From: Massilia sp. 9096
Lineage (GTDB): Bacteria; Pseudomonadota; Gammaproteobacteria; Burkholderiales; Burkholderiaceae_D
Assembly: GCF_000745265.1 (NCBI RefSeq)
Contig: NZ_JQNN01000001.1
Coordinates: 5,490,449-5,554,448 of the forward strand
Length of the DNA stretch: 64,000 nucleotides
Reading direction: 5' to 3'
Shown here: one piece after another, positions 1 through 64,000 of the stretch
Position numbering within the stretch: position 1 is the stretch's first letter
How the letters are laid out: every line of letters starts with the position of its first letter
Made by a program: the position numbers and the translations under genes
Notes under the pieces: generated by a model
Databases searched by the model: none
What the model saw: only the letters and a program-made list of their open reading frames with translations
Told to the model about the DNA's origin: nothing

Positions 1-97
1 ACCTGCCGACGTCACGGCGTCACGAGCTCGACGATCGGGTGGCCCGGGATCGCATACGGCGTGGCTTGCCGCTTGATGTGTCGCCATGCCAGCCGGA
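1..97. other. window edge, no gene supported
   Basis: Sequence downstream of the rhodanese stop codon. A minus-strand ATG at 87 opens a frame that runs off the window edge, but fewer than 30 codons are visible and nothing in them is recognisable. No terminator is seen. Confidence 0.4.
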
Positions 98-556
98 TCA
101 GGCTCCCACCCAGGGCAGGCCCGCCTTGCACCACCCACCGAGCGTCTTGCGATGCCCGTCGCCATCGCGGTCGCCCTCGAAGCCTTCGAGGATGTCGAAG
201 GCCTTGTCGTAGCCGAGCTCGGTGGCCACCCGGGCCGCATGGCGCGAACGCACGCCCGAGCGGCACAGGAACAGCAGCACGTCGTCCTTGTCGGCGACCT
301 GCTGCAGCTGGCCGGCGAAATCCGGGTTGGGGGCGCCGCCCGGATAAAGACTCCACTGGACTGCACCGTGCTGGGCCTCGGGGATGGCGACGCGCCCGAT
401 CCAGTCGCGTTCCGCGTTGGTGCGTACATCCACCAGCTTGACCTTGGGATCGTTCTGCACCAGCGCGAACGCTTCCTGGGGCGTGACTGCGCCAGCATAG
501 GGCAGGCCGGCGCCGCGATTGCGGGCCTGGTCGAGGATCTCGTCAGTGCTATTCAT
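98..556 (-). CDS. rhodanese-like domain protein
   Basis: A 152-aa single-domain rhodanese (sulfurtransferase fold), probably cytoplasmic because no signal peptide is seen. The active-site loop reads CRSGVRS with the catalytic Cys at residue 98, and the LVDVRTNAERDWIG strand-loop near residues 41-54 is typical of the family. I start at the ATG at 556 because an AGGAGA ribosome site sits six bases upstream; an in-frame ATG at 589 would add 11 residues without such a site. It is divergent from glnA and shares its 288-bp upstream region, so the NtrC boxes there could affect both genes. Persulfide transfer is the family activity; the physiological acceptor is unknown. Confidence 0.85.
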   Translation of the reverse strand: MNSTDEILDQARNRGAGLPYAGAVTPQEAFALVQNDPKVKLVDVRTNAERDWIGRVAIPEAQHGAVQWSLYPGGAPNPDFAGQLQQVADKDDVLLFLCRSGVRSRHAARVATELGYDKAFDILEGFEGDRDGDGHRKTLGGWCKAGLPWVGA

Positions 557-585
557 TGCTTTCTCCTGGTTGCATGGCCGGGCTC

Positions 586-648
586 GCACATTTGGTGCAG
601 CGCGCCTTAACTTGGTGCATACTGACGCGATTGCACTTCATTGGTGCA
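586..648 (+). promoter_or_regulatory. NtrC (NRI) binding boxes upstream of glnA
   Basis: The dyad TGCAC-TTCAT-TGGTGCA at 632-648 matches the NtrC consensus GCAC-N5-TGGTGC exactly. A degraded copy (GCCT-TAACT-TGGTGC) lies at 604-618, about 29 bp away, giving the usual tandem enhancer spacing. A third TTGGTGCA half-site is at 592-599. The strong box lies about 145 bp before the predicted sigma-54 start point, as in enterobacterial glnA enhancers. Confidence 0.75.
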
Positions 649-756
649 TATGCATGAGCACGCATCAAAGTTGTGCGAATCGGCCGGACGGTTGATTTTA
701 CGGGGCATATACCACACACACCAACGATTGATTGTTTATTTGCTCATAGTCAAGTG

Positions 757-774
757 CTGGCATATTTCGTGCAT
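757..774 (+). promoter_or_regulatory. sigma-54 promoter of glnA
   Basis: CTGGCATATTTCGTGCAT has the invariant GG (759-760) and GC (771-772) separated by exactly ten bases, the -24/-12 signature of RpoN promoters. Transcription would start near 783, leaving a leader of about 60 nt before glnA. The NtrC boxes upstream support it. Confidence 0.75.
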
Positions 775-844
775 AATCACGTATGCGCCTATCGACCGCG
801 CCGCGTGGCGTTGTCGACACCCCTTTTTCAATTAGGAGATACGA

Positions 845-2260
845 ATGGCAAGGACCGCCGCAGACGTAATGCAGATGCTGAAGGACAACGAAGTCAAGTT
901 CGTTGATTTGCGCTTCGCCGATACCCGCGGCAAAGAGCAGCACGTGACCGTGCCCATCTCGCATTTCGACGCCGACAAGTTCGAATCCGGCCACGCCTTC
1001 GACGGTTCGTCGATCGCCGGCTGGAAAGGCATCGAAGCATCGGACATGCTGCTGATCCCGGACCCGAACACCGCCAACATCGACCCGTTCATGGAAGAGA
1101 CCACCGTGTTCATGCAATGCGACGTGATCGAACCGGCGGACGGCAAGGGCTATGACCGCGATCCGCGCTCGATCGCCAAGCGCGCCGAAGCCTACCTGAA
1201 GTCGACCGGCATCGGCGACACCGCATTCTTCGGCCCGGAGCCGGAATTCTTCATCTTCGACTCGGTCCGCTGGAAGATCGACATGTCGGGTTCCTTCGTC
1301 AAGATCGACTCGGAAGAAGCGTCCTGGTCGACCGACAAGGAATTCGAAGGCGGCAACAGCGGCCACCGTCCGACCGTCAAGGGCGGCTACTTCCCGGTCC
1401 CGCCGGTCGACAGCTTCCAGGACATGCGTTCGGAAATGTCGCTGATCCTCGAATCGCTGGGCATTCCGGTCGAAGTGCACCACCACGAAGTGGCCGGCGC
1501 CGGCCAGATGGAGCTGGGCACCAAGTTCTCGACCCTGGTCGAGCGCGCCGACTGGACCCAGAACCTGAAGTACGTGATCTGGAACGTAGCCCACAGCTAC
1601 GGCAAGACCGCGACCTTCATGCCGAAACCGATGAATGGCGACAACGGCTCGGGCATGCACGTGCACCAGTCGATCTGGAAGGATGGCAAGAACCTGTTCG
1701 CCGGCGACGGCTATGCCGGCCTGTCGGAGACCGCGCTGTTCTACATCGGCGGCATCATCAAGCACGCCAAGGCCCTGAACGCGATCACCAACCCGGGCAC
1801 CAACTCGTACAAGCGCCTGGTGCCGGGCTTCGAAGCCCCGGTCAAGCTGGCTTACTCGGCCAAGAACCGCTCGGCCTCGATCCGCATCCCGCACGTGGCG
1901 AACCCGAAAGGCCGCCGCATCGAGACGCGCTTCCCGGACCCGCTGGCCAACGTCTACCTGTGCTTCGCCGCGCTGCTGATGGCCGGCCTGGACGGCATCC
2001 AGAACAAGATCCACCCGGGTGAAGCCGCGACCAAGGACCTGTACCACCTGCCGCCGGAAGAAGACAAGCTGATCCCGACCGTCTGCGCCTCGCTGGAAGA
2101 AGCGCTGGCCGCACTCGACAAGGACCGCGAGTTCCTGACCCGCGGCGGCGTGTTCAGCGACAGCATGATCGACGCCTACCTCGAGCTGAAAATGGGCGAA
2201 GTGCAGCGTCTGCGCATGACCCCGCACCCGGCTGAGTTCGACATGTACTACTCGTCGTAA
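845..2260 (+). CDS. glnA: type I glutamine synthetase
   Basis: A 471-aa glutamine synthetase making glutamine from glutamate, ammonia and ATP; cytoplasmic dodecamer in this family. The catalytic core is visible: [11 protein letters not shown] near residue 130, [10 protein letters not shown] near 265, and the [11 protein letters not shown] loop near 325. The adenylylation loop [11 protein letters not shown] places the modified Tyr at about residue 400, so the enzyme should be a target of the GlnE encoded at 41446-44190. An AGGAG ribosome site lies just before the ATG. Transcription should be NtrC/sigma-54 dependent. ntrB and ntrC follow after one intervening small gene, a common arrangement in beta- and gammaproteobacteria. 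Confidence 0.98.
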
Positions 2261-2268
2261 TCCGGGGT

Positions 2269-2404
2269 CGGACGCCTCGCAAACTTACTGCGCGTTGCAT
2301 TTTCGTTGGGGCCGCCGAGGCTTGCGATGCTTGCTGTACCGGATGTACAGCTGCGCTTCTCAAACGAAACTGCGGCCGCTCGCTACGGTTTTCGAGGCAT
2401 CCTT
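2269..2404. repeat. imperfect palindromic intergenic element
   Basis: The ends of this roughly 135-bp stretch are imperfect inverted repeats: GGACGCCTCGCAAAC at 2270 against the complement of the end, GGATGCCTCGAAAAC. The middle is a perfect dyad, GCTGTAC-CGGAT-GTACAGC (2333-2351). It sits directly after glnA and before a terminator. It resembles a REP/MITE-type element; no coding capacity is visible. Confidence 0.45.
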
Positions 2405-2440
2405 GTGGTTCGTCTTTTAAAGGTGTATCCACACGGTAAC

Positions 2441-2478
2441 AAAAACGCGGGGAAAGCCAGCCGGCCTCCCCGCGTTTC
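2441..2478. terminator. bidirectional intrinsic terminator after glnA
   Basis: A-rich run, then a stem AACGCGGGGA / TCCCCGCGTT around a loop of about 12 nt, then TTT. It can end glnA transcription, separating it from the DUF4124 gene and ntrBC. Confidence 0.65.
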
Positions 2479-2539
2479 CATTTGGATGCGGTATAGTCGA
2501 ACGATTCCAATCACCGCCCGAGCGGGCGTCGACCGACTG

Positions 2540-3061
2540 ATGCGAATGACAAGGAGCAGCTATCTCGCGCTGGCGCTGGCGTGCACACTGGCCCATGCGG
2601 GCGCGCGCGCGGATTCGACCGTTTACAAATGTGTCGACAAGAGCGGCCGCGTCGAGTTCACCGACGTCAACAAGCCCGGCTGCAAGGCGCTCGACCTGCC
2701 CGGCTACATGCCGGCCCCGCGTGCGCCGACGCCTTCGAACGCGGCCCCGGGCAATCCCGCCGCGAGCATGCGCCAGGGCGCCAAGCCGGTCGCCAGCCCG
2801 AACAATTTCCCGCGCGTGGACAGCGCCACCCAGCGCGCGCGCGACGACGACCGCCGCGCCATCCTCGACGAGGAATTGCGCGCCGAGGAGCAGAAGCTGG
2901 CCAACCTCAAGCGCGACTTCAACAACGGCGAGCCTGAGCGCCAGGGCAACGAAAAGAACTACGCCAAGTACCAGGAGCGTGTGGCGCAGATGCGCGACGA
3001 CATCAGCCGCAGCGAAAAGAACATCGAAGCGCTCAGGCGCGAGATTGCAAATATCCGCTAA
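2540..3061 (+). CDS. secreted DUF4124 domain protein
   Basis: A 173-aa exported protein of unknown function. A signal peptide covers residues 1-24 (MRMTRSSYLALALACTLAHA then GARA). It is followed by a short DUF4124 module (VYKCVDKSGRVEFTD, then NKPGCKALDLPG). A Pro/Ala-rich linker comes next, and the last 80 residues are charged and predicted coiled coil (EELRAEEQKLANLKRDF). The start is uncertain between ATG 2540 and 2546, with no clear ribosome site. The frame is open further upstream to 2306, but the signal peptide argues for the internal start. Proteins of this type commonly sit between glnA and ntrB in Oxalobacteraceae and Burkholderiales; no link to nitrogen control is shown. Confidence 0.8.
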   Translation: MRMTRSSYLALALACTLAHAGARADSTVYKCVDKSGRVEFTDVNKPGCKALDLPGYMPAPRAPTPSNAAPGNPAASMRQGAKPVASPNNFPRVDSATQRARDDDRRAILDEELRAEEQKLANLKRDFNNGEPERQGNEKNYAKYQERVAQMRDDISRSEKNIEALRREIANIR

Positions 3062-3078
3062 GTGACCGCCAATAATTC

Positions 3079-4164
3079 ATGAACGAGATCCCGGCCACCC
3101 CTCCCGCGCACGAGCGCTTTGCCGGCCTCGACTTGCTGGCATCGAGCGTACTGGTGATCGACGGCGCCGGCCACGTGCGCTACGCCAATCCGGCTGCCGA
3201 ACACCTGCTCGAGGTCTCGGTCAAGTCGCTGTCGCGCCAGAAGCTGACCGGCCTGTTCACCAACGGCGACGAGCTCGCCGCGCTGTGCGAGCAGGCGTTC
3301 GCCCACAAATACGCCGACCTGCGCCAGGACCTGACGCTGCACCGTCCCGCACGCGAACCGCTGCACGTGCACAGCATCGTCAGCGCGGCCGGCGAGCTGG
3401 AAGTCGTGATCGAGCTGCGCGAGAACGTGCAGCAGCTCAAGCTCGACCGCGAGGAACGCATCCTCGACCAGAGCCAGGCCAACAAGGAACTGATCCGCAA
3501 CCTGGCGCACGAGATCAAGAATCCGCTGGGCGGCATCCGCGGCGCCGCGCAATTGCTCGAGCTCGAGCTGCCCGACGCCCACCTGACCGCGCTGCGCGAA
3601 TACACGCAGGTCATCATCAAGGAAGCCGACCGCCTGCAGACGCTGGTCGACCGCCTGCTGGCGCCGCACCGGCGTCCGCACATCGTCGGCGACGTCAACA
3701 TCCACGAGGTGTGCGAGCGCGTGCGCAGCCTGGTGCTGGCCGAGTTCCCGGCCGGCCTGTCGATCCGGCGCGACTACGACGCCTCCATCCCCGAGTTCCG
3801 CGGCGACAAGGAGCAGCTGATCCAGGCGGTGCTGAACATCGTCCACAACGCCGCCCAGGCCCTGCGCGCGCGCATCGCGCAAGGCGACGCCGAGATCGTG
3901 CTGCGCACGCGGGTGGCGCGCCAGATCACCCTGGCCAAGGTTCGTTACGGGCTGGCATTAGACTTGCATATCATCGACAATGGACCGGGTATCGCGCCCG
4001 AGATCCGCGACCGCATCTTCTACCCGCTCGTTTCCGGGCGCGAAGGCGGCAGCGGCCTCGGGCTGACGCTGGCGCAGACCTTCGTGCAGCAGCACATGGG
4101 ACTGATCGAGTGCGAATCCCGGCCTGGGCTCACGGACTTCCGCATCATGATTCCGCTGCCATAA
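3079..4164 (+). CDS. glnL: nitrogen regulation sensor kinase NtrB (NRII)
   Basis: A 361-aa cytoplasmic histidine kinase with no membrane segment. A PAS-type domain spans residues 15-115 (VLVIDGAGHVRYANPAAE). The H-box LAHEIKNPLGGIRGAAQ has the phosphoacceptor His at 144. The ATPase domain shows the N-box (NIVHNAAQAL), G1 box (DNGPGIAP) and G2 box (GGSGLGL). The HEIKNPLGG sequence is diagnostic for NtrB. It phosphorylates NtrC under low nitrogen and, with PII bound, acts as phosphatase. It begins 17 bp after the DUF4124 gene and is followed after 64 bp by ntrC, so the pair is probably cotranscribed. Confidence 0.95.
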   Translation: MNEIPATPPAHERFAGLDLLASSVLVIDGAGHVRYANPAAEHLLEVSVKSLSRQKLTGLFTNGDELAALCEQAFAHKYADLRQDLTLHRPAREPLHVHSIVSAAGELEVVIELRENVQQLKLDREERILDQSQANKELIRNLAHEIKNPLGGIRGAAQLLELELPDAHLTALREYTQVIIKEADRLQTLVDRLLAPHRRPHIVGDVNIHEVCERVRSLVLAEFPAGLSIRRDYDASIPEFRGDKEQLIQAVLNIVHNAAQALRARIAQGDAEIVLRTRVARQITLAKVRYGLALDLHIIDNGPGIAPEIRDRIFYPLVSGREGGSGLGLTLAQTFVQQHMGLIECESRPGLTDFRIMIPLP

Positions 4165-4228
4165 GCGGCGGGTGTCGAGTGCGGCTGTGGTCCACTGAAA
4201 TGAACCATCGCGGGAAAGCACGAAACAC

Positions 4229-5740
<1,512 letters not shown>

Positions 5741-5741
5741 G

Positions 5742-5945
5742 GTCCGGGGGAGGAATAGAGTCCGGGGGACTCTATTCCGAAAAGAGTCCGGGGGACTCTA
5801 TTCCGAAAAGAGTCCGGGGGACTCTATTCCGAAAAGAGTCCGGGGGACTCTATTCCGAAAAGAGTTCGGGGAACTCTATTCCGAAAAGAGTTCGGGGAAC
5901 TCTATTCCGAAAAGAGTCCGGGGACGTTATCCGAAAGAGTCCAGG
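5742..5945. repeat. 26-bp tandem array of covarying hairpins
   Basis: About seven tandem units with an exact 26-bp period begin at 5758, 5784, 5810, 5836, 5862, 5888 and 5914, with a degraded start and end. Each unit holds a perfect dyad, GAGTCC-GGG-GGACTC, then TATTCCGAAAA. In the units at 5862 and 5888 the stem reads GAGTTC-GGG-GAACTC: both arms have changed together, keeping pairing. The array follows the ntrC stop codon directly and lies before corA. It has the form of a REP-like or transcript-end structure; no T-run follows, so it is not a standard intrinsic terminator. Confidence 0.85.
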
Positions 5946-6088
5946 CCCCTGATCAGCATGGACCCCGCCCTGCGCCGGGGCGACGGGTGGTCCACATTAC
6001 CGCTCCGTCATGCGCATGCCCCCCGTCGCGCGGCGATGGTGTAAGCTCTTGCCGTCCGCACAACGAGCACTGCCGCGCCGAAATTCCC

Positions 6089-7054
6089 ATGCTGATCAAC
6101 TGCGTCGCCTACCAGGAAGGCAAAAAACTGTCCGATATCCCGATCGAGGACATCAGCGACTATCTCGACAAGCCCGACTGCTTCGTCTGGGTCGCGCTGC
6201 GCGACGCCACCGCCGAAGAGATGGCCAAGATGCAGGAAGAGTTCAACCTGCACGAGCTGGCGGTCGAGGACGCCGCGCGCGGCCGCCAGCGGCCCAAGGT
6301 CGAGGAATACGGCGACTGCCTGTTCGCCGTGGTGCACACGGTCGACATCGAAGGCGACGGCCTGACCAGCGGCGAAGTCGCGATCTTCGCCGGGCCGAAC
6401 TACGTGCTGTCGGTGCGGCGCGATTCGCAACAGGGCTTCCTGGGCGTACGCGCACGCGCGGAACGCGAGCCGCACCTGCTGCAGATGGGCTCGGCCTTCG
6501 TGCTGTACGCGCTGATGGACGCCGTGGTCGACCGCTATTTCCCGGTGGTCGACATGCTCGAATCCGAACTCGAGACCATCGAGGACCGCATCTTCACCCA
6601 CGGCGCCCAGCGCCAGAACGTCGAGCGCCTGTACCAGCTCAAGCGCAAGGGCCTGACGCTGCGTCATGCCGTCATGCCGCTGCTGGACGCGGTCGGCCAT
6701 TTCACCAACGGGCGCGTGCCCAAGCTGGTCGAAGGCACCCAGGATTACTTCCGCGACGTACAGGACCACCTGATCCGCATTGCCAGCCGGCTCGACGCGG
6801 TGCGCGACACGATCGCCACCGCGATCCAGGTCAACCTGTCGATGGTCTCGATCGACGAAAGCGAGGTCAACAAGCGGCTGGCGTCGTGGGCCGCGATCTT
6901 CGCCGTGTTCACGGCATTCGCCGGTGTGTGGGGCATGAATTTCAAGTACATGCCCGAGCTGAACTGGAAGTGGGGCTATCCGATGGCGCTGGCGATCATG
7001 GTCGGCGTCTGCGGCTACCTCTACCGATTGTTCAAGAAGTCCGGCTGGTTGTAA
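6089..7054 (+). CDS. corA: CorA family magnesium/cobalt transporter
   Basis: A 321-aa inner-membrane divalent cation channel (Mg2+, Co2+). The large N-terminal cytoplasmic domain (1-255) is mostly soluble and includes a long helix with the YQLKRKGLTLRHAV stretch. Two membrane helices at the C-terminus flank the signature GMN motif (VWGMNFKYMPEL). The protein ends in a short basic tail (YRLFKKSGWL). I start at ATG 6089 (MLINCVAYQEG) because it matches the family N-terminus; an upstream in-frame start at 5987 would add a Cys/Pro-rich stretch unlike CorA. Length is normal. It stands alone between the repeat array and TBDR1. Confidence 0.95.
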   Translation: MLINCVAYQEGKKLSDIPIEDISDYLDKPDCFVWVALRDATAEEMAKMQEEFNLHELAVEDAARGRQRPKVEEYGDCLFAVVHTVDIEGDGLTSGEVAIFAGPNYVLSVRRDSQQGFLGVRARAEREPHLLQMGSAFVLYALMDAVVDRYFPVVDMLESELETIEDRIFTHGAQRQNVERLYQLKRKGLTLRHAVMPLLDAVGHFTNGRVPKLVEGTQDYFRDVQDHLIRIASRLDAVRDTIATAIQVNLSMVSIDESEVNKRLASWAAIFAVFTAFAGVWGMNFKYMPELNWKWGYPMALAIMVGVCGYLYRLFKKSGWL

Positions 7055-7277
7055 TGACTGTCGTTACATTCGGTGAGATTCAGAGAACAATTTGATAGTG
7101 AAAAATCGCCTCGGCAAGTGTTATATTGTTTCGTAATGTTAATGTTGCTCTTTCCCCTCATTTCGATATCGTAAAGATTGACCTTCAGTAAGCAGCCGCT
7201 CAAGATGCGTTCCCCGATTGGGTCAATGTCCACTGTGACCCGAACGTCTTGGATCAACTCTTGAGTCTGGATTTTCA

Positions 7278-10049
7278 ATGCTGAAGGAAACTATCATTTC
7301 GCGCTCGGTGCGCGTGATGTTCGCAAGCGGCGTCGTGATGGGCCTGGGCCTGTCCGCACAAGCCGCGCTGGCGCAGGATGCGTCGGCCCCCATCGCCCGC
7401 GTCGAAGTCACCGGTTCGTCGATCAAGCGTGCCGACGTCGAAGGCTCGCTGCCGGTGCAGACCGTCACCGCCGCCGACATCGCCCGCACCGGCGCCACCA
7501 ACACCGCCGAGCTGCTCACCACGCTGAGCTCGAACTCGATGGCCGGCGCCACCAACCAGGCCGAAGGTGCGGGCCTGTCGACCTATGGCGAATCGACCGC
7601 GTCGCTGCGCGGCCTGGGCGCAAGCAAGACCCTGGTGCTGGTCAACGGCCGCCGCCTGGGCAACTACGCCACCGATGGCACCGCGGTCGACGTCAACTCG
7701 ATCCCGCTGGCCCAGATCGACCACGTCGAAGTGCTGAAGGACGGCGCTTCGGGCGTGTACGGTTCCGACGCGATCGGCGGCGTGATCAACTTCATCACCA
7801 AGAAAAACTACCAGGGCGTGGAAGTGGGCGGCTACACCAGCGTCAGCCGTTACGGCGGCGGCCAGACCCACAAGGCCAGCATCCTGGCCGGCTGGGGCGA
7901 CCTCGATGCAGACCGCTACAACTTCACCGTGTCGGCTGACTTCAGCAAGGACGAGGCCATCTTCGGCCGCCAGCGCGACTACGCCAGCCAGGGTTGGGAA
8001 AACAACGGCTTCCGCGATGCCGGCGCCACTCCGAGCGGCACCATCAGCCCGTTCCTGCCGACCACCCAGCGCAACGCCCAGGGCGTGGTGCCGAACTCGC
8101 TGGGCCAGACCGGTTCGCCCATCGGCAATCCGCTGTCGCCGAACAACTGCGCCGCCAACGGCAGCGCTTACGACGCCGTCTATGGCGACTGCCGTTTCAA
8201 CAGCTCGCCGTACGGCAACCTGGTTCCGGCCGTGAAGCGCGCCAACGTCGGCGGCAGCTTCCACTTCAAGCTGAACGACAACGCCGAGTTCTTCGCCGAA
8301 GGCTTCTTCTCGCGCAACGAGACGACCCAGCAAGGCCAGGCTTCGCCGTACAGCAACAGCTTCCTGTCGACCGACCCGCAGTTCGCCGCCAACAACCAGT
8401 ACCCGTCGATCGTCATCCAGCCGAGCAGCCCGTACTACCCGGGCGCCTGGCTGGCGGCCAACGCCCCGGCCATCAACGGCCAGCCGGTCTCGGTCAGCTA
8501 CCGCGCCTTCGACGGCGGCGACCGCATCGCGCGCGACACCGCGCTTGCCACGCACTTCGTGACCGGCTTCACCGGCACCGTCAAGGGCTTCGACTACGAC
8601 GTCGCCTACACCCACAACTCGAGCGACGTGACCGAGCGCGCGATCCAGGGCTACCAGAACCAGACCGCTCTGGTCGGCCTGCTGAGCAACAACAACGCCT
8701 TCAACCCGTTCACCCAGTACCAGAGCCCGGCCCTGGCCCAGCAGATCTACGCGACCAACTACGTCGGTCCGGTGATGAACGCCGTGCTGCGCAACGACGC
8801 CCTGAACGCCAAGATTTCGGGCGAGGTGTACAAGCTTCCGGCCGGCATGGTCAGCGTCGCTGTCGGCGCCTCGATGGCCGACGAGAACCTGTCGATCAAC
8901 CCGAGCCAGGCGTACCAGAGCGGCGACGTGTCGGGCTACGGCGGCGCCCAGCTGCCGCTGTCGGCCTCGCGCGCCTCTTCGGCCGTGTTCGCCGAAGCGA
9001 TCATCCCGATCGTCAAGCACCTGGAAGCCGACGTGGCCGTCCGCCACGACCGCTACCCCGGCGCCTCGGCGACCAACCCGAAGGTCAGCTTCCGCTACCA
9101 GCCGTTCTCGCAACTGCTGCTGCGCGCGTCCTACGGCAAAGGCTTCCGCGAGCCGTCGCTGCCTGAGCTGCTGAACCAGCAGACCCTCGGCACCAGCGCC
9201 AACTTCAAGGATCCGGTCACCGGTCAGAGCGGCCAGTTCAACGTGCTCTACGGCGGCAACCCGAACCTGCAGCCGGAGAAATCCGAGCAGGCTTCGTTCG
9301 GCTTCGTGGTCGACCCGGTCAAGGGCATGTCGATCGCCGTCGACTTCTGGAAGATCAACGTCAACAACCTGGTCACCACGTTGGCGCCGCAGGCCACCGT
9401 CGCCCAGGCGGCGTTGGGCAACCCGGCCTACACCGGCCTGGTGACTCGTGATGCAGGCGGCAACATCACCTCGATCGTCGGCACCAACATCAACGCCGGC
9501 AGCGTGAAGACCCAGGGCATCGACCTCGACGCGCGCTACGCTTTCCTGAAGAGCCCGACCTACGGCAACTTCGGCCTGCGCCTGAATGGTACCTACACCT
9601 CGAAGTACGACCTGACCCTGCCGGACGGCACGGTGCAGCGCAGCGTCGCCGCGACCATCGACAACCAGGGCAACGTGCTTAGCGCGGTCACGGCCGGCAT
9701 CATCTTCCGCTGGAAGGACCAGCTGAGCCTGGACTGGAAGCGCAAGGACTGGAGCGCCTCGCTGATCAACAACTTCCAGAGCGGGTACTACGACAACGCG
9801 CGTGCCGATACCGACTATGACAACGGTCCGATCATCGCCCAGCACGTCGGCGCGTTCTCGACCTGGGACATCCAGGGCAGCTACGCCGGCATCAAGAACC
9901 TGACCCTGACCGCCGGCATCAAGAACCTGTTCAACCGCAAGCCGACCGACGTCATCACCGCCGGTTCGTACTTCCAGGCGGGTTACGATCCGACCTGGTA
10001 TGACGTGCATGGCCAGACCGGTTACCTGAGCGCGAACTACAAGTTCTAA
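7278..10049 (+). CDS. TonB-dependent outer-membrane receptor (TBDR1)
   Basis: A 923-aa outer-membrane receptor. The signal peptide spans residues 1-32 (ending SAQAALA). The plug domain covers about 40-175: it opens with VEVTGSSIKRADVEGSLPV and contains SLRGLGASKTLVLVNGRRL (109-127) and VEVLKDGASGVYGSDAIGGV (150-169). The rest is a 22-strand-type barrel ending in aromatic residues (NYKF). No STN signalling extension is present, so it should not work through a FecI/FecR pair, and none is nearby. Family knowledge says it uses TonB-ExbBD energy to import a large or scarce ligand; the ligand cannot be told from sequence. The ATG has only a weak ribosome site. A strong terminator follows. Confidence 0.93.
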   Translation: MLKETIISRSVRVMFASGVVMGLGLSAQAALAQDASAPIARVEVTGSSIKRADVEGSLPVQTVTAADIARTGATNTAELLTTLSSNSMAGATNQAEGAGLSTYGESTASLRGLGASKTLVLVNGRRLGNYATDGTAVDVNSIPLAQIDHVEVLKDGASGVYGSDAIGGVINFITKKNYQGVEVGGYTSVSRYGGGQTHKASILAGWGDLDADRYNFTVSADFSKDEAIFGRQRDYASQGWENNGFRDAGATPSGTISPFLPTTQRNAQGVVPNSLGQTGSPIGNPLSPNNCAANGSAYDAVYGDCRFNSSPYGNLVPAVKRANVGGSFHFKLNDNAEFFAEGFFSRNETTQQGQASPYSNSFLSTDPQFAANNQYPSIVIQPSSPYYPGAWLAANAPAINGQPVSVSYRAFDGGDRIARDTALATHFVTGFTGTVKGFDYDVAYTHNSSDVTERAIQGYQNQTALVGLLSNNNAFNPFTQYQSPALAQQIYATNYVGPVMNAVLRNDALNAKISGEVYKLPAGMVSVAVGASMADENLSINPSQAYQSGDVSGYGGAQLPLSASRASSAVFAEAIIPIVKHLEADVAVRHDRYPGASATNPKVSFRYQPFSQLLLRASYGKGFREPSLPELLNQQTLGTSANFKDPVTGQSGQFNVLYGGNPNLQPEKSEQASFGFVVDPVKGMSIAVDFWKINVNNLVTTLAPQATVAQAALGNPAYTGLVTRDAGGNITSIVGTNINAGSVKTQGIDLDARYAFLKSPTYGNFGLRLNGTYTSKYDLTLPDGTVQRSVAATIDNQGNVLSAVTAGIIFRWKDQLSLDWKRKDWSASLINNFQSGYYDNARADTDYDNGPIIAQHVGAFSTWDIQGSYAGIKNLTLTAGIKNLFNRKPTDVITAGSYFQAGYDPTWYDVHGQTGYLSANYKF

Positions 10050-10074
10050 GCGCGCCAGCTTTCAGCGCATGACG

Positions 10075-10105
10075 AAAAACCGCAGCTTCGGCTGCGGTTT
10101 TTTTT
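10075..10105 (+). terminator. intrinsic terminator of TBDR1
   Basis: Stem ACCGCAGC / GCTGCGGT closed by a TTCG tetraloop and followed by eight T residues, 26 bp after the receptor stop codon. Confidence 0.9.
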
Positions 10106-10114
10106 CGTACCAGC

Positions 10115-10416
10115 TCAGGGCCGCAGGCCGTAGCGGTCGATGAAGGCCTTGACGCCGCCCGGGTGCGCGGCCTCCCAGGCTTCCAGGACGGGCTGTCGAG
10201 CTGCATGTCGCGCACCGGCCTGGCCTGCTCGGCGGCCTTGTAGGTATCGAGCGCGTCCTGGTACTTGCCCTGGCCTTCGAGCGCGCGGGCCTTGTCGACC
10301 AGGTCGTGACAGGCGCCGCTGCATTCGACCGCGGCGTGGGCAAGCGGCGCGCCCAGTGCGAGCAGCGCGAGCAGCGCGGCGCAGGGCAGGGTGGCGGTAA
10401 GGCGGATCGGTGGCAT
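10115..10416 (-). pseudogene. small secreted repeat-helix protein, frameshifted
   Basis: Begins MPPIRLTATLPCAALLALLA, a clear signal peptide ending at HAA near residue 29. A short helical TPR-like stretch follows (HDLVDKARALEGQGKYQDALDTYKAAEQ). Near 10190-10200 the frame is lost; a plus/minus-one shift restores a sensible ending, LEAWEAAHPGGVKAFIDRYGLRP, with a stop at 10115. The intact protein would be about 100 aa. Either one base is missing from the assembly or the gene is recently inactivated. It reads toward TBDR1's terminator and is divergent from nothing obvious. Function unknown. Confidence 0.6.
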
Positions 10417-10493
10417 GGCGGGAACGGAAAGTGGGCTTGCGCCATCTTACCGTCCCGTACCCTTCCACTTATCCTCGGATTGTCACACCGCGA

Positions 10494-11513
10494 TCAGCGC
10501 TGCGCCGCCGTGAAGATCTTCTTCGGGCACATCGCATGCACGCCGACGTTGCCGTCGACCAGCTGGGTGATCTCCATGTCGACCGCAGTAGAGGCCAGCA
10601 TGTAGGCGTCGTCGCGGCTCAGGTGCTTTTCCTCGACCAGGAAGGCGATCATGTCGCGCAGCGCCATCGTGGTCGCTTCCTTCAGGTCTTTCGAAAAACC
10701 CATCGAGATGTAGTGAGTCGGCGTTTCGGCGCGCGGCCAGGTCAGGTGGCGGTTCTTGTGCACCACGAAGCGGAAGGTGCCGGACAAATAGGTTTCCAGC
10801 GCGGTGATGTCGACTTCGCCGTTGCCCTGCGCCGCATGGCCGTCGCCGGCCTCGAACAGCGCGCCCTTGGCCGCGACCGGGATGGTCAGCGTGGTGCCGG
10901 CCACCAGCTCCTTGTTGTCCATGTTGCCGGCGTGGACGAACGGCGGTGCGCTGTCGATCTTGCCGCCGGCCGGGGCCACGCCCATGCTGCCGAAGAAGGG
11001 TTTCAGGGGGATCTCGATGCCGGGCGCGAAGTGCGCCACCATCTTCTGGCGGTCGAGCGGCACGACCTTGTAGCGGCTGTACGGGTATTCCATCGGCAAA
11101 AAGCCGGAGCCGACGCCGAACACGTTGCAGGCGAACGGCACGTCGATGTCGACCTTCAGGATCTGCACCTCGAGCACGTCGCCGGGTTCGGCCTCGAGAA
11201 TCGCGACCGGGCCGGTCAGGATGTGTCCGCCCGGACCCTTGTCGGTGACGTTCTTGTAGATGTCGTCGGTGTAGGCCGGGATGTCTTCGGGCTTGACGCC
11301 GTTGGCCTGCATGCGCTCGCGCGAGCCGCAGGTCGACAGGGTCTGCATGCGCACGGTGTCGCCCGAGTGCACGCTCAGGACCGGCTTGGCCTGGCCGGAG
11401 TAATAGCCCCAGGCCACGGTCTGGGGCGTGGCGGGCAGGTTGAACTCGGCGGCAGCCGCGAGCGACGTGACAACAAAGGAAGCAAACAAGGAGGCGAGGG
11501 CGGTGCGGCGCAT
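10494..11513 (-). CDS. exported acetamidase/formamidase family protein
   Basis: A 339-aa protein of the FmdA/AmdA family, which hydrolyses short-chain amides to ammonia and the acid. Seen: the metal/active-site segment GPVAILEAEPGDVLEV (residues about 100-115) and the conserved GDGHAAQGNGEV (about 225-236), which differs by one residue from the usual GDxHxxQGDGEV. Unusually, it opens with a signal peptide (MRRTALASLFASFVVTSLAAAA), so it should act in the periplasm, whereas classical formamidases are cytoplasmic. It is monocistronic, between the broken small gene and TBDR2. Release of ammonia would fit the nitrogen theme of the window, but no NtrC box was seen upstream. Confidence 0.85.
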   Translation of the reverse strand: MRRTALASLFASFVVTSLAAAAEFNLPATPQTVAWGYYSGQAKPVLSVHSGDTVRMQTLSTCGSRERMQANGVKPEDIPAYTDDIYKNVTDKGPGGHILTGPVAILEAEPGDVLEVQILKVDIDVPFACNVFGVGSGFLPMEYPYSRYKVVPLDRQKMVAHFAPGIEIPLKPFFGSMGVAPAGGKIDSAPPFVHAGNMDNKELVAGTTLTIPVAAKGALFEAGDGHAAQGNGEVDITALETYLSGTFRFVVHKNRHLTWPRAETPTHYISMGFSKDLKEATTMALRDMIAFLVEEKHLSRDDAYMLASTAVDMEITQLVDGNVGVHAMCPKKIFTAAQR

Positions 11514-11582
11514 GCAGGATGTCCTATGAAGTGTAATTGCCGGAACGTATCAGTCTACGTAGACCGTGCCGGGCGTGCAATG

Positions 11583-11609
11583 AAAAACGCCCGGCACGGA
11601 GCCGGGCGT
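11583..11609 (-). terminator. intrinsic terminator of TBDR2
   Basis: Stem ACGCCCGGC / GCCGGGCGT with a five-base loop. Read on the minus strand it is followed by TTTTT. It lies 43 bp past the TBDR2 stop codon. Confidence 0.85.
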
Positions 11610-11651
11610 CGATGACGGCGAACCGTCAGCTTGTCGTTGCTGCTCTAGACC

Positions 11652-14402
11652 TTAGAAGGTGTAGGTGCCGCGAACGTAGTAGGTACGGCCGATCGGATCG
11701 GTGTAGCGCGCATCGTAGCCGGCCTGGAAGGTCTGGCTCTGGTACGACAGCGGCGGATCGCGGTCGAACAGGTTACGCACGCCGAAGGTCAGGCCGAGGC
11801 CCTTCTTCTGGTTCCACGACACGTAGCTGTCGAACGTGGTGTACGAAGCGACGCGGAAGCCCAGCGGCTGGAAGTCGCTGGCCAGGGTGCTGGCGCTGCC
11901 TGCGCCCTGGTCCAGGTAACCGGTCTTGTAACGCGCGGTCAGGCCTGCCGACAGCTGATCCTTGTTCCAGACCAGGTTGGTCGTGTTCTGCCAACGGAAG
12001 ATCGGACCCGAGCCCGAGAACACATTGACGTTCTGCAGCCAGTCGCCACCCGGTTCGTTCTGGTACTCGTACTTGTGGATGTACGTTGCGTTCGAGGCCA
12101 GGGTGAAGTTACCGAAGCGGCCAGTGCGGTAGCGGTAGTTCAGCGACAGGTCGACACCGTTGGTGATCGTGCCACCCAGGTTCTGGGTACGGTCATCGAT
12201 GTAGCCGCAAGTTGCCGGGTTCGGGCACTGCGAGCCGTCAACTGCCAGTTCGCCGGCCGGGTTGCGATGGTATACCGACGAGAAGCGGCCGTATTGGGTC
12301 GCATCGAAGATGTCTTCCTGGCTCAGGCTGCTGATGGTGTTACGCAGGAAGATCGCCCACAAGTCGACACCGACGCTCAGGTCCTTGACCGGCTCGATCA
12401 TGACGCCGAGGGTGACGTTCTTCGACTTCTCTGGCTGCAGAGCGGTGTTACCGCCGCCCAGAACCTGGAACTGCTGTTTGCAGACCGACGAATAAGCGTG
12501 GCCGTTCAGCGGGGTCTTGCCGTCCGGGCAGTTGACCGGGTCGCTGTAGGTGCCGCCGGTGTTGGTGTAGGTCTGCGATGCGTTGATCTCATACAGCGAC
12601 GGCGCACGGAAACCGGTCGAGTACGAACCGCGGAACAGCACGGCGTCGACCGGCTGGAAGCGGAACGAGACCTTTGGGTTGGTCGTGTTGCCGAAATCGC
12701 TGAATTTGTCGTAGCGGCCCGACAGGGTCACGTCCAGCGACTTGATGATCGGCACGTTGATCTCACCGTAGACAGCGTAGGTGTGGCGGGTACCTGAATT
12801 GAACGAGGTCGGGTCGATACCGGTCGAAGCCTGCACCTTCGTGGCGAAATCGGTGTTGGCAGCGCTGGTGAACTTGTCGTAACCCGCTTGGGCGCCCAAT
12901 GCCAGGCCGACACCGCGGCCGGCGTTCAGCCAGTCACCCAGTTCGCGGCTTGCATGGAAGTCCAGGCCGGTCGATTGGCCGCGGGCGTGTTGTACTTCGC
13001 CCGACAGGCCGGCCGAATTTAGCAGCGCGGTACCGGCGGCGGTCTGGTCGCCGAACGGGTTGATGACGCCGTTGAGCACGCCTTGGCTGATGATATCGCC
13101 ATTGCTGTAGCCGATCAGGACTTCCTTGACGCGGTTTTCGTTCCAGGTCGCGGCAGTGTTGTAGTCCCAGCCAGCGATGTTGCCTTCCAGGGACAACACC
13201 AGACGCTGCTGGTTGTTGGTGTTCTTGTCCTGGCGCGCGCCGTTCGGCAGGTCGCGCCAGCGCACCTGGATCCAGCCCGGCTGCGTGCCCGGCGGATTGT
13301 AGGTCGGCGACTGATAGTTCGGGTCCAGGCCGGCACCGGTCGGATAGAACGGGCTGGTCTTGTTCATGTACAGGCTGCCGTACGGGACCGGGGCGATCTG
13401 GGTCGCCACTACGCTCTGGCTGGTCAGGTACTCGAGGCCCAGTTCATGACCGCCCGGCAGTTTCAGGGTGCCGCGGAACAGGCCGGAATCGCGGATGTTG
13501 CGCGGAACGTAGTCGACGAAGGACGAGGTGGTCATCGTGCAACCGCCGGCGCCGTTCGAGATCAAGTCGACACCGCTGGCGCAGCTCGGCGCAGCCGGGT
13601 TGCCGGCGACGCCCTTCGGGTTCAGCGTGCCCGCTCCCTGGCTGAAGTTTGCCGGGTAGGTCGAGGCCGACAGACCGCCCGAGTAACGGGTGTTGTACGG
13701 ACGCTCGTTACCGGCGATGTGGTTCTGTTCCTGGTGGTCGATCACCGCCGAAACGTTCCAGCCCTGGGTATCCAGGTCGCCCCAGCCGTAGGCCACGTTG
13801 CCGTTATAGCTGCGGCCGCCGGCGTGCTGCGGCGAGTCGGTGCCGAGGGTGATGACCCCGCCCTGGAAGTCTTTCTTGGTGATGAAGTTGATCACGCCGC
13901 CAACGGCGTCCGAGCCATACAGCGCGGATGCGCCGTCGCGCAGCACTTCGACGCGCTCGAGCGCGGCGAACGGAATCATGTTGAGGTCAGGCGCGGAGCT
14001 GTCGTAGGCGTTGTTCGCCAGGCGACGGCCGTTCAGCAGCACCAGGGTCTTGTTGGCGCCGATACCACGCAGGTTGGCGAACGAAGCGCCACCGGTGGAT
14101 GCGCCAACCGACTGGCTGGTGCCGGTCTGGGCTTGCGACACGCTCAGGTTCGCCATCACCTGTTCGATGGTGGTGATACCTTCACGCTTCAGGTCTTCAG
14201 CGCGGATGACGGTGACCGGCACTGCGGTCTCGCCATCGATGCGCTTGATCGCGGAACCGGTGATCTCGACACGCGCGACCGGTGCTTGCTGCACCTCTTG
14301 GGTCTGCGCCATGGCGTGGGCGGATAAGCCCAGACCGGCGGCGATCGCCGTACCCGAGAACACGAGGCGCAGGGACCTCGCGATGATTTTTTCTGTAAGC
14401 AT
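11652..14402 (-). CDS. TonB-dependent outer-membrane receptor (TBDR2)
   Basis: A 916-aa receptor. The signal peptide (MLTEKIIARSLRLVFSGTAI, ending SAHAMA) is followed by a plug that starts VEITGSAIKRIDGETAVPV and contains FANLRGIGANKTLVLLNGRR and VEVLRDGASALYGSDAVGGV. The barrel ends YVRGTYTF. The start has an AGGAAGAAG ribosome site. Its N-terminus resembles TBDR1 (SRSVRVMF against ARSLRLVF), suggesting the two share ancestry within this locus. No STN domain and no adjacent anti-sigma/sigma pair. Ligand unknown. Confidence 0.93.
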   Translation of the reverse strand: MLTEKIIARSLRLVFSGTAIAAGLGLSAHAMAQTQEVQQAPVARVEITGSAIKRIDGETAVPVTVIRAEDLKREGITTIEQVMANLSVSQAQTGTSQSVGASTGGASFANLRGIGANKTLVLLNGRRLANNAYDSSAPDLNMIPFAALERVEVLRDGASALYGSDAVGGVINFITKKDFQGGVITLGTDSPQHAGGRSYNGNVAYGWGDLDTQGWNVSAVIDHQEQNHIAGNERPYNTRYSGGLSASTYPANFSQGAGTLNPKGVAGNPAAPSCASGVDLISNGAGGCTMTTSSFVDYVPRNIRDSGLFRGTLKLPGGHELGLEYLTSQSVVATQIAPVPYGSLYMNKTSPFYPTGAGLDPNYQSPTYNPPGTQPGWIQVRWRDLPNGARQDKNTNNQQRLVLSLEGNIAGWDYNTAATWNENRVKEVLIGYSNGDIISQGVLNGVINPFGDQTAAGTALLNSAGLSGEVQHARGQSTGLDFHASRELGDWLNAGRGVGLALGAQAGYDKFTSAANTDFATKVQASTGIDPTSFNSGTRHTYAVYGEINVPIIKSLDVTLSGRYDKFSDFGNTTNPKVSFRFQPVDAVLFRGSYSTGFRAPSLYEINASQTYTNTGGTYSDPVNCPDGKTPLNGHAYSSVCKQQFQVLGGGNTALQPEKSKNVTLGVMIEPVKDLSVGVDLWAIFLRNTISSLSQEDIFDATQYGRFSSVYHRNPAGELAVDGSQCPNPATCGYIDDRTQNLGGTITNGVDLSLNYRYRTGRFGNFTLASNATYIHKYEYQNEPGGDWLQNVNVFSGSGPIFRWQNTTNLVWNKDQLSAGLTARYKTGYLDQGAGSASTLASDFQPLGFRVASYTTFDSYVSWNQKKGLGLTFGVRNLFDRDPPLSYQSQTFQAGYDARYTDPIGRTYYVRGTYTF

Positions 14403-14657
14403 CTTCTTCCTAACTTTAGGTTGAACTAGCGGAAATAGGATTGTTGTAATATTTCCAGCCTAATAAGATACACTTACAGACCCTGCAGGAACAAAAACAT
14501 TTACGCGCACTGACGTACAAATGCGACAGTATTTACATTGGGCATTGTAGTTAAAAGGAAATCCCTTTCCTTGCCGGCGTGCCAGACGAGCATACGCATC
14601 TTTTCAAAAGGAATGCCGCGCGAGATTTGACGTAAAAATTACGACAGAAAAATGCGC
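14403..14657. other. AT-richer intergenic region between TBDR2 and efflux operon
   Basis: Upstream region of TBDR2 (minus strand). It is visibly more AT-rich than the flanking genes and presumably carries the TBDR2 promoter. No confident promoter, operator or small gene was picked out apart from the hairpin listed next to it. Confidence 0.4.
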
Positions 14658-14684
14658 GGAAATGCACATCTGCGGTGCATTTCC
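14643..14684 (-). terminator. intrinsic terminator of the marR-MFS operon
   Basis: A perfect ten-base stem, GGAAATGCAC / GTGCATTTCC, around a seven-base loop at 14658-14684. Read on the minus strand it is followed by a T-rich stretch (GCGCATTTTTCTG). It sits 15 bp past the efflux gene stop. Confidence 0.8.
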
Positions 14685-14698
14685 TGCACCTGAATGGC

Positions 14699-16207
14699 TC
14701 AGTTGCGCGAATCTGGTGCGGCCGTGCCGCCACCGAGCGGCAGCTCCGGCAGGAACAGCAGGGCCACCAAACCGGCCAGCACGATCAGCGCACCGGCGCC
14801 GAAGATATTGGCGATCGCATGCCGGTAGATCTCGCGCGCCGCCGCCTGCACTGCCGGCGCAGCCGCCGCGCCATGTCCGCCGGCGACGGCCACCGCAGCG
14901 ATGCCGTGCTGGTGCAGCTGGTGCGCCAGGATCGCCCCCGAGCCGGTCACGCCGAGCAGGCCGCCGAGCGAGCGGAAGAAAGTCAGCATCGCGGTGCCGA
15001 CGCCGCGCCGCGGCAGCGGCAGGGCGTTCTGCACCGCGATCGTCATGTTCGGCATCACCAGGCCCAGGCCGGCGCCGAGGAAGAAGATGGCCGGCTCGAT
15101 CACGAGGTAGCCGCCGGCGCTGGCCATGCCCCAGGCCAGCAGCGCAAACGCGGCCACCGCCACCGACAGGCCGGCCACCTGCACCGCCTTGACCTTGCCC
15201 GAGCGCGACAGCACGCGGCCGTTCAGCGTCGACGAGGCGATCATCCCGACCATCATCGCCACCGTCATCATGCCCGAGCGCGCCGGGCTGCTGCCCATCA
15301 CCAACTGGAAGAACAGCGGGAAGAACACGCTCGCACCCATCAGGCCCATGAAGGTCAGCGCCATCACGATGCTGGCGACGTTGAACACGCGGTTCTGGAA
15401 CAGGTCCGGCGGCAGCACCGGCTCGGGCGTGCGGCGCAGGTGCACCAGCAGCCAGCCGCCCAGCACCAGCGCCAGCAGGGCGCAGACCTGGATCTGCGGC
15501 GCGTCCCAAGGCCACTCGGTGCCGCCCAGCGCCAGGATCAGCAGCAGCGCGGTGATCGACACCGTCAGCAGCACCGAGCCGAGGTAGTCGATGCTGTGGG
15601 CGTGCGTGGCGGCGGGTTTGCGCAGCGAGTGCGCGATCGCGTACAGCGCCAGCGCGCCGACCGGCAGGTTGATGTAGAAGATCCAGTGCCAGGACAGCAG
15701 GTCGGTCATCAGGCCGCCGAGCACCGGGCCGAGCACGCTGGTGACGGCGAACACGATCGCGATCGAACCCTGGCGGCGCGCGCGCTCCTTGGGCGGCACC
15801 AGGTCGCCGATGATGATCTGCGCCAGCGGCATGAAGCCGCCCGAGCCCAGGCCCTGGATCGCGCGAAAGACGATCAGTTCGGTCATGTCGCGCGCCAGGC
15901 CGCACAGCACCGAGCCGACCAGGAAGGTGATCAAGGCGGTGAAGATCATCGGGCGGCGGCCGTACTGGTCGGCCAGCTTGCCGTACAGCGGCATGGTGGC
16001 GGTCGAGGCCAGCACGTAGGCGGTCACGACCCAGGACAGGTGAGCCAGGCCGCCCAGGTCGGCGACGATGCGCGGCAGCGCGGTGGCGACGATGCTCTGG
16101 TCGAGCGCGCCCAGGCCGAGTACGGCCATCAGGGCAAGATAGACGGCGCGGATCTCGGCGTCGGTGACCGGGGCGTTGGCGTCCCGGATAGGGGAGGTCG
16201 GTGTCAT
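14699..16207 (-). CDS. MFS drug efflux transporter, DHA2/EmrB-QacA type
   Basis: A 502-aa inner-membrane exporter with about 14 hydrophobic segments, the DHA2 count. Motif A is GKLADQYGRRP after the second helix; a motif-C-like GPVLGG lies in helix 5; the first helix carries the acidic LDQSIVATALPRI stretch typical of this group. It exports drugs or toxic metabolites by proton antiport; specificity is not predictable. It starts ten bases after the marR stop, so the two genes form an operon with the repressor first. No membrane-fusion (EmrA) gene is beside it, so it probably works alone in the inner membrane. Confidence 0.92.
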   Translation of the reverse strand: MTPTSPIRDANAPVTDAEIRAVYLALMAVLGLGALDQSIVATALPRIVADLGGLAHLSWVVTAYVLASTATMPLYGKLADQYGRRPMIFTALITFLVGSVLCGLARDMTELIVFRAIQGLGSGGFMPLAQIIIGDLVPPKERARRQGSIAIVFAVTSVLGPVLGGLMTDLLSWHWIFYINLPVGALALYAIAHSLRKPAATHAHSIDYLGSVLLTVSITALLLILALGGTEWPWDAPQIQVCALLALVLGGWLLVHLRRTPEPVLPPDLFQNRVFNVASIVMALTFMGLMGASVFFPLFFQLVMGSSPARSGMMTVAMMVGMIASSTLNGRVLSRSGKVKAVQVAGLSVAVAAFALLAWGMASAGGYLVIEPAIFFLGAGLGLVMPNMTIAVQNALPLPRRGVGTAMLTFFRSLGGLLGVTGSGAILAHQLHQHGIAAVAVAGGHGAAAAPAVQAAAREIYRHAIANIFGAGALIVLAGLVALLFLPELPLGGGTAAPDSRN

Positions 16208-16217
16208 GGTTGGGCGG

Positions 16218-16664
16218 TCAGGCTCTGGCGATGAGGGTCAGGGGTTCGATGGCGGCCTCCAGCGCGTCGATCTGCGCGGGTGTGAGACGGGCGATGCGCT
16301 GGGCCAGCCAGTCCATGCGGCGCGCGTGCAGTTCGCGCAGGCGCTGGTTGCCGGCTGCGGTCAGCGCCAGACTGCTCCTGCGGCGGTCAATCGGGTCGGG
16401 TGCGCCGCGCGCCACCAGGCCGGCGTCGACCAGGGCCTTGACCTGGGCGCTCATGGTGGGCGTGCGCACCTGCTGCATGCGCGCGAGCTCGGCCACGCCG
16501 ATGCCGGGATGCTCGGCGACGCTGACCAGCAGCATGGTCTGCATCAGCGGCAGGCCGGTCGCGCTCGGCTCGCTGTCGCGGCGCATCTCACGGATCAGGA
16601 GCTTGAAGGCGCTGCGCAGCTGTTCCGACACCTGCTGGCTGCGTTCGAGGTTTTGAGAAGGCAT
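16218..16664 (-). CDS. MarR family transcriptional regulator
   Basis: A 148-aa winged helix-turn-helix protein. The DNA-binding core is visible (GIGVAELARMQQVRTPTMSAQVKALVDAGLVARG), then the wing with DPIDRRRSSLALTAAG; the flanking helices form the dimer interface. It is first in the operon with the DHA2 exporter and almost certainly represses it. The palindrome at 16673-16693 lies between the -10 element and the start codon, as expected for autorepression that is lifted by a small ligand. Confidence 0.93.
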   Translation of the reverse strand: MPSQNLERSQQVSEQLRSAFKLLIREMRRDSEPSATGLPLMQTMLLVSVAEHPGIGVAELARMQQVRTPTMSAQVKALVDAGLVARGAPDPIDRRRSSLALTAAGNQRLRELHARRMDWLAQRIARLTPAQIDALEAAIEPLTLIARA

Positions 16665-16672
16665 ATCGAGTC

Positions 16673-16693
16673 AGTTAGGTAGGCTACCTAACT
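16673..16693. promoter_or_regulatory. MarR operator palindrome
   Basis: Perfect ten-base arms AGTTAGGTAG and CTACCTAACT around one central G. It begins nine bases upstream of the marR ATG and directly abuts the -10 element, so a bound dimer would block transcription initiation. Confidence 0.85.
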
Positions 16694-16722
16694 ACTTTAT
16701 GTCGATGCGGCTTTGGCGTCAA
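16694..16722 (-). promoter_or_regulatory. sigma-70 promoter of the marR-MFS operon
   Basis: On the minus strand TTGACG (16722-16717), 17 bases, then TAAAGT (16699-16694). The operator follows immediately and should cover the start point. Confidence 0.75.
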
Positions 16723-16759
16723 CCCGCGCGCAGGCGTCACGCGCGCGCGGGGAAAGCGT

Positions 16760-17638
16760 TCAGGCGGTTGCCGCGCTGCCGGCCAGGGCCGCCATCACCA
16801 GCAGCACGGCCAGCCACTGGATGGGAAGCAGGCGTTCGCCCAGCACGGCCCAGCCGGCCAGGGCGCCTACCGCCGGCGCCGAGCTGACCAGCACGCCGAA
16901 CACGCGCCGGGGCAGGCGCCGCAACGCGATCATTTCGAGCGTGTAGGGAAGCGTGCTGGATAGCAGCGCCACCAGCAGGCCGCCCAGCAGCACCTGGGGC
17001 GCCAGCAGCTTGACCCCCGCGTGGGCGACCCCGATCGGCACCGTCAGCAGGGCGGCCGCCAGCATGCCCCAGGCCACCGCCTGGCCGCCGGGGAGCAGGG
17101 AGACGCGCTTGCCGAACACGATGTACATGGCCCAGCAAAACGCGGCGCCGATCGCGTAGGCCACGCCCACCGGCGCCAGCGCCTGATGGGGAAACTGAGC
17201 CGGCCACCACGGCAGCAGCAGCGCCAGCCCCGCCGCCGCGCACCCGACCCAGGCGAAATCCGCCGCACGGCGCGAATGCAGCAGCACCAGCACCAGCGGC
17301 CCGGTGACTTCGATCGCCACCGCGACGCCGATCGGGATCAGGTTGAAGGCGCGGTAGATCAGCAGGTTCATGCAGCCGAGCATGCCGCCATAGATCGCCA
17401 GGTTGGCGCAATCGCGCGCCGCCAGGCGCTGGCGCCAGGGACGTACGGCCAGCAGCAACAGCAGGCTCGACATGCCGACGCGCAGCGCCGTCACGCCTTC
17501 CGCGCCCACCAGCGGGAACAGGTGCTTGGCCCAGGCCGCGCCCAGGTTCTGCACCACCATGCCGGCCATCACCAGCGCCGGCGCCAGGGCGGCGTGGCGG
17601 TCGAGGGCGGCTGGCCGGGCCGGCAGGGGAGCGGACAT
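16760..17638 (-). CDS. EamA/RhtA-like transporter
   Basis: A 292-aa inner-membrane protein with about ten hydrophobic helices in two EamA repeats. The N-terminus (ALVMAGMVVQNLGAAWAKHLFPLVGAEGV) and the internal KRVSLLPGGQAVAWGML match the RhtA threonine/homoserine exporter subgroup better than other drug/metabolite transporters. Likely role is export of an amino acid or analogue; the substrate is inferred from family only. Its start lies three bases before the stop of the upstream oxidoreductase gene, so the two are probably cotranscribed on the minus strand. Confidence 0.85.
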   Translation of the reverse strand: MSAPLPARPAALDRHAALAPALVMAGMVVQNLGAAWAKHLFPLVGAEGVTALRVGMSSLLLLLAVRPWRQRLAARDCANLAIYGGMLGCMNLLIYRAFNLIPIGVAVAIEVTGPLVLVLLHSRRAADFAWVGCAAAGLALLLPWWPAQFPHQALAPVGVAYAIGAAFCWAMYIVFGKRVSLLPGGQAVAWGMLAAALLTVPIGVAHAGVKLLAPQVLLGGLLVALLSSTLPYTLEMIALRRLPRRVFGVLVSSAPAVGALAGWAVLGERLLPIQWLAVLLVMAALAGSAATA

Positions 17639-17641
17639 CGC

Positions 17642-19258
17642 TTACGACGTCATCGACAGCGCGACCGCCTCGGCCACGCGGATGCCGTCCACCGCCGCCG
17701 ACATGATGCCCCCGGCGTAGCCCGCGCCTTCGCCTGCAGGGTACAGGCCGTGCGTGTTCAGGCTTTCCAGGCTGTCGTCGTGGCGCTTGATGCGGATCGG
17801 CGAGGAGGTGCGGGTCTCGACGCCGGTCAGCACCGCGTCTTCTTTATAGTAGCCCTTGATCTGCTTGTCGAAAGCGACGAAGGCTTCGCGCAGCGCCAGG
17901 ATGGCATAGTCGGGCAGCGACGGCGCCAGGTCGGTCAGGTGCACGGCCGGCTTGAACGACGGGATCACCGAGCCGAATTCGGTCGAGGCGCGGCCCTTGA
18001 CGAAGTCGCCCATCAGCTGGCCCGGCGCATCGTAGTTGCCGCCGCCGAGCACGAACGCGCGCGACTCCAGCTCGCGCTGGAAGGCGATGCCGGCCAGCGG
18101 ATGGCCCGGATAATCGTCGGGCGTGATGCCGACCACGATCGCACTGTTGGCGTTGCGCTCGTTACGCGAATACTGGCTCATGCCGTTGGTGACCACGCGG
18201 CCTTCTTCCGACGACGCCGCCACCACGGTGCCGCCCGGGCACATGCAGAAGCTGTACACGCTGCGCCCGTTCGAGGCGTGGTGGACGATCTTGTAGTCGG
18301 CCGCGCCGAGGATCTTGTTGCCGGCATTCGGTCCGAAGCGGCAGGTGTCGATCAGCGATTGCGGGTGCTCGACGCGGAAACCGATCGAGAACGGCTTGGC
18401 TTCGACGTACACGCCGCGGTTGTACAGCATCTCGAAGGTGTCGCGCGCGCTGTGGCCCACCGCCATCACCAGGTGGCGCGTCGGGATCTCTTCGCCCGAC
18501 GCCAGTTTGACGCCGATCACCTGGCGCGCGTTGCCTTCGCCTTCGACCAGCACGTCCTCCACCCGCGTTTCGAAACGGATCTCGCCGCCCAGCGACAGGA
18601 TCTCGGCGCGCATCTGCTCGACCATCTTGACCAGCCGGAACGTGCCGATGTGCGGCTTGCTGACGTACAGGATCTCTTCCGGCGCGCCGGACTTGACGAA
18701 CTCGGTCAGGACCTTGCGGCCGTAGTGCTTCGGGTCCTTGATCTGGCTATATAGCTTGCCGTCCGAGAAGGTGCCGGCGCCGCCTTCGCCGAACTGCACG
18801 TTCGATTCGGTGTTCAGCTTGCGCTTGCGCCAGAAGCCGAAGGTGTCGACGGTCCGCTCGCGCACCACCTTGCCGCGCTCCAGGATCAGCGGCTTGAAGC
18901 CCATCTGCGCCAGGATCAGGCCGACGAACAAGCCGCACGGCCCCATGCCGACCACCACCGGGCGCGGCATGCCGGGCGCCGGCTGCGCGCTGGTGACGAA
19001 CTTGTAGCCGGTGTCGGGCGCCGCGCCGATCTGCGGGTCGGCGGCCAGGCGTTTGATGACCGCGGCTTCGTCGCGCACCTGCACGTCGAGCGCATAGATC
19101 AGCACGATCGCGCTTTTCTTGCGCGCGTCGTAGCTGCGCTTGACGACGCTGAAGTCGACCAGGTCGGCAGCAGTGATGCCGAGGCGCTCGAGGATGGCCT
19201 CGCGCAGCGCGGGCTCGGGGTGGTTCAGGGGGAGTTTGAGTTCTTTGATTCGGAGCAT
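17642..19258 (-). CDS. FAD-dependent oxidoreductase (NAD(P)/FAD family, YlxX-like length)
   Basis: A 538-aa flavoprotein. Residues 1-95 form a small N-terminal domain (LRIKELKLPLNHPEPALREAI...). The Rossmann dinucleotide site follows at about 100 (VVVGMGPCGLFVGLILA). An FGEGGAGTFSDGKL segment with the conserved Gly run lies near 155, and the second FAD-binding motif GLYPAGEGAGYAGGI is near the C-terminus. This architecture fits the widespread uncharacterised 'NAD(P)/FAD-dependent oxidoreductase' family; the real substrate is not known. I start at ATG 19258 (MLRIKELKL); the frame is open upstream to 19345, but those residues (MLHHPFSPP) are not family-like. Ribosome site weak. Confidence 0.85.
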   Translation of the reverse strand: MLRIKELKLPLNHPEPALREAILERLGITAADLVDFSVVKRSYDARKKSAIVLIYALDVQVRDEAAVIKRLAADPQIGAAPDTGYKFVTSAQPAPGMPRPVVVGMGPCGLFVGLILAQMGFKPLILERGKVVRERTVDTFGFWRKRKLNTESNVQFGEGGAGTFSDGKLYSQIKDPKHYGRKVLTEFVKSGAPEEILYVSKPHIGTFRLVKMVEQMRAEILSLGGEIRFETRVEDVLVEGEGNARQVIGVKLASGEEIPTRHLVMAVGHSARDTFEMLYNRGVYVEAKPFSIGFRVEHPQSLIDTCRFGPNAGNKILGAADYKIVHHASNGRSVYSFCMCPGGTVVAASSEEGRVVTNGMSQYSRNERNANSAIVVGITPDDYPGHPLAGIAFQRELESRAFVLGGGNYDAPGQLMGDFVKGRASTEFGSVIPSFKPAVHLTDLAPSLPDYAILALREAFVAFDKQIKGYYKEDAVLTGVETRTSSPIRIKRHDDSLESLNTHGLYPAGEGAGYAGGIMSAAVDGIRVAEAVALSMTS

Positions 19259-19404
19259 GGTGGGATCTCGCGGCAGCGGCGGATCGGGACAAACGTCAAG
19301 TATAAGGCATCGGCTTGCCGGGGGCGAGAAGGGGTGGTGGAGCACGGCTATATATCAGTCGTTGCAGGAATGCGACAACACAGCCGTTTCGCGCAGCTTG
19401 ATGC

Positions 19405-19445
19405 ATTTGGTGCGGTGCTCCACCAGCGTACCCGACGCACCAAAT
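19405..19445. repeat. 10-bp inverted repeat, 21-bp spacer
   Basis: ATTTGGTGCG and CGCACCAAAT are perfect complements. The TTGGTGC core resembles NtrC half-sites, but the arms point the opposite way and are too far apart for a standard box. Confidence 0.5.
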
Positions 19446-19596
19446 TAGCAAGAGGAATATTTTTGCTAAAGCATAAGGTTATTACAAATAAATACAAAGA
19501 TGAGTGTACATACATCGATATTCCGCGAAGTTTTTGAATTATCCGCCATTCGGTATGCGTCGAGGGGCAGCGCATCGTCGTCAAGCTTCATGAAAA

Positions 19597-19613
19597 TGCA
19601 CTTTGCTGGTGCA
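19597..19613. promoter_or_regulatory. NtrC-type box upstream of TBDR3
   Basis: TGCAC-TTTGC-TGGTGCA has the same 17-bp architecture as the strong glnA box (TGCAC-TTCAT-TGGTGCA). It lies 44 bp before the -35 element of the proposed TBDR3 promoter. I found no well-spaced sigma-54 promoter between it and the gene, so its role is inferred. Confidence 0.55.
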
Positions 19614-19656
19614 GCAAAAGCGAAAGAATGTGGTGTCCCGCGACAATTTTCTAGTA

Positions 19657-19686
19657 TTGACGCTTTCTTCGCGGCTATGGTTTTAT
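19657..19686 (+). promoter_or_regulatory. predicted sigma-70 promoter of TBDR3
   Basis: TTGACG, 18 bases, TTTTAT. The surrounding 48 bp (19657-19704) matches 23438-23485 upstream of TBDR4 at about 39 positions, including an unbroken GCTATGGTTTTATGAA. Confidence 0.6.
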
Positions 19687-19891
19687 GAATAGATCAGTAA
19701 CGTTTGACGTAGATCGGATGTTAGTTGAGAGCTTTGTTCTGAACGGACAGGCATACAAAGCCATAGCGGCAGATGGATGTGGCCAAAGCGCCATCGGAAC
19801 CTGTGAGCGGCAGTCTGGCTAGCGCCCGGCTGTCGTTGCACCGACGACGCATTGGCCATATCGAATGAAGATCCCACAAGGAGAAGTGTTC

Positions 19892-22819
19892 ATGACGTTG
19901 AAATTGAAGTCGATGCCGTTTGCAATCGCATGCGCGATCGCCAGCGGCGCCCTGGCGGCGAGTGTGCCGGCGATGGCCCAGACCACCGAGGCCGCCGGCG
20001 CCACCCCGAGCGTGCAGCGGGTGACGGTGACCGGTTCGCTGATCAGCCGCACCGACACCGAAACCCCGACCCCGGTCCAGGTGCTGACCGCACAGGAGAT
20101 CCAGCGCAGCGGCAAGACTTCGGTCGCCGAACTGCTCAACGACATCGCCGCCAACGGCGCCGGTACCCTGGGGCAGGGCTTCTCGGGCGCATTCGCCAAC
20201 GGCGCGGCCGGCGTCTCGCTGCGCGGCCTGACCGTCGGCTCGACCCTGGTGCTGATCGACGGGCACCGCATGTCGCCGTACGCGATCGGCGACGACTCGC
20301 AGCGTTCCTTCGTCGACGTCTCCAACATCCCGTTCGACGCCATCGACAGCATCGAGATCCTGAAGTCCGGCGCGTCGTCGCTGTACGGTTCGGATGCGGT
20401 GGCGGGCGTGGTCAACATCAAGCTGAAGAAGAACTTCACCGGCACCCGCGTCGCGGCCGAAGGCGGCAACACCCAGCACGGCGGCGGCAAGACCAAGCGC
20501 GCCTCGATCAGCACCGGCATCGGCGACATCGACACCGACGGCTACAACGCCTTCATCACCGCCGAATGGCGCCGCCAGGGCTCGATCAAGGTGGCCGACC
20601 GCACCCAGTTCCAGTGGGACCAGCTCGACTGGCGTTCGCGCGGCGGCAACGACCTGACTTTCGGCGTGCCGACGTCGCGCCTGGGCTACCTGACCGCGAC
20701 CAGCTCGCCTTTCCTGTACAACCCGTCGGGCCCGGCCCTGCCGGGCACCAATCCGGTCACCGGCAGAGCCTACGGCGCCGTCGACAATCCGGCCAATTAC
20801 CAGTTCCTCGATTCGAACTGCAACTTCACCAAATACCGGGCGGGCGGCTGCGCGGTGTACGACAACGTCGGCAACATCCAGCCGGAAGTCGAAAACACCA
20901 ACCTGTTGATCGGCATGACCAAGAAGCTGACCAACGACTGGGAACTGGCGTTCAAGGGCTCGCTGTTCCGCCGCCAGAGCACCAGCAACCGCGGCCTGGG
21001 CCCGACCTACTCGACCACTACGTTTGCCGGTTACAACATCATCAACAACGGTCAGGTTCTGCCAGGCATCGGCGCAGTGCCGAGCACGCTGTTCACGCCT
21101 GCCGGCACGCCAGGCGCGCAAGTCGGCGCCGGCCTGACCAATCCTTTCCCGAACAACGCCCGACTGTACGGCTACATTCCCGGCGTGCCGGCCACGTCGC
21201 AGCAGCACAACACCGCCGACACCAGCCGCCTGGCGCTCGACCTGCACGGCAGCGCCTACGGCTGGGACGTCAGCGTCGCGGGCGGCCTGACCAAGTCGAA
21301 GGCCAACATCGACTACAGCGGCTACGTCAACCGCGCCGCGTTGTACAGCCTGATCCGCAGCGGCCAATGGAATGTAGTGGGCGGCAACGGCCCCGACCTG
21401 CTGAGCCAGGTCGCGCCCGGGTTCTCGAACGGACTCGAATCGAAGCTGAACTACTTCGACGCGGTCGGCTCGCGCACCCTGATGGACAACCTCGGCGCCG
21501 GCCCGCTGGCCCTGGCGGCCGGCGTGCACTGGCACAAGCGCGACTGGAACGCGCCGCCAGCGGCGCTGACCCAGAACGGCACGGTCGGCAGCACCACCGC
21601 CTTCGTGATGGGTTCGGAAACCAATACCGCCGCCTTCGGCGAACTGCAGGCGACCCCGATCAAGAACCTCGAGCTGCACGTCTCTGGCCGCTACGACCAC
21701 TACGACACCTACGGCAACGAGTTCACGCCTGCCGCCAGCTTCAAGTGGGCCCCGGTGCAGCAGTTCGCCCTGCGCGGCACGTTCGCGCGCGGTTTCCGCG
21801 CGCCGAACCCGGCCGAGAGCGGCAACTCGGGCTCGTTCTTCAGCTCGAACGGCATCGACGATCCGGTCCTGTGCCCGGCCGGCAGCACCAAGCCGGCCGG
21901 CGTCCCGATCACCGGCGCCTGCGCACTCACGCCAACCTACGTGCAGCGTCCGAATCCCGACCTGCAGCCGGAAAAATCCAAGTCCTACACCCTGGGTGTC
22001 GTGCTCGAGCCGGTCAAGGGCCTGAACGCGACCGTCGACTACTACAAGATCGACGTCAGCAACCAGATCGTGACCGCAGCCGGCAACGACCCGAATTATG
22101 CGCCGACCTTCGTGCGCGGCCCGGCTACCCCGATCGACGTCTCGAACGGCAATGGCGGTTCGGTCGTCGCCACCCCGGCCGTGGGTCCGATCCTGTTCGC
22201 GGAATCGCGCTACATCAATGCCGGTACCACCAAAACCACCGGCATCGAAACCAACGTGAACTACCGCTGGCGCCTGCCGAGCGATCTGGGCACGCTGCGC
22301 GCCGACCTGAGCGAAGCCCATACCTTCGGCTACGAGCAGACCATCGCCGGCGTCACTTACCAGCTGGCCGGCACCCAAGGTCCGTCGGTGGTGTCGGGTG
22401 CGACCGGTTCGCCGAAGGACCGCGCACAGTTCAGCCTCGACTGGGCGCGCGGCCCCCTGGACGTGACCGTGAACGTGAACTACACCAGCAGCTTCTCGGC
22501 GCTCGACCCGTCGGCCGGCGCCAACAACTGCGCCACGGCCGCCGCCGCGATCACCGGCCGTGCCTACTTCACGGGCCCGACCCAGCCGAACGCTTACTGC
22601 CAGATCGCATCGTTCACCGCAACCAACCTGAACGTGCAGTACAAACTGAGCGAGAACCTGACGGTGCGCGGCGTGATCCTGAACCTGTTCGACCGCCAAC
22701 CGCCGCTGGATCCGAACACCTACGGCAACTCGACCGTGCAGACCGCCTACAACGCGTCGCTGCACCAGGCGGGCGCCGTCGGCCGTTTCTTCAGTCTCGG
22801 CCTGGCTTACACGTTCTGA
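19892..22819 (+). CDS. TonB-dependent outer-membrane receptor (TBDR3)
   Basis: A 975-aa receptor. The signal peptide is MTLKLKSMPFAIACAIASGA through VPAMA. The plug starts VTVTGSLISRTDTETPTPV and contains VSLRGLTVGSTLVLIDGHR and IEILKSGASSLYGSDAVAGV. The barrel ends FSLGLAYTF. Chosen start: ATG 19892, eight bases after AGGAG; the frame is open upstream to 19865. It is a close paralogue of TBDR4 across its whole length (for example QHGGGKT, NWELAFKGSLF-type and PDLQPEKSKSY segments recur), so the pair arose by tandem duplication. The long leader (about 200 nt) and the NtrC-type box set its control apart from TBDR4. Ligand unknown. Confidence 0.93.
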   Translation: MTLKLKSMPFAIACAIASGALAASVPAMAQTTEAAGATPSVQRVTVTGSLISRTDTETPTPVQVLTAQEIQRSGKTSVAELLNDIAANGAGTLGQGFSGAFANGAAGVSLRGLTVGSTLVLIDGHRMSPYAIGDDSQRSFVDVSNIPFDAIDSIEILKSGASSLYGSDAVAGVVNIKLKKNFTGTRVAAEGGNTQHGGGKTKRASISTGIGDIDTDGYNAFITAEWRRQGSIKVADRTQFQWDQLDWRSRGGNDLTFGVPTSRLGYLTATSSPFLYNPSGPALPGTNPVTGRAYGAVDNPANYQFLDSNCNFTKYRAGGCAVYDNVGNIQPEVENTNLLIGMTKKLTNDWELAFKGSLFRRQSTSNRGLGPTYSTTTFAGYNIINNGQVLPGIGAVPSTLFTPAGTPGAQVGAGLTNPFPNNARLYGYIPGVPATSQQHNTADTSRLALDLHGSAYGWDVSVAGGLTKSKANIDYSGYVNRAALYSLIRSGQWNVVGGNGPDLLSQVAPGFSNGLESKLNYFDAVGSRTLMDNLGAGPLALAAGVHWHKRDWNAPPAALTQNGTVGSTTAFVMGSETNTAAFGELQATPIKNLELHVSGRYDHYDTYGNEFTPAASFKWAPVQQFALRGTFARGFRAPNPAESGNSGSFFSSNGIDDPVLCPAGSTKPAGVPITGACALTPTYVQRPNPDLQPEKSKSYTLGVVLEPVKGLNATVDYYKIDVSNQIVTAAGNDPNYAPTFVRGPATPIDVSNGNGGSVVATPAVGPILFAESRYINAGTTKTTGIETNVNYRWRLPSDLGTLRADLSEAHTFGYEQTIAGVTYQLAGTQGPSVVSGATGSPKDRAQFSLDWARGPLDVTVNVNYTSSFSALDPSAGANNCATAAAAITGRAYFTGPTQPNAYCQIASFTATNLNVQYKLSENLTVRGVILNLFDRQPPLDPNTYGNSTVQTAYNASLHQAGAVGRFFSLGLAYTF

Positions 22820-22836
22820 TCTCCGGCAGTACCGGC

Positions 22837-22873
22837 AAAAAGCCCCGGGGCGCAGTTGGCCCCGGGGCTTTTT
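22837..22873 (+). terminator. intrinsic terminator of TBDR3
   Basis: A GC-rich stem AAAAGCCCCGGGGC / GCCCCGGGGCTTTT, then T residues, 18 bp after the stop codon. Confidence 0.9.
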
Positions 22874-22879
22874 CTTTTC

Positions 22880-23437
22880 CTCGCCGATGATGGGGCGAGA
22901 AGAGGTCTGGTACCCGGATCAAGGCTGCGCAATTTTTAGCTGATAAACGTCATGCAAAGTGCATACGTTGTAGTAAACCAACGTTCTTGCCGTACAAAAT
23001 TTCCTTTTTCTCCAATTGCCTTGCGCTGTCGCGGTGCAAGCGAACGCAAGCATGCCCTGTTACGGACTTTTTTATTGCAACGCAATAAACGTATTCCTTC
23101 TGTCGTTACCACAAACTCCGCTGTATTTGCGTATATCTGTTACGAATTCTTACGACTGTAAGTAATGGGGTGTGTAAATACTGGTTAATTGCTTGTCAAA
23201 TAAAAGGCAAGCGCCAACCCCATTTTTTCGTTACAACCTGTTACAGGTGTAAAGGCGAGGCCGGATGTGGGCCCTCGGTGCATACCGGATAGCTATCCAG
23301 TCTCCCGATGGCTCGGCTTTCGCAGCCTGGGCATTTTTGCCGCTGTCTGATTCACGCCGCGTCGCAGTATCAGGAACATCCCCATTTTGGTGCATCAGCA
23401 CATCGAATTTCACGACCGGAAGCGGATTGTCTTCTGT
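22880..23437. other. intergenic region between TBDR3 and TBDR4
   Basis: About 560 bp, more AT-rich than the genes. It contains a near-palindrome ATGCAAAGTGCAT (22951-22963) and a compound hairpin with a T-run (23164-23228, listed separately). A 69-codon open frame (22952-23161) ends just before that hairpin but has no ribosome site or recognisable similarity. Confidence 0.45.
23164..23228 (+). terminator. compound hairpin with T-run, orphan terminator or leader structure
   Basis: The outer stem AATGGGGT (23164-23171) / ACCCCATT (23217-23224) encloses a smaller GCTTG / CAAGC hairpin and is followed by TTTTTT. It has terminator form, yet no gene ends upstream on the plus strand within 340 bp, which suggests an unannotated small RNA or a regulatory leader. 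Confidence 0.5.
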
Positions 23438-23467
23438 TTGACACTTTCTTGATTGCTATGGTTTTAT
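23438..23467 (+). promoter_or_regulatory. predicted sigma-70 promoter of TBDR4
   Basis: TTGACA, 18 bases, TTTTAT, embedded in the 48-bp block shared with TBDR3. It lies about 250 bp before the TBDR4 start, implying a long untranslated leader. Confidence 0.6.
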
Positions 23468-23689
23468 GAACTGATCGATAACGTTCTATTCGCAATAAGC
23501 GTGAGTCGAAACTGTTTGTCCTAAGAGTCAATACAGGATGAGCATGGGTAAATACAGCAGTCAAGATAAGAGGTTCAAGCAGTACCAGGTCGCCGGGGAC
23601 CATCGTCGTGTGGCTTCACACGAGCTACCGCGATCCGGCGGCGATTGCAATCCGCTTTTTTGAATGAAATCCTAGAAGGAGATGTGTCC

Positions 23690-26614
23690 ATGATGTTCAA
23701 GATGAAGTCGATGCCATTTGCGGTCTCGTGCGCAATTGCTGGCGGCGCTCTGCTGGCCAGTGTGCCCGCGCTGGCCCAGTCCACGGCGCCGGAAGGCGCG
23801 ACCTCCAGCCAGGCGGCGCCCCAGCGCGTGGTCGTGACCGGCTCGCTGATCAGCCGTACCGACACCGAAACCGCAGCGCCGGTCCAGGTGCTGACGGCGC
23901 AAGACCTGCAACGCAGCGGCAAGACCTCGGTCGCCGAGCTGCTGAGCGACCTGGCCGCCAACGGCGCCGGCACGCTGGGCACCGGTTTCTCGGGCGCATT
24001 CGCCAACGGCGCTTCCGGCGTGTCGCTGCGCGGCCTGTCGGTCGGCTCGACCCTGGTGCTGATCGACGGTCACCGCATGTCGCCGTACGCGATCGGCGAC
24101 GACGGCGAGCGCTCCTTCGTCGACGTCTCCAACATCCCGTTCGACGCCATCGACAGCATCGAAGTCCTGAAGTCCGGCGCGTCGTCGCTGTACGGCTCGG
24201 ACGCGGTGGCCGGCGTGGTCAACATCAAGCTCAAGAAAAGCTTCAACGGCACCCAGTTCAAGACCGAAGCCGGCAACAGCCAGCACGGCGGCGGCAAGAC
24301 CCAGCGCGCGTCGATCAGCACCGGCATCGGCGACCTGGACAACGACGGCTACAACGCCTTCGTCACGGCCGAATGGCGCCACGAGGGTGCGATCAAGGAA
24401 TCGGACCGCGACCAGTACGCCTGGGACAACCGCGACTGGCGTTCGCGCGGCGGCAACAACCTGACCCTGGGCGTGCCGACCTCGCTGAACAATTTCCTGA
24501 CGCCGACCAGCTCGCCGTTCCTGTACAACCCGACCGGCCAGGGCGGCGCCAGCAATCCGGCCAACTTCCAGTTCCTGGATTCGAGCTGCAATTTCGTCAA
24601 GTACCGGGCCGGTCAGTGCGCCGTGCGCGATACCGACTCCTACCTGCAGCCGCAGAGCGATAACATCAACGTCCTGCTCGGCATGACCAAGAAGCTGAGC
24701 GGCGATTGGGAACTGGCCTTCAAGGGCTCGCTGTTCGGACGCACCAGCGACAACAACCGCGGCGTGCCGACGACTTACTCGACCAGCAGCTTTGCGGGTA
24801 ATACCATCATCAACTACGCCGGCCAGGCGACGCCGGCCGTCGGCGCGATCCGCAGCACGACCTTCGCCCCTGGCGCCGCGGTCGGCGCCAACGTGACCAA
24901 TCCGTTCGCGCCGAGCGGCTACGTCAGCCCAACCAATGTGGTCGATACCGGCCGCGCCCGCCTGTACGGCTACATCCCCGACATCGATCCGAACTCGTCG
25001 CAGCACAACCGCGCCCAGACGACCCGTTTCGCGCTCGACCTGCACGGCAGCGCCTGGGGCTGGGACACCAGCATCGCCGGCGGCATCACGCAGTCGCGCG
25101 TCGCCATCGACTACAGCGGCTACATCAACCGCCCCGCACTGTACAGCGCGATCAACAGCGGCCAGTGGAACGTCCTGGGCGGCAACGATCCGTCGCTGGT
25201 GGCGCAAGTGTCGCCGACCTTCTCGAACACCTCGGTCTCGAAGCTGAACTACTTCGACGCCAGCGGTTCGCGCACGTTGATGGACAACTTCATGGCAGGC
25301 CCGCTGGCCCTGGCGGCCGGCGTGCACTGGCACAAGCGCACCTGGGATTCGCCGTCGCCTGACCTGCTGCTGAACGGCACGGCCGGCGGCACCTCGGCCT
25401 TCGTGTTCGGTTCGGAGACCGACACCGCGATCTTCGGCGAGCTGCAGGCGACCCCGCTCAAGAACACCGAGGTGCACCTGTCCAGCCGTTACGACCACTA
25501 CGACACCTACGGCAACTCGTTCACGCCGGCGGCCAGCTTCAAGTGGACCCCGGTGCAGCAGTTCGCCCTGCGCGGCAACTTCGCACGCGGCTTCCGTGCG
25601 CCGAACCCGGCGGAAACCGCCTCGGCGGGCTCGGTCTTCCTGTACAACGCGATCAACGACCCGATCCTGTGCCCGAGCGGCAAGACGACCACCGCCGGCA
25701 GCTTCGCTTCCGGTTGCGGTATCCAGCCGGCCTACGTGCAGCAGACCAACAAGAACCTGTCGCCGGAAAAATCGAAGTCGTATGACCTGGGCATCGTGCT
25801 CGAGCCGCTGCGCGGCCTGAACGCGACCCTGGACTACTACAAGATCCAGGTCAACAACCAGATCGTGACCTCGGCCGGTAACGACCCGAACTACACCCCG
25901 GTGTACGTGCGCGGCGCCCCGACCCCGATCGACATGTCGAACGGCGACGGCACCACCAGCCTGGTGACCCCGCCGGCCGGTCCGATCCTGTACGCGAACT
26001 CGCCGTACATCAACCTGGGCGAGACCAAGACCGCCGGTATCGAAGCGGACGTGAACTACCGCTGGCGCATGCCGAGCGACCTGGGCACGCTGCGCGCCGA
26101 CCTGAGCGCCGCGCACACGTTCAGCTACGAGCAGAGCATCGGCGGTACGACTTACGAGCTGGCCGGCACGCAAGGCCCGTCGGTGGTGTCGGGCGCGACC
26201 GGCAATCCGAAGGACCGCGCCCAGTTCTCGCTGGACTGGGTCCGTGGCCCGCTGGACGTGACCTTGAACGTCAACTACACCAGCTCGTTCTCGACCAAGG
26301 ACCCGTCGGTGGGCGGCACCGACTGCGCCTCGACCGCGCTCGACGTCGGCGGTCGTACCTACTTCCAGGGCCTGACCCAGCCGGCCAACTATTGCGAGGT
26401 GTCGTCGTTCACCGCGACCAACCTGAACGTGCAGTACAAGCTGAGCGACAACCTGACCCTGAAAGGTTCGATCCTGAACCTGTTCGACCGTCAGCCGCCG
26501 ATCGACGTCGGCACCTATGGCAACTCGGGTGCGCAGACCTCGTACAACGCCTCGCTGCACCAGGCAGGCGCGGTCGGCCGCTTCTTCAGCGCTGGCCTGA
26601 ACTACACGTTCTAA
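23690..26614 (+). CDS. TonB-dependent outer-membrane receptor (TBDR4)
   Basis: A 974-aa receptor, paralogue of TBDR3. The signal peptide runs from MMFKMKSMPFAVSCAIAGGA to VPALAQ. The plug begins VVVTGSLISRTDTETAAPV and has VSLRGLSVGSTLVLIDGHR and IEVLKSGASSLYGSDAVAGV. The barrel ends FSAGLNYTF. An AGGAG site lies eight bases before ATG 23690. Differences from TBDR3 cluster in the segments around residues 210-330 and 600-650, which are expected to be extracellular loops, so the two may bind different ligands. Followed by its own terminator. Confidence 0.93.
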   Translation: MMFKMKSMPFAVSCAIAGGALLASVPALAQSTAPEGATSSQAAPQRVVVTGSLISRTDTETAAPVQVLTAQDLQRSGKTSVAELLSDLAANGAGTLGTGFSGAFANGASGVSLRGLSVGSTLVLIDGHRMSPYAIGDDGERSFVDVSNIPFDAIDSIEVLKSGASSLYGSDAVAGVVNIKLKKSFNGTQFKTEAGNSQHGGGKTQRASISTGIGDLDNDGYNAFVTAEWRHEGAIKESDRDQYAWDNRDWRSRGGNNLTLGVPTSLNNFLTPTSSPFLYNPTGQGGASNPANFQFLDSSCNFVKYRAGQCAVRDTDSYLQPQSDNINVLLGMTKKLSGDWELAFKGSLFGRTSDNNRGVPTTYSTSSFAGNTIINYAGQATPAVGAIRSTTFAPGAAVGANVTNPFAPSGYVSPTNVVDTGRARLYGYIPDIDPNSSQHNRAQTTRFALDLHGSAWGWDTSIAGGITQSRVAIDYSGYINRPALYSAINSGQWNVLGGNDPSLVAQVSPTFSNTSVSKLNYFDASGSRTLMDNFMAGPLALAAGVHWHKRTWDSPSPDLLLNGTAGGTSAFVFGSETDTAIFGELQATPLKNTEVHLSSRYDHYDTYGNSFTPAASFKWTPVQQFALRGNFARGFRAPNPAETASAGSVFLYNAINDPILCPSGKTTTAGSFASGCGIQPAYVQQTNKNLSPEKSKSYDLGIVLEPLRGLNATLDYYKIQVNNQIVTSAGNDPNYTPVYVRGAPTPIDMSNGDGTTSLVTPPAGPILYANSPYINLGETKTAGIEADVNYRWRMPSDLGTLRADLSAAHTFSYEQSIGGTTYELAGTQGPSVVSGATGNPKDRAQFSLDWVRGPLDVTLNVNYTSSFSTKDPSVGGTDCASTALDVGGRTYFQGLTQPANYCEVSSFTATNLNVQYKLSDNLTLKGSILNLFDRQPPIDVGTYGNSGAQTSYNASLHQAGAVGRFFSAGLNYTF

Positions 26615-26653
26615 GCAGGAGCCGCAGCGGCAGCGATGCCGCTGTACGACAGC

Positions 26654-26694
26654 ACGCCCCGGCACGCACGCGAGTGCGCCGCCGGGGCGTTTTT
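26654..26694 (+). terminator. intrinsic terminator of TBDR4
   Basis: Stem ACGCCCCGGC / GCCGGGGCGT with an inner hairpin in the loop and a following T-run, 40 bp after the stop codon. Confidence 0.85.
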
Positions 26695-26711
26695 CATCTG
26701 CCCTCTATATA

Positions 26712-27440
26712 TTAGATACCGCCCCAGGCCGCCGCCAGCATCGCCAGCGCCGCCAGCCCGGCGGTCTCGGTGCGCAGCACGCGCGGCCCCATCGACAGTG
26801 GCACCGCGCCGGCCTGGATCGCCGCTTCTTCCTCCTCCGCAGACCAGCCGCCTTCCGGCCCGACCAGCAGGCAGCTCGCGCGCGCGGGCGTGACGCGCGC
26901 CCACGCGGCCAGCGACGCGTCGGCGCGCGGGCTGAGCAGGATGCGCGTGACCTCAGACGCCGGTTGCGCGATCCAGCGATCGAAAGCCTGCAGCGGCGCC
27001 ACCTCGGCCAGCCGGTTGCGCCCGCATTGCTCGGAGGCGCTGACCACCACCGCCTGCCAGTGCGCCAGGCGCTTGTCGGCGCGCTCGCCCGCCAGCTTGA
27101 CCACCGAGCGGCGCGCCGCCAGCGGCACGATCGCCGCGACGCCCAGCTCGACCGCCTTTTCCACGATCCAGTCCATCTTGCTTCCCTCGGGCAGGCCCTG
27201 GGCCAGCGTGATCGGGTAGGGCAGTTCGGCCTCGATTGCCTCGATGGCGACGACCTCGGCCGTGGCGCGCCGCTTGCCGATCTCGGCCAGGCGTGCGTGC
27301 GCCTGGCCGCCGGCGCCGTTGAACAGCACCAGCTCGTCGCCCGGCTGCTGGCGCACGACGTGCAGATGGTGAGCGACGGTTTCCGGCAGGTCGACGATGG
27401 CGCCGGGATGCAGCGGCTGCGGGCAGTAAAAGCGTGGCAT
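26712..27440 (-). CDS. rsmE: 16S rRNA (uracil-1498-N3)-methyltransferase RsmE
   Basis: A 242-aa SPOUT-fold methyltransferase that methylates U1498 of 16S rRNA using SAM. An N-terminal PUA-like domain (1-70: MPRFYCPQPLHPGAIVDLPE) precedes the SPOUT domain with the knot motifs QGLPEGSKMDWIVEKAVELGV, LLVGPEGGWS and SMGPRVLRTETAGLAAL, all diagnostic for RsmE. Length is standard. I start at ATG 27440; an upstream in-frame ATG at 27470 would add ten residues. It is divergent from tkt. Confidence 0.95.
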   Translation of the reverse strand: MPRFYCPQPLHPGAIVDLPETVAHHLHVVRQQPGDELVLFNGAGGQAHARLAEIGKRRATAEVVAIEAIEAELPYPITLAQGLPEGSKMDWIVEKAVELGVAAIVPLAARRSVVKLAGERADKRLAHWQAVVVSASEQCGRNRLAEVAPLQAFDRWIAQPASEVTRILLSPRADASLAAWARVTPARASCLLVGPEGGWSAEEEEAAIQAGAVPLSMGPRVLRTETAGLAALAMLAAAWGGI

Positions 27441-27563
27441 GGATGGCAATGCGGTGGTTGAGCAGGCCGCCATTTTAATTGTTGCCGGGCGCCCTCTGGT
27501 AAAATACTCGGTTAACGCAAGCCGCATCGCCACAGCTTCCCAATCCTCAGACTCACCACATCC

Positions 27564-29561
27564 ATGAAACCTGTTCAAACCACCACCCTGATGGCCAACG
27601 CGATCCGCGCGCTGGCGATGGACGCCGTCCAGAAAGCCAACTCCGGCCACCCGGGCATGCCGATGGGCATGGCCGAGATCGCCGTGGCGCTGTGGGACGG
27701 CCACTATCGCCATAACCCGGCCAATCCGCTCTGGTTGAACCGCGACCGCTTCCTGCTCTCGAACGGCCACGGTTCGATGCTGCACTACGCGCTGCTGCAC
27801 CTGTCGGGCTACGACCTGACGATGGACGACCTGCGCAACTTCCGCCAGATGCACAGCAAGACCCCGGGCCATCCGGAAGTGCACATCACGCCGGGCGTCG
27901 AGACCACCACCGGTCCGCTCGGCCAGGGCATCGCCAACTCGGTCGGCATGGCGCTGGCCGAGTGGCTGCTGGCGCGTGAATTCAACCGTCCGGGCTTCGA
28001 CGTGGTCGACCACCACACCTACGCCTTCCTGGGCGACGGCTGCCTGATGGAAGGCATCTCGCACGAAGCGGCCTCGCTGGCCGGCACGCTGCGCCTGAAC
28101 AAGCTGATCTGGCTGTACGACGACAACGGCATCTCGATCGACGGCAAGGTCGAAGGCTGGTTCACCGACGACACCCCGCAGCGTTTCGCGTCCTACGGCT
28201 GGAACGTGATCCCGGGCGTGGATGGCCACAGCGTCGAAGCGGTCGATGCCGCGATCACGCAAGCCAAGCAATCGGACCGTCCGACCCTGATCTGCTGCAA
28301 GACCATCATCGGCAAGGGCTCGCCCAACCTGCAGGGCGGCGACAAGGTGCACGGCGCCGCGCTGGGCGAGAAGGAAGTCGCGGCGGTGCGCGAGCACCTG
28401 GTGTGGGACGCGATCCCGTTCGACATCCCGGCCCCGATCTACCAAGCCTGGGACCAGAAGGCCAAGGGCGCCGCGCTGGAAGCCGAGTGGAACGAGAAGT
28501 TCGCCGGCTACCGCGCGCAGTTCCCGGAACTGGCGGCGGAATTCGAGCGCCGCATGAAGGGCGAGCTGCCGGGCCAGTTCGAAGCCACCCTGGCCGCCGC
28601 CATCGCCTCGACCATCGAGAAGAAGGAAACCATCGCCACCCGCAAGGCCAGCCAGAACGCGATCCAGGCGCTGGCGCCGACGCTGCCGGAATTCCTCGGC
28701 GGCTCGGCCGACCTGACCGGCTCGAACCTGACCAACTGGAAGGAATCGATCCCGGTCCGCTCGGGCGTGCCGGGCAACCACATCAACTACGGCGTGCGCG
28801 AGTTCGGCATGTCGGCGATCATGAACGGCATCGCCCTGCACGGCGGCTACATCCCGTTCGGCGCGACCTTCCTGACCTTCGCGGACTACAGCCGCAACGC
28901 GCTGCGCATGGCCGCGCTGATGAAGATCCGTTCGCTGTTCGTGTTCACCCACGACTCGATCGGCCTGGGCGAAGACGGCCCGACCCACCAGTCGGTCGAG
29001 CATGTCTCGTCGCTGCGCCTGATCCCGAACCTGGACAACTGGCGTCCGTGCGACACGACCGAGTCGACCGTCGCCTGGGGTGAAGCGGTCAAGCGCAAGG
29101 ACGGCCCGTCGACGCTGATCTTCTCGCGCCAGAACCTGCCGTTCATGGAGCGCGACGCCAACACCGTCGCCGGCATCGCCCGCGGCGGCTACGTCCTGCG
29201 CGACGTCCAGAACCCGCAGGCCGTGCTGATCGCGACCGGCTCGGAAGTCGAACTGGCCATGAAGTCGGCTGATGCGCTGGCCGGGCAGGGCATCCGCGTG
29301 CGTGTGGTATCGATGCCGTCGACCGACGTGTTCGACCGCCAGGACGCAGCTTACAAGGCAGCCGTGCTGGGCAAGGGCCTGCCGCGCGTGGCGATCGAGG
29401 CCGGCGTGACCGACTTCTGGTACAAGTACGTCGGCCTGGAAGGCGCCGTGGTGGGCATCGACACCTTCGGCGAATCGGCGCCGGCGCCGGTGCTGTTCAA
29501 GCATTTCGGCTTCACCGTGGAAAATGTGGTTGCCAAGGTGAAATCGGTCATGGCCGCTTGA
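27564..29561 (+). CDS. tkt: transketolase
   Basis: A 665-aa thiamine-diphosphate enzyme of the non-oxidative pentose phosphate and Calvin-type carbon rearrangements, cytoplasmic. Seen: [20 protein letters not shown] near the N-terminus, the ThDP motif [13 protein letters not shown] near residue 155, the pyrimidine-domain segment [17 protein letters not shown] near 410, and [16 protein letters not shown]. Length is normal. It is followed by gapA after a strong terminator; the tkt-gap order is common in betaproteobacteria. Confidence 0.98.
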
Positions 29562-29572
29562 GTTTTGCTTGG

Positions 29573-29612
29573 TCCGCCGCACGCGACAGGAGACATCGCG
29601 TGCGGCGGATTT
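29573..29612 (+). terminator. intrinsic terminator of tkt
   Basis: A perfect 14-base stem, TCCGCCGCACGCGA / TCGCGTGCGGCGGA, with a nine-base loop and a short T-run. Confidence 0.85.
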
Positions 29613-29663
29613 TCGCGTTATCCTCTCAGCGATAACGGACTTTTTCCAATCAGGAGTTATTAA

Positions 29664-30674
29664 ATGACGATCAAAGTAGCAATCAACGGCTACGGCCGCA
29701 TCGGCCGCAACGTGCTGCGCGCTTTCTACGAAGGCGGCAAGAAGCAGGACATCGAGATCGTGGCCATCAACGACCTGGGCAAGCCCGAGTCGAATGCCCA
29801 CCTGACCCGATTCGACACCACGCACGGCCGCTTCCCGGGCACCGTGTCGGTCGAAGGCGACAACATGATCGTCAACGGCGACAAGATCCGCGTGTTCGCG
29901 CAGCGTAACCCGGCGGAACTGCCATGGGGCGAGCTGGGCGTGGACGTCGTGCTCGAGTGCACCGGCTTCTTCACCACCAAGGAAAAGGCATCGGCCCACC
30001 TGCAGGGCGGCGCCAAGAAGGTCATCATCTCGGCCCCGGGCGGCAAGGATGTCGACGCCACCATCGTCTACGGCGTCAACCAGGACGTGCTGAAAGCGTC
30101 GGACACCGTGATCTCGAACGCCTCCTGCACCACCAACTGCCTGGCCCCGCTGGTCAAGCCGCTGAACGACGCCATCGGCCTGGAAAACGGCCTGATGACC
30201 ACTGTGCACTCGTACACCAACGACCAGGTGCTGACCGACGTCATGCACGAAGACCTGCGCCGTGCGCGTTCGGCGACCCACTCGATGATCCCGACCAAGA
30301 CCGGCGCCGCCGCAGCGGTCGGCCTGGTGCTGCCGGAACTGAACGGCAAGCTGGACGGCTTCGCGATCCGCGTGCCGACCATCAACGTCTCGATCGTCGA
30401 CCTGTCCTTCATCGCCAAGCGCGACACCACCGTGGAAGAAGTCAATGCGCTGATGAAGGCCGCCGCCGAAGGTCCGCTGGCCGGCATCCTGACCTACAAC
30501 ACCGACCAGCTGGTCTCGGTCGACTACAACCACAACCCGGCCTCGTCGAACTTCGACGCCACCCTGACCAAGGTGTCGGGCCGCCTGGTGAAGGTCTCGT
30601 CGTGGTACGACAACGAGTGGGGCTTTTCCAACCGCATGCTGGACACCACTGTGGCGCTGATGAACGCCAAGTAA
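29664..30674 (+). CDS. gapA: glyceraldehyde-3-phosphate dehydrogenase, type I
   Basis: A 336-aa NAD-dependent GAPDH converting glyceraldehyde-3-phosphate to 1,3-bisphosphoglycerate. The Rossmann start is [16 protein letters not shown]. The catalytic Cys lies in [13 protein letters not shown] (about residue 156), and the phosphate-site segment is [12 protein letters not shown] near the end. An AGGAG site sits before the ATG. It follows tkt but behind a terminator, so it likely has its own promoter in the 50-bp gap. Confidence 0.98.
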
Positions 30675-30696
30675 TCCGCTTCCTCGAGCGTAACGA

Positions 30697-30724
30697 GCCC
30701 GGCCTGTGAGCCGGGTTTTTTTTC
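30697..30724 (+). terminator. intrinsic terminator of gapA
   Basis: Stem CCCGGC / GCCGGG with a six-base loop followed by nine T residues. Confidence 0.9.
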
Positions 30725-31005
30725 GTCCAGCGTAATCGGTCGGCTTTTTTTGACTTTGCAGCGTTGGCGGTCGGAGACCGTTTATTTCATGAAAATACGC
30801 TTTGACCGAATTTGATATGCATACTAGAACTAAGCATATGTAAAAAAACGGTGATAGTTGTAACGATCTGTATCATTCGCGCGACACAAACAAATAAAGT
30901 ACATATATCTTAACGAAAAATGTTTGCTCAAAGTCATGTTTTTGTCACACTGGATTGGTGCTGTATGCACATCTAATAAAAATCCCAACCCACGAGAGAG
31001 AAACT
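30725..31005. other. AT-rich promoter region of TBDR5
   Basis: About 280 bp of AT-rich sequence with no gene. TTCATGAAAATACGCTTTG near 30787 resembles TTCATGAAAATGCACTTTG near 19588 upstream of TBDR3 (17 of 19 positions), a possible shared element. No single promoter stands out. Confidence 0.4.
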
Positions 31006-33897
31006 TTGAACAAGCGATTAGTGCTGAAACCCAGCGTGCTCGCAGTCGCGCTTGCGATTGGAACCACCCAATTCGCTGTCGCCCAGGACAGTGCGACGAC
31101 GGCTACGGCCGCAACTGCAACGCCGACGCCCGCCACCCAGACGGTCTACATCACCGGCTCGAACCTGCGCCGTTCCGACACCGAAGGCACTTCGCCGATC
31201 AGTGTGCTGAACGCCCAGGACATCAAGAACACCGGCGCCACCACGGTCTCCGAACTGATGCGCTTCGTGCCGTCGATGGGTACGGACAGCAACCACGACA
31301 ACGGCAGCGGCTCCGGCTTCGCCAAGGGCGTCGCCACGGCCTCGCTGCGCGGCCTGGGTTCGTCCTCCACCCTGGTCCTGTTGAACGGCCGCCGCATCAC
31401 GCCGGCGCCGTATGCCGATCCGAACGAGGGCAACTCGGTCCTGTACGACCTGAACTCGATCCCGATCTCGGCCATCGAACGCGTCGAAGTCCTGCAGGAC
31501 GGCGCGTCGGCCGTGTACGGTTCGGATGCGATCGCCGGCGTCATCAACTTCATCCTGAAGAAGAACTACGAAGGGACCGAGGTCGCGGCGCGCTACAGCG
31601 CGAACGACAACAACCAGTTCCGCAACAAGGGTTTCAACGCCATCTTCGGCAAGGGTAACCTGGACACCGACGGCTACAACTTCATGGTGACCGCCGACGT
31701 GACCCAGCGCGATCCGACCCTGCGTATCGATGCCAAGGATGTCGAGTTCTCCCAGCTGCAACTGCTCAATGGACGCTACCTGTCGCCGTACGGCAGCTCG
31801 GTGTCGCAGTACCCGACTTACTACAAGGAAACCCGATCGGGCAGCAAGAACTTCGGCGTGACCCAGGCCACTGCGCCGGCCAACATGCTGTTCAATACGA
31901 GCTGCCCGACCAACCAGCAGATCACCGGCAGCGTGGCCGGCAACGGCTTCCTGCCGACCAATACCTTGGTGGGCCGTACCTTCTGTAACTTCGACGTCAC
32001 GCCTTTCCAGGAAGCTCAGGGCTATGGCCGCGACGCGAACCTCATCAGCCACGGCGAAATCAAGCTTGGCGAGAGCGGCGTGGTCGCTTTTGCCGACGCC
32101 GCCTACTCGCGCACCCGCCGCGACTACAAGGACGTACCGATCTCGATCGGCACCGGCGTCACGACCAACTGGACCGCGACCGGCCCGGGCGCGTCGTACC
32201 AGACGATCCTGCCGATCGGCCACCCGGACAACCCGTTCCCGAATGCGCGCGCCTCGCTGGCCTACCGCTTCACCAACCTGCGCGGCGGCTCGTCCACCAT
32301 CAACGAGGGCAAGCGTGCACTGGCTGGCCTGCAGGGCAGCCACTTCGGCTGGAACTGGGAATCCGCGCTGCTTTGGAACCGCGCCGAGAACGAAAGCACC
32401 ACCTATGGCCGCCTGTTCCTGCCGACCCTGAACAAGCTGATGACGCAGAACCTGCCAATCGCGCAGGTCGCGGCCGACCCGACCATCGGGCATGACGTCC
32501 TCACCCAGAATACCTCGCAGATCACCCAGTGGGATGCCAAGGCAAACACCGAGTTCGGTCACTTGCCGGGCGGTACGATCGGTTTTGCCGCCGGCGTCGA
32601 ACTGCGCCGCGAAAAGGTCGACCTGGCGCCGGACCCGCTGGTGGCGACGGGCCAGATCTTCGGCCTGGCCAACACCATCCTGAGCAGCTCGCGCGACGTC
32701 AAGTCGGCCTTCGTCGAGCTCGGCGCCCCGGTCCTGAAGAACCTCTCGTTCGACTTCGCCGGCCGCGTCGACAAGTATCCGAACCTGAAATCCAACTTCG
32801 TGCCGAAGGTCGGCGGCAAGTGGACCGTGACCGATACCTTCGCCGTCCGCGGCACCTATGCCGAAGGTTTCCGCGCGCCGTCGCTGAGCCAGATCGTGCC
32901 GGGCGGCGCCCAGTTCTTCCTGAACAATACCTGGGACCCGAAGCGCTGCGAAGAGGACGAGATCACGCCGAAGCCGAATGGCACCACCGCCGACTGCGCC
33001 AAGAGCGTGGGCGGTACCGGCGGCTTCAACCCGAACCTGAAGCCGGAAACCTCGAAGAGCTACAACCTGGGCTTCATCTGGTCGCCGAGCAGCAAGTTCG
33101 ACGTCACGATGGACTTCTGGAAGATCAAGCGCGAGAACGAGATCGTGCTGGGCAGCGCTGCCGACGCCCTGAGGAACGAAGACCTGATGCCGGCCAACGT
33201 CGTGCGTGACCCGAACCCGGTCAACTTCATCACCGACGCCAGCGGCAAGCCGATCTCGGGCACGGGCCCGCTGGTCATGATCTACACCCCGTGGATGAAC
33301 CAGGGCATGACCGAACTGCGCGGCGTCGACATCGAAGGCCACCTGCGCAACAACTTCGGCGAGTGGGGTTCGCTGTCGACCACGCTGCGTTCGACCTACA
33401 CCAGCAAGTACTATATCCAGACCCATCCTGGCGATCCGATCCACAACGTGGTCGGCACGATCCAGAACATCTACGACTGGTCGCTCAACTCCGGCACGCC
33501 GATCCCGCGCTGGAAGAGCAGTGTGTCGAGCACCTGGAAGCTGGCGGACCACGCGGTCAACCTGTCGCTCAACTACGTGGGTCCGATCTCGTACCTGCGC
33601 GTGTACGATGGCGCGACCACCTACCCGCAGCCGTTCTGCCAGTACAGCCCGAAGGGCAGCAACACGATCCCGCTGTACACCACCTTCTATCCGGATTGCT
33701 CGATCAAGGAGTGGGTGACGGTCGGACTGGGTTACACCTATACCGGCTTCAAGCACTGGACGCTGAACGCGAACATCCAGAACCTGAACGACGAAAAGGC
33801 GCCTTACGATCCGGGCAATACCGCCGTCGGCTACAACGAAAGCCTGCACAACCCGTATGGCCGTTACTACAGCCTGAGCGCACGCTACACGTTCTGA
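31006..33897 (+). CDS. TonB-dependent outer-membrane receptor (TBDR5)
   Basis: A 963-aa receptor. I place the start at a TTG codon (31006), seven bases after GAGAGAG, because it gives a proper signal peptide (MNKRLVLKPSVLAVALAIGT, ending FAVAQ). An ATG at 30955 in the same frame would add 17 mostly polar residues ahead of it. The plug begins VYITGSNLRRSDTEGTSPI and has ASLRGLGSSSTLVLLNGRRI and VEVLQDGASAVYGSDAIAGV. The barrel ends YSLSARYTF. It is not a close paralogue of its neighbours. Its own terminator follows. Ligand unknown. Confidence 0.92.
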   Translation: MNKRLVLKPSVLAVALAIGTTQFAVAQDSATTATAATATPTPATQTVYITGSNLRRSDTEGTSPISVLNAQDIKNTGATTVSELMRFVPSMGTDSNHDNGSGSGFAKGVATASLRGLGSSSTLVLLNGRRITPAPYADPNEGNSVLYDLNSIPISAIERVEVLQDGASAVYGSDAIAGVINFILKKNYEGTEVAARYSANDNNQFRNKGFNAIFGKGNLDTDGYNFMVTADVTQRDPTLRIDAKDVEFSQLQLLNGRYLSPYGSSVSQYPTYYKETRSGSKNFGVTQATAPANMLFNTSCPTNQQITGSVAGNGFLPTNTLVGRTFCNFDVTPFQEAQGYGRDANLISHGEIKLGESGVVAFADAAYSRTRRDYKDVPISIGTGVTTNWTATGPGASYQTILPIGHPDNPFPNARASLAYRFTNLRGGSSTINEGKRALAGLQGSHFGWNWESALLWNRAENESTTYGRLFLPTLNKLMTQNLPIAQVAADPTIGHDVLTQNTSQITQWDAKANTEFGHLPGGTIGFAAGVELRREKVDLAPDPLVATGQIFGLANTILSSSRDVKSAFVELGAPVLKNLSFDFAGRVDKYPNLKSNFVPKVGGKWTVTDTFAVRGTYAEGFRAPSLSQIVPGGAQFFLNNTWDPKRCEEDEITPKPNGTTADCAKSVGGTGGFNPNLKPETSKSYNLGFIWSPSSKFDVTMDFWKIKRENEIVLGSAADALRNEDLMPANVVRDPNPVNFITDASGKPISGTGPLVMIYTPWMNQGMTELRGVDIEGHLRNNFGEWGSLSTTLRSTYTSKYYIQTHPGDPIHNVVGTIQNIYDWSLNSGTPIPRWKSSVSSTWKLADHAVNLSLNYVGPISYLRVYDGATTYPQPFCQYSPKGSNTIPLYTTFYPDCSIKEWVTVGLGYTYTGFKHWTLNANIQNLNDEKAPYDPGNTAVGYNESLHNPYGRYYSLSARYTF

Positions 33898-33908
33898 TAA
33901 ACGGAGAA

Positions 33909-33944
33909 CAAAAAACCCGCTGGTTCACGCCAGCGGGTTTTTTT
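33909..33944 (+). terminator. intrinsic terminator of TBDR5
   Basis: Stem AACCCGCTGG / CCAGCGGGTT with a six-base loop and eight T residues. Confidence 0.9.
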
Positions 33945-33978
33945 TCGTCGATCGTGTGCGACGCGCCGGGTCAGCGCA

Positions 33979-34743
33979 TCACTTCTTCGGCCAGGGCGTC
34001 AGGATCTCGAACCCGTCGTGGGTGACGGCGATCATGTGTTCCCACTGCGCCGACAGCGAACGGTCGCGCGTGACCACGGTCCAGCCGTCGTCGAGCTGCT
34101 CGACGTCGGCTTCGCCCAGGTTGATCATCGGCTCGACCGTGAAGGTCATGCCTTCCTTGATCAGCATGCCGGTGTTCGGGCGGCCGTAGTGCAGCACCTG
34201 CGGGTCTTCGTGGTAGACCCGGCCGATGCCGTGGCCGCAGTACTCGCGCACCACCGAATAGCCCTTGGCTTCGGCCAGCTTCTGGATCGCATGGCCGACG
34301 TCGCCCAGGCGCGCGCCCGGGCGCACCGCGCGGATGCCGGCCATCATCGCGTCATAGGTGGTGTCGACCAGCTGCCTGGCCTCGGGGGAGGGCGTGCCGG
34401 CGAAGTACATGCGGCTGGTGTCGCCGTGCCAGCCGTCCTTGATCACGGTGACGTCGATGTTGATGATGTCGCCGTCCTGCAGCACGTCCTTCTCGCTCGG
34501 GATGCCGTGGCAGACCACGCCGTTGATCGAGGTGCACAGCGTCTTGGGGAAACCGTGGTAGCCGACGTTGGCTGGCGTGGCCTTCTGCACCTTGCGGATG
34601 TATTCGTTGCAGCGGCGGTCCAGCTCTTCGGTGGAGACGCCGGGCACCACGTGTTCGGAGATCATCTCCAGCACTTCGGCGGCCATGCGGCCGGCCACGC
34701 GCATCTTGGCGATGTCCTTGTCGTTCTTGAGTTTGATTACCAT
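33979..34743 (-). CDS. map: type I methionine aminopeptidase
   Basis: A 254-aa enzyme removing the initiator Met from nascent proteins. All catalytic residues are present: H79, the metal ligands D97, D108, H171, E204 and E235 (IDVTV, GDTS, CGHGIGR, VEPM and WEH motifs). Length equals bacterial MetAP-Ia. I start at ATG 34743 (MVIKLKNDKDIAKMR); the frame is open 26 codons further upstream. It lies on the same strand as TBDR6 but is separated from it by a strong terminator. In many genomes map is near rpsB/tsf; here it is not. Confidence 0.96.
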   Translation of the reverse strand: MVIKLKNDKDIAKMRVAGRMAAEVLEMISEHVVPGVSTEELDRRCNEYIRKVQKATPANVGYHGFPKTLCTSINGVVCHGIPSEKDVLQDGDIINIDVTVIKDGWHGDTSRMYFAGTPSPEARQLVDTTYDAMMAGIRAVRPGARLGDVGHAIQKLAEAKGYSVVREYCGHGIGRVYHEDPQVLHYGRPNTGMLIKEGMTFTVEPMINLGEADVEQLDDGWTVVTRDRSLSAQWEHMIAVTHDGFEILTPWPKK

Positions 34744-34787
34744 GGTTCGATGTTGTTGGTCCGACCGCCCATCATACCCGCTCGCAT

Positions 34788-34821
34788 GAAAAAATGCCCG
34801 CCAGGCGAACCTGGCGGGCAT
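34788..34821 (-). terminator. intrinsic terminator of TBDR6
   Basis: A perfect twelve-base stem, ATGCCCGCCAGG / CCTGGCGGGCAT, with loop CGAA. On the minus strand a T-run follows. It lies 23 bp past the TBDR6 stop and just upstream of map. Confidence 0.9.
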
Positions 34822-34843
34822 CGGTCAAACCGTTACGTTCGGA

Positions 34844-37726
34844 TTAGAACGACTGGTTGTAGCGGACGTAGAAGAAGCGGTCCAGCGGCATGTTCGGGTC
34901 CACCGACGACGACGACGCCGTGCCCGAGGTATAGGCGGTGTAGGCGATGCGCGGCTTCTTGTCGAACAGGTTGTTGATACCGAACTGGATCTGGCCCTTC
35001 CACGAGGTCTTGTAGCCCACGTTCAGGTCGTGATACACCTCGGCGCCCAGCTTGTTGTAGCCGGTGCCGAAGCTTTCGGTGTAGCCGGTCGGGTTCGTGC
35101 ACTCGATCGCGGCTTCGGTATCCCAGCACTGGTCGCGCACGGCGCTGTAGATACGGGCGGTCCAGGTGGCGCTCCAGTTGCCCATGCTCCAGTCCACGGC
35201 GGTGGTCGACTTCCACTTGTTGTAGAAGTAGTCGCCGGCGTAATCCTGCCACTCGGCGTCCGAGGTCGACTTCTGCTTGAACGAGTGGACGTACGAGGTG
35301 TCCGAACGCAGCGCGAAGCGGCCGTACTGGGTCATCGGGAAGCGATAGCCGAACGAGATGTCCGCGCCGTCGGTCTGCATTTCGCCCAGGTTCAGGTTGC
35401 CGCGCGACAGGTTCGCGATCTCGCCTGCTGCGTTACGCCCGATGGCGCCGCAGAAGGTCGGGTTGTTCTCGATGTAGCACTGGTTCGCCACCCAGGTCGC
35501 GCCGACCGGGCTGATCATGTTGCTCACCTTGATGCGGTACCAGTCGACCGACGCCGAGAAGCCCGGCAGGTACGACGGGCTGTACACGAAGCCCAGGGTG
35601 TCGGTGATCGCGCGTTCCGGGGTCAGCGTCGTATTGCCGGCGCCCGAGTAGAACGGGTAGGCGCCTTGGCCGCCGGTGCCGCCGACCGGTACGCCGGCCG
35701 AATTCAGCTGGCGGAAGCCGGCCGGTACGCCGGCAGCGGCGCAACGTGCGGCCACGGCCGGGTTGGAGGCGGCTTCGCCGTAACGGCTGTCGCACGGATC
35801 CAGGTAGTTGTCGTAGGTCTGCTGGCCGCCGCCGAAGGTATCACCCACGGTCGGGGCGCGGAAGCCCTGTGCCCAGGTGCCGCGTACCAGCAGGTCGCCC
35901 ATCGGCTTCCACATGAAGCTGACCTTGCTGTTGTTGGCGACGCCGAAGTTGCTGTAGTCCGAGTGGCGGGTGGCGACGTCGAACGACAGCAGTTTCGCGA
36001 ACGGCTGGTCCTTCAGGACCGGAATCGCTACCTCGAGGTACTCTTCCTTGACGTTGTAGTGGCCGACAGTGGTGTTGGCGCCCAGGTCGGTCGAGTAGCC
36101 GGCCTGCTCCATCTGGCCCGGGAAGTCGTAGCCGCGCAGGCTGCGGTTCTCGATGCCGGCTGCGAAGCCGAGTGCACCGGCCGGCAGGTCGTACAGGTCG
36201 CCGCTGATGTTGGCGGTGGCGCTGTTGACGGTCGAGCCGTAGGTGGCCTGGCCGGTTTCGTTGACGTAGGCCAGGGCAGCGGCGTTCGATGCCGACGGGC
36301 CGCCCAGGATGTTGAACGGCACGCACAGGTTCGGCGCGATCGGGTTGGCCGCGGTGCCGCACTGGACCTGCTGGGTGGCCGGGTTGTAGAACGACGGACC
36401 CAAAGCCTTCTTCAGGTTGATCAGGTTCAGGTTGCCGTTCGACAGGGTCGAGCCGGACACGTCGCTGTGGTTGTAGCCGATGTCCCAGTTGAAGCTACGG
36501 CCGTAGGCCTTGAATTCGCCGGCCAGGGTCGCATCGATGTGCAGGGTGCGGTTCTGATTCTCGGTGGTGCGCGGCAGCTCGATGGTGCGGCGGTAGAAGA
36601 ACAGGTCCTGGCCCGGAGTCGGGTTGTAGTAGCTGTTCTTGTCGATGTAGACCGGGTAGGTCGGCTGGCTCAGCGAGTTCATCGGGTAACCGGCGGCGGT
36701 GGCGCTCGAGTCACGCTGGGCGAACATCGCGGTGCTGGTGAAGTGCATGCCGTACGGCAGTTCCAGCGAGCCTTTGGTGAAGATGCTGTCCAGCTTGGTC
36801 GGCATCTGGAACATCATCTGCGAGGGCGTGTTGAACAGGTCTGCGTCCGCGCCGGCGTAGGTGTGGTAGTTGCCGATGACGTTCGACGCCTGGCCCACGC
36901 CGCTGCCGTCGTAGCTGCCGGTGTGGTTCAGGATCTGGTTGATGCCGGTCGGGCCACCCGTGCCGCTCACCTGGCGGATACGGCCCCACGGGCTGACGCC
37001 CAGGCCGTCGGAGATGTGGTTCGGACCGTAGGAGTAGGCGGTGATGTCGCGGTCGCGCGCCCAGACCGTGCCCTGCTCGGTGTGGCTCAGGCCGAACACC
37101 AGCGAGCCGGTGTCGCTGTTGGCGCCGTAGGTCAGCGAGAAGTCCTTCGACTTGCCGTCGCCGCCGTGCTGGTTGGCGCCTTCGTAAACGCTCAGCTGGC
37201 CGCCTTCCATCGACTTCTTCAGGATGATGTTGACCACGCCGGCGATCGCGTCCGAACCATAGATCGACGAGGCGCCGTCCTTCAGGACTTCGATGCGCTC
37301 GATCAGGGCCGACGGGATGGTCGACAGGTCGGTGTAGCCGTTGATCGACTGCGACCAGCGCTTGCCGTCGACCAGCACCAGCAGGCGGTTCGCGCCCAGG
37401 TTGCGCAGGCTGACGTACTGGCCGCCGTTCTCGCGGTTCGATGTCAGCGAGCCGCCCTTGCTGAAGTCGGGCGTACCGGCCGACGACAGGTTGTTGAGGA
37501 TGTCGCCCACGGTGACCAGGCCAGTTTTCTGGATCTGTTCCTGGGTCATCACCTGGACCGGCTGTGCGGTCTCCAGGTCGACCTGGCGGATACGCGAACC
37601 GGTCACTTCGACCTTCTGAATCGGCGCGGTGCCTTGCGTATCTTGCGCGTAAGCGGCGTGCATCCCGAATGCGACACCGCCCAGGCACATCAGGCGGATC
37701 GAACGGGACAATGCTTTTTCCATCAT
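34844..37726 (-). CDS. TonB-dependent outer-membrane receptor (TBDR6)
   Basis: A 960-aa receptor. The signal peptide is MMEKALSRSIRLMCLGGVAF to HAAYA. The plug opens VEVTGSRIRQVDLETAQPV, then VMTQEQIQKTGLVTVGDIL, VSLRNLGANRLLVLVDGKRW and IEVLKDGASSIYGSDAIAGV. The barrel ends YVRYNQSF. I start at ATG 37726, 11 bases after AGGAG. It is a same-length paralogue of TBDR7: the N-terminal plug is almost identical, and blocks such as QGFRAP, FYRRTIE and SATA recur. Gene order and strand point to tandem duplication. Confidence 0.93.
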   Translation of the reverse strand: MMEKALSRSIRLMCLGGVAFGMHAAYAQDTQGTAPIQKVEVTGSRIRQVDLETAQPVQVMTQEQIQKTGLVTVGDILNNLSSAGTPDFSKGGSLTSNRENGGQYVSLRNLGANRLLVLVDGKRWSQSINGYTDLSTIPSALIERIEVLKDGASSIYGSDAIAGVVNIILKKSMEGGQLSVYEGANQHGGDGKSKDFSLTYGANSDTGSLVFGLSHTEQGTVWARDRDITAYSYGPNHISDGLGVSPWGRIRQVSGTGGPTGINQILNHTGSYDGSGVGQASNVIGNYHTYAGADADLFNTPSQMMFQMPTKLDSIFTKGSLELPYGMHFTSTAMFAQRDSSATAAGYPMNSLSQPTYPVYIDKNSYYNPTPGQDLFFYRRTIELPRTTENQNRTLHIDATLAGEFKAYGRSFNWDIGYNHSDVSGSTLSNGNLNLINLKKALGPSFYNPATQQVQCGTAANPIAPNLCVPFNILGGPSASNAAALAYVNETGQATYGSTVNSATANISGDLYDLPAGALGFAAGIENRSLRGYDFPGQMEQAGYSTDLGANTTVGHYNVKEEYLEVAIPVLKDQPFAKLLSFDVATRHSDYSNFGVANNSKVSFMWKPMGDLLVRGTWAQGFRAPTVGDTFGGGQQTYDNYLDPCDSRYGEAASNPAVAARCAAAGVPAGFRQLNSAGVPVGGTGGQGAYPFYSGAGNTTLTPERAITDTLGFVYSPSYLPGFSASVDWYRIKVSNMISPVGATWVANQCYIENNPTFCGAIGRNAAGEIANLSRGNLNLGEMQTDGADISFGYRFPMTQYGRFALRSDTSYVHSFKQKSTSDAEWQDYAGDYFYNKWKSTTAVDWSMGNWSATWTARIYSAVRDQCWDTEAAIECTNPTGYTESFGTGYNKLGAEVYHDLNVGYKTSWKGQIQFGINNLFDKKPRIAYTAYTSGTASSSSVDPNMPLDRFFYVRYNQSF

Positions 37727-38152
37727 GGTAGTTTCAACTCCTAGGGGTAAGGGCACGGCGAATTGTGAAATCTGGCCGTGTTGGTCCGTCGCTTATGGCG
37801 ACTGTTTGAAAGAAATGCGAACGAACATTTTTTCCAAGGGGGCAATGGAATCATTACAAAAGGTGCTGTGTCAATGCGTTCTGGAGCATATTTGCAATTG
37901 TTGCTGAGATGCGTAATTACACAAATTCTCACGAAAGTTGTTCTTGCCGTCATCAAGGCCCTCCAGGAAAGTCACATTGTTTTTAATAGGCAATTTGAGT
38001 GGGTTAAGAGATGCCCGTTTCGCAAGCTCGGCCGATCGGTATGCATAGCGGATGAAGTGCGCCAGAACGGCTCAGATAGGATAGATTTGGTGAAAATTCA
38101 CATTGGTCCGCAGTTTCCGGAAGTCACTCGACCAGATTGCGGAATGTAAAAG
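37727..38152. other. AT-rich intergenic region upstream of TBDR6
   Basis: About 425 bp with no supported gene. It must hold the TBDR6 promoter (minus strand). Open frames of 60-120 codons occur but start without ribosome sites. No palindrome comparable to that upstream of TBDR7 was found. Confidence 0.4.
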
Positions 38153-38185
38153 AAAATGCCCGCCGGGCGCGGGCCGGGCGGGCAT
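38153..38185 (-). terminator. intrinsic terminator of TBDR7
   Basis: Stem ATGCCCGCC / GGCGGGCAT with an 11-12-base GC-rich loop and a T-rich tail on the minus strand, 45 bp past the stop. It has the same stem base as the TBDR6 terminator. Confidence 0.8.
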
Positions 38186-38229
38186 CGGAGGCGGCGGGAC
38201 GGACGAGCCGTCCTGCCGGTCTGTCGTGA

Positions 38230-41112
38230 TTAGAACGACTGGGTGTAACGCACGTAGACGAAGCGGTCGAGTGGCTTGTCAGGATCGACCGACGACGACG
38301 ACGAGGTGCCGCCGTAAGTGCTGTTGGCGTCGTACGTGATGATCGGCTTGCGGTTGAACACATTGTTGGCGCCGACCATCACACGGCCTTTCCAAGGCAG
38401 CGCGTAGCCGACCGACAGGTCGCTGTAGACCATGTTGCCCTGGCGGTTGTAGCCTGTGCCCCAGCTGGTGGTGTCGTTCGGATTGCTGCAAGGCTCGCCG
38501 GCGAACGCGCAGTGGGTCTTGATGTGGCTGTAGAAACGCGAGGTCAGGGTGGCGTTCCAATTGCCCAGGCTCCAATCCAGGCCCAGCGTCGACTTCACGC
38601 GGTTGTAGCCGAACTCGCCGGCGTAGCTGACCCAGTTGGAGGTCGCCGTGCTCTTGATGCGGTAGGAGTCGACATAGGTCGAGTCCGAACGCACCATGAA
38701 CTGTCCGTAGGGCGTGCGCGGCAGGCGGTAGTTGAAGCTGAAGTCGATGCCTTTGGTAGCCAGTTCGCCCAGGTTGGCATTGCCGCGCGTCAGGTTCGTG
38801 ATCTGGCCGCTGGCGTCACGCGTGACCTTGTTGCAGAAATCCTGCACGCCATTGATATAGCACTGGTTCAGTTCGTAAGCGACGCTCAAGCCGGTGATGC
38901 GGTTCTTGACGGCGATGTCGAAGTAATCCAGCGACATCGAGAAGCCGTTGATGAACGCCGGGCTGTACACGAAGCCGATGGTCTTGGTCGTCGCGGTCTC
39001 CGGTTGCAGATCGCGGTTGCCCAGGCCGGTCGTGAACGGGTACGGGGTCTGTGCGCCGGTCGACGGGACCGGGGTGCCGGCCTGGTTGACCTGGCGGAAG
39101 CTGGTCGGGACGCCGGCTGCGGCGCAGCGGGCCGTGACGCCCGCGGTCTTGCGCTGGCCGTACAGGCTGTCGCAAGGGTCGATGTAGGAGTCGAACGACT
39201 GGCCGCCGCCGCCGAAGGTGTCGGCCAGCGCCGGGGCGCGGAAGCCCTGGGCCCAGGTGCCGCGGGTCAGCAGGTCCTTGACCGGCTTCCACATGAAGCT
39301 GGCCTTGCTGTTGTGCGTGCTGCCGAAGTTGCTGTAGTCCGAGTAGCGTGACGCCAGGTCGAAGCTCAGCAGTTCAGCGAAGGGCATGCTCTTGAGCACC
39401 GGGATGTTGGTTTCCAGGTAAGCTTCGCGCACGTTGTACTTGCCGGTGGTGGTGAACGCCGCCAGGTCGGTCGAGTAGCCCGACTGCTCGAACTGGCCCG
39501 GACGGTCGAAGCCGGTGACGCTCCGGTGCTCGAGGCCGGCCGCCACGCCGACCGCGCCGGCCGGCAGGTTGAACAGTTCGCCCGTGATGTCGGCGGTGGC
39601 GCTGTTGACGGTCGAGCCGTAGGTGCCCTGGCCGTTCGACATGATGTAGTTCAGCGCTTCCGGGGTCGACGCCGACGGGCCGCCCAGCACGTTGAACGGT
39701 ACGCACTGGCTCATCGGGATCGGCGCAGCGGCGGTACCGCATTGCACGGCGCCGGACGCGTTCACGAACGACGGACCGAGCGCTTTCTTCAGGTTCAGCA
39801 GGTTGATGTTGCCGGTCGAGGTCGTGTTGCCGTCACTGGCGCTGTGGTTATAGCCCACGCTCCAGTTCCAGGTCCTGCCCAGCGCCATGAAGTCGCCTTC
39901 GAGCGAGGCGTCGATGTGGGTGGTGCGGTTCTCGTTGTCGGTCACGCGCGGCACTTCGATGGTGCGGCGGTAGAAGAACAGGTCCTGGCCGGCGCCGGCG
40001 GCGACGCCGGGCGCGCCATTGCCGTACGGGTTGTAATAGCTGTTCTTGTCGATGTAGACCGGGAAATTGGGCTGCGACGTCGAGCTCAGCGGATAGCCGG
40101 CGACCTGGCGCGGCGAGTCGCGGTCGGCGTACATCGCGGTGGTGGTGAAGCGCATGCCGTACGGCAGTTCGATCGAGCCCTTGGTGAAGATCGACGTCAG
40201 GCGCGTCGGCTCCGTGTAGTTCATCTGGCTGGTCGAGTTGAAGGTGTCCGCGTCCGCACTGGCATAGGTGTGGTAATTGGCCTGGTTGCGGGCATCCGAG
40301 CTGGTGCCGTCGCCCAGCGGACCGCCGGTGTGGTTCACGACCTTGTTGAAGCCGCTCGCGGCGCCGCCGGCGCCGACCTGGCGGATGCGGCCCCACGGGC
40401 CGGTGCCGTAGTTGGCGTTCTGGTGGTTCGGGCCGAAGCTGTAGGCGGTGATGTCGCGGTCGCGCGCCCACACCACGCCTTGCGAGGTGTGGGTCAGGCC
40501 GAACAGCATGCCGGCCTTGTCGTCGCCGGCGCCGTAGGTCGCCGAGAAATCCTTGCTCTTGCCGTCGCCGCCATGCTGGTTGGCGCCTTCGTACAGGCTG
40601 ACCTGGCCGCCCTGCATGGTCTTCTTCAGGATGAAGTTGACCACGCCGGCGATCGCGTCCGAACCGTAGATCGACGATGCGCCATCCTTCAGGATCTCGA
40701 CGCGCTCGATCAGCGCCGACGGGATGGTCGAGACGTCGGTGTAGCCGGCCGTGGTCTGGGTCCAGCGCTTGCCGTTGACCAGCACCAGCAGGCGGTTCGA
40801 ACCCAGGTTGCGCATGTCGATGTACTGGCCGCCCTGTTCGCGGTTCGAAGTCAGCGCCGAACCTTTCGAGAACGCCGGGGTGCCGGAGGACGACAGGTTG
40901 TTGATGATGTCGCCGACGGTGACCAGACCGGTCTTCTGGATCTGTTCCTGGGTCATCACCTGGACCGGCTGGGCGGTCTCCAGGTCGACCTGGCGGATAC
41001 GCGAGCCGGTCACTTCGACGCGCTGCGTCTGGGACGCCTGCTCCTGGGCATGGCCGGTCATCGCCTGGACGGCGATCGCAACGGCGAGGGCAATTTTGCT
41101 ACGTTGTTGCAT
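38230..41112 (-). CDS. TonB-dependent outer-membrane receptor (TBDR7)
   Basis: A 960-aa receptor, paralogue of TBDR6. The signal peptide is MQQRSKIALAVAIAVQAMTG then HA. The plug is VEVTGSRIRQVDLETAQPV, identical over this stretch to TBDR6, with IDMRNLGSNRLLVLVNGKRW and VEILKDGASSIYGSDAIAGV. The barrel ends YVRYTQSF. The start at 41112 has GGAGA six bases upstream. The signal peptides of TBDR6 and TBDR7 are unrelated while the mature parts align, so the duplicated unit probably took or exchanged its 5' end. A 28-bp dyad lies about 150 bp upstream. Confidence 0.93.
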   Translation of the reverse strand: MQQRSKIALAVAIAVQAMTGHAQEQASQTQRVEVTGSRIRQVDLETAQPVQVMTQEQIQKTGLVTVGDIINNLSSSGTPAFSKGSALTSNREQGGQYIDMRNLGSNRLLVLVNGKRWTQTTAGYTDVSTIPSALIERVEILKDGASSIYGSDAIAGVVNFILKKTMQGGQVSLYEGANQHGGDGKSKDFSATYGAGDDKAGMLFGLTHTSQGVVWARDRDITAYSFGPNHQNANYGTGPWGRIRQVGAGGAASGFNKVVNHTGGPLGDGTSSDARNQANYHTYASADADTFNSTSQMNYTEPTRLTSIFTKGSIELPYGMRFTTTAMYADRDSPRQVAGYPLSSTSQPNFPVYIDKNSYYNPYGNGAPGVAAGAGQDLFFYRRTIEVPRVTDNENRTTHIDASLEGDFMALGRTWNWSVGYNHSASDGNTTSTGNINLLNLKKALGPSFVNASGAVQCGTAAAPIPMSQCVPFNVLGGPSASTPEALNYIMSNGQGTYGSTVNSATADITGELFNLPAGAVGVAAGLEHRSVTGFDRPGQFEQSGYSTDLAAFTTTGKYNVREAYLETNIPVLKSMPFAELLSFDLASRYSDYSNFGSTHNSKASFMWKPVKDLLTRGTWAQGFRAPALADTFGGGGQSFDSYIDPCDSLYGQRKTAGVTARCAAAGVPTSFRQVNQAGTPVPSTGAQTPYPFTTGLGNRDLQPETATTKTIGFVYSPAFINGFSMSLDYFDIAVKNRITGLSVAYELNQCYINGVQDFCNKVTRDASGQITNLTRGNANLGELATKGIDFSFNYRLPRTPYGQFMVRSDSTYVDSYRIKSTATSNWVSYAGEFGYNRVKSTLGLDWSLGNWNATLTSRFYSHIKTHCAFAGEPCSNPNDTTSWGTGYNRQGNMVYSDLSVGYALPWKGRVMVGANNVFNRKPIITYDANSTYGGTSSSSSVDPDKPLDRFVYVRYTQSF

Positions 41113-41445
41113 GCAATTCTCCAATCTTGGGGACGGCAACTTGGCGGTTCATGGCCACCAGGTCTTGTTCAGTTCACGCGCACTTCATCGTCACGCAGCA
41201 AATGCCGACTGACATACTTGTGACAATGCGTGAGTCAGGTCAGTGCTTGTATTGATAAGATCATTTCGTATTGACCGTTGTCAATACGAAAAAATTCTTA
41301 CGTGAAATGGTGGAGAAAAAACAACGTGACCGCTTGCGGCATGCACTGCGATGGGGTGGATATGCACGGCACACGTGCGCCCGCGCGCAGGCGCGGTGCA
41401 TGCGCCCAAATGCAAACCGAAGGGAAAAAAGGGAAGCGGCGCCGA
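41113..41445. other. intergenic region upstream of TBDR7
   Basis: About 330 bp between the glnE stop and the TBDR7 start, both read on the minus strand. No gene is supported. It carries the perfect dyad at 41264-41291; no terminator for glnE was found, so readthrough into TBDR7 is possible. Confidence 0.45.
41264..41291. promoter_or_regulatory. 28-bp dyad, probable operator of TBDR7
   Basis: TTTCGTATTGAC, spacer CGTT, GTCAATACGAAA: perfect 12-base arms. It lies about 150 bp upstream of the TBDR7 start. No T-run follows on the minus strand, arguing against a glnE terminator and for a protein-binding site. Confidence 0.6.
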
Positions 41446-44190
41446 TCAGGCGTTAAAGCAGCGATGCCAAAGCTGCGCGACCGTTGTCGCATGCTGTGCG
41501 ACCAGTTCCGGGGCGACACGCGCGTTTTCCTGGCCCTGCAGGCGTACCTGGTGCTGCAGTTTGCGCATCGCGCGGTAGGCATCGGCGGCGCCGGCGGCCA
41601 GGCCGGGGTCGACCAGGCCGAGTTCGCCGCACAGGCGCAACAAGGCGATGTTGCCGGCATTCGCGGTCAAGCGGGGATAGTCCGCGGCGTGCAGCAGCAC
41701 CAGGTACTGGACGATGAATTCGATATCGATCATGCCGCCGGCGTCCTGCTTGAGATCGAATGAATCACTGCGTTGCGGATGCGCCTCATGCATGCGCTGG
41801 CGCATTTTCACGACTTCATCACGCAGCGTGTCGGGATTGCGCCGCTGGCGTAATACTTGTTCGCGGATCGCTTCGAAGCGCGTGCCAATGTCCGCGTCGC
41901 CGGCGCAAAAGCGCGCGCGCGTGAGCGCCTGGTGCTCCCAGATCCAGGCCGAGGCCCGCTGGTAGCGCTCGAACGCATTGATCGACGACACCAGCATGCC
42001 CGAGGCGCCGTCGGGGCGCAGCGCGGTGTCGATGTCGAACAGGATGCCGGCCGGCGTGTGGGTCGTCATCCAGGTGATGAAGCGCTGGGCCAGCTTGGCG
42101 TAGTTCGATGGCGCCATGTCGTCGTCGTCGTCGAACAGGAAGATGACGTCGAGGTCGGAAACGTAGCCGAGTTCCTTGCCGCCCAGCTTGCCGTACGCGA
42201 TCACGGCGAAGCGCGGCGTGTCGCGGTGGCGCGTGGCGATCGTGCGCCAGGCGCGCTGCACGGTCTCGGCCACGATCAGGTCGGCCAGCGCCGATAGGTG
42301 GTCGGCCAGGCGCTCGACCGACAGTTCGCCGGCCAGGTCCAGCGCCAGCAGCCGGAACAGCTGGGCGTGGTGGGCTTCGCGCAGGATGTCGAGCTGGCGC
42401 TCGGTGTCGCCCTCGGCCGCGTCGAGCTGGCGCGCCAGGCTGGCGGCGAACGCGGGCAGGTCGTCCGACCAGCTGGCGGCGGCGTTGCCGCGATCGTCGA
42501 GCAATTCGTCGAGCAGGATCGGGTGCTGGGTAAGGAAGGTCGCAGCCCAGCCGCTGGCGTTGATCATGCGGATCACGCGCTCGAGCGTGTGCGGGTATTC
42601 GGTCAGCAGCGACAGATAAGCCGAGCGGCGCGCGATCGCCTCGAAAAAGTCGAGCAGGCGCCCGAGCGTGGCGGTGTGGCTGCCCAGCCTGGCCTCTGCC
42701 ACCGCCGCGGCGATTTGGGGCAGGGCGGCGTTGACCAGCGCCACCAGCCGGTTGCGGCTGGCTTCGGGCAGGGTCTGCAGGCGCGGCGCCTGCCAGGTCG
42801 CGATCAGGCGGTCGGCGCTCGGGCCCGGGGCGTCGAAGCCGAGGCTGGCCAGGCGGTCGGCGATGGCGTCGCGGTTGTCCGGGTCGGTGAGCGAGGCGCC
42901 CGGGTCGACCGCGTTGCTGGCGCCAGCGCCCGCGCTCTTGTCGGCGAAGATCGCGTCGAACTGCTGGGCGACGAACACGCGCCGCGCGTCCAGCTCGGCC
43001 AGCAGCGCCGCCTCATCCGGCAAACCCATCATGTGCGCGACGGTGGCGCGGTCTTGCGGCGCGGCCGGCAGCGTGTGGGTCTGGGCGTCGTCCAGGTATT
43101 GCAGGCGGTGCTCGAGGTTGCGCAGGAAGGTATAGGCCTCGAGCAGCTGGTCGACCACCTCGCTGGAGAGCAGTTCGCGTTCGGCCAGCAGGCGCAGCGT
43201 CGCGCGCGTCGAGCGCGTGCGCAAGGCCGGATCGCGGCCGCCGCGTATCAATTGGAATACTTGCGCCAGGAACTCGATCTCGCGGATGCCGCCGCGTCCC
43301 AGCTTGACGTTGTGGCTGCGCTCGGGATGCAGGCGTTCCTGGCGGTTGACCTCGGCGCGGATCTGGGCGTGCATGGTGCGGATCGCGTCGATCACGCCGA
43401 AGTCCAGGTAGCGCCGGTACACGAACGGCCGCACGATCGCGTCGAGCGCGGCGATGTCGACGGGATCGCCGGTGACCGCGCGCGCTTTGACCCAGGCATA
43501 ACGCTCCCACTCGCGGCCTTGTACGATCAGGTAGTCCTCGACCATGTTCAGGCTCGCCACCAGCGGACCCGACTTGCCGTTTGGACGCAGCGCCATGTCG
43601 ACGCGGAACGTGAAGCCATCCTCGGTCACCTCGGACAGGGCGGCGATCAGCTTGCGTCCCAGGCGCACGAAAAATTCGTGGTTGGACAGCGAACGCTGGC
43701 CGGACGCGTCGATACGGGTATCGCCGTCTTCCGGGTAGACGAAGATGAGGTCGATGTCGGACGACACGTTGAGCTCGCCGCCGCCGTGCTTGCCCATCGC
43801 CAGCACCATCATCTGCTGGGGTCGGCCCGATTCGGCCCCGATCGGCATGCCGTGGATGGCGGTCAATTCGTCCATCAGCGCGGCCAGGTGGGTCTGGACG
43901 GCGAAGTCGGCGAAGCGGCTCATCGCGCTGACGACCTCGTCCAGGTCGGCGCGGCCGGACAGGTCGCGCTCGATGATGGCGCAGATGAGCAGGTTGCGCA
44001 GGCGCCGCATGCGGCGGTTCAGAGGCAGATCCGGCTCGGCGTCCAGCGCTGCGCCGACATCGAGCCGGGCCAGCGATAATCGGCTCAGGGCTTCGAGCTG
44101 CACGGCGCGTGCCGGATCGGCGGCGAGCCAGCGTTGCTGGAAGCGTGAAACGGGGTCGGGAACGATCGGGGCGGGCGAGGTGTGGGTCAT
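41446..44190 (-). CDS. glnE: bifunctional glutamine synthetase adenylyltransferase/removase
   Basis: A 914-aa enzyme that adds AMP to, and removes it from, the regulatory Tyr of glutamine synthetase (Tyr 400 of the glnA product at 845-2260). Two nucleotidyltransferase modules are present: the N-terminal deadenylylase has GKHGGGELNVSSDIDLIF (residues 133-150), and the C-terminal adenylylase has YGKLGGKELGYVSDLDVIFL (about 640-660), each with its Asp-x-Asp pair. PII-responsive control is known for the family. The start at 44190 (MTHTSPAPIVPD) is the first Met that fits; the open frame continues upstream without family likeness. It is divergent from yhdP. Confidence 0.96.
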   Translation of the reverse strand: MTHTSPAPIVPDPVSRFQQRWLAADPARAVQLEALSRLSLARLDVGAALDAEPDLPLNRRMRRLRNLLICAIIERDLSGRADLDEVVSAMSRFADFAVQTHLAALMDELTAIHGMPIGAESGRPQQMMVLAMGKHGGGELNVSSDIDLIFVYPEDGDTRIDASGQRSLSNHEFFVRLGRKLIAALSEVTEDGFTFRVDMALRPNGKSGPLVASLNMVEDYLIVQGREWERYAWVKARAVTGDPVDIAALDAIVRPFVYRRYLDFGVIDAIRTMHAQIRAEVNRQERLHPERSHNVKLGRGGIREIEFLAQVFQLIRGGRDPALRTRSTRATLRLLAERELLSSEVVDQLLEAYTFLRNLEHRLQYLDDAQTHTLPAAPQDRATVAHMMGLPDEAALLAELDARRVFVAQQFDAIFADKSAGAGASNAVDPGASLTDPDNRDAIADRLASLGFDAPGPSADRLIATWQAPRLQTLPEASRNRLVALVNAALPQIAAAVAEARLGSHTATLGRLLDFFEAIARRSAYLSLLTEYPHTLERVIRMINASGWAATFLTQHPILLDELLDDRGNAAASWSDDLPAFAASLARQLDAAEGDTERQLDILREAHHAQLFRLLALDLAGELSVERLADHLSALADLIVAETVQRAWRTIATRHRDTPRFAVIAYGKLGGKELGYVSDLDVIFLFDDDDDMAPSNYAKLAQRFITWMTTHTPAGILFDIDTALRPDGASGMLVSSINAFERYQRASAWIWEHQALTRARFCAGDADIGTRFEAIREQVLRQRRNPDTLRDEVVKMRQRMHEAHPQRSDSFDLKQDAGGMIDIEFIVQYLVLLHAADYPRLTANAGNIALLRLCGELGLVDPGLAAGAADAYRAMRKLQHQVRLQGQENARVAPELVAQHATTVAQLWHRCFNA

Positions 44191-44481
44191 GGCGGATGTC
44201 TCGAGTCGCGCTGTGGCGCAGTATCGGGCAGCAGTATGGCAGATGCGTGGCGCGGCATGCGTGCTTGTCTGGACATGTCGGCGCGTTGCAGCGGCGGATG
44301 AGCGCAAATTAGCAGCGCGATTGCCTGCGAATCGCGTGGTATAGGGTGGTTTAGCGGCACGTTTGTGCGTTCCGGGCGACCTGCTATGCGGTAAAATTGC
44401 CTGCTGTACTCTTCCGGGGCGGTAACGAGGGAAGGTCCCACCGATGTTTCGATCGATTTTTGGATAATTGCGGCGAGCTTT
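44191..44481. other. divergent promoter region of glnE and yhdP
   Basis: About 290 bp between the two start codons. Promoters in both directions are expected; none is convincing by eye, and no NtrC box was found. Confidence 0.4.
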
Positions 44482-47400
44482 TTGAGTACCTTGATGCACA
44501 ACCCGGAACCGCAGGCGGAGCGCGCGCAGCAGGACGAGCAGCGCGAGCAGCACGAGCAGATGCTCGGGCCGGCGCCGGCGCACGTCCCGCTCGCGACGCG
44601 CTGGGCCCGCTTGCGCGCCGCCTACCGGGTCTGCAACCTGGCCTCGCACCACGTGCTCGGCTTCGCCATCAAGACCTTCCTCCTGCTGTACTTCGCGCTG
44701 GCCGTGCTGTTCCTGGCCTTGCGCTACGCGATCCTGCCCAACATCGACCTGTACAAGGGCCACATCGAACGCGCCGCCAGCCGCGCGCTCGGCAACCAGG
44801 TCACGATCGCGCGCATCTACGCGTCCTGGCGCGGATTGAACCCCAGCTTGTACCTGGGCGACCTGCGCCTGCGCGACAAGGCCGGGCATCAACTGCTGGC
44901 GCTGCCGTCGGTGTCGGCCACGCTGTCCTGGTGGTCGCTGGCGGCGCTCGATCCGCGCTTCGAGTCGCTCGAGATCAACCGTCCCGAGCTGGACGTCACG
45001 CGCGCCGCCGACGGCGTGCTGTGGGTCGCCGGCGTGCGCATCGATCCGAACAAAAAGGACGAGGAGGGCGGCGGCGCCGACTGGCTGCTGCGCCAGCGCG
45101 AAGTCATCATCCGCGAAGGCCGCCTGTCCTGGACCGACCGCCTGCGCGGCGCGCCCACGCTCGAGCTGTCCGACGTCACCCTGGCGCTGCGGAACCGCTG
45201 GACCTCGCACCGCTTCGCGCTCAAGGCGACGCCGCCGCGCGGCCTGAGCGCGCCGCTCGACGTGCGCGCGCGTTTTTCCCATCCGGTCTTCGGCGCCAGG
45301 GCGTCCGACGCGCGCCGTTGGAAAGGCGAGGTCTACGCCGACCTGCGCGACACCGACCTGGCCGCCTGGACCCCGTACGTCGACTATCCGTTCGCCGTGC
45401 AGCAGGGCCGCGGCTCGGTGCGCGCCTGGCTGAGCGTCGACCGTGCGCGGCTGGCCGGCTTCACCGCCGACCTCGGCCTGGCCGGCGTGTCGGCGCGGCT
45501 GTCGAAGGACGCGCCCCAGCTCGAGCTGGCGCGGGTGAGCGGGCGCCTGTCGGCGCGCGAGGCGCTGGCGCCGGGCGAAGGCTCGGGCCGGCCGACCTTC
45601 GGCGCGCTCGGCTACGAGGTGTCGCTCGAAAACTTCTCGGCGGTCACGCGCGCCGGCGTGACGCTGCCCTCTAGCACGGCCAGCCTGAGCTGGCGCCCGG
45701 CCGTGCGCCTGCAGCCGGAACGCACCGACGTGCGCGCGCGCGGGCTCGAGCTGGCCCCGCTAGCCGCGCTGGCCACCCAGCTGCCCTTGACGCCGAACCA
45801 GCGCGCGCTGCTGCTCGAGCTGGCGCCGCGCGGCCGCCTGGTCGACGTGCAGGCGCAGTGGCAGGGGCGCCTGCCGAAACCGGCGGCCTACCGCCTGCGC
45901 GGCCAGGTCGAGCAGCTCGGCATCAACCCGCTGGCGCAATCGGGCGCGAGCGGCGCCGAGCATCCTGCCATCCCGGGCTTTCGCAACCTGTCCGGTTCGA
46001 TCGACGCCAGCGACCAGGGCGGCAGCGTCAACATCGACGCCGACAAGCTGGCGCTGGCCATGCCGGCCTGGTTTGCCGATCCCGAGATGCCGTTCGACAC
46101 GCTGGCGCTGCGCGGGCGCTGGTCGTATCCGCAGGCCGACCAGCTGCTGGTCGAAGTCGACGGCCTGAATTTCACGCAGGGCGCCCTCAAGGCCAGCCTG
46201 AGCGGGCGCCACCTGCTGCCGCTCAAGCCCGGCCAGGGTCCCGGCACGGCCGACATCAATGCCACCATCGACAACTTCGACGTCACCCGCATCGGCCACT
46301 ACCTGCCGCTGGCCACGCACGAGGGCCTGCACGACTGGCTGACCAATGCGCTGCAGGGCGGCATCGTGCACGACGCCCACCTGCGCCTGCGCGGCGATTT
46401 GTCGCAGTTCCCGTTCAAGGGCGAGGGCGCGGCCGCGCGCGCGCGCGGCGAGTTCCGCGTCACCGGCCGCATCGAGAACGGCAAGCTCGACTACGCGCCG
46501 GGCCACCGTGCGGCGGACGGCAAGGCGCCGCTGTGGCCGCTCGCCGAGGGCATCGACGGCAGCCTGCTGTTCGACCGCGCGCGCATGGAAATCCACGGCG
46601 ACAGCGCACGCACGCTCGGCGTCGCGCTGTCCAACGTGCGCGCCGTGATCCCGGAACTGGGCGCCCCCGAGAGCGTGCTCGACATCGACGGCACCGCCAA
46701 CGGGCCGCTGCAGGACTTCCTGCATTACGTCGCCGCCAGCCCGGTGCTGGAATGGATCGGCGGCTTCACCGAAGACACGCGCGCCAGCGGTCCGGCCCGC
46801 CTCGGCCTGAAGCTGCACCTGCCGTTGTGGGACCTGCATTCGACCAAGGTGCAGGGCGCGCTCCAGTTACAGAGCAATGACGTCACGCTGTTCCCCGAAC
46901 TGCCGCCGGTGCAGGCGGCGCTGGGCCGGATCGAATTTTCCGAGCACGGCGTCAACCTGAACGGCATCGGCGCCAGCTTCCTGGGCGGGCCGCTGTCGCT
47001 GTCCGGCGGCACCCAGCGCGAAGGCGGCATCGTGGTACGCCTGGCCGGCAGCGCCACCGCCGACGGCCTGCGCAGGACCGAGGCGCTGCCGGCGCTGCAG
47101 CGCCTGGGCGCCAAGCTGCAGGGCGGGGCGCGCTTCGGCGGCACGGTCAGCGTCAAGGACCACGCGCTGCAGGTCGCGCTCGACTCCAACCTGGCGGGCA
47201 TGGGCATCGACCTGCCGGCCCCGCTGAACAAGCCGCAGGCCGACACGCTGCCGCTGCATTTCCAGCTCAACGGCCAGCCGACCGGTGAAAACGGTGTCGG
47301 CCACGACGAGATCCAGGTCAAGCTGGGCAGCGTGGCCGCCGCGCGCTACGTGCGCGAGCGCCAGCCGCGCGCGCCCTGGGTCGTCAAGCGCGGCGGCATC

Positions 47401-48726
47401 GGCGTGAACATGCCTGCGCCGGAGCCGGACAGCGGGATGATGATCAACGTGAACATGAAAGCCCTGAACGTCGACCGCTGGCTCGCCGCAGCGACCGAGA
47501 TCGCCGGCCCGGGCGGCGCGGCCGAAGGCGCAGGCACAGGCACCGGCCAGGAGAGAAACGGGGGCGGCATGGCCCAGTACGTGGTGCCGGACACGATCGG
47601 CGCGCGCGCCGGCGAACTCGTCATCGGCGAGCGCACGCTGCGCGACGTGGTAGTCGGCGCCACCCACCTGCCGGGCAGCTGGCAGGTCAACGTCGATTCG
47701 CAACAGGTGGTCGGCTGGGTCACCTGGAACGAGCTGCAGGCCGGGCCGGGCGCCGGACCTGGCCTGGGCAAGGTCACCGCGCGCCTGGCCTCGCTCAACA
47801 TCCCGCAATCGTCCGAAAACGAAGTCAAGGACCTGCTCGAATCGAGCAAGGGCGCCAGCGCCAGCATCCCGGGCCTGGACATCGTCGCCGACCGCTTCGA
47901 GCTGTTCAACAAGCAGTTCGGGCGCCTCGAGCTGGTCGCCAGCAATGCCCAGGCGCTGGCCGGGCGCGAATGGCGCATCGACCGCCTGAGCCTGACCAAT
48001 CCGGACGGCCAGCTGAAAGCCAACGGCCGCTGGCTGACGCGCGACGGCAAGAGCAACACCGCGCTCAACTTCAACCTCGACATCGCCGACGCCGGGCGCC
48101 TGCTCGACCGCCTCGGCTTCCAGGGCACGCTGCGCCACGGCAAGGGCCAGCTGTCGGGCGACATTTCCTGGGCCGGGCTGCCGTACTCGCTCGACATCCC
48201 GAGCCTGTCCGGCCAGATCCAGATGAACGTCGAGGACGGCCAGTTCCTCAAGCAGGATCCCGGTGCGGCCAAGCTGCTCGGCGTGCTGAGCCTGCAGATG
48301 CTGCCGCGCATGCTCAAGCTCGACTTCCACGACGTGTTCTCGGAAGGCCTGGCCTTCGACGGCATCACCGCCAACGCGATGATCACGCGCGGCGTGCTGC
48401 ACACCGACAACCTCAAGATGCATGGCGTGCAGGCCACGGTGCTGATGGACGGCAGCGCCGACATCGCCAACGAATCGACCAACCTGCACGTGGTGGTGAT
48501 TCCGGAATTTAACCTGGGCACCGGTCCGCTGGTGTACGGCCTGGCGGTCAACCCGGTCATCGGCATCGGCAGCTTCCTGGCCCAGCTGTTCCTGCGCGCA
48601 CCGGTGATGAAGGCGCTGACCTATCACATGCAGGTGACCGGGCCGTGGAAATCGCCGACCATCACCAAGCTGGACAATCCCGCAGTGAAGCCAGCCGTCT
48701 CCAAATCGAAGAAGGGAAGCCAATGA
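44482..48726 (+). CDS. yhdP: YhdP family AsmA-like protein
   Basis: A 1414-aa bridge-type protein of the AsmA/TamB group, anchored in the inner membrane and spanning the periplasm; E. coli YhdP moves phospholipid toward the outer membrane. A charged N-terminus (residues 1-50) is followed by one membrane helix (FAIKTFLLLYFALAVLFLAL, about 65-84) and a long beta-rich body. The C-terminus has the family segment GGSADIANESTNLHV-like region and ends GPWKSPTITKLDN. It is about 150 residues longer than E. coli YhdP. The start may be TTG 44482, preceded by GGCGAG, or ATG 44494. Its stop overlaps the nitrilase start by four bases. Confidence 0.9.
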   Translation: MSTLMHNPEPQAERAQQDEQREQHEQMLGPAPAHVPLATRWARLRAAYRVCNLASHHVLGFAIKTFLLLYFALAVLFLALRYAILPNIDLYKGHIERAASRALGNQVTIARIYASWRGLNPSLYLGDLRLRDKAGHQLLALPSVSATLSWWSLAALDPRFESLEINRPELDVTRAADGVLWVAGVRIDPNKKDEEGGGADWLLRQREVIIREGRLSWTDRLRGAPTLELSDVTLALRNRWTSHRFALKATPPRGLSAPLDVRARFSHPVFGARASDARRWKGEVYADLRDTDLAAWTPYVDYPFAVQQGRGSVRAWLSVDRARLAGFTADLGLAGVSARLSKDAPQLELARVSGRLSAREALAPGEGSGRPTFGALGYEVSLENFSAVTRAGVTLPSSTASLSWRPAVRLQPERTDVRARGLELAPLAALATQLPLTPNQRALLLELAPRGRLVDVQAQWQGRLPKPAAYRLRGQVEQLGINPLAQSGASGAEHPAIPGFRNLSGSIDASDQGGSVNIDADKLALAMPAWFADPEMPFDTLALRGRWSYPQADQLLVEVDGLNFTQGALKASLSGRHLLPLKPGQGPGTADINATIDNFDVTRIGHYLPLATHEGLHDWLTNALQGGIVHDAHLRLRGDLSQFPFKGEGAAARARGEFRVTGRIENGKLDYAPGHRAADGKAPLWPLAEGIDGSLLFDRARMEIHGDSARTLGVALSNVRAVIPELGAPESVLDIDGTANGPLQDFLHYVAASPVLEWIGGFTEDTRASGPARLGLKLHLPLWDLHSTKVQGALQLQSNDVTLFPELPPVQAALGRIEFSEHGVNLNGIGASFLGGPLSLSGGTQREGGIVVRLAGSATADGLRRTEALPALQRLGAKLQGGARFGGTVSVKDHALQVALDSNLAGMGIDLPAPLNKPQADTLPLHFQLNGQPTGENGVGHDEIQVKLGSVAAARYVRERQPRAPWVVKRGGIGVNMPAPEPDSGMMINVNMKALNVDRWLAAATEIAGPGGAAEGAGTGTGQERNGGGMAQYVVPDTIGARAGELVIGERTLRDVVVGATHLPGSWQVNVDSQQVVGWVTWNELQAGPGAGPGLGKVTARLASLNIPQSSENEVKDLLESSKGASASIPGLDIVADRFELFNKQFGRLELVASNAQALAGREWRIDRLSLTNPDGQLKANGRWLTRDGKSNTALNFNLDIADAGRLLDRLGFQGTLRHGKGQLSGDISWAGLPYSLDIPSLSGQIQMNVEDGQFLKQDPGAAKLLGVLSLQMLPRMLKLDFHDVFSEGLAFDGITANAMITRGVLHTDNLKMHGVQATVLMDGSADIANESTNLHVVVIPEFNLGTGPLVYGLAVNPVIGIGSFLAQLFLRAPVMKALTYHMQVTGPWKSPTITKLDNPAVKPAVSKSKKGSQ

Positions 48727-49529
48727 GCGACAATACCGTAGTGGCCGCCATCCAGATGGTGTCGACCCCGAACCTCGACGACAACCTGCATACGGCGGCG
48801 CGCCTGCTGGCGGACGCCGCCGCACGCGGCGCCAAGCTGGTCGCGATGCCGGAGTACTGGCCGATCATGGGCATGGTCGACACCGACAAGGTCGGCCTGG
48901 CCGAGCCGGCCGGCCATGGCCCGATCCAGGACTTCATGGCGGCCCAGGCGCGCGAGCACGGCATCTGGCTGATCGGGGGCACGCTGCCGCTGGCGTCCCC
49001 GGATGCGGCGCGCGTGCTCAACACCACGCTGGTCTACGATCCGCAAGGCCAGGCGGTCGGGCGCTACGACAAGATCCACCTGTTCGGCTTCAACACCGGC
49101 AGCGAATCCTATGACGAGGCGCGTACCATCGTACCGGGCGAGCGCGTCAGCCAGTTCGAGGCGCCGTTCGGCCGGGTCGGCTTGTCGATCTGCTACGACC
49201 TGCGCTTCCCCGAACTGTTCCGCGCGATGGGCGAGTGCGCGCTGATGGTGGTGCCGGCCGCGTTTACCTACACCACCGGCCGCGCGCACTGGGAAGTGCT
49301 GCTGCGTGCGCGCGCGATCGAAAACCAGTGCTACGTGCTGGCGGCGGCGCAGGGCGGCACCCATCCGAACGGCAGGCGCACCTTCGGCCACAGCATGCTG
49401 ATCGACCCGTGGGGCGAAGTGAAGGCCGTGCTCGAGGAAGGCGAGGGCGTGGTCAGCGGCGAGATCGATGGCGCCTACCTTGCGCGCGTGCGCGAGAGCT
49501 TGCCGGCCTTGAAGCACCGCAAAATGTAA
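48723..49529 (+). CDS. carbon-nitrogen hydrolase (Nit1/deaminated glutathione amidase-like)
   Basis: A 268-aa nitrilase-superfamily amidase with the complete triad E44 (AMPEYW), K117 (YDKIHLF) and C157 (SICYDLRFPEL). These segments match the NIT1/YafV-YbeM type, which hydrolyses deaminated glutathione, a metabolite-repair reaction; the precise substrate is inferred. The ATG lies inside the yhdP stop (ATGA overlap) and tldD follows after 64 bp. The yhdP-nit-tldD order is common in betaproteobacteria, whereas E. coli has yhdP and tldD without the middle gene. Confidence 0.93.
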   Translation: MSDNTVVAAIQMVSTPNLDDNLHTAARLLADAAARGAKLVAMPEYWPIMGMVDTDKVGLAEPAGHGPIQDFMAAQAREHGIWLIGGTLPLASPDAARVLNTTLVYDPQGQAVGRYDKIHLFGFNTGSESYDEARTIVPGERVSQFEAPFGRVGLSICYDLRFPELFRAMGECALMVVPAAFTYTTGRAHWEVLLRARAIENQCYVLAAAQGGTHPNGRRTFGHSMLIDPWGEVKAVLEEGEGVVSGEIDGAYLARVRESLPALKHRKM

Positions 49530-49593
49530 GTGCCGGTACGAACGAAACGGATATGGCACAATGCCTCTATCCATATGAGAAAGACCTGAAGCA

Positions 49594-51054
49594 ATGAAAC
49601 CTTTCGAACCGAATCTCAGTGCCATGTCGGTGGCGCGCGACCTCCTCTTGACGCCGTTTGGCCTCGATGAAGGCAAGCTGATCACGACGCTGGGCACGAT
49701 GTTCACCCACAAGGTCGACTACGCCGACCTGTATTTCCAATTCACCAAGAGCGAAGGCTGGAGCCTGGAAGAAGGCATCGTCAAGAGCGGCAGCTTCTCG
49801 ATTGACCAGGGCGTCGGCGTGCGCGCCGTCTCGGGCGAGCGCACCGCGTTTGCCTATTCCGACGACATTTCCCAGGCCGCGCTGCTGGACGCCGCTGCCG
49901 CCACGCGCACGATCGCGCGCGCGGGCGCCGGCCGCGTCAAGGTGGCCGGCAAGGTGCAGCCGACCGGCGGCCGCTCGCTCTACCTGCCGCACGATCCGCT
50001 CGGCTCGCTGGACGCCACCGCCAAGGTGCAGCTGCTCGAGCGCGTCGAGAAGATCGCCCGCGCCAAGGATCCGCGCGTGGTGCAGGTGATGGCGGGCCTG
50101 GCCGGCGAATACGACGTCGTGCTGGTGGTGCGCAGCGACGGCGTGCTGGCGGCCGACATCCGCCCGCTGGTGCGCGTGTCCGTCACCGTCATCGCCGAGC
50201 AGAACGGGCGGCGCGAAGTCGGCTCCTCGGGCGGCGGCGGCCGTTACGACTACGGCTACTTCAGCGACGAGCTGCTGGAAAAATACGCGGCCGAGGCGGT
50301 CAATTCGGCCCTGGTCAACCTGGAAGCGCGTCCGGCCCCGGCCGGTCCGATGACCATCGTGCTGGGCCCGGGCTGGCCCGGCGTGCTGCTGCACGAGGCG
50401 GTCGGCCACGGCCTGGAAGGCGACTTCAACCGCAAGGGCTCGTCGGCCTACGCCGGCATGATCGGCGAGCGCGTCGCGGCCAAGGGCGTGACGGTCGTCG
50501 ACGACGGCACGCTGCAGGATCGGCGCGGCTCGCTCAACATGGACGACGAGGGCAATCCGACCCAATGCACCACGCTGATCGAGGACGGCATCCTGCGCGG
50601 CTACATCCAGGACACCATGAACGCGCGCCTGATGAAGATGCCGGTGACCGGCAACGCACGGCGCGAATCGTTCGCCCACCTGCCGATGCCGCGCATGACC
50701 AACACCTACATGCTGGCCGGCGACAAGGACCCGGCCGAGATCCTGGCCTCGGTCAAGAACGGCCTGTACGCGGTCAACTTCGGCGGCGGCCAGGTCGACA
50801 TCACCAACGGCAAGTTCGTGTTCTCGGCCAGCGAAGCCTACATGATCGAGAACGGCAAGGTGACCTATCCGGTCAAGGGCGCCACCCTGATCGGCAACGG
50901 CCCGGACACGATGAACAAGATCTCGATGATCGGCAACGACATGGCCCTGGACTCGGGCGTGGGCGTGTGCGGCAAGGAAGGCCAGAGCGTCCCGGTGGGC
51001 GTGGGCCAGCCGACGCTGCGCATCGATGGCGTGACGGTAGGCGGTACGGCCTGA
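49594..51054 (+). CDS. tldD: metalloprotease TldD
   Basis: A 486-aa subunit of the TldD/TldE protease that degrades small unfolded or modified peptides. The zinc motif is [11 protein letters not shown], with H267, E268 and H272. Other family marks are [18 protein letters not shown] near residue 75, [10 protein letters not shown] near 315 and [20 protein letters not shown] near 395. TldE (PmbA) is not in the window. It probably shares a transcript with yhdP and the nitrilase. A strong terminator follows. Confidence 0.96.
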
Positions 51055-51097
51055 TCGGCGTCTGAATCCGCTGCGGCGCCGTTCGCGGCCATGCAAT

Positions 51098-51136
51098 AAC
51101 GCCTGCTGCATGTAAAGTGCAGCAGGCGTTTTTTTT
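51098..51136 (+). terminator. intrinsic terminator of the yhdP-nit-tldD operon
   Basis: A perfect 13-base stem, AACGCCTGCTGCA / TGCAGCAGGCGTT, with a seven-base loop followed by T residues. Confidence 0.9.
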
Positions 51137-51155
51137 GCCTCGTCATCGGCACCGA

Positions 51156-54077
51156 TCAGAACGTGTAGCGCGCCCCCACCGTGTACGTGCGTCCGCGTGC
51201 GCCGTCGAAGTCGAGCGGGTTGTACGACTGTGCGCCGTAGGTCAGCGGATCGAGCGGCGGGATCTTGTCGAACATGTTCAGGATCGAGGCCGAGATCTCC
51301 CAGCGCGAACCCGGCGACGGTTTCCAGCGCCCGGTCAGGTCGAAGGTCGTGAACGAAGCCAGCTCGCAGCCGCTCGGCGCCGGCGACCCGTCGGCGAAGG
51401 TGCTGGCGCAGCCGTCCGGGTCGCCCTGGAACAGGATGTTCTTGATCTTGCTGCGGTAGTTGACCGAGAGGGTCAGGCGGACGTTGCTGCGTTCCCAGGT
51501 GGCGTGGAAGTTGGACCGGTTCCGCGGCGTGCCGACACAGTTGGTCACGTCGCAGTTGCCATGGGTGCCGGCAAAGTCGCGCTGGGTGCCGTCGCGGTCG
51601 CTGCGCAGCCACTTGTACAGGTGCGTCCACTTGATGTCGAACACCAGGTTGCCGAAGTCCTGCGGCAGCTTGACGCGCTGGCGGCCATCGACGTCGAAGC
51701 CCTTGACGACGGTTTCGGCCGAGTTTTCGTAGCGTACCAGCACGGCCGTGATCGGGCCCGGGTCGCCTGCCAGGCCGGGCACGGCGCCGGCCAGGTCGCG
51801 CGCCACGCTGCCGTTGGCGATCGCGACGGGAACCTGTCCCTGGTTGATCTCGTCCTTGCGCTTGATGCGCCAGAAGTCGAACGACACGCTGGACGCCGGC
51901 AGCGGGTCCCAGATCACGCCCAGGTCCCAGTTGGTCGAGCGCTCGGGTGACAGGTTCGGGTTCGGCGAGGTGATCAAGGCAACCGACGCCGGCGAACAGG
52001 CGCTGGTGACCCCGAGCGCGCAGCGGGCCGGATCGGCCGCGGTGGAGTACGCGGCCAGGCCGCCTCGCCCGTTCTCGGCCGGGCCAGGGGCGCGGAAGCC
52101 GTGGCCCCAGTTGCCGCGCAGGGCGAGCGAGCGAATCGGCGTGTACTTGATGCCCAGCTTGGGCGTGTACGCCGTGCCGATGCTGTCGTCGGTGAAGTGG
52201 TCGATGCGCCCGGCGGCGGTCAGTTCGAGGTTGCTCAGGATCGGCGCCAGCGCTTCGACGTAGAGCGCGGCCACGTTGCGCCCGCCCGCATAGGCCGAAT
52301 AGCCCAGCCCGATGATGTTGCCGCGCTCGGTGCCGGAGGTCGGGTTCAGCGTGGTGTACTGGTGACGCCACTCGGCGCCGGCGGCGATGCCTATGTCGCC
52401 CCCCGGCAGCCAGCCGCCGAAGTTGCGCGTGACCCGGAAGTCGATCTGGCCGAGCCGGGTGTCGGCCGAGTTGTTCAGGTTGGGCGACAGCGCGGCGTAC
52501 AGCGCCGGCGAATTCAGCCCTGCGTTCTCGCCGATGCGCCACACGGTGCCCAGCGGCAGGGCGCGGTAGGCCGCGCTGCCGAGCGTGGCGGCCGCCACGT
52601 TGGCCGCGCTGGGGTCGAGCAGGGCAAAGGTGACGTCGCGCTGCAGGTAGCCGGTCCAGTCCTGGTTGGTGTGGTTGTGCGAGAACAGGATGCCGGCGGT
52701 CCAGTCCCAGCCGAAGTGGCTGCCGCTCGCCCCGGCGACCCAGCGCTGGAAGAAGGAGCTGATGCTGGTGGTGCGCGGGCCGACGTCGGCCGCCAGGTAG
52801 CGCAGGCGGGCCGCGCTGCCGAAGTAGGGATTGTCGGGATGGGCGGCGCCGAGCTGCACGCCGGCGTTGTTGACCGGCCCGCCGGGGTAACCGACCGAGC
52901 CGCTCACCGTCGAGGGCGTGGTCGAGGTATCGGTGGCGCTGCTGTACAGGTTGACCTCGGCGAACGCCTCGATGTCGTAGGGCAGCTTGAAGGTGGCGCG
53001 CCCGTACAGGCTGAGGTTTTCCTGCTTGGGCAGGACCTGGCCGTAGACCGAGGTGCTGTCGATGAGGCAGCCGCCGCCCGGGTCGCCCTGCGGGTGCCGG
53101 GTGAAGTTGGCGCAGGCCGCGCCCGGGAAGAAGCGGGTGAAATTGACGCCGGCCGGGTCGGCGCGGTTGTAGTATTCGCTGGTGGCCGGATCGCGCACGT
53201 TGCCGTTGACGGCGCTGCCGGCCGTCGACTGGCCGCGCAGGATCGCACCGGTCCCGCCCAGCGCCTCGTTGGCCGAGTAGCCCCAGGGACGCAGGTCGAT
53301 CTTGCCGAGGTAGTCGCGGTCGGTGCGGTCGCGGTTCCAGATTTCGCGGAATTTCTTGTATTCGACCGAGAAGAAGGCGTTGCGGCCGTCGGTGTCCATG
53401 TCGCCGAAGCCTTTGGTGAACGCGAAGTTCCACTGCCGGCCGTCCCAGTTGCGGGCGATGCCGGTCTGGCCGCGGATCGTGGTGCCTTTGAAGTCGTGCC
53501 GCAGGATCACGTTGACCACGCCGGCCACCGCATCCGAGCCGTAGATGGCGGAGGCGCCGTCGAGCAGGATCTCGATGCGGTCGACGGCGTCGGCGGGGAT
53601 CACGTTCAGGTCGGTGAACTGCTTCTGGCCATCGTCGGCCAGGCCGTAGGGCGCGACGCGGCGGCCGTTGATCAGCACCAGGGTCGAGGCCACGCCCAGG
53701 CCGCGCAGCGAGACCCCCGAGGCGCCGGCCGCGAAGCCGTTGCCGAAGCTGGTCGGCACCGAACCGGCATTGTCGACCGCCAGCGTCTGCAGCAGCTCGG
53801 CCACGGTCTGGCGGCCCGAACGTTCGATGTCGGCGCGGTTCACGGTGAGGACCGCGGACGCGGTCTCGGCCTGGGAGCGGCGGATGTTGGAGCCGGTGAT
53901 TTCGACGCGCGCGACCGGCGCCTGGGCAGGGGCGGCTTCCTGGGCAAGCGTGGACCCCGGCGTGGTCCTGGGCGCGGCCTCCTGGGCATGGGCCGGCGGC
54001 GCCATCAGCGCGATGCCGATGGCGCCGCCCCCGGCGAACAGGCGGCGTATGGTTCGGGATATCGGTGTTTCAGTCAT
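51156..54077 (-). CDS. TonB-dependent outer-membrane receptor (TBDR8)
   Basis: A 973-aa receptor. I choose ATG 54077 (MTETPISRTIRRLFAGGGAI), seven bases after GGAG; the frame is open a further 38 codons upstream without family likeness. The signal peptide ends PPAHAQ. A low-complexity Ala/Pro/Gln stretch (about residues 30-52) precedes the plug, VEITGSNIRRSQAETASAV, with SLRGLGVASTLVLINGRRV and IEILLDGASAIYGSDAVAGV. The barrel ends VGARYTF. It faces the tldD operon tail to tail. No partner genes are adjacent. Ligand unknown. Confidence 0.93.
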   Translation of the reverse strand: MTETPISRTIRRLFAGGGAIGIALMAPPAHAQEAAPRTTPGSTLAQEAAPAQAPVARVEITGSNIRRSQAETASAVLTVNRADIERSGRQTVAELLQTLAVDNAGSVPTSFGNGFAAGASGVSLRGLGVASTLVLINGRRVAPYGLADDGQKQFTDLNVIPADAVDRIEILLDGASAIYGSDAVAGVVNVILRHDFKGTTIRGQTGIARNWDGRQWNFAFTKGFGDMDTDGRNAFFSVEYKKFREIWNRDRTDRDYLGKIDLRPWGYSANEALGGTGAILRGQSTAGSAVNGNVRDPATSEYYNRADPAGVNFTRFFPGAACANFTRHPQGDPGGGCLIDSTSVYGQVLPKQENLSLYGRATFKLPYDIEAFAEVNLYSSATDTSTTPSTVSGSVGYPGGPVNNAGVQLGAAHPDNPYFGSAARLRYLAADVGPRTTSISSFFQRWVAGASGSHFGWDWTAGILFSHNHTNQDWTGYLQRDVTFALLDPSAANVAAATLGSAAYRALPLGTVWRIGENAGLNSPALYAALSPNLNNSADTRLGQIDFRVTRNFGGWLPGGDIGIAAGAEWRHQYTTLNPTSGTERGNIIGLGYSAYAGGRNVAALYVEALAPILSNLELTAAGRIDHFTDDSIGTAYTPKLGIKYTPIRSLALRGNWGHGFRAPGPAENGRGGLAAYSTAADPARCALGVTSACSPASVALITSPNPNLSPERSTNWDLGVIWDPLPASSVSFDFWRIKRKDEINQGQVPVAIANGSVARDLAGAVPGLAGDPGPITAVLVRYENSAETVVKGFDVDGRQRVKLPQDFGNLVFDIKWTHLYKWLRSDRDGTQRDFAGTHGNCDVTNCVGTPRNRSNFHATWERSNVRLTLSVNYRSKIKNILFQGDPDGCASTFADGSPAPSGCELASFTTFDLTGRWKPSPGSRWEISASILNMFDKIPPLDPLTYGAQSYNPLDFDGARGRTYTVGARYTF

Positions 54078-54292
54078 GTCCGGACTCCAGTGCGGTAGAT
54101 GGCTTCGATGGGATTGCCTGGCCGACGCAGGGCGCGGGTCGGCCGGGGCTTGCCATGACTGTTGCATCGGGAGGCGGAGCAAGGCTGACATCTCTCAACC
54201 GGGATGGGTAAGGCGAAACAGGCTGTCGGCTTCGCGCAACCGATTGTCTATAACGACGCTCGCACACGACGTATGACGCTTGGATAAAGCGC
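54078..54292. other. divergent upstream region of TBDR8 and the aroG leader
   Basis: About 215 bp with no supported gene; it should contain the TBDR8 promoter on the minus strand. No clear operator was seen. Confidence 0.4.
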
Positions 54293-54322
54293 TTGCCAAT
54301 CGCGCGGCATTGTTGTTATAGT
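54293..54322 (+). promoter_or_regulatory. sigma-70 promoter of the aroG attenuator leader
   Basis: TTGCCA at 54293-54298, 18 bases, TATAGT at 54317-54322. Transcription would begin near 54329, about 18 nt ahead of the leader-peptide ATG. Confidence 0.65.
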
Positions 54323-54346
54323 CAGTCGGACACTTCGGAACCCACC

Positions 54347-54415
54347 ATGCGCCAGATCGTTTTCTTCCACTTTTATTTTTGGTTCAGCCATTCCAGCCCA
54401 ACGGCGGTGGAGTAG
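54347..54415 (+). CDS. aromatic-rich leader peptide of aroG
   Basis: A 22-codon reading frame, MRQIVFFHFYFWFS then HSSPTAVE and a TAG stop. Codons 6-13 read F-F-H-F-Y-F-W-F: five Phe, one Tyr and one Trp within eight codons (54362-54385), which is far beyond chance. It sits between a promoter and an intrinsic terminator directly before DAHP synthase, the layout of an amino-acid attenuator such as pheL or trpL. The GGCGGT near its end (54403-54408) can pair with ACCGCC of the terminator stem. Its ribosome site is poor (CGGAACCCACC before ATG). Expression not proven, but the composition and context make the call strong. Confidence 0.85.
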   Translation: MRQIVFFHFYFWFSHSSPTAVE

Positions 54416-54488
54416 CGGCAGGTTCACGCAACAACAGAACGAAGTCGACGCAAGATTCCAGAAAAACCGCCAGCGATGGCGGTTTTTT
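54403..54488 (+). promoter_or_regulatory. transcription attenuator of aroG
   Basis: The terminator form is AAACCGCCA (54464-54472), loop GCGA, TGGCGGTTT (54477-54485), then TTT. The alternative pairing is GGCGGT (54403-54408) with ACCGCC (54466-54471). A ribosome stalled on the Phe/Tyr/Trp codons leaves GGCGGT free to form the antiterminator; a ribosome that reaches the TAG at 54413 covers it, and the terminator forms. It ends 25 bp before the aroG start. Confidence 0.8.
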
Positions 54489-54512
54489 CATTTTCAAGAA
54501 CGGAGAACAGCA

Positions 54513-55574
54513 ATGCCCCGCACCGACGACCTACGCATCCGCGAAATGAAGGAACTCACGCCCCCGTCGCACCTGATCCGCGAGTTTCCGGTCACCGCGG
54601 CGGCCGAGCAGACCGCTTTCCAGGCGCGCGTGGCGCTGCATCGCATCCTGCACGGCCAGGACGACCGCCTGATGGTGGTGGTCGGTCCATGCTCGATCCA
54701 TGATCCGAAGGCGGCGCTGGAGTACGCGCGCCGCCTGGTCGAGCAGCGCGATCGTTTCAAGGGCGAACTCGAAATCGTCATGCGCGTGTATTTCGAAAAG
54801 CCGCGCACCACGGTCGGCTGGAAGGGCATGATCAACGACCCGTACATGGACAACAGCTTCCGCATCAACGACGGCCTGCGCATGGCGCGCGAGCTGCTGC
54901 GCGACATCAACGAGCTGGGCCTGCCGGCCGGCACCGAGTTCCTCGACGTGATCAGCCCGCAGTACATCGCCGACCTGATCAGCTGGGGCGCGATCGGCGC
55001 CAGGACCACCGAGTCGCAGGTGCACCGCGAGCTGGCGTCCGGCCTGTCCTGCCCGGTCGGCTTCAAGAACGGCACCGACGGCAACATCAAGATCGCCGCC
55101 GACGCCATCAAGGCGGCTTCGCAGGCGCACCATTTCCTGTCGGTGACCAAGGGCGGCCATTCGGCGATCGTGTCGACCTCCGGCAACGAGGATTGCCACA
55201 TCATCCTGCGCGGCGGCAAGGCCCCGAACTACGACGCCGCCAGCGTCGAGGAAGCCTGCAGGCAGCTGGCCGCCAACGGCCTGGCCAGCCGCCTGATGAT
55301 CGACGCCTCGCACGCCAATAGCAGCAAGAATCCGCAGAACCAGATTCCGGTGTGCGCCGACATCGGCCGCCAGCTCGCGGCGGGCGACACCCGCATCGTC
55401 GGCGTGATGGTCGAGTCGCACCTGGTCGGTGGGCGCCAGGACCTGGTGCCGGGCCAGGCGCTGACCTACGGCCAGTCGGTCACCGACGGCTGCATCGAGT
55501 GGGACGCCAGCGTGGCCGTGCTGGAAGACCTGGCCGCGAGCGTGCGCCAGCGCCGCCTGCGCGAGGATAACTGA
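54513..55574 (+). CDS. aroG: 3-deoxy-7-phosphoheptulonate synthase, class I
   Basis: A 353-aa DAHP synthase joining phosphoenolpyruvate and erythrose-4-phosphate, the first step of the shikimate pathway. Family motifs: VVVGPCSIHDP near residue 50, MRVYFEKPRTTVGWKG near 90, IGARTTESQVHRELASG near 165, GFKNGTDGN, and IDASHANSSK near 270. It follows E. coli AroG closely along its length, so feedback inhibition by an aromatic amino acid is likely, but the exact effector (Phe or Tyr) cannot be read reliably here. A GGAG ribosome site precedes the ATG. Transcription is expected to be controlled by the attenuator just upstream. Transketolase in this window makes its erythrose-4-phosphate substrate. 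Confidence 0.96.
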   Translation: MPRTDDLRIREMKELTPPSHLIREFPVTAAAEQTAFQARVALHRILHGQDDRLMVVVGPCSIHDPKAALEYARRLVEQRDRFKGELEIVMRVYFEKPRTTVGWKGMINDPYMDNSFRINDGLRMARELLRDINELGLPAGTEFLDVISPQYIADLISWGAIGARTTESQVHRELASGLSCPVGFKNGTDGNIKIAADAIKAASQAHHFLSVTKGGHSAIVSTSGNEDCHIILRGGKAPNYDAASVEEACRQLAANGLASRLMIDASHANSSKNPQNQIPVCADIGRQLAAGDTRIVGVMVESHLVGGRQDLVPGQALTYGQSVTDGCIEWDASVAVLEDLAASVRQRRLREDN

Positions 55575-55663
55575 ATGCAGCTTATGCCCTCATGACATCT
55601 TTTCCGGTCCGGCCCGGCCAATCTGGTCTATAGTCTCGACATTCCAGAATCCCGGGAAACTCG

Positions 55664-56602
55664 ATGTTTGCTTATATCCTGCGGCGCCTGTGGCAGATGT
55701 TGCCCACCATGGCGGGCGTCGTCGTGCTGGTGTTCCTGCTGTTTAACTGGGTGGGCGGCGATCCGTCCTACCTGTTGGCGGGCAAGATGGCGGATGCGCA
55801 CGCGATCGCCAGCATCCGCGCCCAGCTCGGGCTGGACCAGCCGTGGTACGTCCAGCTCGGTATTTTCGTGAAGCAGATCGTCACCTTCGATTTCGGCAAC
55901 GCCTGGAGCACGGGCGAGCCGGTGTCGCACATCCTGACCAGCCGCCTGGGGCCCTCGCTGACGGTGCTGGTCCCGCTGACCGTGCTCGAAACCTTGGTCG
56001 GCATCGCGCTGGCGCTGGCCGTGGCCTTCATGCGCGGCTCGCTGACCGACCGAATCGTGATGATCGCCTGCACGGTCGGCATGTCGATCTCGATCCTGGT
56101 CTACATCATCGTGTTCCAGTATGGCCTGGCCTACAAACTCGGCCTGTTTCCGGTGCAGGGCTGGGGCGAGGGCTTCTGGGAAAACCTGCTGCGCTACGCG
56201 ACGCTGCCGATCCTGATCGGCCTGGCCGTGTCGCTGGCGCCGACGCTGCGCCTGTTCCGCAGTTTCGTGCTGGACGAGGTCGGCCAGGATTACGTGCGCA
56301 CCGCGCGCGCGAAGGGCTTGCCGGAGCGGCGCATCGTCTGGGTGCACGTGCTGCGCAACGCGGCGATCCCGATCATCACCTACGTCATGGCCAACCTCCC
56401 GGCGCTGCTGATCGGCGCCTTTTTGCTCGAGCGCTTCTTCGGCATCCCAGGCATCGGGCGCGAAGTCATCCTGGCGGTCGAGCGCAGCGATTTCCCGGTC
56501 ATCAAGGCGATCACGGTGTACGTCGCGGCCGCCACGATGGTGTTCAATTTGCTGGCCGACCTGATGTACCAGGCGGTCGATCCGCGCGTGAAGCTGGCAT
56601 GA
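55664..56602 (+). CDS. peptide-type ABC transporter permease (DppB/YejB-like)
   Basis: A 312-aa inner-membrane permease with six hydrophobic segments. The N-terminus (MFAYILRRLWQMLPTMAGVV) is typical of the OppB/DppB group, and the cytoplasmic EAA loop reads DYVRTARAKGLPERRI, contacting the ATPase. Its stop overlaps the next permease's start (ATGA). It is the first gene of a permease-permease-ATPase operon for di/oligopeptides or a related solute. No periplasmic binding protein is next to it in the window, so that gene must lie elsewhere. Confidence 0.93.
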   Translation: MFAYILRRLWQMLPTMAGVVVLVFLLFNWVGGDPSYLLAGKMADAHAIASIRAQLGLDQPWYVQLGIFVKQIVTFDFGNAWSTGEPVSHILTSRLGPSLTVLVPLTVLETLVGIALALAVAFMRGSLTDRIVMIACTVGMSISILVYIIVFQYGLAYKLGLFPVQGWGEGFWENLLRYATLPILIGLAVSLAPTLRLFRSFVLDEVGQDYVRTARAKGLPERRIVWVHVLRNAAIPIITYVMANLPALLIGAFLLERFFGIPGIGREVILAVERSDFPVIKAITVYVAAATMVFNLLADLMYQAVDPRVKLA

Positions 56603-57645
56603 CGGACCGGACGATGGGTACCGACAGCGCGACCGCATTCCCGATGCAGGCCTCGCCCGGCCTGTGGACGCTGGCCTGGCGGCGCCTGCGCGCCGACCGC
56701 GTGGCGATGGCTTCGCTGGCCGTGGTGCTGCTGTTCCTGCTGTCGGTCGTGTTGTCGGCGACTGGGCTGGTCGCGGCCGACTGGGAAGACGAGGTCGCCG
56801 TCAACTACGCGCCGCCGAGCTTCATCGGCCCCGACCCGGCGCTGGCCGCGCTGGCACAGCCGCAACGGCCGGCCCCGCCGAACGCCTTCGATCCGCTGGC
56901 CGGCGACATCGCCGTGCTCAAGGCGCAATTGGCGCGAGAGGGGCGCGCGGTGCAAAAGCCCAAACGCACCACGCTGCCGTTCGGCGCCGACAAATGGGGC
57001 CACGACGTCATCAAGAAAACCATCAAGGGCGGCCAGACCTCGATCGTGGTCGGCCTGGTCGCGGCCTTCGTGGCGGTGGCGCTGGGCACCTTGTTCGGGG
57101 CGCTGTCCGGCTTTTACGGCGGGGTGGTCGACGATGCCTTCAACTGGTTCTACAGCGTGTTCACGTCGATCCCGTCGATCCTGATGATCCTGGCGGTGGC
57201 GGCGGTGCTGCAGACCCGGGGCGTGGCGAGCATCGTCCTGATCCTGGGCCTGACCGGCTGGACCGGACCGTACCGCCTGATCCGCGCCGAGTACATCAAG
57301 CACAAGGCGCGCGAATACGTGATGGCCGCCGACGCCATCGGCGCCTCGGACTGGCGCAAGATGTTCAGCCATATCCTGCCCAACGTCTCGCACGTGGCGC
57401 TGGTGCAGATGTCGATCCTGGTGGTCGGCTTCATCAAGGCCGAGGTGATCCTGTCGTTCCTCGGCTTTGGCGTGCCGGTCGGGACCGTCTCGTGGGGCAG
57501 CATGCTCAACGAGGCGCAGAACGAACTCATCCTCGGCAAGTGGTGGCAATTGACGGCCGCCGCCACTGCGATGGCGCTGCTGGTGACGGCCTTTTCCTTG
57601 TTTGCCGATGCACTGCGCGATGCGCTCGATCCCAAGTTGAAGTGA
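56599..57645 (+). CDS. peptide-type ABC transporter permease (DppC/YejE-like)
   Basis: A 348-aa second permease. The first membrane helix is near residues 38-58 (MASLAVVLLFLLSVVLSATG). A periplasmic insert of about 80 residues (TLPFGADKWGHDVIKK at its end) is typical of YejE-like proteins and longer than in DppC. The EAA loop is EYVMAADAIGASDWRKM. It begins inside the upstream gene's stop and ends seven bases before the ATPase. A reverse-complemented, frameshifted copy lies at 62904-63950. Confidence 0.93.
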   Translation: MTDRTMGTDSATAFPMQASPGLWTLAWRRLRADRVAMASLAVVLLFLLSVVLSATGLVAADWEDEVAVNYAPPSFIGPDPALAALAQPQRPAPPNAFDPLAGDIAVLKAQLAREGRAVQKPKRTTLPFGADKWGHDVIKKTIKGGQTSIVVGLVAAFVAVALGTLFGALSGFYGGVVDDAFNWFYSVFTSIPSILMILAVAAVLQTRGVASIVLILGLTGWTGPYRLIRAEYIKHKAREYVMAADAIGASDWRKMFSHILPNVSHVALVQMSILVVGFIKAEVILSFLGFGVPVGTVSWGSMLNEAQNELILGKWWQLTAAATAMALLVTAFSLFADALRDALDPKLK

Positions 57646-57652
57646 AAGCCGC

Positions 57653-59362
57653 ATGAGCCAATCGACGATCCACGAGACGAATTTGCTAGAGGTGCGCGAC
57701 CTGCGCATCTCGTTCAGGACCGACAAGAAAAACAAGGTCGAAGCGGTCAAGGGTATCTCCTTCCGCGTCCCGGCGGACAGCACGGTGGCGCTGGTGGGCG
57801 AATCGGGCAGCGGCAAGTCGGTCAGCTCGCTGGCCGTGATGGGCCTGCTCCCTGCTGAGACCACGATCATCGAGCCGGGTTCCTCGATCCGCTTCGAAGG
57901 GCGCGAGCTGCTTGCGTTGTCCCAAAAAGAGCGCCGGAACATCTGCGGCAAGGACGTCTCGATGATCTTCCAGGAACCGATGTCCTCGCTGAACCCGGTG
58001 TTCACGGTCGGTTTCCAGATCGGCGAAGTCCTGCGCCTGCACATGGGCATGGGCAAGCGCGAGGCGCGCGCGCGCACGCTGGCGCTGCTCGAGGAAGTCG
58101 GCATCCCCGACCCGGCCGCCAAGATCGACGCCTACCCGAGCCAGATGTCGGGCGGCCAGCAGCAGCGCGTGATGATCGCGATGGCGATCGCCTGCGAGCC
58201 CAAGCTCCTGATCGCCGACGAGCCCACCACCGCGCTCGACGTCACGATCCAGAAGCAGATCGTCGAGCTGATCGCGAAGCTGCAGCAGCGCCGGCGCATG
58301 GCGGTGCTGTTCATCACCCACGACCTCGGCCTGGTCGGCGAGATCGCCGACCGCGTGATCGTGATGCGCCACGGCGAAGTGCGCGAAGAGGGCTCGGCAA
58401 GCCAGGTGCTGCACGCGCCCGAGGACCCCTACACGCGCGCGCTGCTGGCCTGCCGCCCGACCCTGGACGCGCGGCCGCTGCGCCTGCCCACCATCGCCGA
58501 CTTCCTCGGCCAAGGCGGCCCGGCCCAGGCGCGCGCGGACGCGCAGACGCAGCGCGTGCGGGGATACGCGCCCGGCGATGACAACGTGCTGGTCGTGAAG
58601 GGACTGTCGAAAAGCTTCTGGCTGCGCGAAGGCTGGTTCGGCAAGCGCGAGTTCCAGGCGGTGAAGGACGTTTCGTTCACGCTCGCGCGCGGCAAGACGC
58701 TGGGCGTGGTCGGCGAATCCGGCTCGGGCAAGACCACGGTCGGCCTGAGCCTGCTGCGCCTGCACCGCGCCAGCGGCGGCAGCGCGCTGTTCGACGGACG
58801 CGACCTGTTCGCCATGAGCGAGCGCGAGTTCCAGCCGTACAAACGGCGCATCCAGATCGTGTTCCAGAATCCGTACGCCTCGCTCAATCCGCGCTTCACG
58901 GTCGGCCAGATCCTGCTCGAGCCGATGCGCATCCACCGGATCGGCGCCAGCGACGCCGGGCGCATCGAGCATGCACAGTATCTGTTGCAGCGCGTCGGCC
59001 TGCCGGCCCAGGCCATCGGACGCTACCCGCACGAGTTTTCCGGCGGCCAGCGCCAGCGCATCGCGATCGCGCGCTGCCTGACCATGAAACCGGAGATCCT
59101 GGTGTGCGACGAATCGGTGTCGGCGCTGGACGTCTCGGTGCAGGCCCAGGTGCTGAACCTGCTGCAGGACCTGCAGGACGAGTACAAGATGAGCTACATC
59201 TTCATCTCGCACGACCTGTCGGTGGTGAAGTACATCTCGGACCGGGTGATGGTGATGCACCACGGCAGCGTGGTCGAGATGGCGGATTCGGACGAGCTGT
59301 ACCGCAACCCCCGCCATCCCTACACGCAGGCGCTGCTGGCGGCGATTCCGCGCGCCGCTTGA
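57653..59362 (+). CDS. ABC transporter with two fused ATPase domains (YejF-like)
   Basis: A 569-aa fusion of the two nucleotide-binding subunits. Domain 1 has Walker A GESGSGKS near residue 48, signature MSGGQQQR near 165 and Walker [13 protein letters not shown]. Domain 2 has Walker A GESGSGKT near 362, signature FSGGQRQR near 463 and [12 protein letters not shown]. The second domain ends with the [15 protein letters not shown] tail of the oligopeptide group. In most Dpp/Opp systems the two domains are separate proteins, whereas YejF-type systems fuse them. It closes the operon; a frameshifted inverted copy is at 61192-62896. Confidence 0.94.
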
Positions 59363-59451
59363 GCCGGGCTCGAATTTTCCACAGGCAAGCTGGCGCTGCC
59401 GTTCCACGGCGCGTGCAAACATGAGCTTCCATCGAAAACAAAGGAAGCAGA

Positions 59452-60298
59452 ATGAAGCATAGCCAGCCGCCGCGCCGGGATTTCCTGCGTTACATGGGAA
59501 CCCTGGCCCTGTCCGCGCCCGCCGTCGCGGCCGCGAACGACCAGGACAAGGTAACGTTCCCGCCGATCTACGACAAGAGCGAGAAACCCGAGCAGACCGA
59601 ACCGCCGGCCGACCCGTGGAACGAGCGCGTCGGTGTCGCCATCGTCGGCCTGGGCCGCATCTCCGTCAACGAGATGCTGCCGGCCTTCGCCCAGAGCAAG
59701 CACGCCAAGCCGGTCGCGCTGGTCACCGGCGACCGCGCCAAGGGCCTCAAGATCGCGCACCAGTACAACATTCCAGAAGCCAACGTGCTGGATTACCGCG
59801 ACTTCGAAAAGCTGGCGCAGATTCCCGATGTGCAGGCGGTCTACATCGCGCTGCCCAACGGCATGCACGCCGAGTACACGACCCGCGCCGCGCGCGCCGG
59901 CAAGCACGTGCTGTGCGAAAAGCCGATGGCCAACAGCGTGGCCGAGTGCCAGCAGATGATCGACGCCTGCAAGAAGGCCGGCAAGAAGCTGATGATCGCC
60001 TACCGCAGCCAGTACGAGCCGATGGACCGCGCGCTGGCCAAGATGGTGCGCGAGAAGAAACTGGGCGCGCTCAAGGAATTCAGCTCGGTCAATTCGCAGG
60101 ACATGGGCGACCCGCAGCACTGGCGCCTGAACGCAAGCTGCCGGCGGCGGGGCGCTGCCGGACGTCGGCCTGTACTGCCTGAACGCCGCGCGCTTCCTCA
60201 GCGGCGAGGAACCGAGCGAAGTCATCGGTAATACCTGGTCGACCCCGGGCGATCCGCGTTTCCGCGAAGTCGAGGAATCGTGCCAGTTCATCCTCGCC
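59452..60298 (+). pseudogene. Tat-exported Gfo/Idh/MocA oxidoreductase, frameshifted and truncated
   Basis: A twin-arginine signal (PPRRDFLRYMGTLALSAPAVA) leads into a Rossmann domain (VGVAIVGLGRISVNEMLPAF) and the family motif HVLCEKPMA near residue 160, then the KKLMIAYRSQYEP segment. The frame holds to about residue 222 (60130). There two bases appear missing, since the other arm carries CTGAAACGCAAGCTGG where this arm has CTGAACGCAAGCTG. Past the shift the true product continues in another frame (LPDVGLYCLNAARFLSGEEP) to about 60298. The rest of the gene (some 150 codons) is absent because the sequence folds back. Likely an intact glucose-fructose oxidoreductase-like enzyme in the real genome. 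Confidence 0.7.
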
Positions 60299-60404
60299 TC
60301 CGCGCTCATCCACCGCACCGCCGCGCCTCCTCCCACCCCTCGCCCGCCCCCACCGCGCCTCGCAGCACCACCGCTCTCTCACGCCGCCCCAGCCAGCCGC
60401 CCCG
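60299..60404. other. C-rich low-complexity junction between inverted arms
   Basis: About 105 bp composed largely of CCGCC, CCACC and CTC runs, unlike any coding or intergenic sequence elsewhere in the window. It sits exactly at the turn-around of the inverted repeat and looks like low-quality read sequence. Confidence 0.75.
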
Positions 60405-60420
60405 CCGCCGCCGCCAGCTT

Positions 60421-61102
60421 GCGTTTCAGGCGCCAGTGCTGCGGGTCGCCCATGTCCTGCGAATTGACCGAGCTGAATTCCTTGAGCGCGCCAGTTTCTT
60501 CTCGCGCACCATCTTGGCCAGCGCGCGGTCCATCGGCTCGTACTGGCTGCGGTAGGCGATCATCAGCTTCTTGCCGCCTTCTTGCAGGCGTCGATCATCT
60601 GCTGGCACTCGGCCACGCTGTTGGCCATCGGCTTTTCGCACAGCACGTGCTTGCCGGCGCGCGCGGCGCGGGTCGTGTACTCGGCGTGCATGCCGTTGGG
60701 CAGCGCGATGTAGACCGCCTGCACATCGGGAATCTGCGCCAGCTTTTCGAAGTCGCGGTAATCCAGCACGTTGGCTTCTGGAATGTTGTACTGGTGCGCG
60801 ATCTTGAGGCCCTTGGCGCGGTCGCCGGTGACCAGCGCGACCGGCTTGGCGTGCTTGCTCTGGGCGAAGGCCGGCAGCATCTCGTTGACGGAGATGCGGC
60901 CCAGGCCGACGATGGCGACACCGACGCGCTCGTTCCACGGGTCGGCCGGCGGTTCGGTCTGCTCGGGTTTCTCGCTCTTGTCGTAGATCGGCGGGAACGT
61001 TACCTTGTCCTGGTCGTTCGCGGCCGCGACGGCGGGCGCGGACAGGGCCAGGGTTCCCATGTAACGCAGGAAATCCCGGCGCGGCGGCTGGCTATGCTTC
61101 AT
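60421..61102 (-). pseudogene. inverted partial copy of the Gfo/Idh/MocA gene
   Basis: Starts at 61102 with the same Tat signal as the left copy. The frame breaks near 60576 (missing G) and 60492 (missing C), and the copy ends in the low-complexity junction. Not an independent gene. Confidence 0.85.
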
Positions 61103-61191
61103 TCTGCTTCCTTTGTTTTCGATGGAAGCTCATGTTTGCACGCGCCGTGGAACGGCAGCGCCAGCTTGCCTGTGGAAAATTCGAGCCCGGC

Positions 61192-62896
61192 TCAAGCGGC
61201 GCGCGGAATCGCCGCCAGCAGCGCCTGCGTGTAGGGATGGCGGGGGTTGCGGTACAGCTCGTCCGAATCCGCCATCTCGACCACGCTGCCGTGGTGCATC
61301 ACCATCACCCGGTCCGAGATGTACTTCACCACCGACAGGTCGTGCGAGATGAAGATGTAGCTCATCTTGTACTCGTCCTGCAGGTCCTGCAGCAGGTTCA
61401 GCACCTGGGCCTGCACCGAGACGTCCAGCGCCGACACCGATTCGTCGCACACCAGGATCTCCGGTTTCATGGTCAGGCAGCGCGCGATCGCGATGCGCTG
61501 GCGCTGGCCGCCGGAAAACTCGTGCGGGTAGCGTCCGATGGCCTGGGCCGGCAGGCCGACGCGCTGCAACAGATACTGTGCATGCTCGATGCGCCCGGCG
61601 TCGCTGGCGCCGATCCGGTGGATGCGCATCGGCTCGAGCAGGATCTGGCCGACCGTGAAGCGCGGATTGAGCGAGGCGTACGGATTCTGGAACACGATCT
61701 GGATGCGCCGTTTGTACGGCTGGACTCGCGCTCGCTCATGGCGAACAGGTCGCGTCCGTCGAACAGCGCGCTGCCGCCGCTGGCGCGGTGCAGGCGCAGC
61801 AGGCTCAGGCCGACCGTGGTCTTGCCCGAGCCGGATTCGCCGACCACGCCCAGCGTCTTGCCGCGCGCGAGCGTGAACGAAACGTCCTTCACCGCCTGGA
61901 ACTCGCGCTTGCCGAACCAGCCTTCGCGCAGCCAGAAGCTTTTCGACAGTCCCTTCACGACCAGCACGTTGTCATCGCCGGGCGCGTATCCCCGCACGCG
62001 CTGCGTCTGCGCGTCCGCGCGCGCCTGGGCCGGGCCGCCTTGGCCGAGGAAGTCGGCGATGGTGGGCAGGCGCAGCGGCCGCGCGTCCAGGGTCGGGCGG
62101 CAGGCCAGCAGCGCGCGCGTGTAGGGGTCCTCGGGCGCGTGCAGCACCTGGCTTGCCGAGCCCTCTTCGCGCACTTCGCCGTGGCGCATCACGATCACGC
62201 GGTCGGCGATCTCGCCGACCAGGCCGAGGTCGTGGGTGATGAACAGCACCGCCATGCGCCGGCGCTGCTGCAGCTTCGCGATCAGCTCGACGATCTGCTT
62301 CTGGATCGTGACGTCGAGCGCGGTGGTGGGCTCGTCGGCGATCAGGAGCTTGGGCTCGCAGGCGATCGCCATCGCGATCATCACGCGCTGCTGCTGGCCG
62401 CCCGACATCTGGCTCGGGTAGGCGTCGATCTTGCGGCCGGGTCGGGGATGCCGACTTCCTCGAGCAGCGCCAGCGTGCGCGCGCGCGCCTCGCGCTTGCC
62501 CATGCCCATGTGCAGGCGCAGGACTTCGCCGATCTGGAAACCGACCGTGAACACCGGGTTCAGCGAGGACATCGGTTCCTGGAAGATCATCGAGACGTCC
62601 TTGCCGCAGATGTTCCGGCGCTCTTTTTGGGACAACGCAAGCAGCTCGCGCCTTCGAAGCGGATCGAGGAACCCGGCTCGATGATCGTGGTCTCAGCAGG
62701 GAGCAGGCCCATCACGGCCAGCGAGCTGACCGACTTGCCGCTGCCCGATTCGCCACCAGCGCCACCGTGCTGTCCGCCGGGACGCGGAGGAGATACCCTT
62801 GACCGCTTCGACCTTGTTTTTCTTGTCGGTCCTGAACGAGATGCGCAGGTCGCGCACCTCTAGCAAATTCGTCTCGTGGATCGTCGATTGGCTCAT
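61192..62896 (-). pseudogene. inverted frameshifted copy of the dual ATPase gene
   Basis: Runs from the ATG at 62896 to the stop at 61192. It is split by five single-base losses near 62787, 62752, 62651, 62433 and 61724, leaving only fragments in frame. Same gene as 57653-59362. Confidence 0.88.
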
Positions 62897-62903
62897 GCGG
62901 CTT

Positions 62904-63950
62904 TCACTTCAACTTGGGATCGAGCGCATCGGCGCAGTGCATCGGCAAAACAAGGAAAAGGCCGTCACCAGCAGCGCCATCGCAGTGGCGGCGGCGTCAA
63001 TTGCCACCACTTGCCGAGGATGAGTTCGTTCTGCGCCTCGTTGAGCATGCTGCCCCACGAGACGGTCCCGACCGGCACGCCAAAGCCGAGGAACGACAGG
63101 ATCACCTCGGCCTTGATGAAGCCGACCACCAGGATCGACATCTGCACCAGCGCCACGTGCGAGACGTTGGGCAGGATATGGCTGAACATCTTGCGCCAGT
63201 CCGAGGCGCCGATGGCGTCGGCGGCCATCACGTATTCGCGCGCCTTGTGCTTGATGTACTCGGCGCGGATCAGGCGGTACGGTCCGGTCCAGCCGGTCAG
63301 GCCCAGGATCAGGACGATGCTCGCCACGCCCGGGTCTGCAGCACCGCCGCCACCGCCAGGATCATCAGGATCGACGGGATCGACGTGAACACGCTGTAGA
63401 ACCAGTTGAAGGCATCGTCGACCACCCCGCCGTAAAAGCCGGACAGCGCCCCGAACAAGGTGCCCAGCGCCACCGCCACGAAGGCCGCGACCAGGCCGAC
63501 CACGATCGAGGTCTGGCCGCCCTTGATGGTTTTCTTGATGACGTCGTGGCCCCATTTGTCGGCGCCGAACGGCAGCGTGGTGCGTTTGGGCTTTTGCACC
63601 GCGCGCCCCTCTCGCGCCAATTGCGCCTTGAGCACGGCGATGTCGCCGGCCAGCGGATCGAAGGCGTTCGGCGGGGCCGGCCGTTGCGGCTGTGCCAGCG
63701 CGGCCAGCGCCGGGTCGGGGCCGATGAAGCTCGGCGGCGCGTAGTTGACGGCGACCTCGTCTTCCCAGTCGGCCGCGACCAGCCCAGTCGCCGACAACAC
63801 GACCGACAGCAGGAACAGCAGCACCACGGCCAGCGAAGCCATCGCCACGCGGTCGGCGCGCAGGCGCCGCCAGGCCAGCGTCCACAGGCCGGGCGAGGCC
63901 TGCATCGGGAATGCGGTCGCGCTGTCGGTACCCATCGTCCGGTCCGTCAT
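62904..63950 (-). pseudogene. inverted frameshifted copy of the DppC/YejE-like permease
   Basis: Starts at 63950 and ends near 62904. The frame is broken near 63330 (missing C), 62996 (missing C) and by two extra bases near 62948 and 62931. Same gene as 56599-57645. Confidence 0.88.
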
Positions 63951-64000
63951 GCCAGCTTCACGCGCGGATCGACCGCCTGGTACATCAGGTCGGCCAGCAA
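63947..64000 (-). pseudogene. 3' end of the inverted DppB/YejB-like permease copy
   Basis: The last 17 codons and stop of the permease at 55664-56602, in reverse complement, cut by the window edge. It keeps the four-base overlap with the downstream copy's ATG. Confidence 0.85.

Follow-up and report, generated by a model that had tools for sequence, protein, structure and literature searches.

The window, by which we mean the whole 64,000-nucleotide stretch of DNA that was analysed, is Massilia-like and forms the last 64 kb of its contig. It carries aroG, which encodes a type I DAHP synthase whose closest solved structures are those of the Phe-sensitive E. coli AroG. By AroG, Massilia agri is the nearest named relative among the matches listed (96% for residues 1-166, 92% for the whole protein). 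Upstream of aroG lie a promoter, a short frame rich in aromatic codons and a terminator (Table 1), which a first-pass annotation had interpreted as a leader peptide and attenuator. A TonB-dependent receptor gene (51156-54191, minus strand) is divergent from the aroG leader.

Table 1. Features of the aroG leader region, in window coordinates
Feature	Position	Strand	Details and basis
Sigma-70 type promoter	54293-54322	+	TTGCCA (54293-54298), spacer of 18, TATAGT (54317-54322)
Shine-Dalgarno-like CGGAA 5' of the leader ATG	54336-54340	+	Read directly
Leader peptide frame, MRQIVFFHFYFWFSHSSPTAVE	54347-54415	+	Read directly; counterpart in 57/57 same-genus relatives
Aromatic control codons F6 F7 H8 F9 Y10 F11 W12 F13 (putative stall zone)	54362-54385	+	
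Region 1, ATTCCAGCC	54390-54398	+	Predicted to pair with region 2, protecting the terminator (-7.1 kcal/mol)
Region 2, GGCGGTGGAGT	54403-54413	+	Predicted partner is region 1 or region 3
Nearly invariant block, TAGCGGCAGGTTCACGC, starting at the stop codon	54413-54430	+	Consensus, folding
Region 3	54455-54471	+	ATTCC (54455-54459), ACCGCC (54466-54471)
Intrinsic terminator (regions 3:4) with T run	54462-54488	+	Motif search, folding (-15.4 kcal/mol)
aroG ribosome-binding site, GGAG	54502-54505	+	Read directly
aroG, type I DAHP synthase	54513-55574	+	NF006723 match above cut-off; closest solved structures

The leader frame and its setting

The promoter, which had been called a good one, agrees with the consensus at 10 of 12 positions, with one such site found against 0.1 expected in shuffles. 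It is the sole promoter-like site found in 53900-54800, and transcription would start near 54329. As expected of an attenuator, an intrinsic terminator (ACCGCCA-GCGA-TGGCGGT followed by a T run) stands between leader and gene, 24 bp 5' of aroG. The claim of a terminator at this place held in our own terminator search and in RNA folding, both of which recovered the hairpin, but not in a promoter/terminator scan, from which it was absent (0 found against 1.0 expected in shuffles); the likely reason is that the T run is consumed by A-T pairs of the hairpin.

The 22-codon frame with its run F-F-H-F-Y-F-W-F at codons 6-13, on which the first-pass annotation had been built, can be read directly from ATG at 54347 to the stop TAG at 54413-54415, and seven of the eight codons at 54362-54385 encode Phe, Tyr or Trp. 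CGGA precedes the leader in many but not all of the alignment rows listed. Aromatic codons make up 8.1% of the 31 long ORFs of the window, giving a probability of about 1.7e-7 per position for at least seven in eight. Short frames with at least six aromatic residues in 10 codons occur twice in the 64 kb on both strands, namely the aroG leader with seven and a frame at 11962 with six; in a set of 81 stretches, each of 350 nt and taken 5' of an ORF of 150 aa or more, a count of seven was reached in one and of six in another. When the stretch 5' of aroG was shuffled 200 times with dinucleotides preserved, seven was never reached. The frame is thus a short one with clustered codons for end products of the pathway, as ribosome-mediated attenuators need, and would be translated. 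No NCBIfam family was matched by the three leader peptides tested.

The last 11 kb of the contig (about 52982-64000 of the window) appears repeated at the contig start. Over its first 3 kb, the part compared, the copy at the contig start shows numerous one-base gaps, including one within the leader, and the window copy is intact; the leader copy at the contig start looks broken because the circular assembly was not closed. A second attenuator copy at the contig start as a paralogue was rejected as assembly overlap. An RNA model built from Oxalobacteraceae leaders matches only two aroG copies in this genome, one being the assembly duplicate. A second DAHP synthase gene (G000:C1:3490371-3491411; 51% identity) has no frame with at least four aromatic residues in 10 codons within 0.6 kb upstream, and none was seen over some 1.5 kb 5' of the match to prephenate dehydratase in the same genome.

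In E. coli, aroG is a member of the TyrR regulon. Membership of that regulon presupposes TyrR in the genome, and the TyrR DNA-binding family TIGR04381 had no match in the genome of the window; among 14 control genomes, E. coli alone matched, as the positive control.

Alternative pairings and conservation in the genus

The reading that GGCGGT near the end of the leader could pair with one half of the terminator stem was borne out: in the 2:3 state, GGCGGT (54403-54408) pairs with ACCGCC (54466-54471). The block that starts at the stop codon forms a small hairpin and part of a hairpin nested within the 2:3 state. Most of it is dispensable for the pairings of regions 1-4, and it might serve as a pause hairpin or as the seed of a released leader RNA. 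The folding energy of the whole leader RNA is ordinary (z -1.46; 18/200 shuffles as low). At gathering scores Rfam gave no match in the window. At E up to 10 over 361 bases the best was RNAI (23.9 bits), a terminator look-alike, and no riboswitch was among the matches; Phe_leader (RF01859) reached 19.8 bits at E 0.6, below its gathering score of 55, so that by score the element is not a member.

Of 60 same-genus relatives, 57 with an intact orthologue were examined for conservation; the other three are G021, in which an orthologue was not found, G054, whose gene is divided between contig ends, and G025. The promoter, the leader, GGCGGTGGA of region 2 and the terminator are present in all 57, and CTTGCCA-N17..20-TA[T/G]AGTC stands upstream of aroG in all 58 loci (the window and its relatives). 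GGCGGTGGA is likewise present in 58/58, and in 11 of these the leader reads through region 2 in a different frame: it is shifted by one base relative to region 2 and acquires a new C-terminus with GGCGGTGGA unchanged, its stop ending 32 rather than 13 nt after the start of region 2 (19 nt later). Leader lengths in the genus vary by whole codons. Since frame shifts and whole-codon insertions and deletions occur with GGCGGTGGA kept, the reading frame and the RNA element appear, from these comparisons, to be conserved for separate reasons.

To follow the effect of ribosome position, the RNA was folded with a ribosome at each stall site in turn, masking 13 nt counted from the first base of the A-site codon. 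In the window, the predicted probability of the 2:3 antiterminator was 0.98-1.00 for a stall at codons 11-15 and 0.86-0.95 at codons 6-8, and just 0.63 and 0.50 at codons 9 and 10; with the ribosome at codon 17 through the stop, 2:3 was lost. With the ribosome at the 3'-most aromatic codon among codons 1-13, the 2:3 probability exceeded 0.5 in 57 of 58 leaders, the exception being that of G019, in which 2:3 was not favoured, and with the ribosome at the stop the 3:4 probability exceeded 0.5 in all 58. Stall position thus selects the hairpin in the folding model while region 4 is unmade. This agrees with the pheL/trpL switch logic proposed at first, the model placing the antiterminator at the aromatic codons and the terminator at the stop. 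Once region 4 is made, the terminator 3:4 wins thermodynamically at every stall position; therefore, if the model holds, switching between 2:3 and 3:4 must be kinetic.

That the terminator fold is the most stable state would also suit a plain micropeptide gene that has its own promoter, Shine-Dalgarno-like sequence and terminator and involves no switch, aroG being expressed from its own promoter or by constant read-through. Such a gene would leave it unexplained that the peptide ends vary freely while region 2 keeps its match to the 5' arm of the terminator, and the sole promoter-like site of 53900-54800 precedes the leader; we find this explanation scarcely credible.

Compensatory changes are few in Oxalobacteraceae. 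Across 61 distinct Oxalobacteraceae sequences, the 1:2 stem is alifold consensus helix 1, with 98.8% of cells paired, and none of its pairs changed on both sides. In the terminator 99.3% of cells are paired, and double changes were found at one pair in 11 sequences (A-U to G-C) and at another in 2. Compensatory changes in the two stems, which the first-pass annotation had named as possible support, were thus found in this family for the terminator but not for 1:2. In this family 11 of the 20 pairs are invariant, and for two of the five measures of covariation the value was no higher than in shuffles (132/500 and 465/500 as high). The protector hairpin 1:2 expected of an attenuator is present in the window and in Oxalobacteraceae.

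Distribution in other families and codon choice

Loci with named organisms were collected with a profile of AroG N-termini as the best 80 of 590 confirmed, and 78 were scored, two (L104, L145) having too little upstream DNA. A comparable aromatic leader precedes aroG in 44 of the 78 (42 by rule and 2 by hand). The two counted by hand, at score 5, were L096 and L124, the latter being weak (8/60 shuffles reach its score). L135 (score 5, 0/60 shuffles) and L144 (score 4, AYWYF, matching terminator) were left uncounted. Two of the named Massilia loci, L096 and L097, have leaders identical to those of the relatives G014 and G004 and are probably of the same species. Among the 78, leader-bearing loci belong mainly to Oxalobacteraceae, Burkholderiaceae, Comamonadaceae and Xanthomonadaceae. 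Leaders were called in Massilia, Rugamonas, Janthinobacterium and Noviherbaspirillum; in Burkholderia, Caballeronia, Paraburkholderia, one Cupriavidus and one member of Alcaligenaceae; in Polaromonas, Variovorax, Limnohabitans, Curvibacter, Xylophilus and Xenophilus; in Xanthomonas, Stenotrophomonas and Pseudoxanthomonas (Lysobacteraceae in NCBI ranks); and in several unplaced metagenome bins. By rule, no leader was found among the scored loci of Enterobacterales (0/7), Shewanella (0/3), Chromatiaceae (0/3), Rhodocyclales (0/5, including L135), Chitinimonas (0/2) and Polynucleobacter (0/2 named), nor at Cupriavidus necator chromosome 2, in Undibacterium or at one Photobacterium locus. Conservation of the aromatic run, which the first-pass annotation had named as a check across Oxalobacteraceae, therefore extends from 57/57 same-genus relatives to other families.

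A metagenome-assembled genome labelled Devosia (L144) has a possible leader, MTNPRPTAAYWYFTTRLQMADGGTLLA, with its matching terminator before a DAHP synthase gene; the record carries an alphaproteobacterial label, and a mislabelled bin or a transfer is possible.

When the leader label is placed on a rapidly built AroG tree (79 rows), 8 changes are required, compared with 25.8 in shuffles; the starred branches force at least 3 leader changes, and many forks are weak. On this tree the leader is clustered, with several gains or losses. Genomes of other families of the order were examined by the same rule (25 of 28 with a match; G067, G077 and G100 out), and 8 of the 25 pass; 7 of these enter the structure counts, G086 having a long frame unlike the others. 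Six genomes from other genera of the family were listed, and 5 of them match the Oxalobacteraceae RNA model at E of at most 1e-9, all five matches lying 5' of a DAHP synthase gene with an aromatic leader. Of 300 genomes of the order, 33 matched at E of at most 0.001. Of 20 model loci inspected, the window included, 12 stand before a DAHP synthase gene (L177, L179-L186, L194, L195 and L196, the motif of L195 differing by one residue) and 8 elsewhere (L187-L193, L197); 16 further weak matches are outside this count. Among loci weaker than 1e-9, 3 of 11 precede a DAHP synthase gene.

For structure across families, 52 leaders were compared (the 44 named, 7 of other families and the window). A GGCGG counterpart of region 2 is present in other families, and the inner base of regions 2/3/4 covaries as T/A/T in 21, C/G/C in 13 and A/T/A in 2. 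The remaining 16 do not form a full complementary triple; they include 3 with U-G, a wrong pattern pick (L106) and the window itself, which has a mismatch (C/A/T). The inner two 2:3 pairs are formed in 81 of 104 cases compared with 68.7 in permutations (0/5000 as high), a figure to be taken as support and not as a probability, since related sequences were compared and a GGCGG/CCGC pattern steered the search. A pattern-free search found a terminator by rule in 50 of the 52. In 37 of these 50 the 2:3 duplex was reached by at most 10/200 shuffles, 36 being counted because the hairpin of L151 is misassigned; in 13 it was not significant against shuffles. An antiterminator that excludes the terminator and is conserved or covarying, as an attenuator needs, is present.

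The amino acids encoded are unequally kept. In the 42 leaders of 22 codons, codons 7, 11 and 13 encode Phe in 42, 42 and 41, and codon 12 is 24 times Trp, 17 times Tyr and once His. Over codons 1-14, 31 of the 58 Massilia-type leaders contain Trp and 53 contain Tyr. Among the 52 leaders compared across families, Phe occurs in 52, Tyr in 50 and Trp in 37 (in one of these, L097, the Trp codons lie beyond the run). Judged by these comparisons, Phe is universal, Tyr nearly so and Trp optional. The proposal that all three aromatic amino acids are read fits the genome of the window, but Trp is replaced by Tyr in many relatives; a core signal of Phe and Tyr with Trp optional is supported by the sequences.

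The leaders also favour TTT, a rare synonym for Phe. TTT accounts for 51 of 692 Phe codons in the 31 long ORFs of the window, for 205 of 261 within codons 1-14 of the 58 Massilia-type leaders, and for 134 of 184 in the runs of the 44 named leaders, whose own aroG genes have it in 56 of 301; in the run of the window itself it is used in 2 of 5. Either slow decoding or a need for unstructured, U-rich RNA may explain this preference. In 11 Burkholderia-type leaders, chosen for their shared peptide start, TTT/TTC and TAT/TAC swaps occur within FYFYFF, and this third-base variation is evidence of coding at the sequence level. Codons 7, 11 and 13 are close to constant across the 34 distinct Massilia-type leaders, with TTT nearly throughout, and single-base codon differences over all pairs comprise 773 synonymous and 1225 nonsynonymous (raw counts); with TTT near-fixed and 773 below 1225, synonymous change gives little evidence of coding in these leaders.

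These patterns bear on an RNA-only attenuator, in which the choice between 2:3 and 3:4 would be set by a protein or metabolite bound to the leader RNA, the frame being incidental. It would account for region 2 being kept despite the frame change, for the near-constant TTT of Massilia-type Phe codons, as in a U-rich RNA element, and for the excess of nonsynonymous differences in these leaders, and the invariant block past the stop is otherwise unaccounted for. The whole-codon insertions and deletions, the synonymous swaps in the aromatic run of Burkholderia-type leaders, the aromatic runs within otherwise very different peptides of other families and the lack of a riboswitch among the Rfam matches up to E 10 all speak against it, and we consider it very unlikely. 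This reading and the plain micropeptide were both rejected.

A predicted attenuator and its known counterparts

Taken together, the aroG leader is very probably a ribosome-mediated transcription attenuator of the trpL/pheL type. The element in the window has the sequence features that define such attenuators, and the folding model supports a stall-dependent choice of hairpin. The promoter, the leader, the exclusive pairings, the conservation and the covariation were established by sequence comparison, from which we infer control of aroG by the leader; translation of the leader, termination in the cell and a response to each amino acid would be expected. RNA polymerase would start near 54329, with a ribosome trailing on the leader. 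A shortage of Phe-tRNA, probably also of Tyr-tRNA and here perhaps of Trp-tRNA at codon 12, would stall the ribosome within codons 6-13 and leave region 2 free, most cleanly for a stall at codons 11-13, which would disable region 1 too. Region 2 would then capture newly made region 3, so that 3:4 would not form in time and aroG would be transcribed. With charged tRNA plentiful, the ribosome would reach the stop and cover region 2 or, if released, allow 1:2 to form; with region 2 covered or paired, the 3:4 terminator would form and transcription would stop near 54488.

In E. coli, pheL and trpL leaders have control codons, regions 1-4 and a terminator. The aroG leader is like pheL-pheA and trpL-trp in its control-codon leader, in the exclusive pairings of regions 1-4 and in the terminator before the gene; it differs in standing before DAHP synthase, the common first step, and in mixing Phe, Tyr and optional Trp codons. 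By the account in PMC11802643, which refers to Neshat et al. 2014, the C. glutamicum aroR leader (Phe-Tyr-Phe) precedes the DAHP synthase gene aroF, whose expression is raised by Phe but not Tyr limitation; the leader is also predicted in PMC4046766. From these descriptions, aroR is likewise an aromatic leader attenuator on a DAHP synthase, although in an actinobacterium and with a Phe-Tyr-Phe run. The uORFC-13-1 motif before aroF of Acholeplasma, as presented in PMC8632094, resembles the present element as a predicted upstream ORF with Phe codon(s) and a terminator before a DAHP synthase gene, and comprises 24 sequences from one genus and environmental DNA; the same source cites a 1980 hypothesis of attenuation of E. 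coli aroF. For Vibrio, Table 7 of PMC1173090 gives putative attenuators from the Merino database for aroAI-alpha_Y > tyrA, which are alike in preceding a gammaproteobacterial DAHP synthase gene and unlike in being listed without a leader peptide.

An attenuator sensing Phe alone, with Tyr and Trp codons as passengers, would be a narrower form of the attenuator preferred here. It draws on the presence of Phe in every leader compared and at codons 7, 11 and 13, on the response of C. glutamicum aroF as described in PMC11802643 and on the resemblance of the enzyme to the Phe-sensitive isozyme, but Tyr persists in almost every leader, and at codon 12 a different aromatic residue (Trp or Tyr) stands in 41/42. 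We regard it as a real possibility, at somewhat under an even chance.

A term search of the main text of a 2010 survey of premature terminators (PMC2965389) did not find aroG or DAHP named. For an aroG leader in Burkholderiales or Xanthomonadales, no description was found among the open-access papers listed, at the level of titles and the starts of abstracts. Vitreschak and colleagues reportedly published a comparative survey of proteobacterial attenuators in 2004, which may predict one. The first-pass annotation knew of no described example for this gene in this group, and none was found for this proteobacterial family; DAHP synthase leaders as such are known or predicted elsewhere. The element is of a kind already described, and what appears new is the family, together with its breadth and codon bias.

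More speculatively, the leader may act as an OR-gate for shortage of Phe, Tyr or, where coded, Trp in many Burkholderiales and Xanthomonadaceae, replacing the enteric logic of TyrR and three isozymes; rare TTT codons may tune stalling, and the terminated leader RNA, which includes the invariant block past the stop, may also act in trans. As a joint proposal this is tentative and rather doubtful. The attenuator itself would be a simple explanation of how a large set of proteobacteria, at least one of them without the E. coli regulator TyrR, regulate the entry step of the shikimate pathway. With it comes a sizeable family of leader peptides with no match in Rfam (the window at gathering score) or NCBIfam (three peptides), and the leader would be worth attention in studies and engineering of aromatic production in such bacteria.
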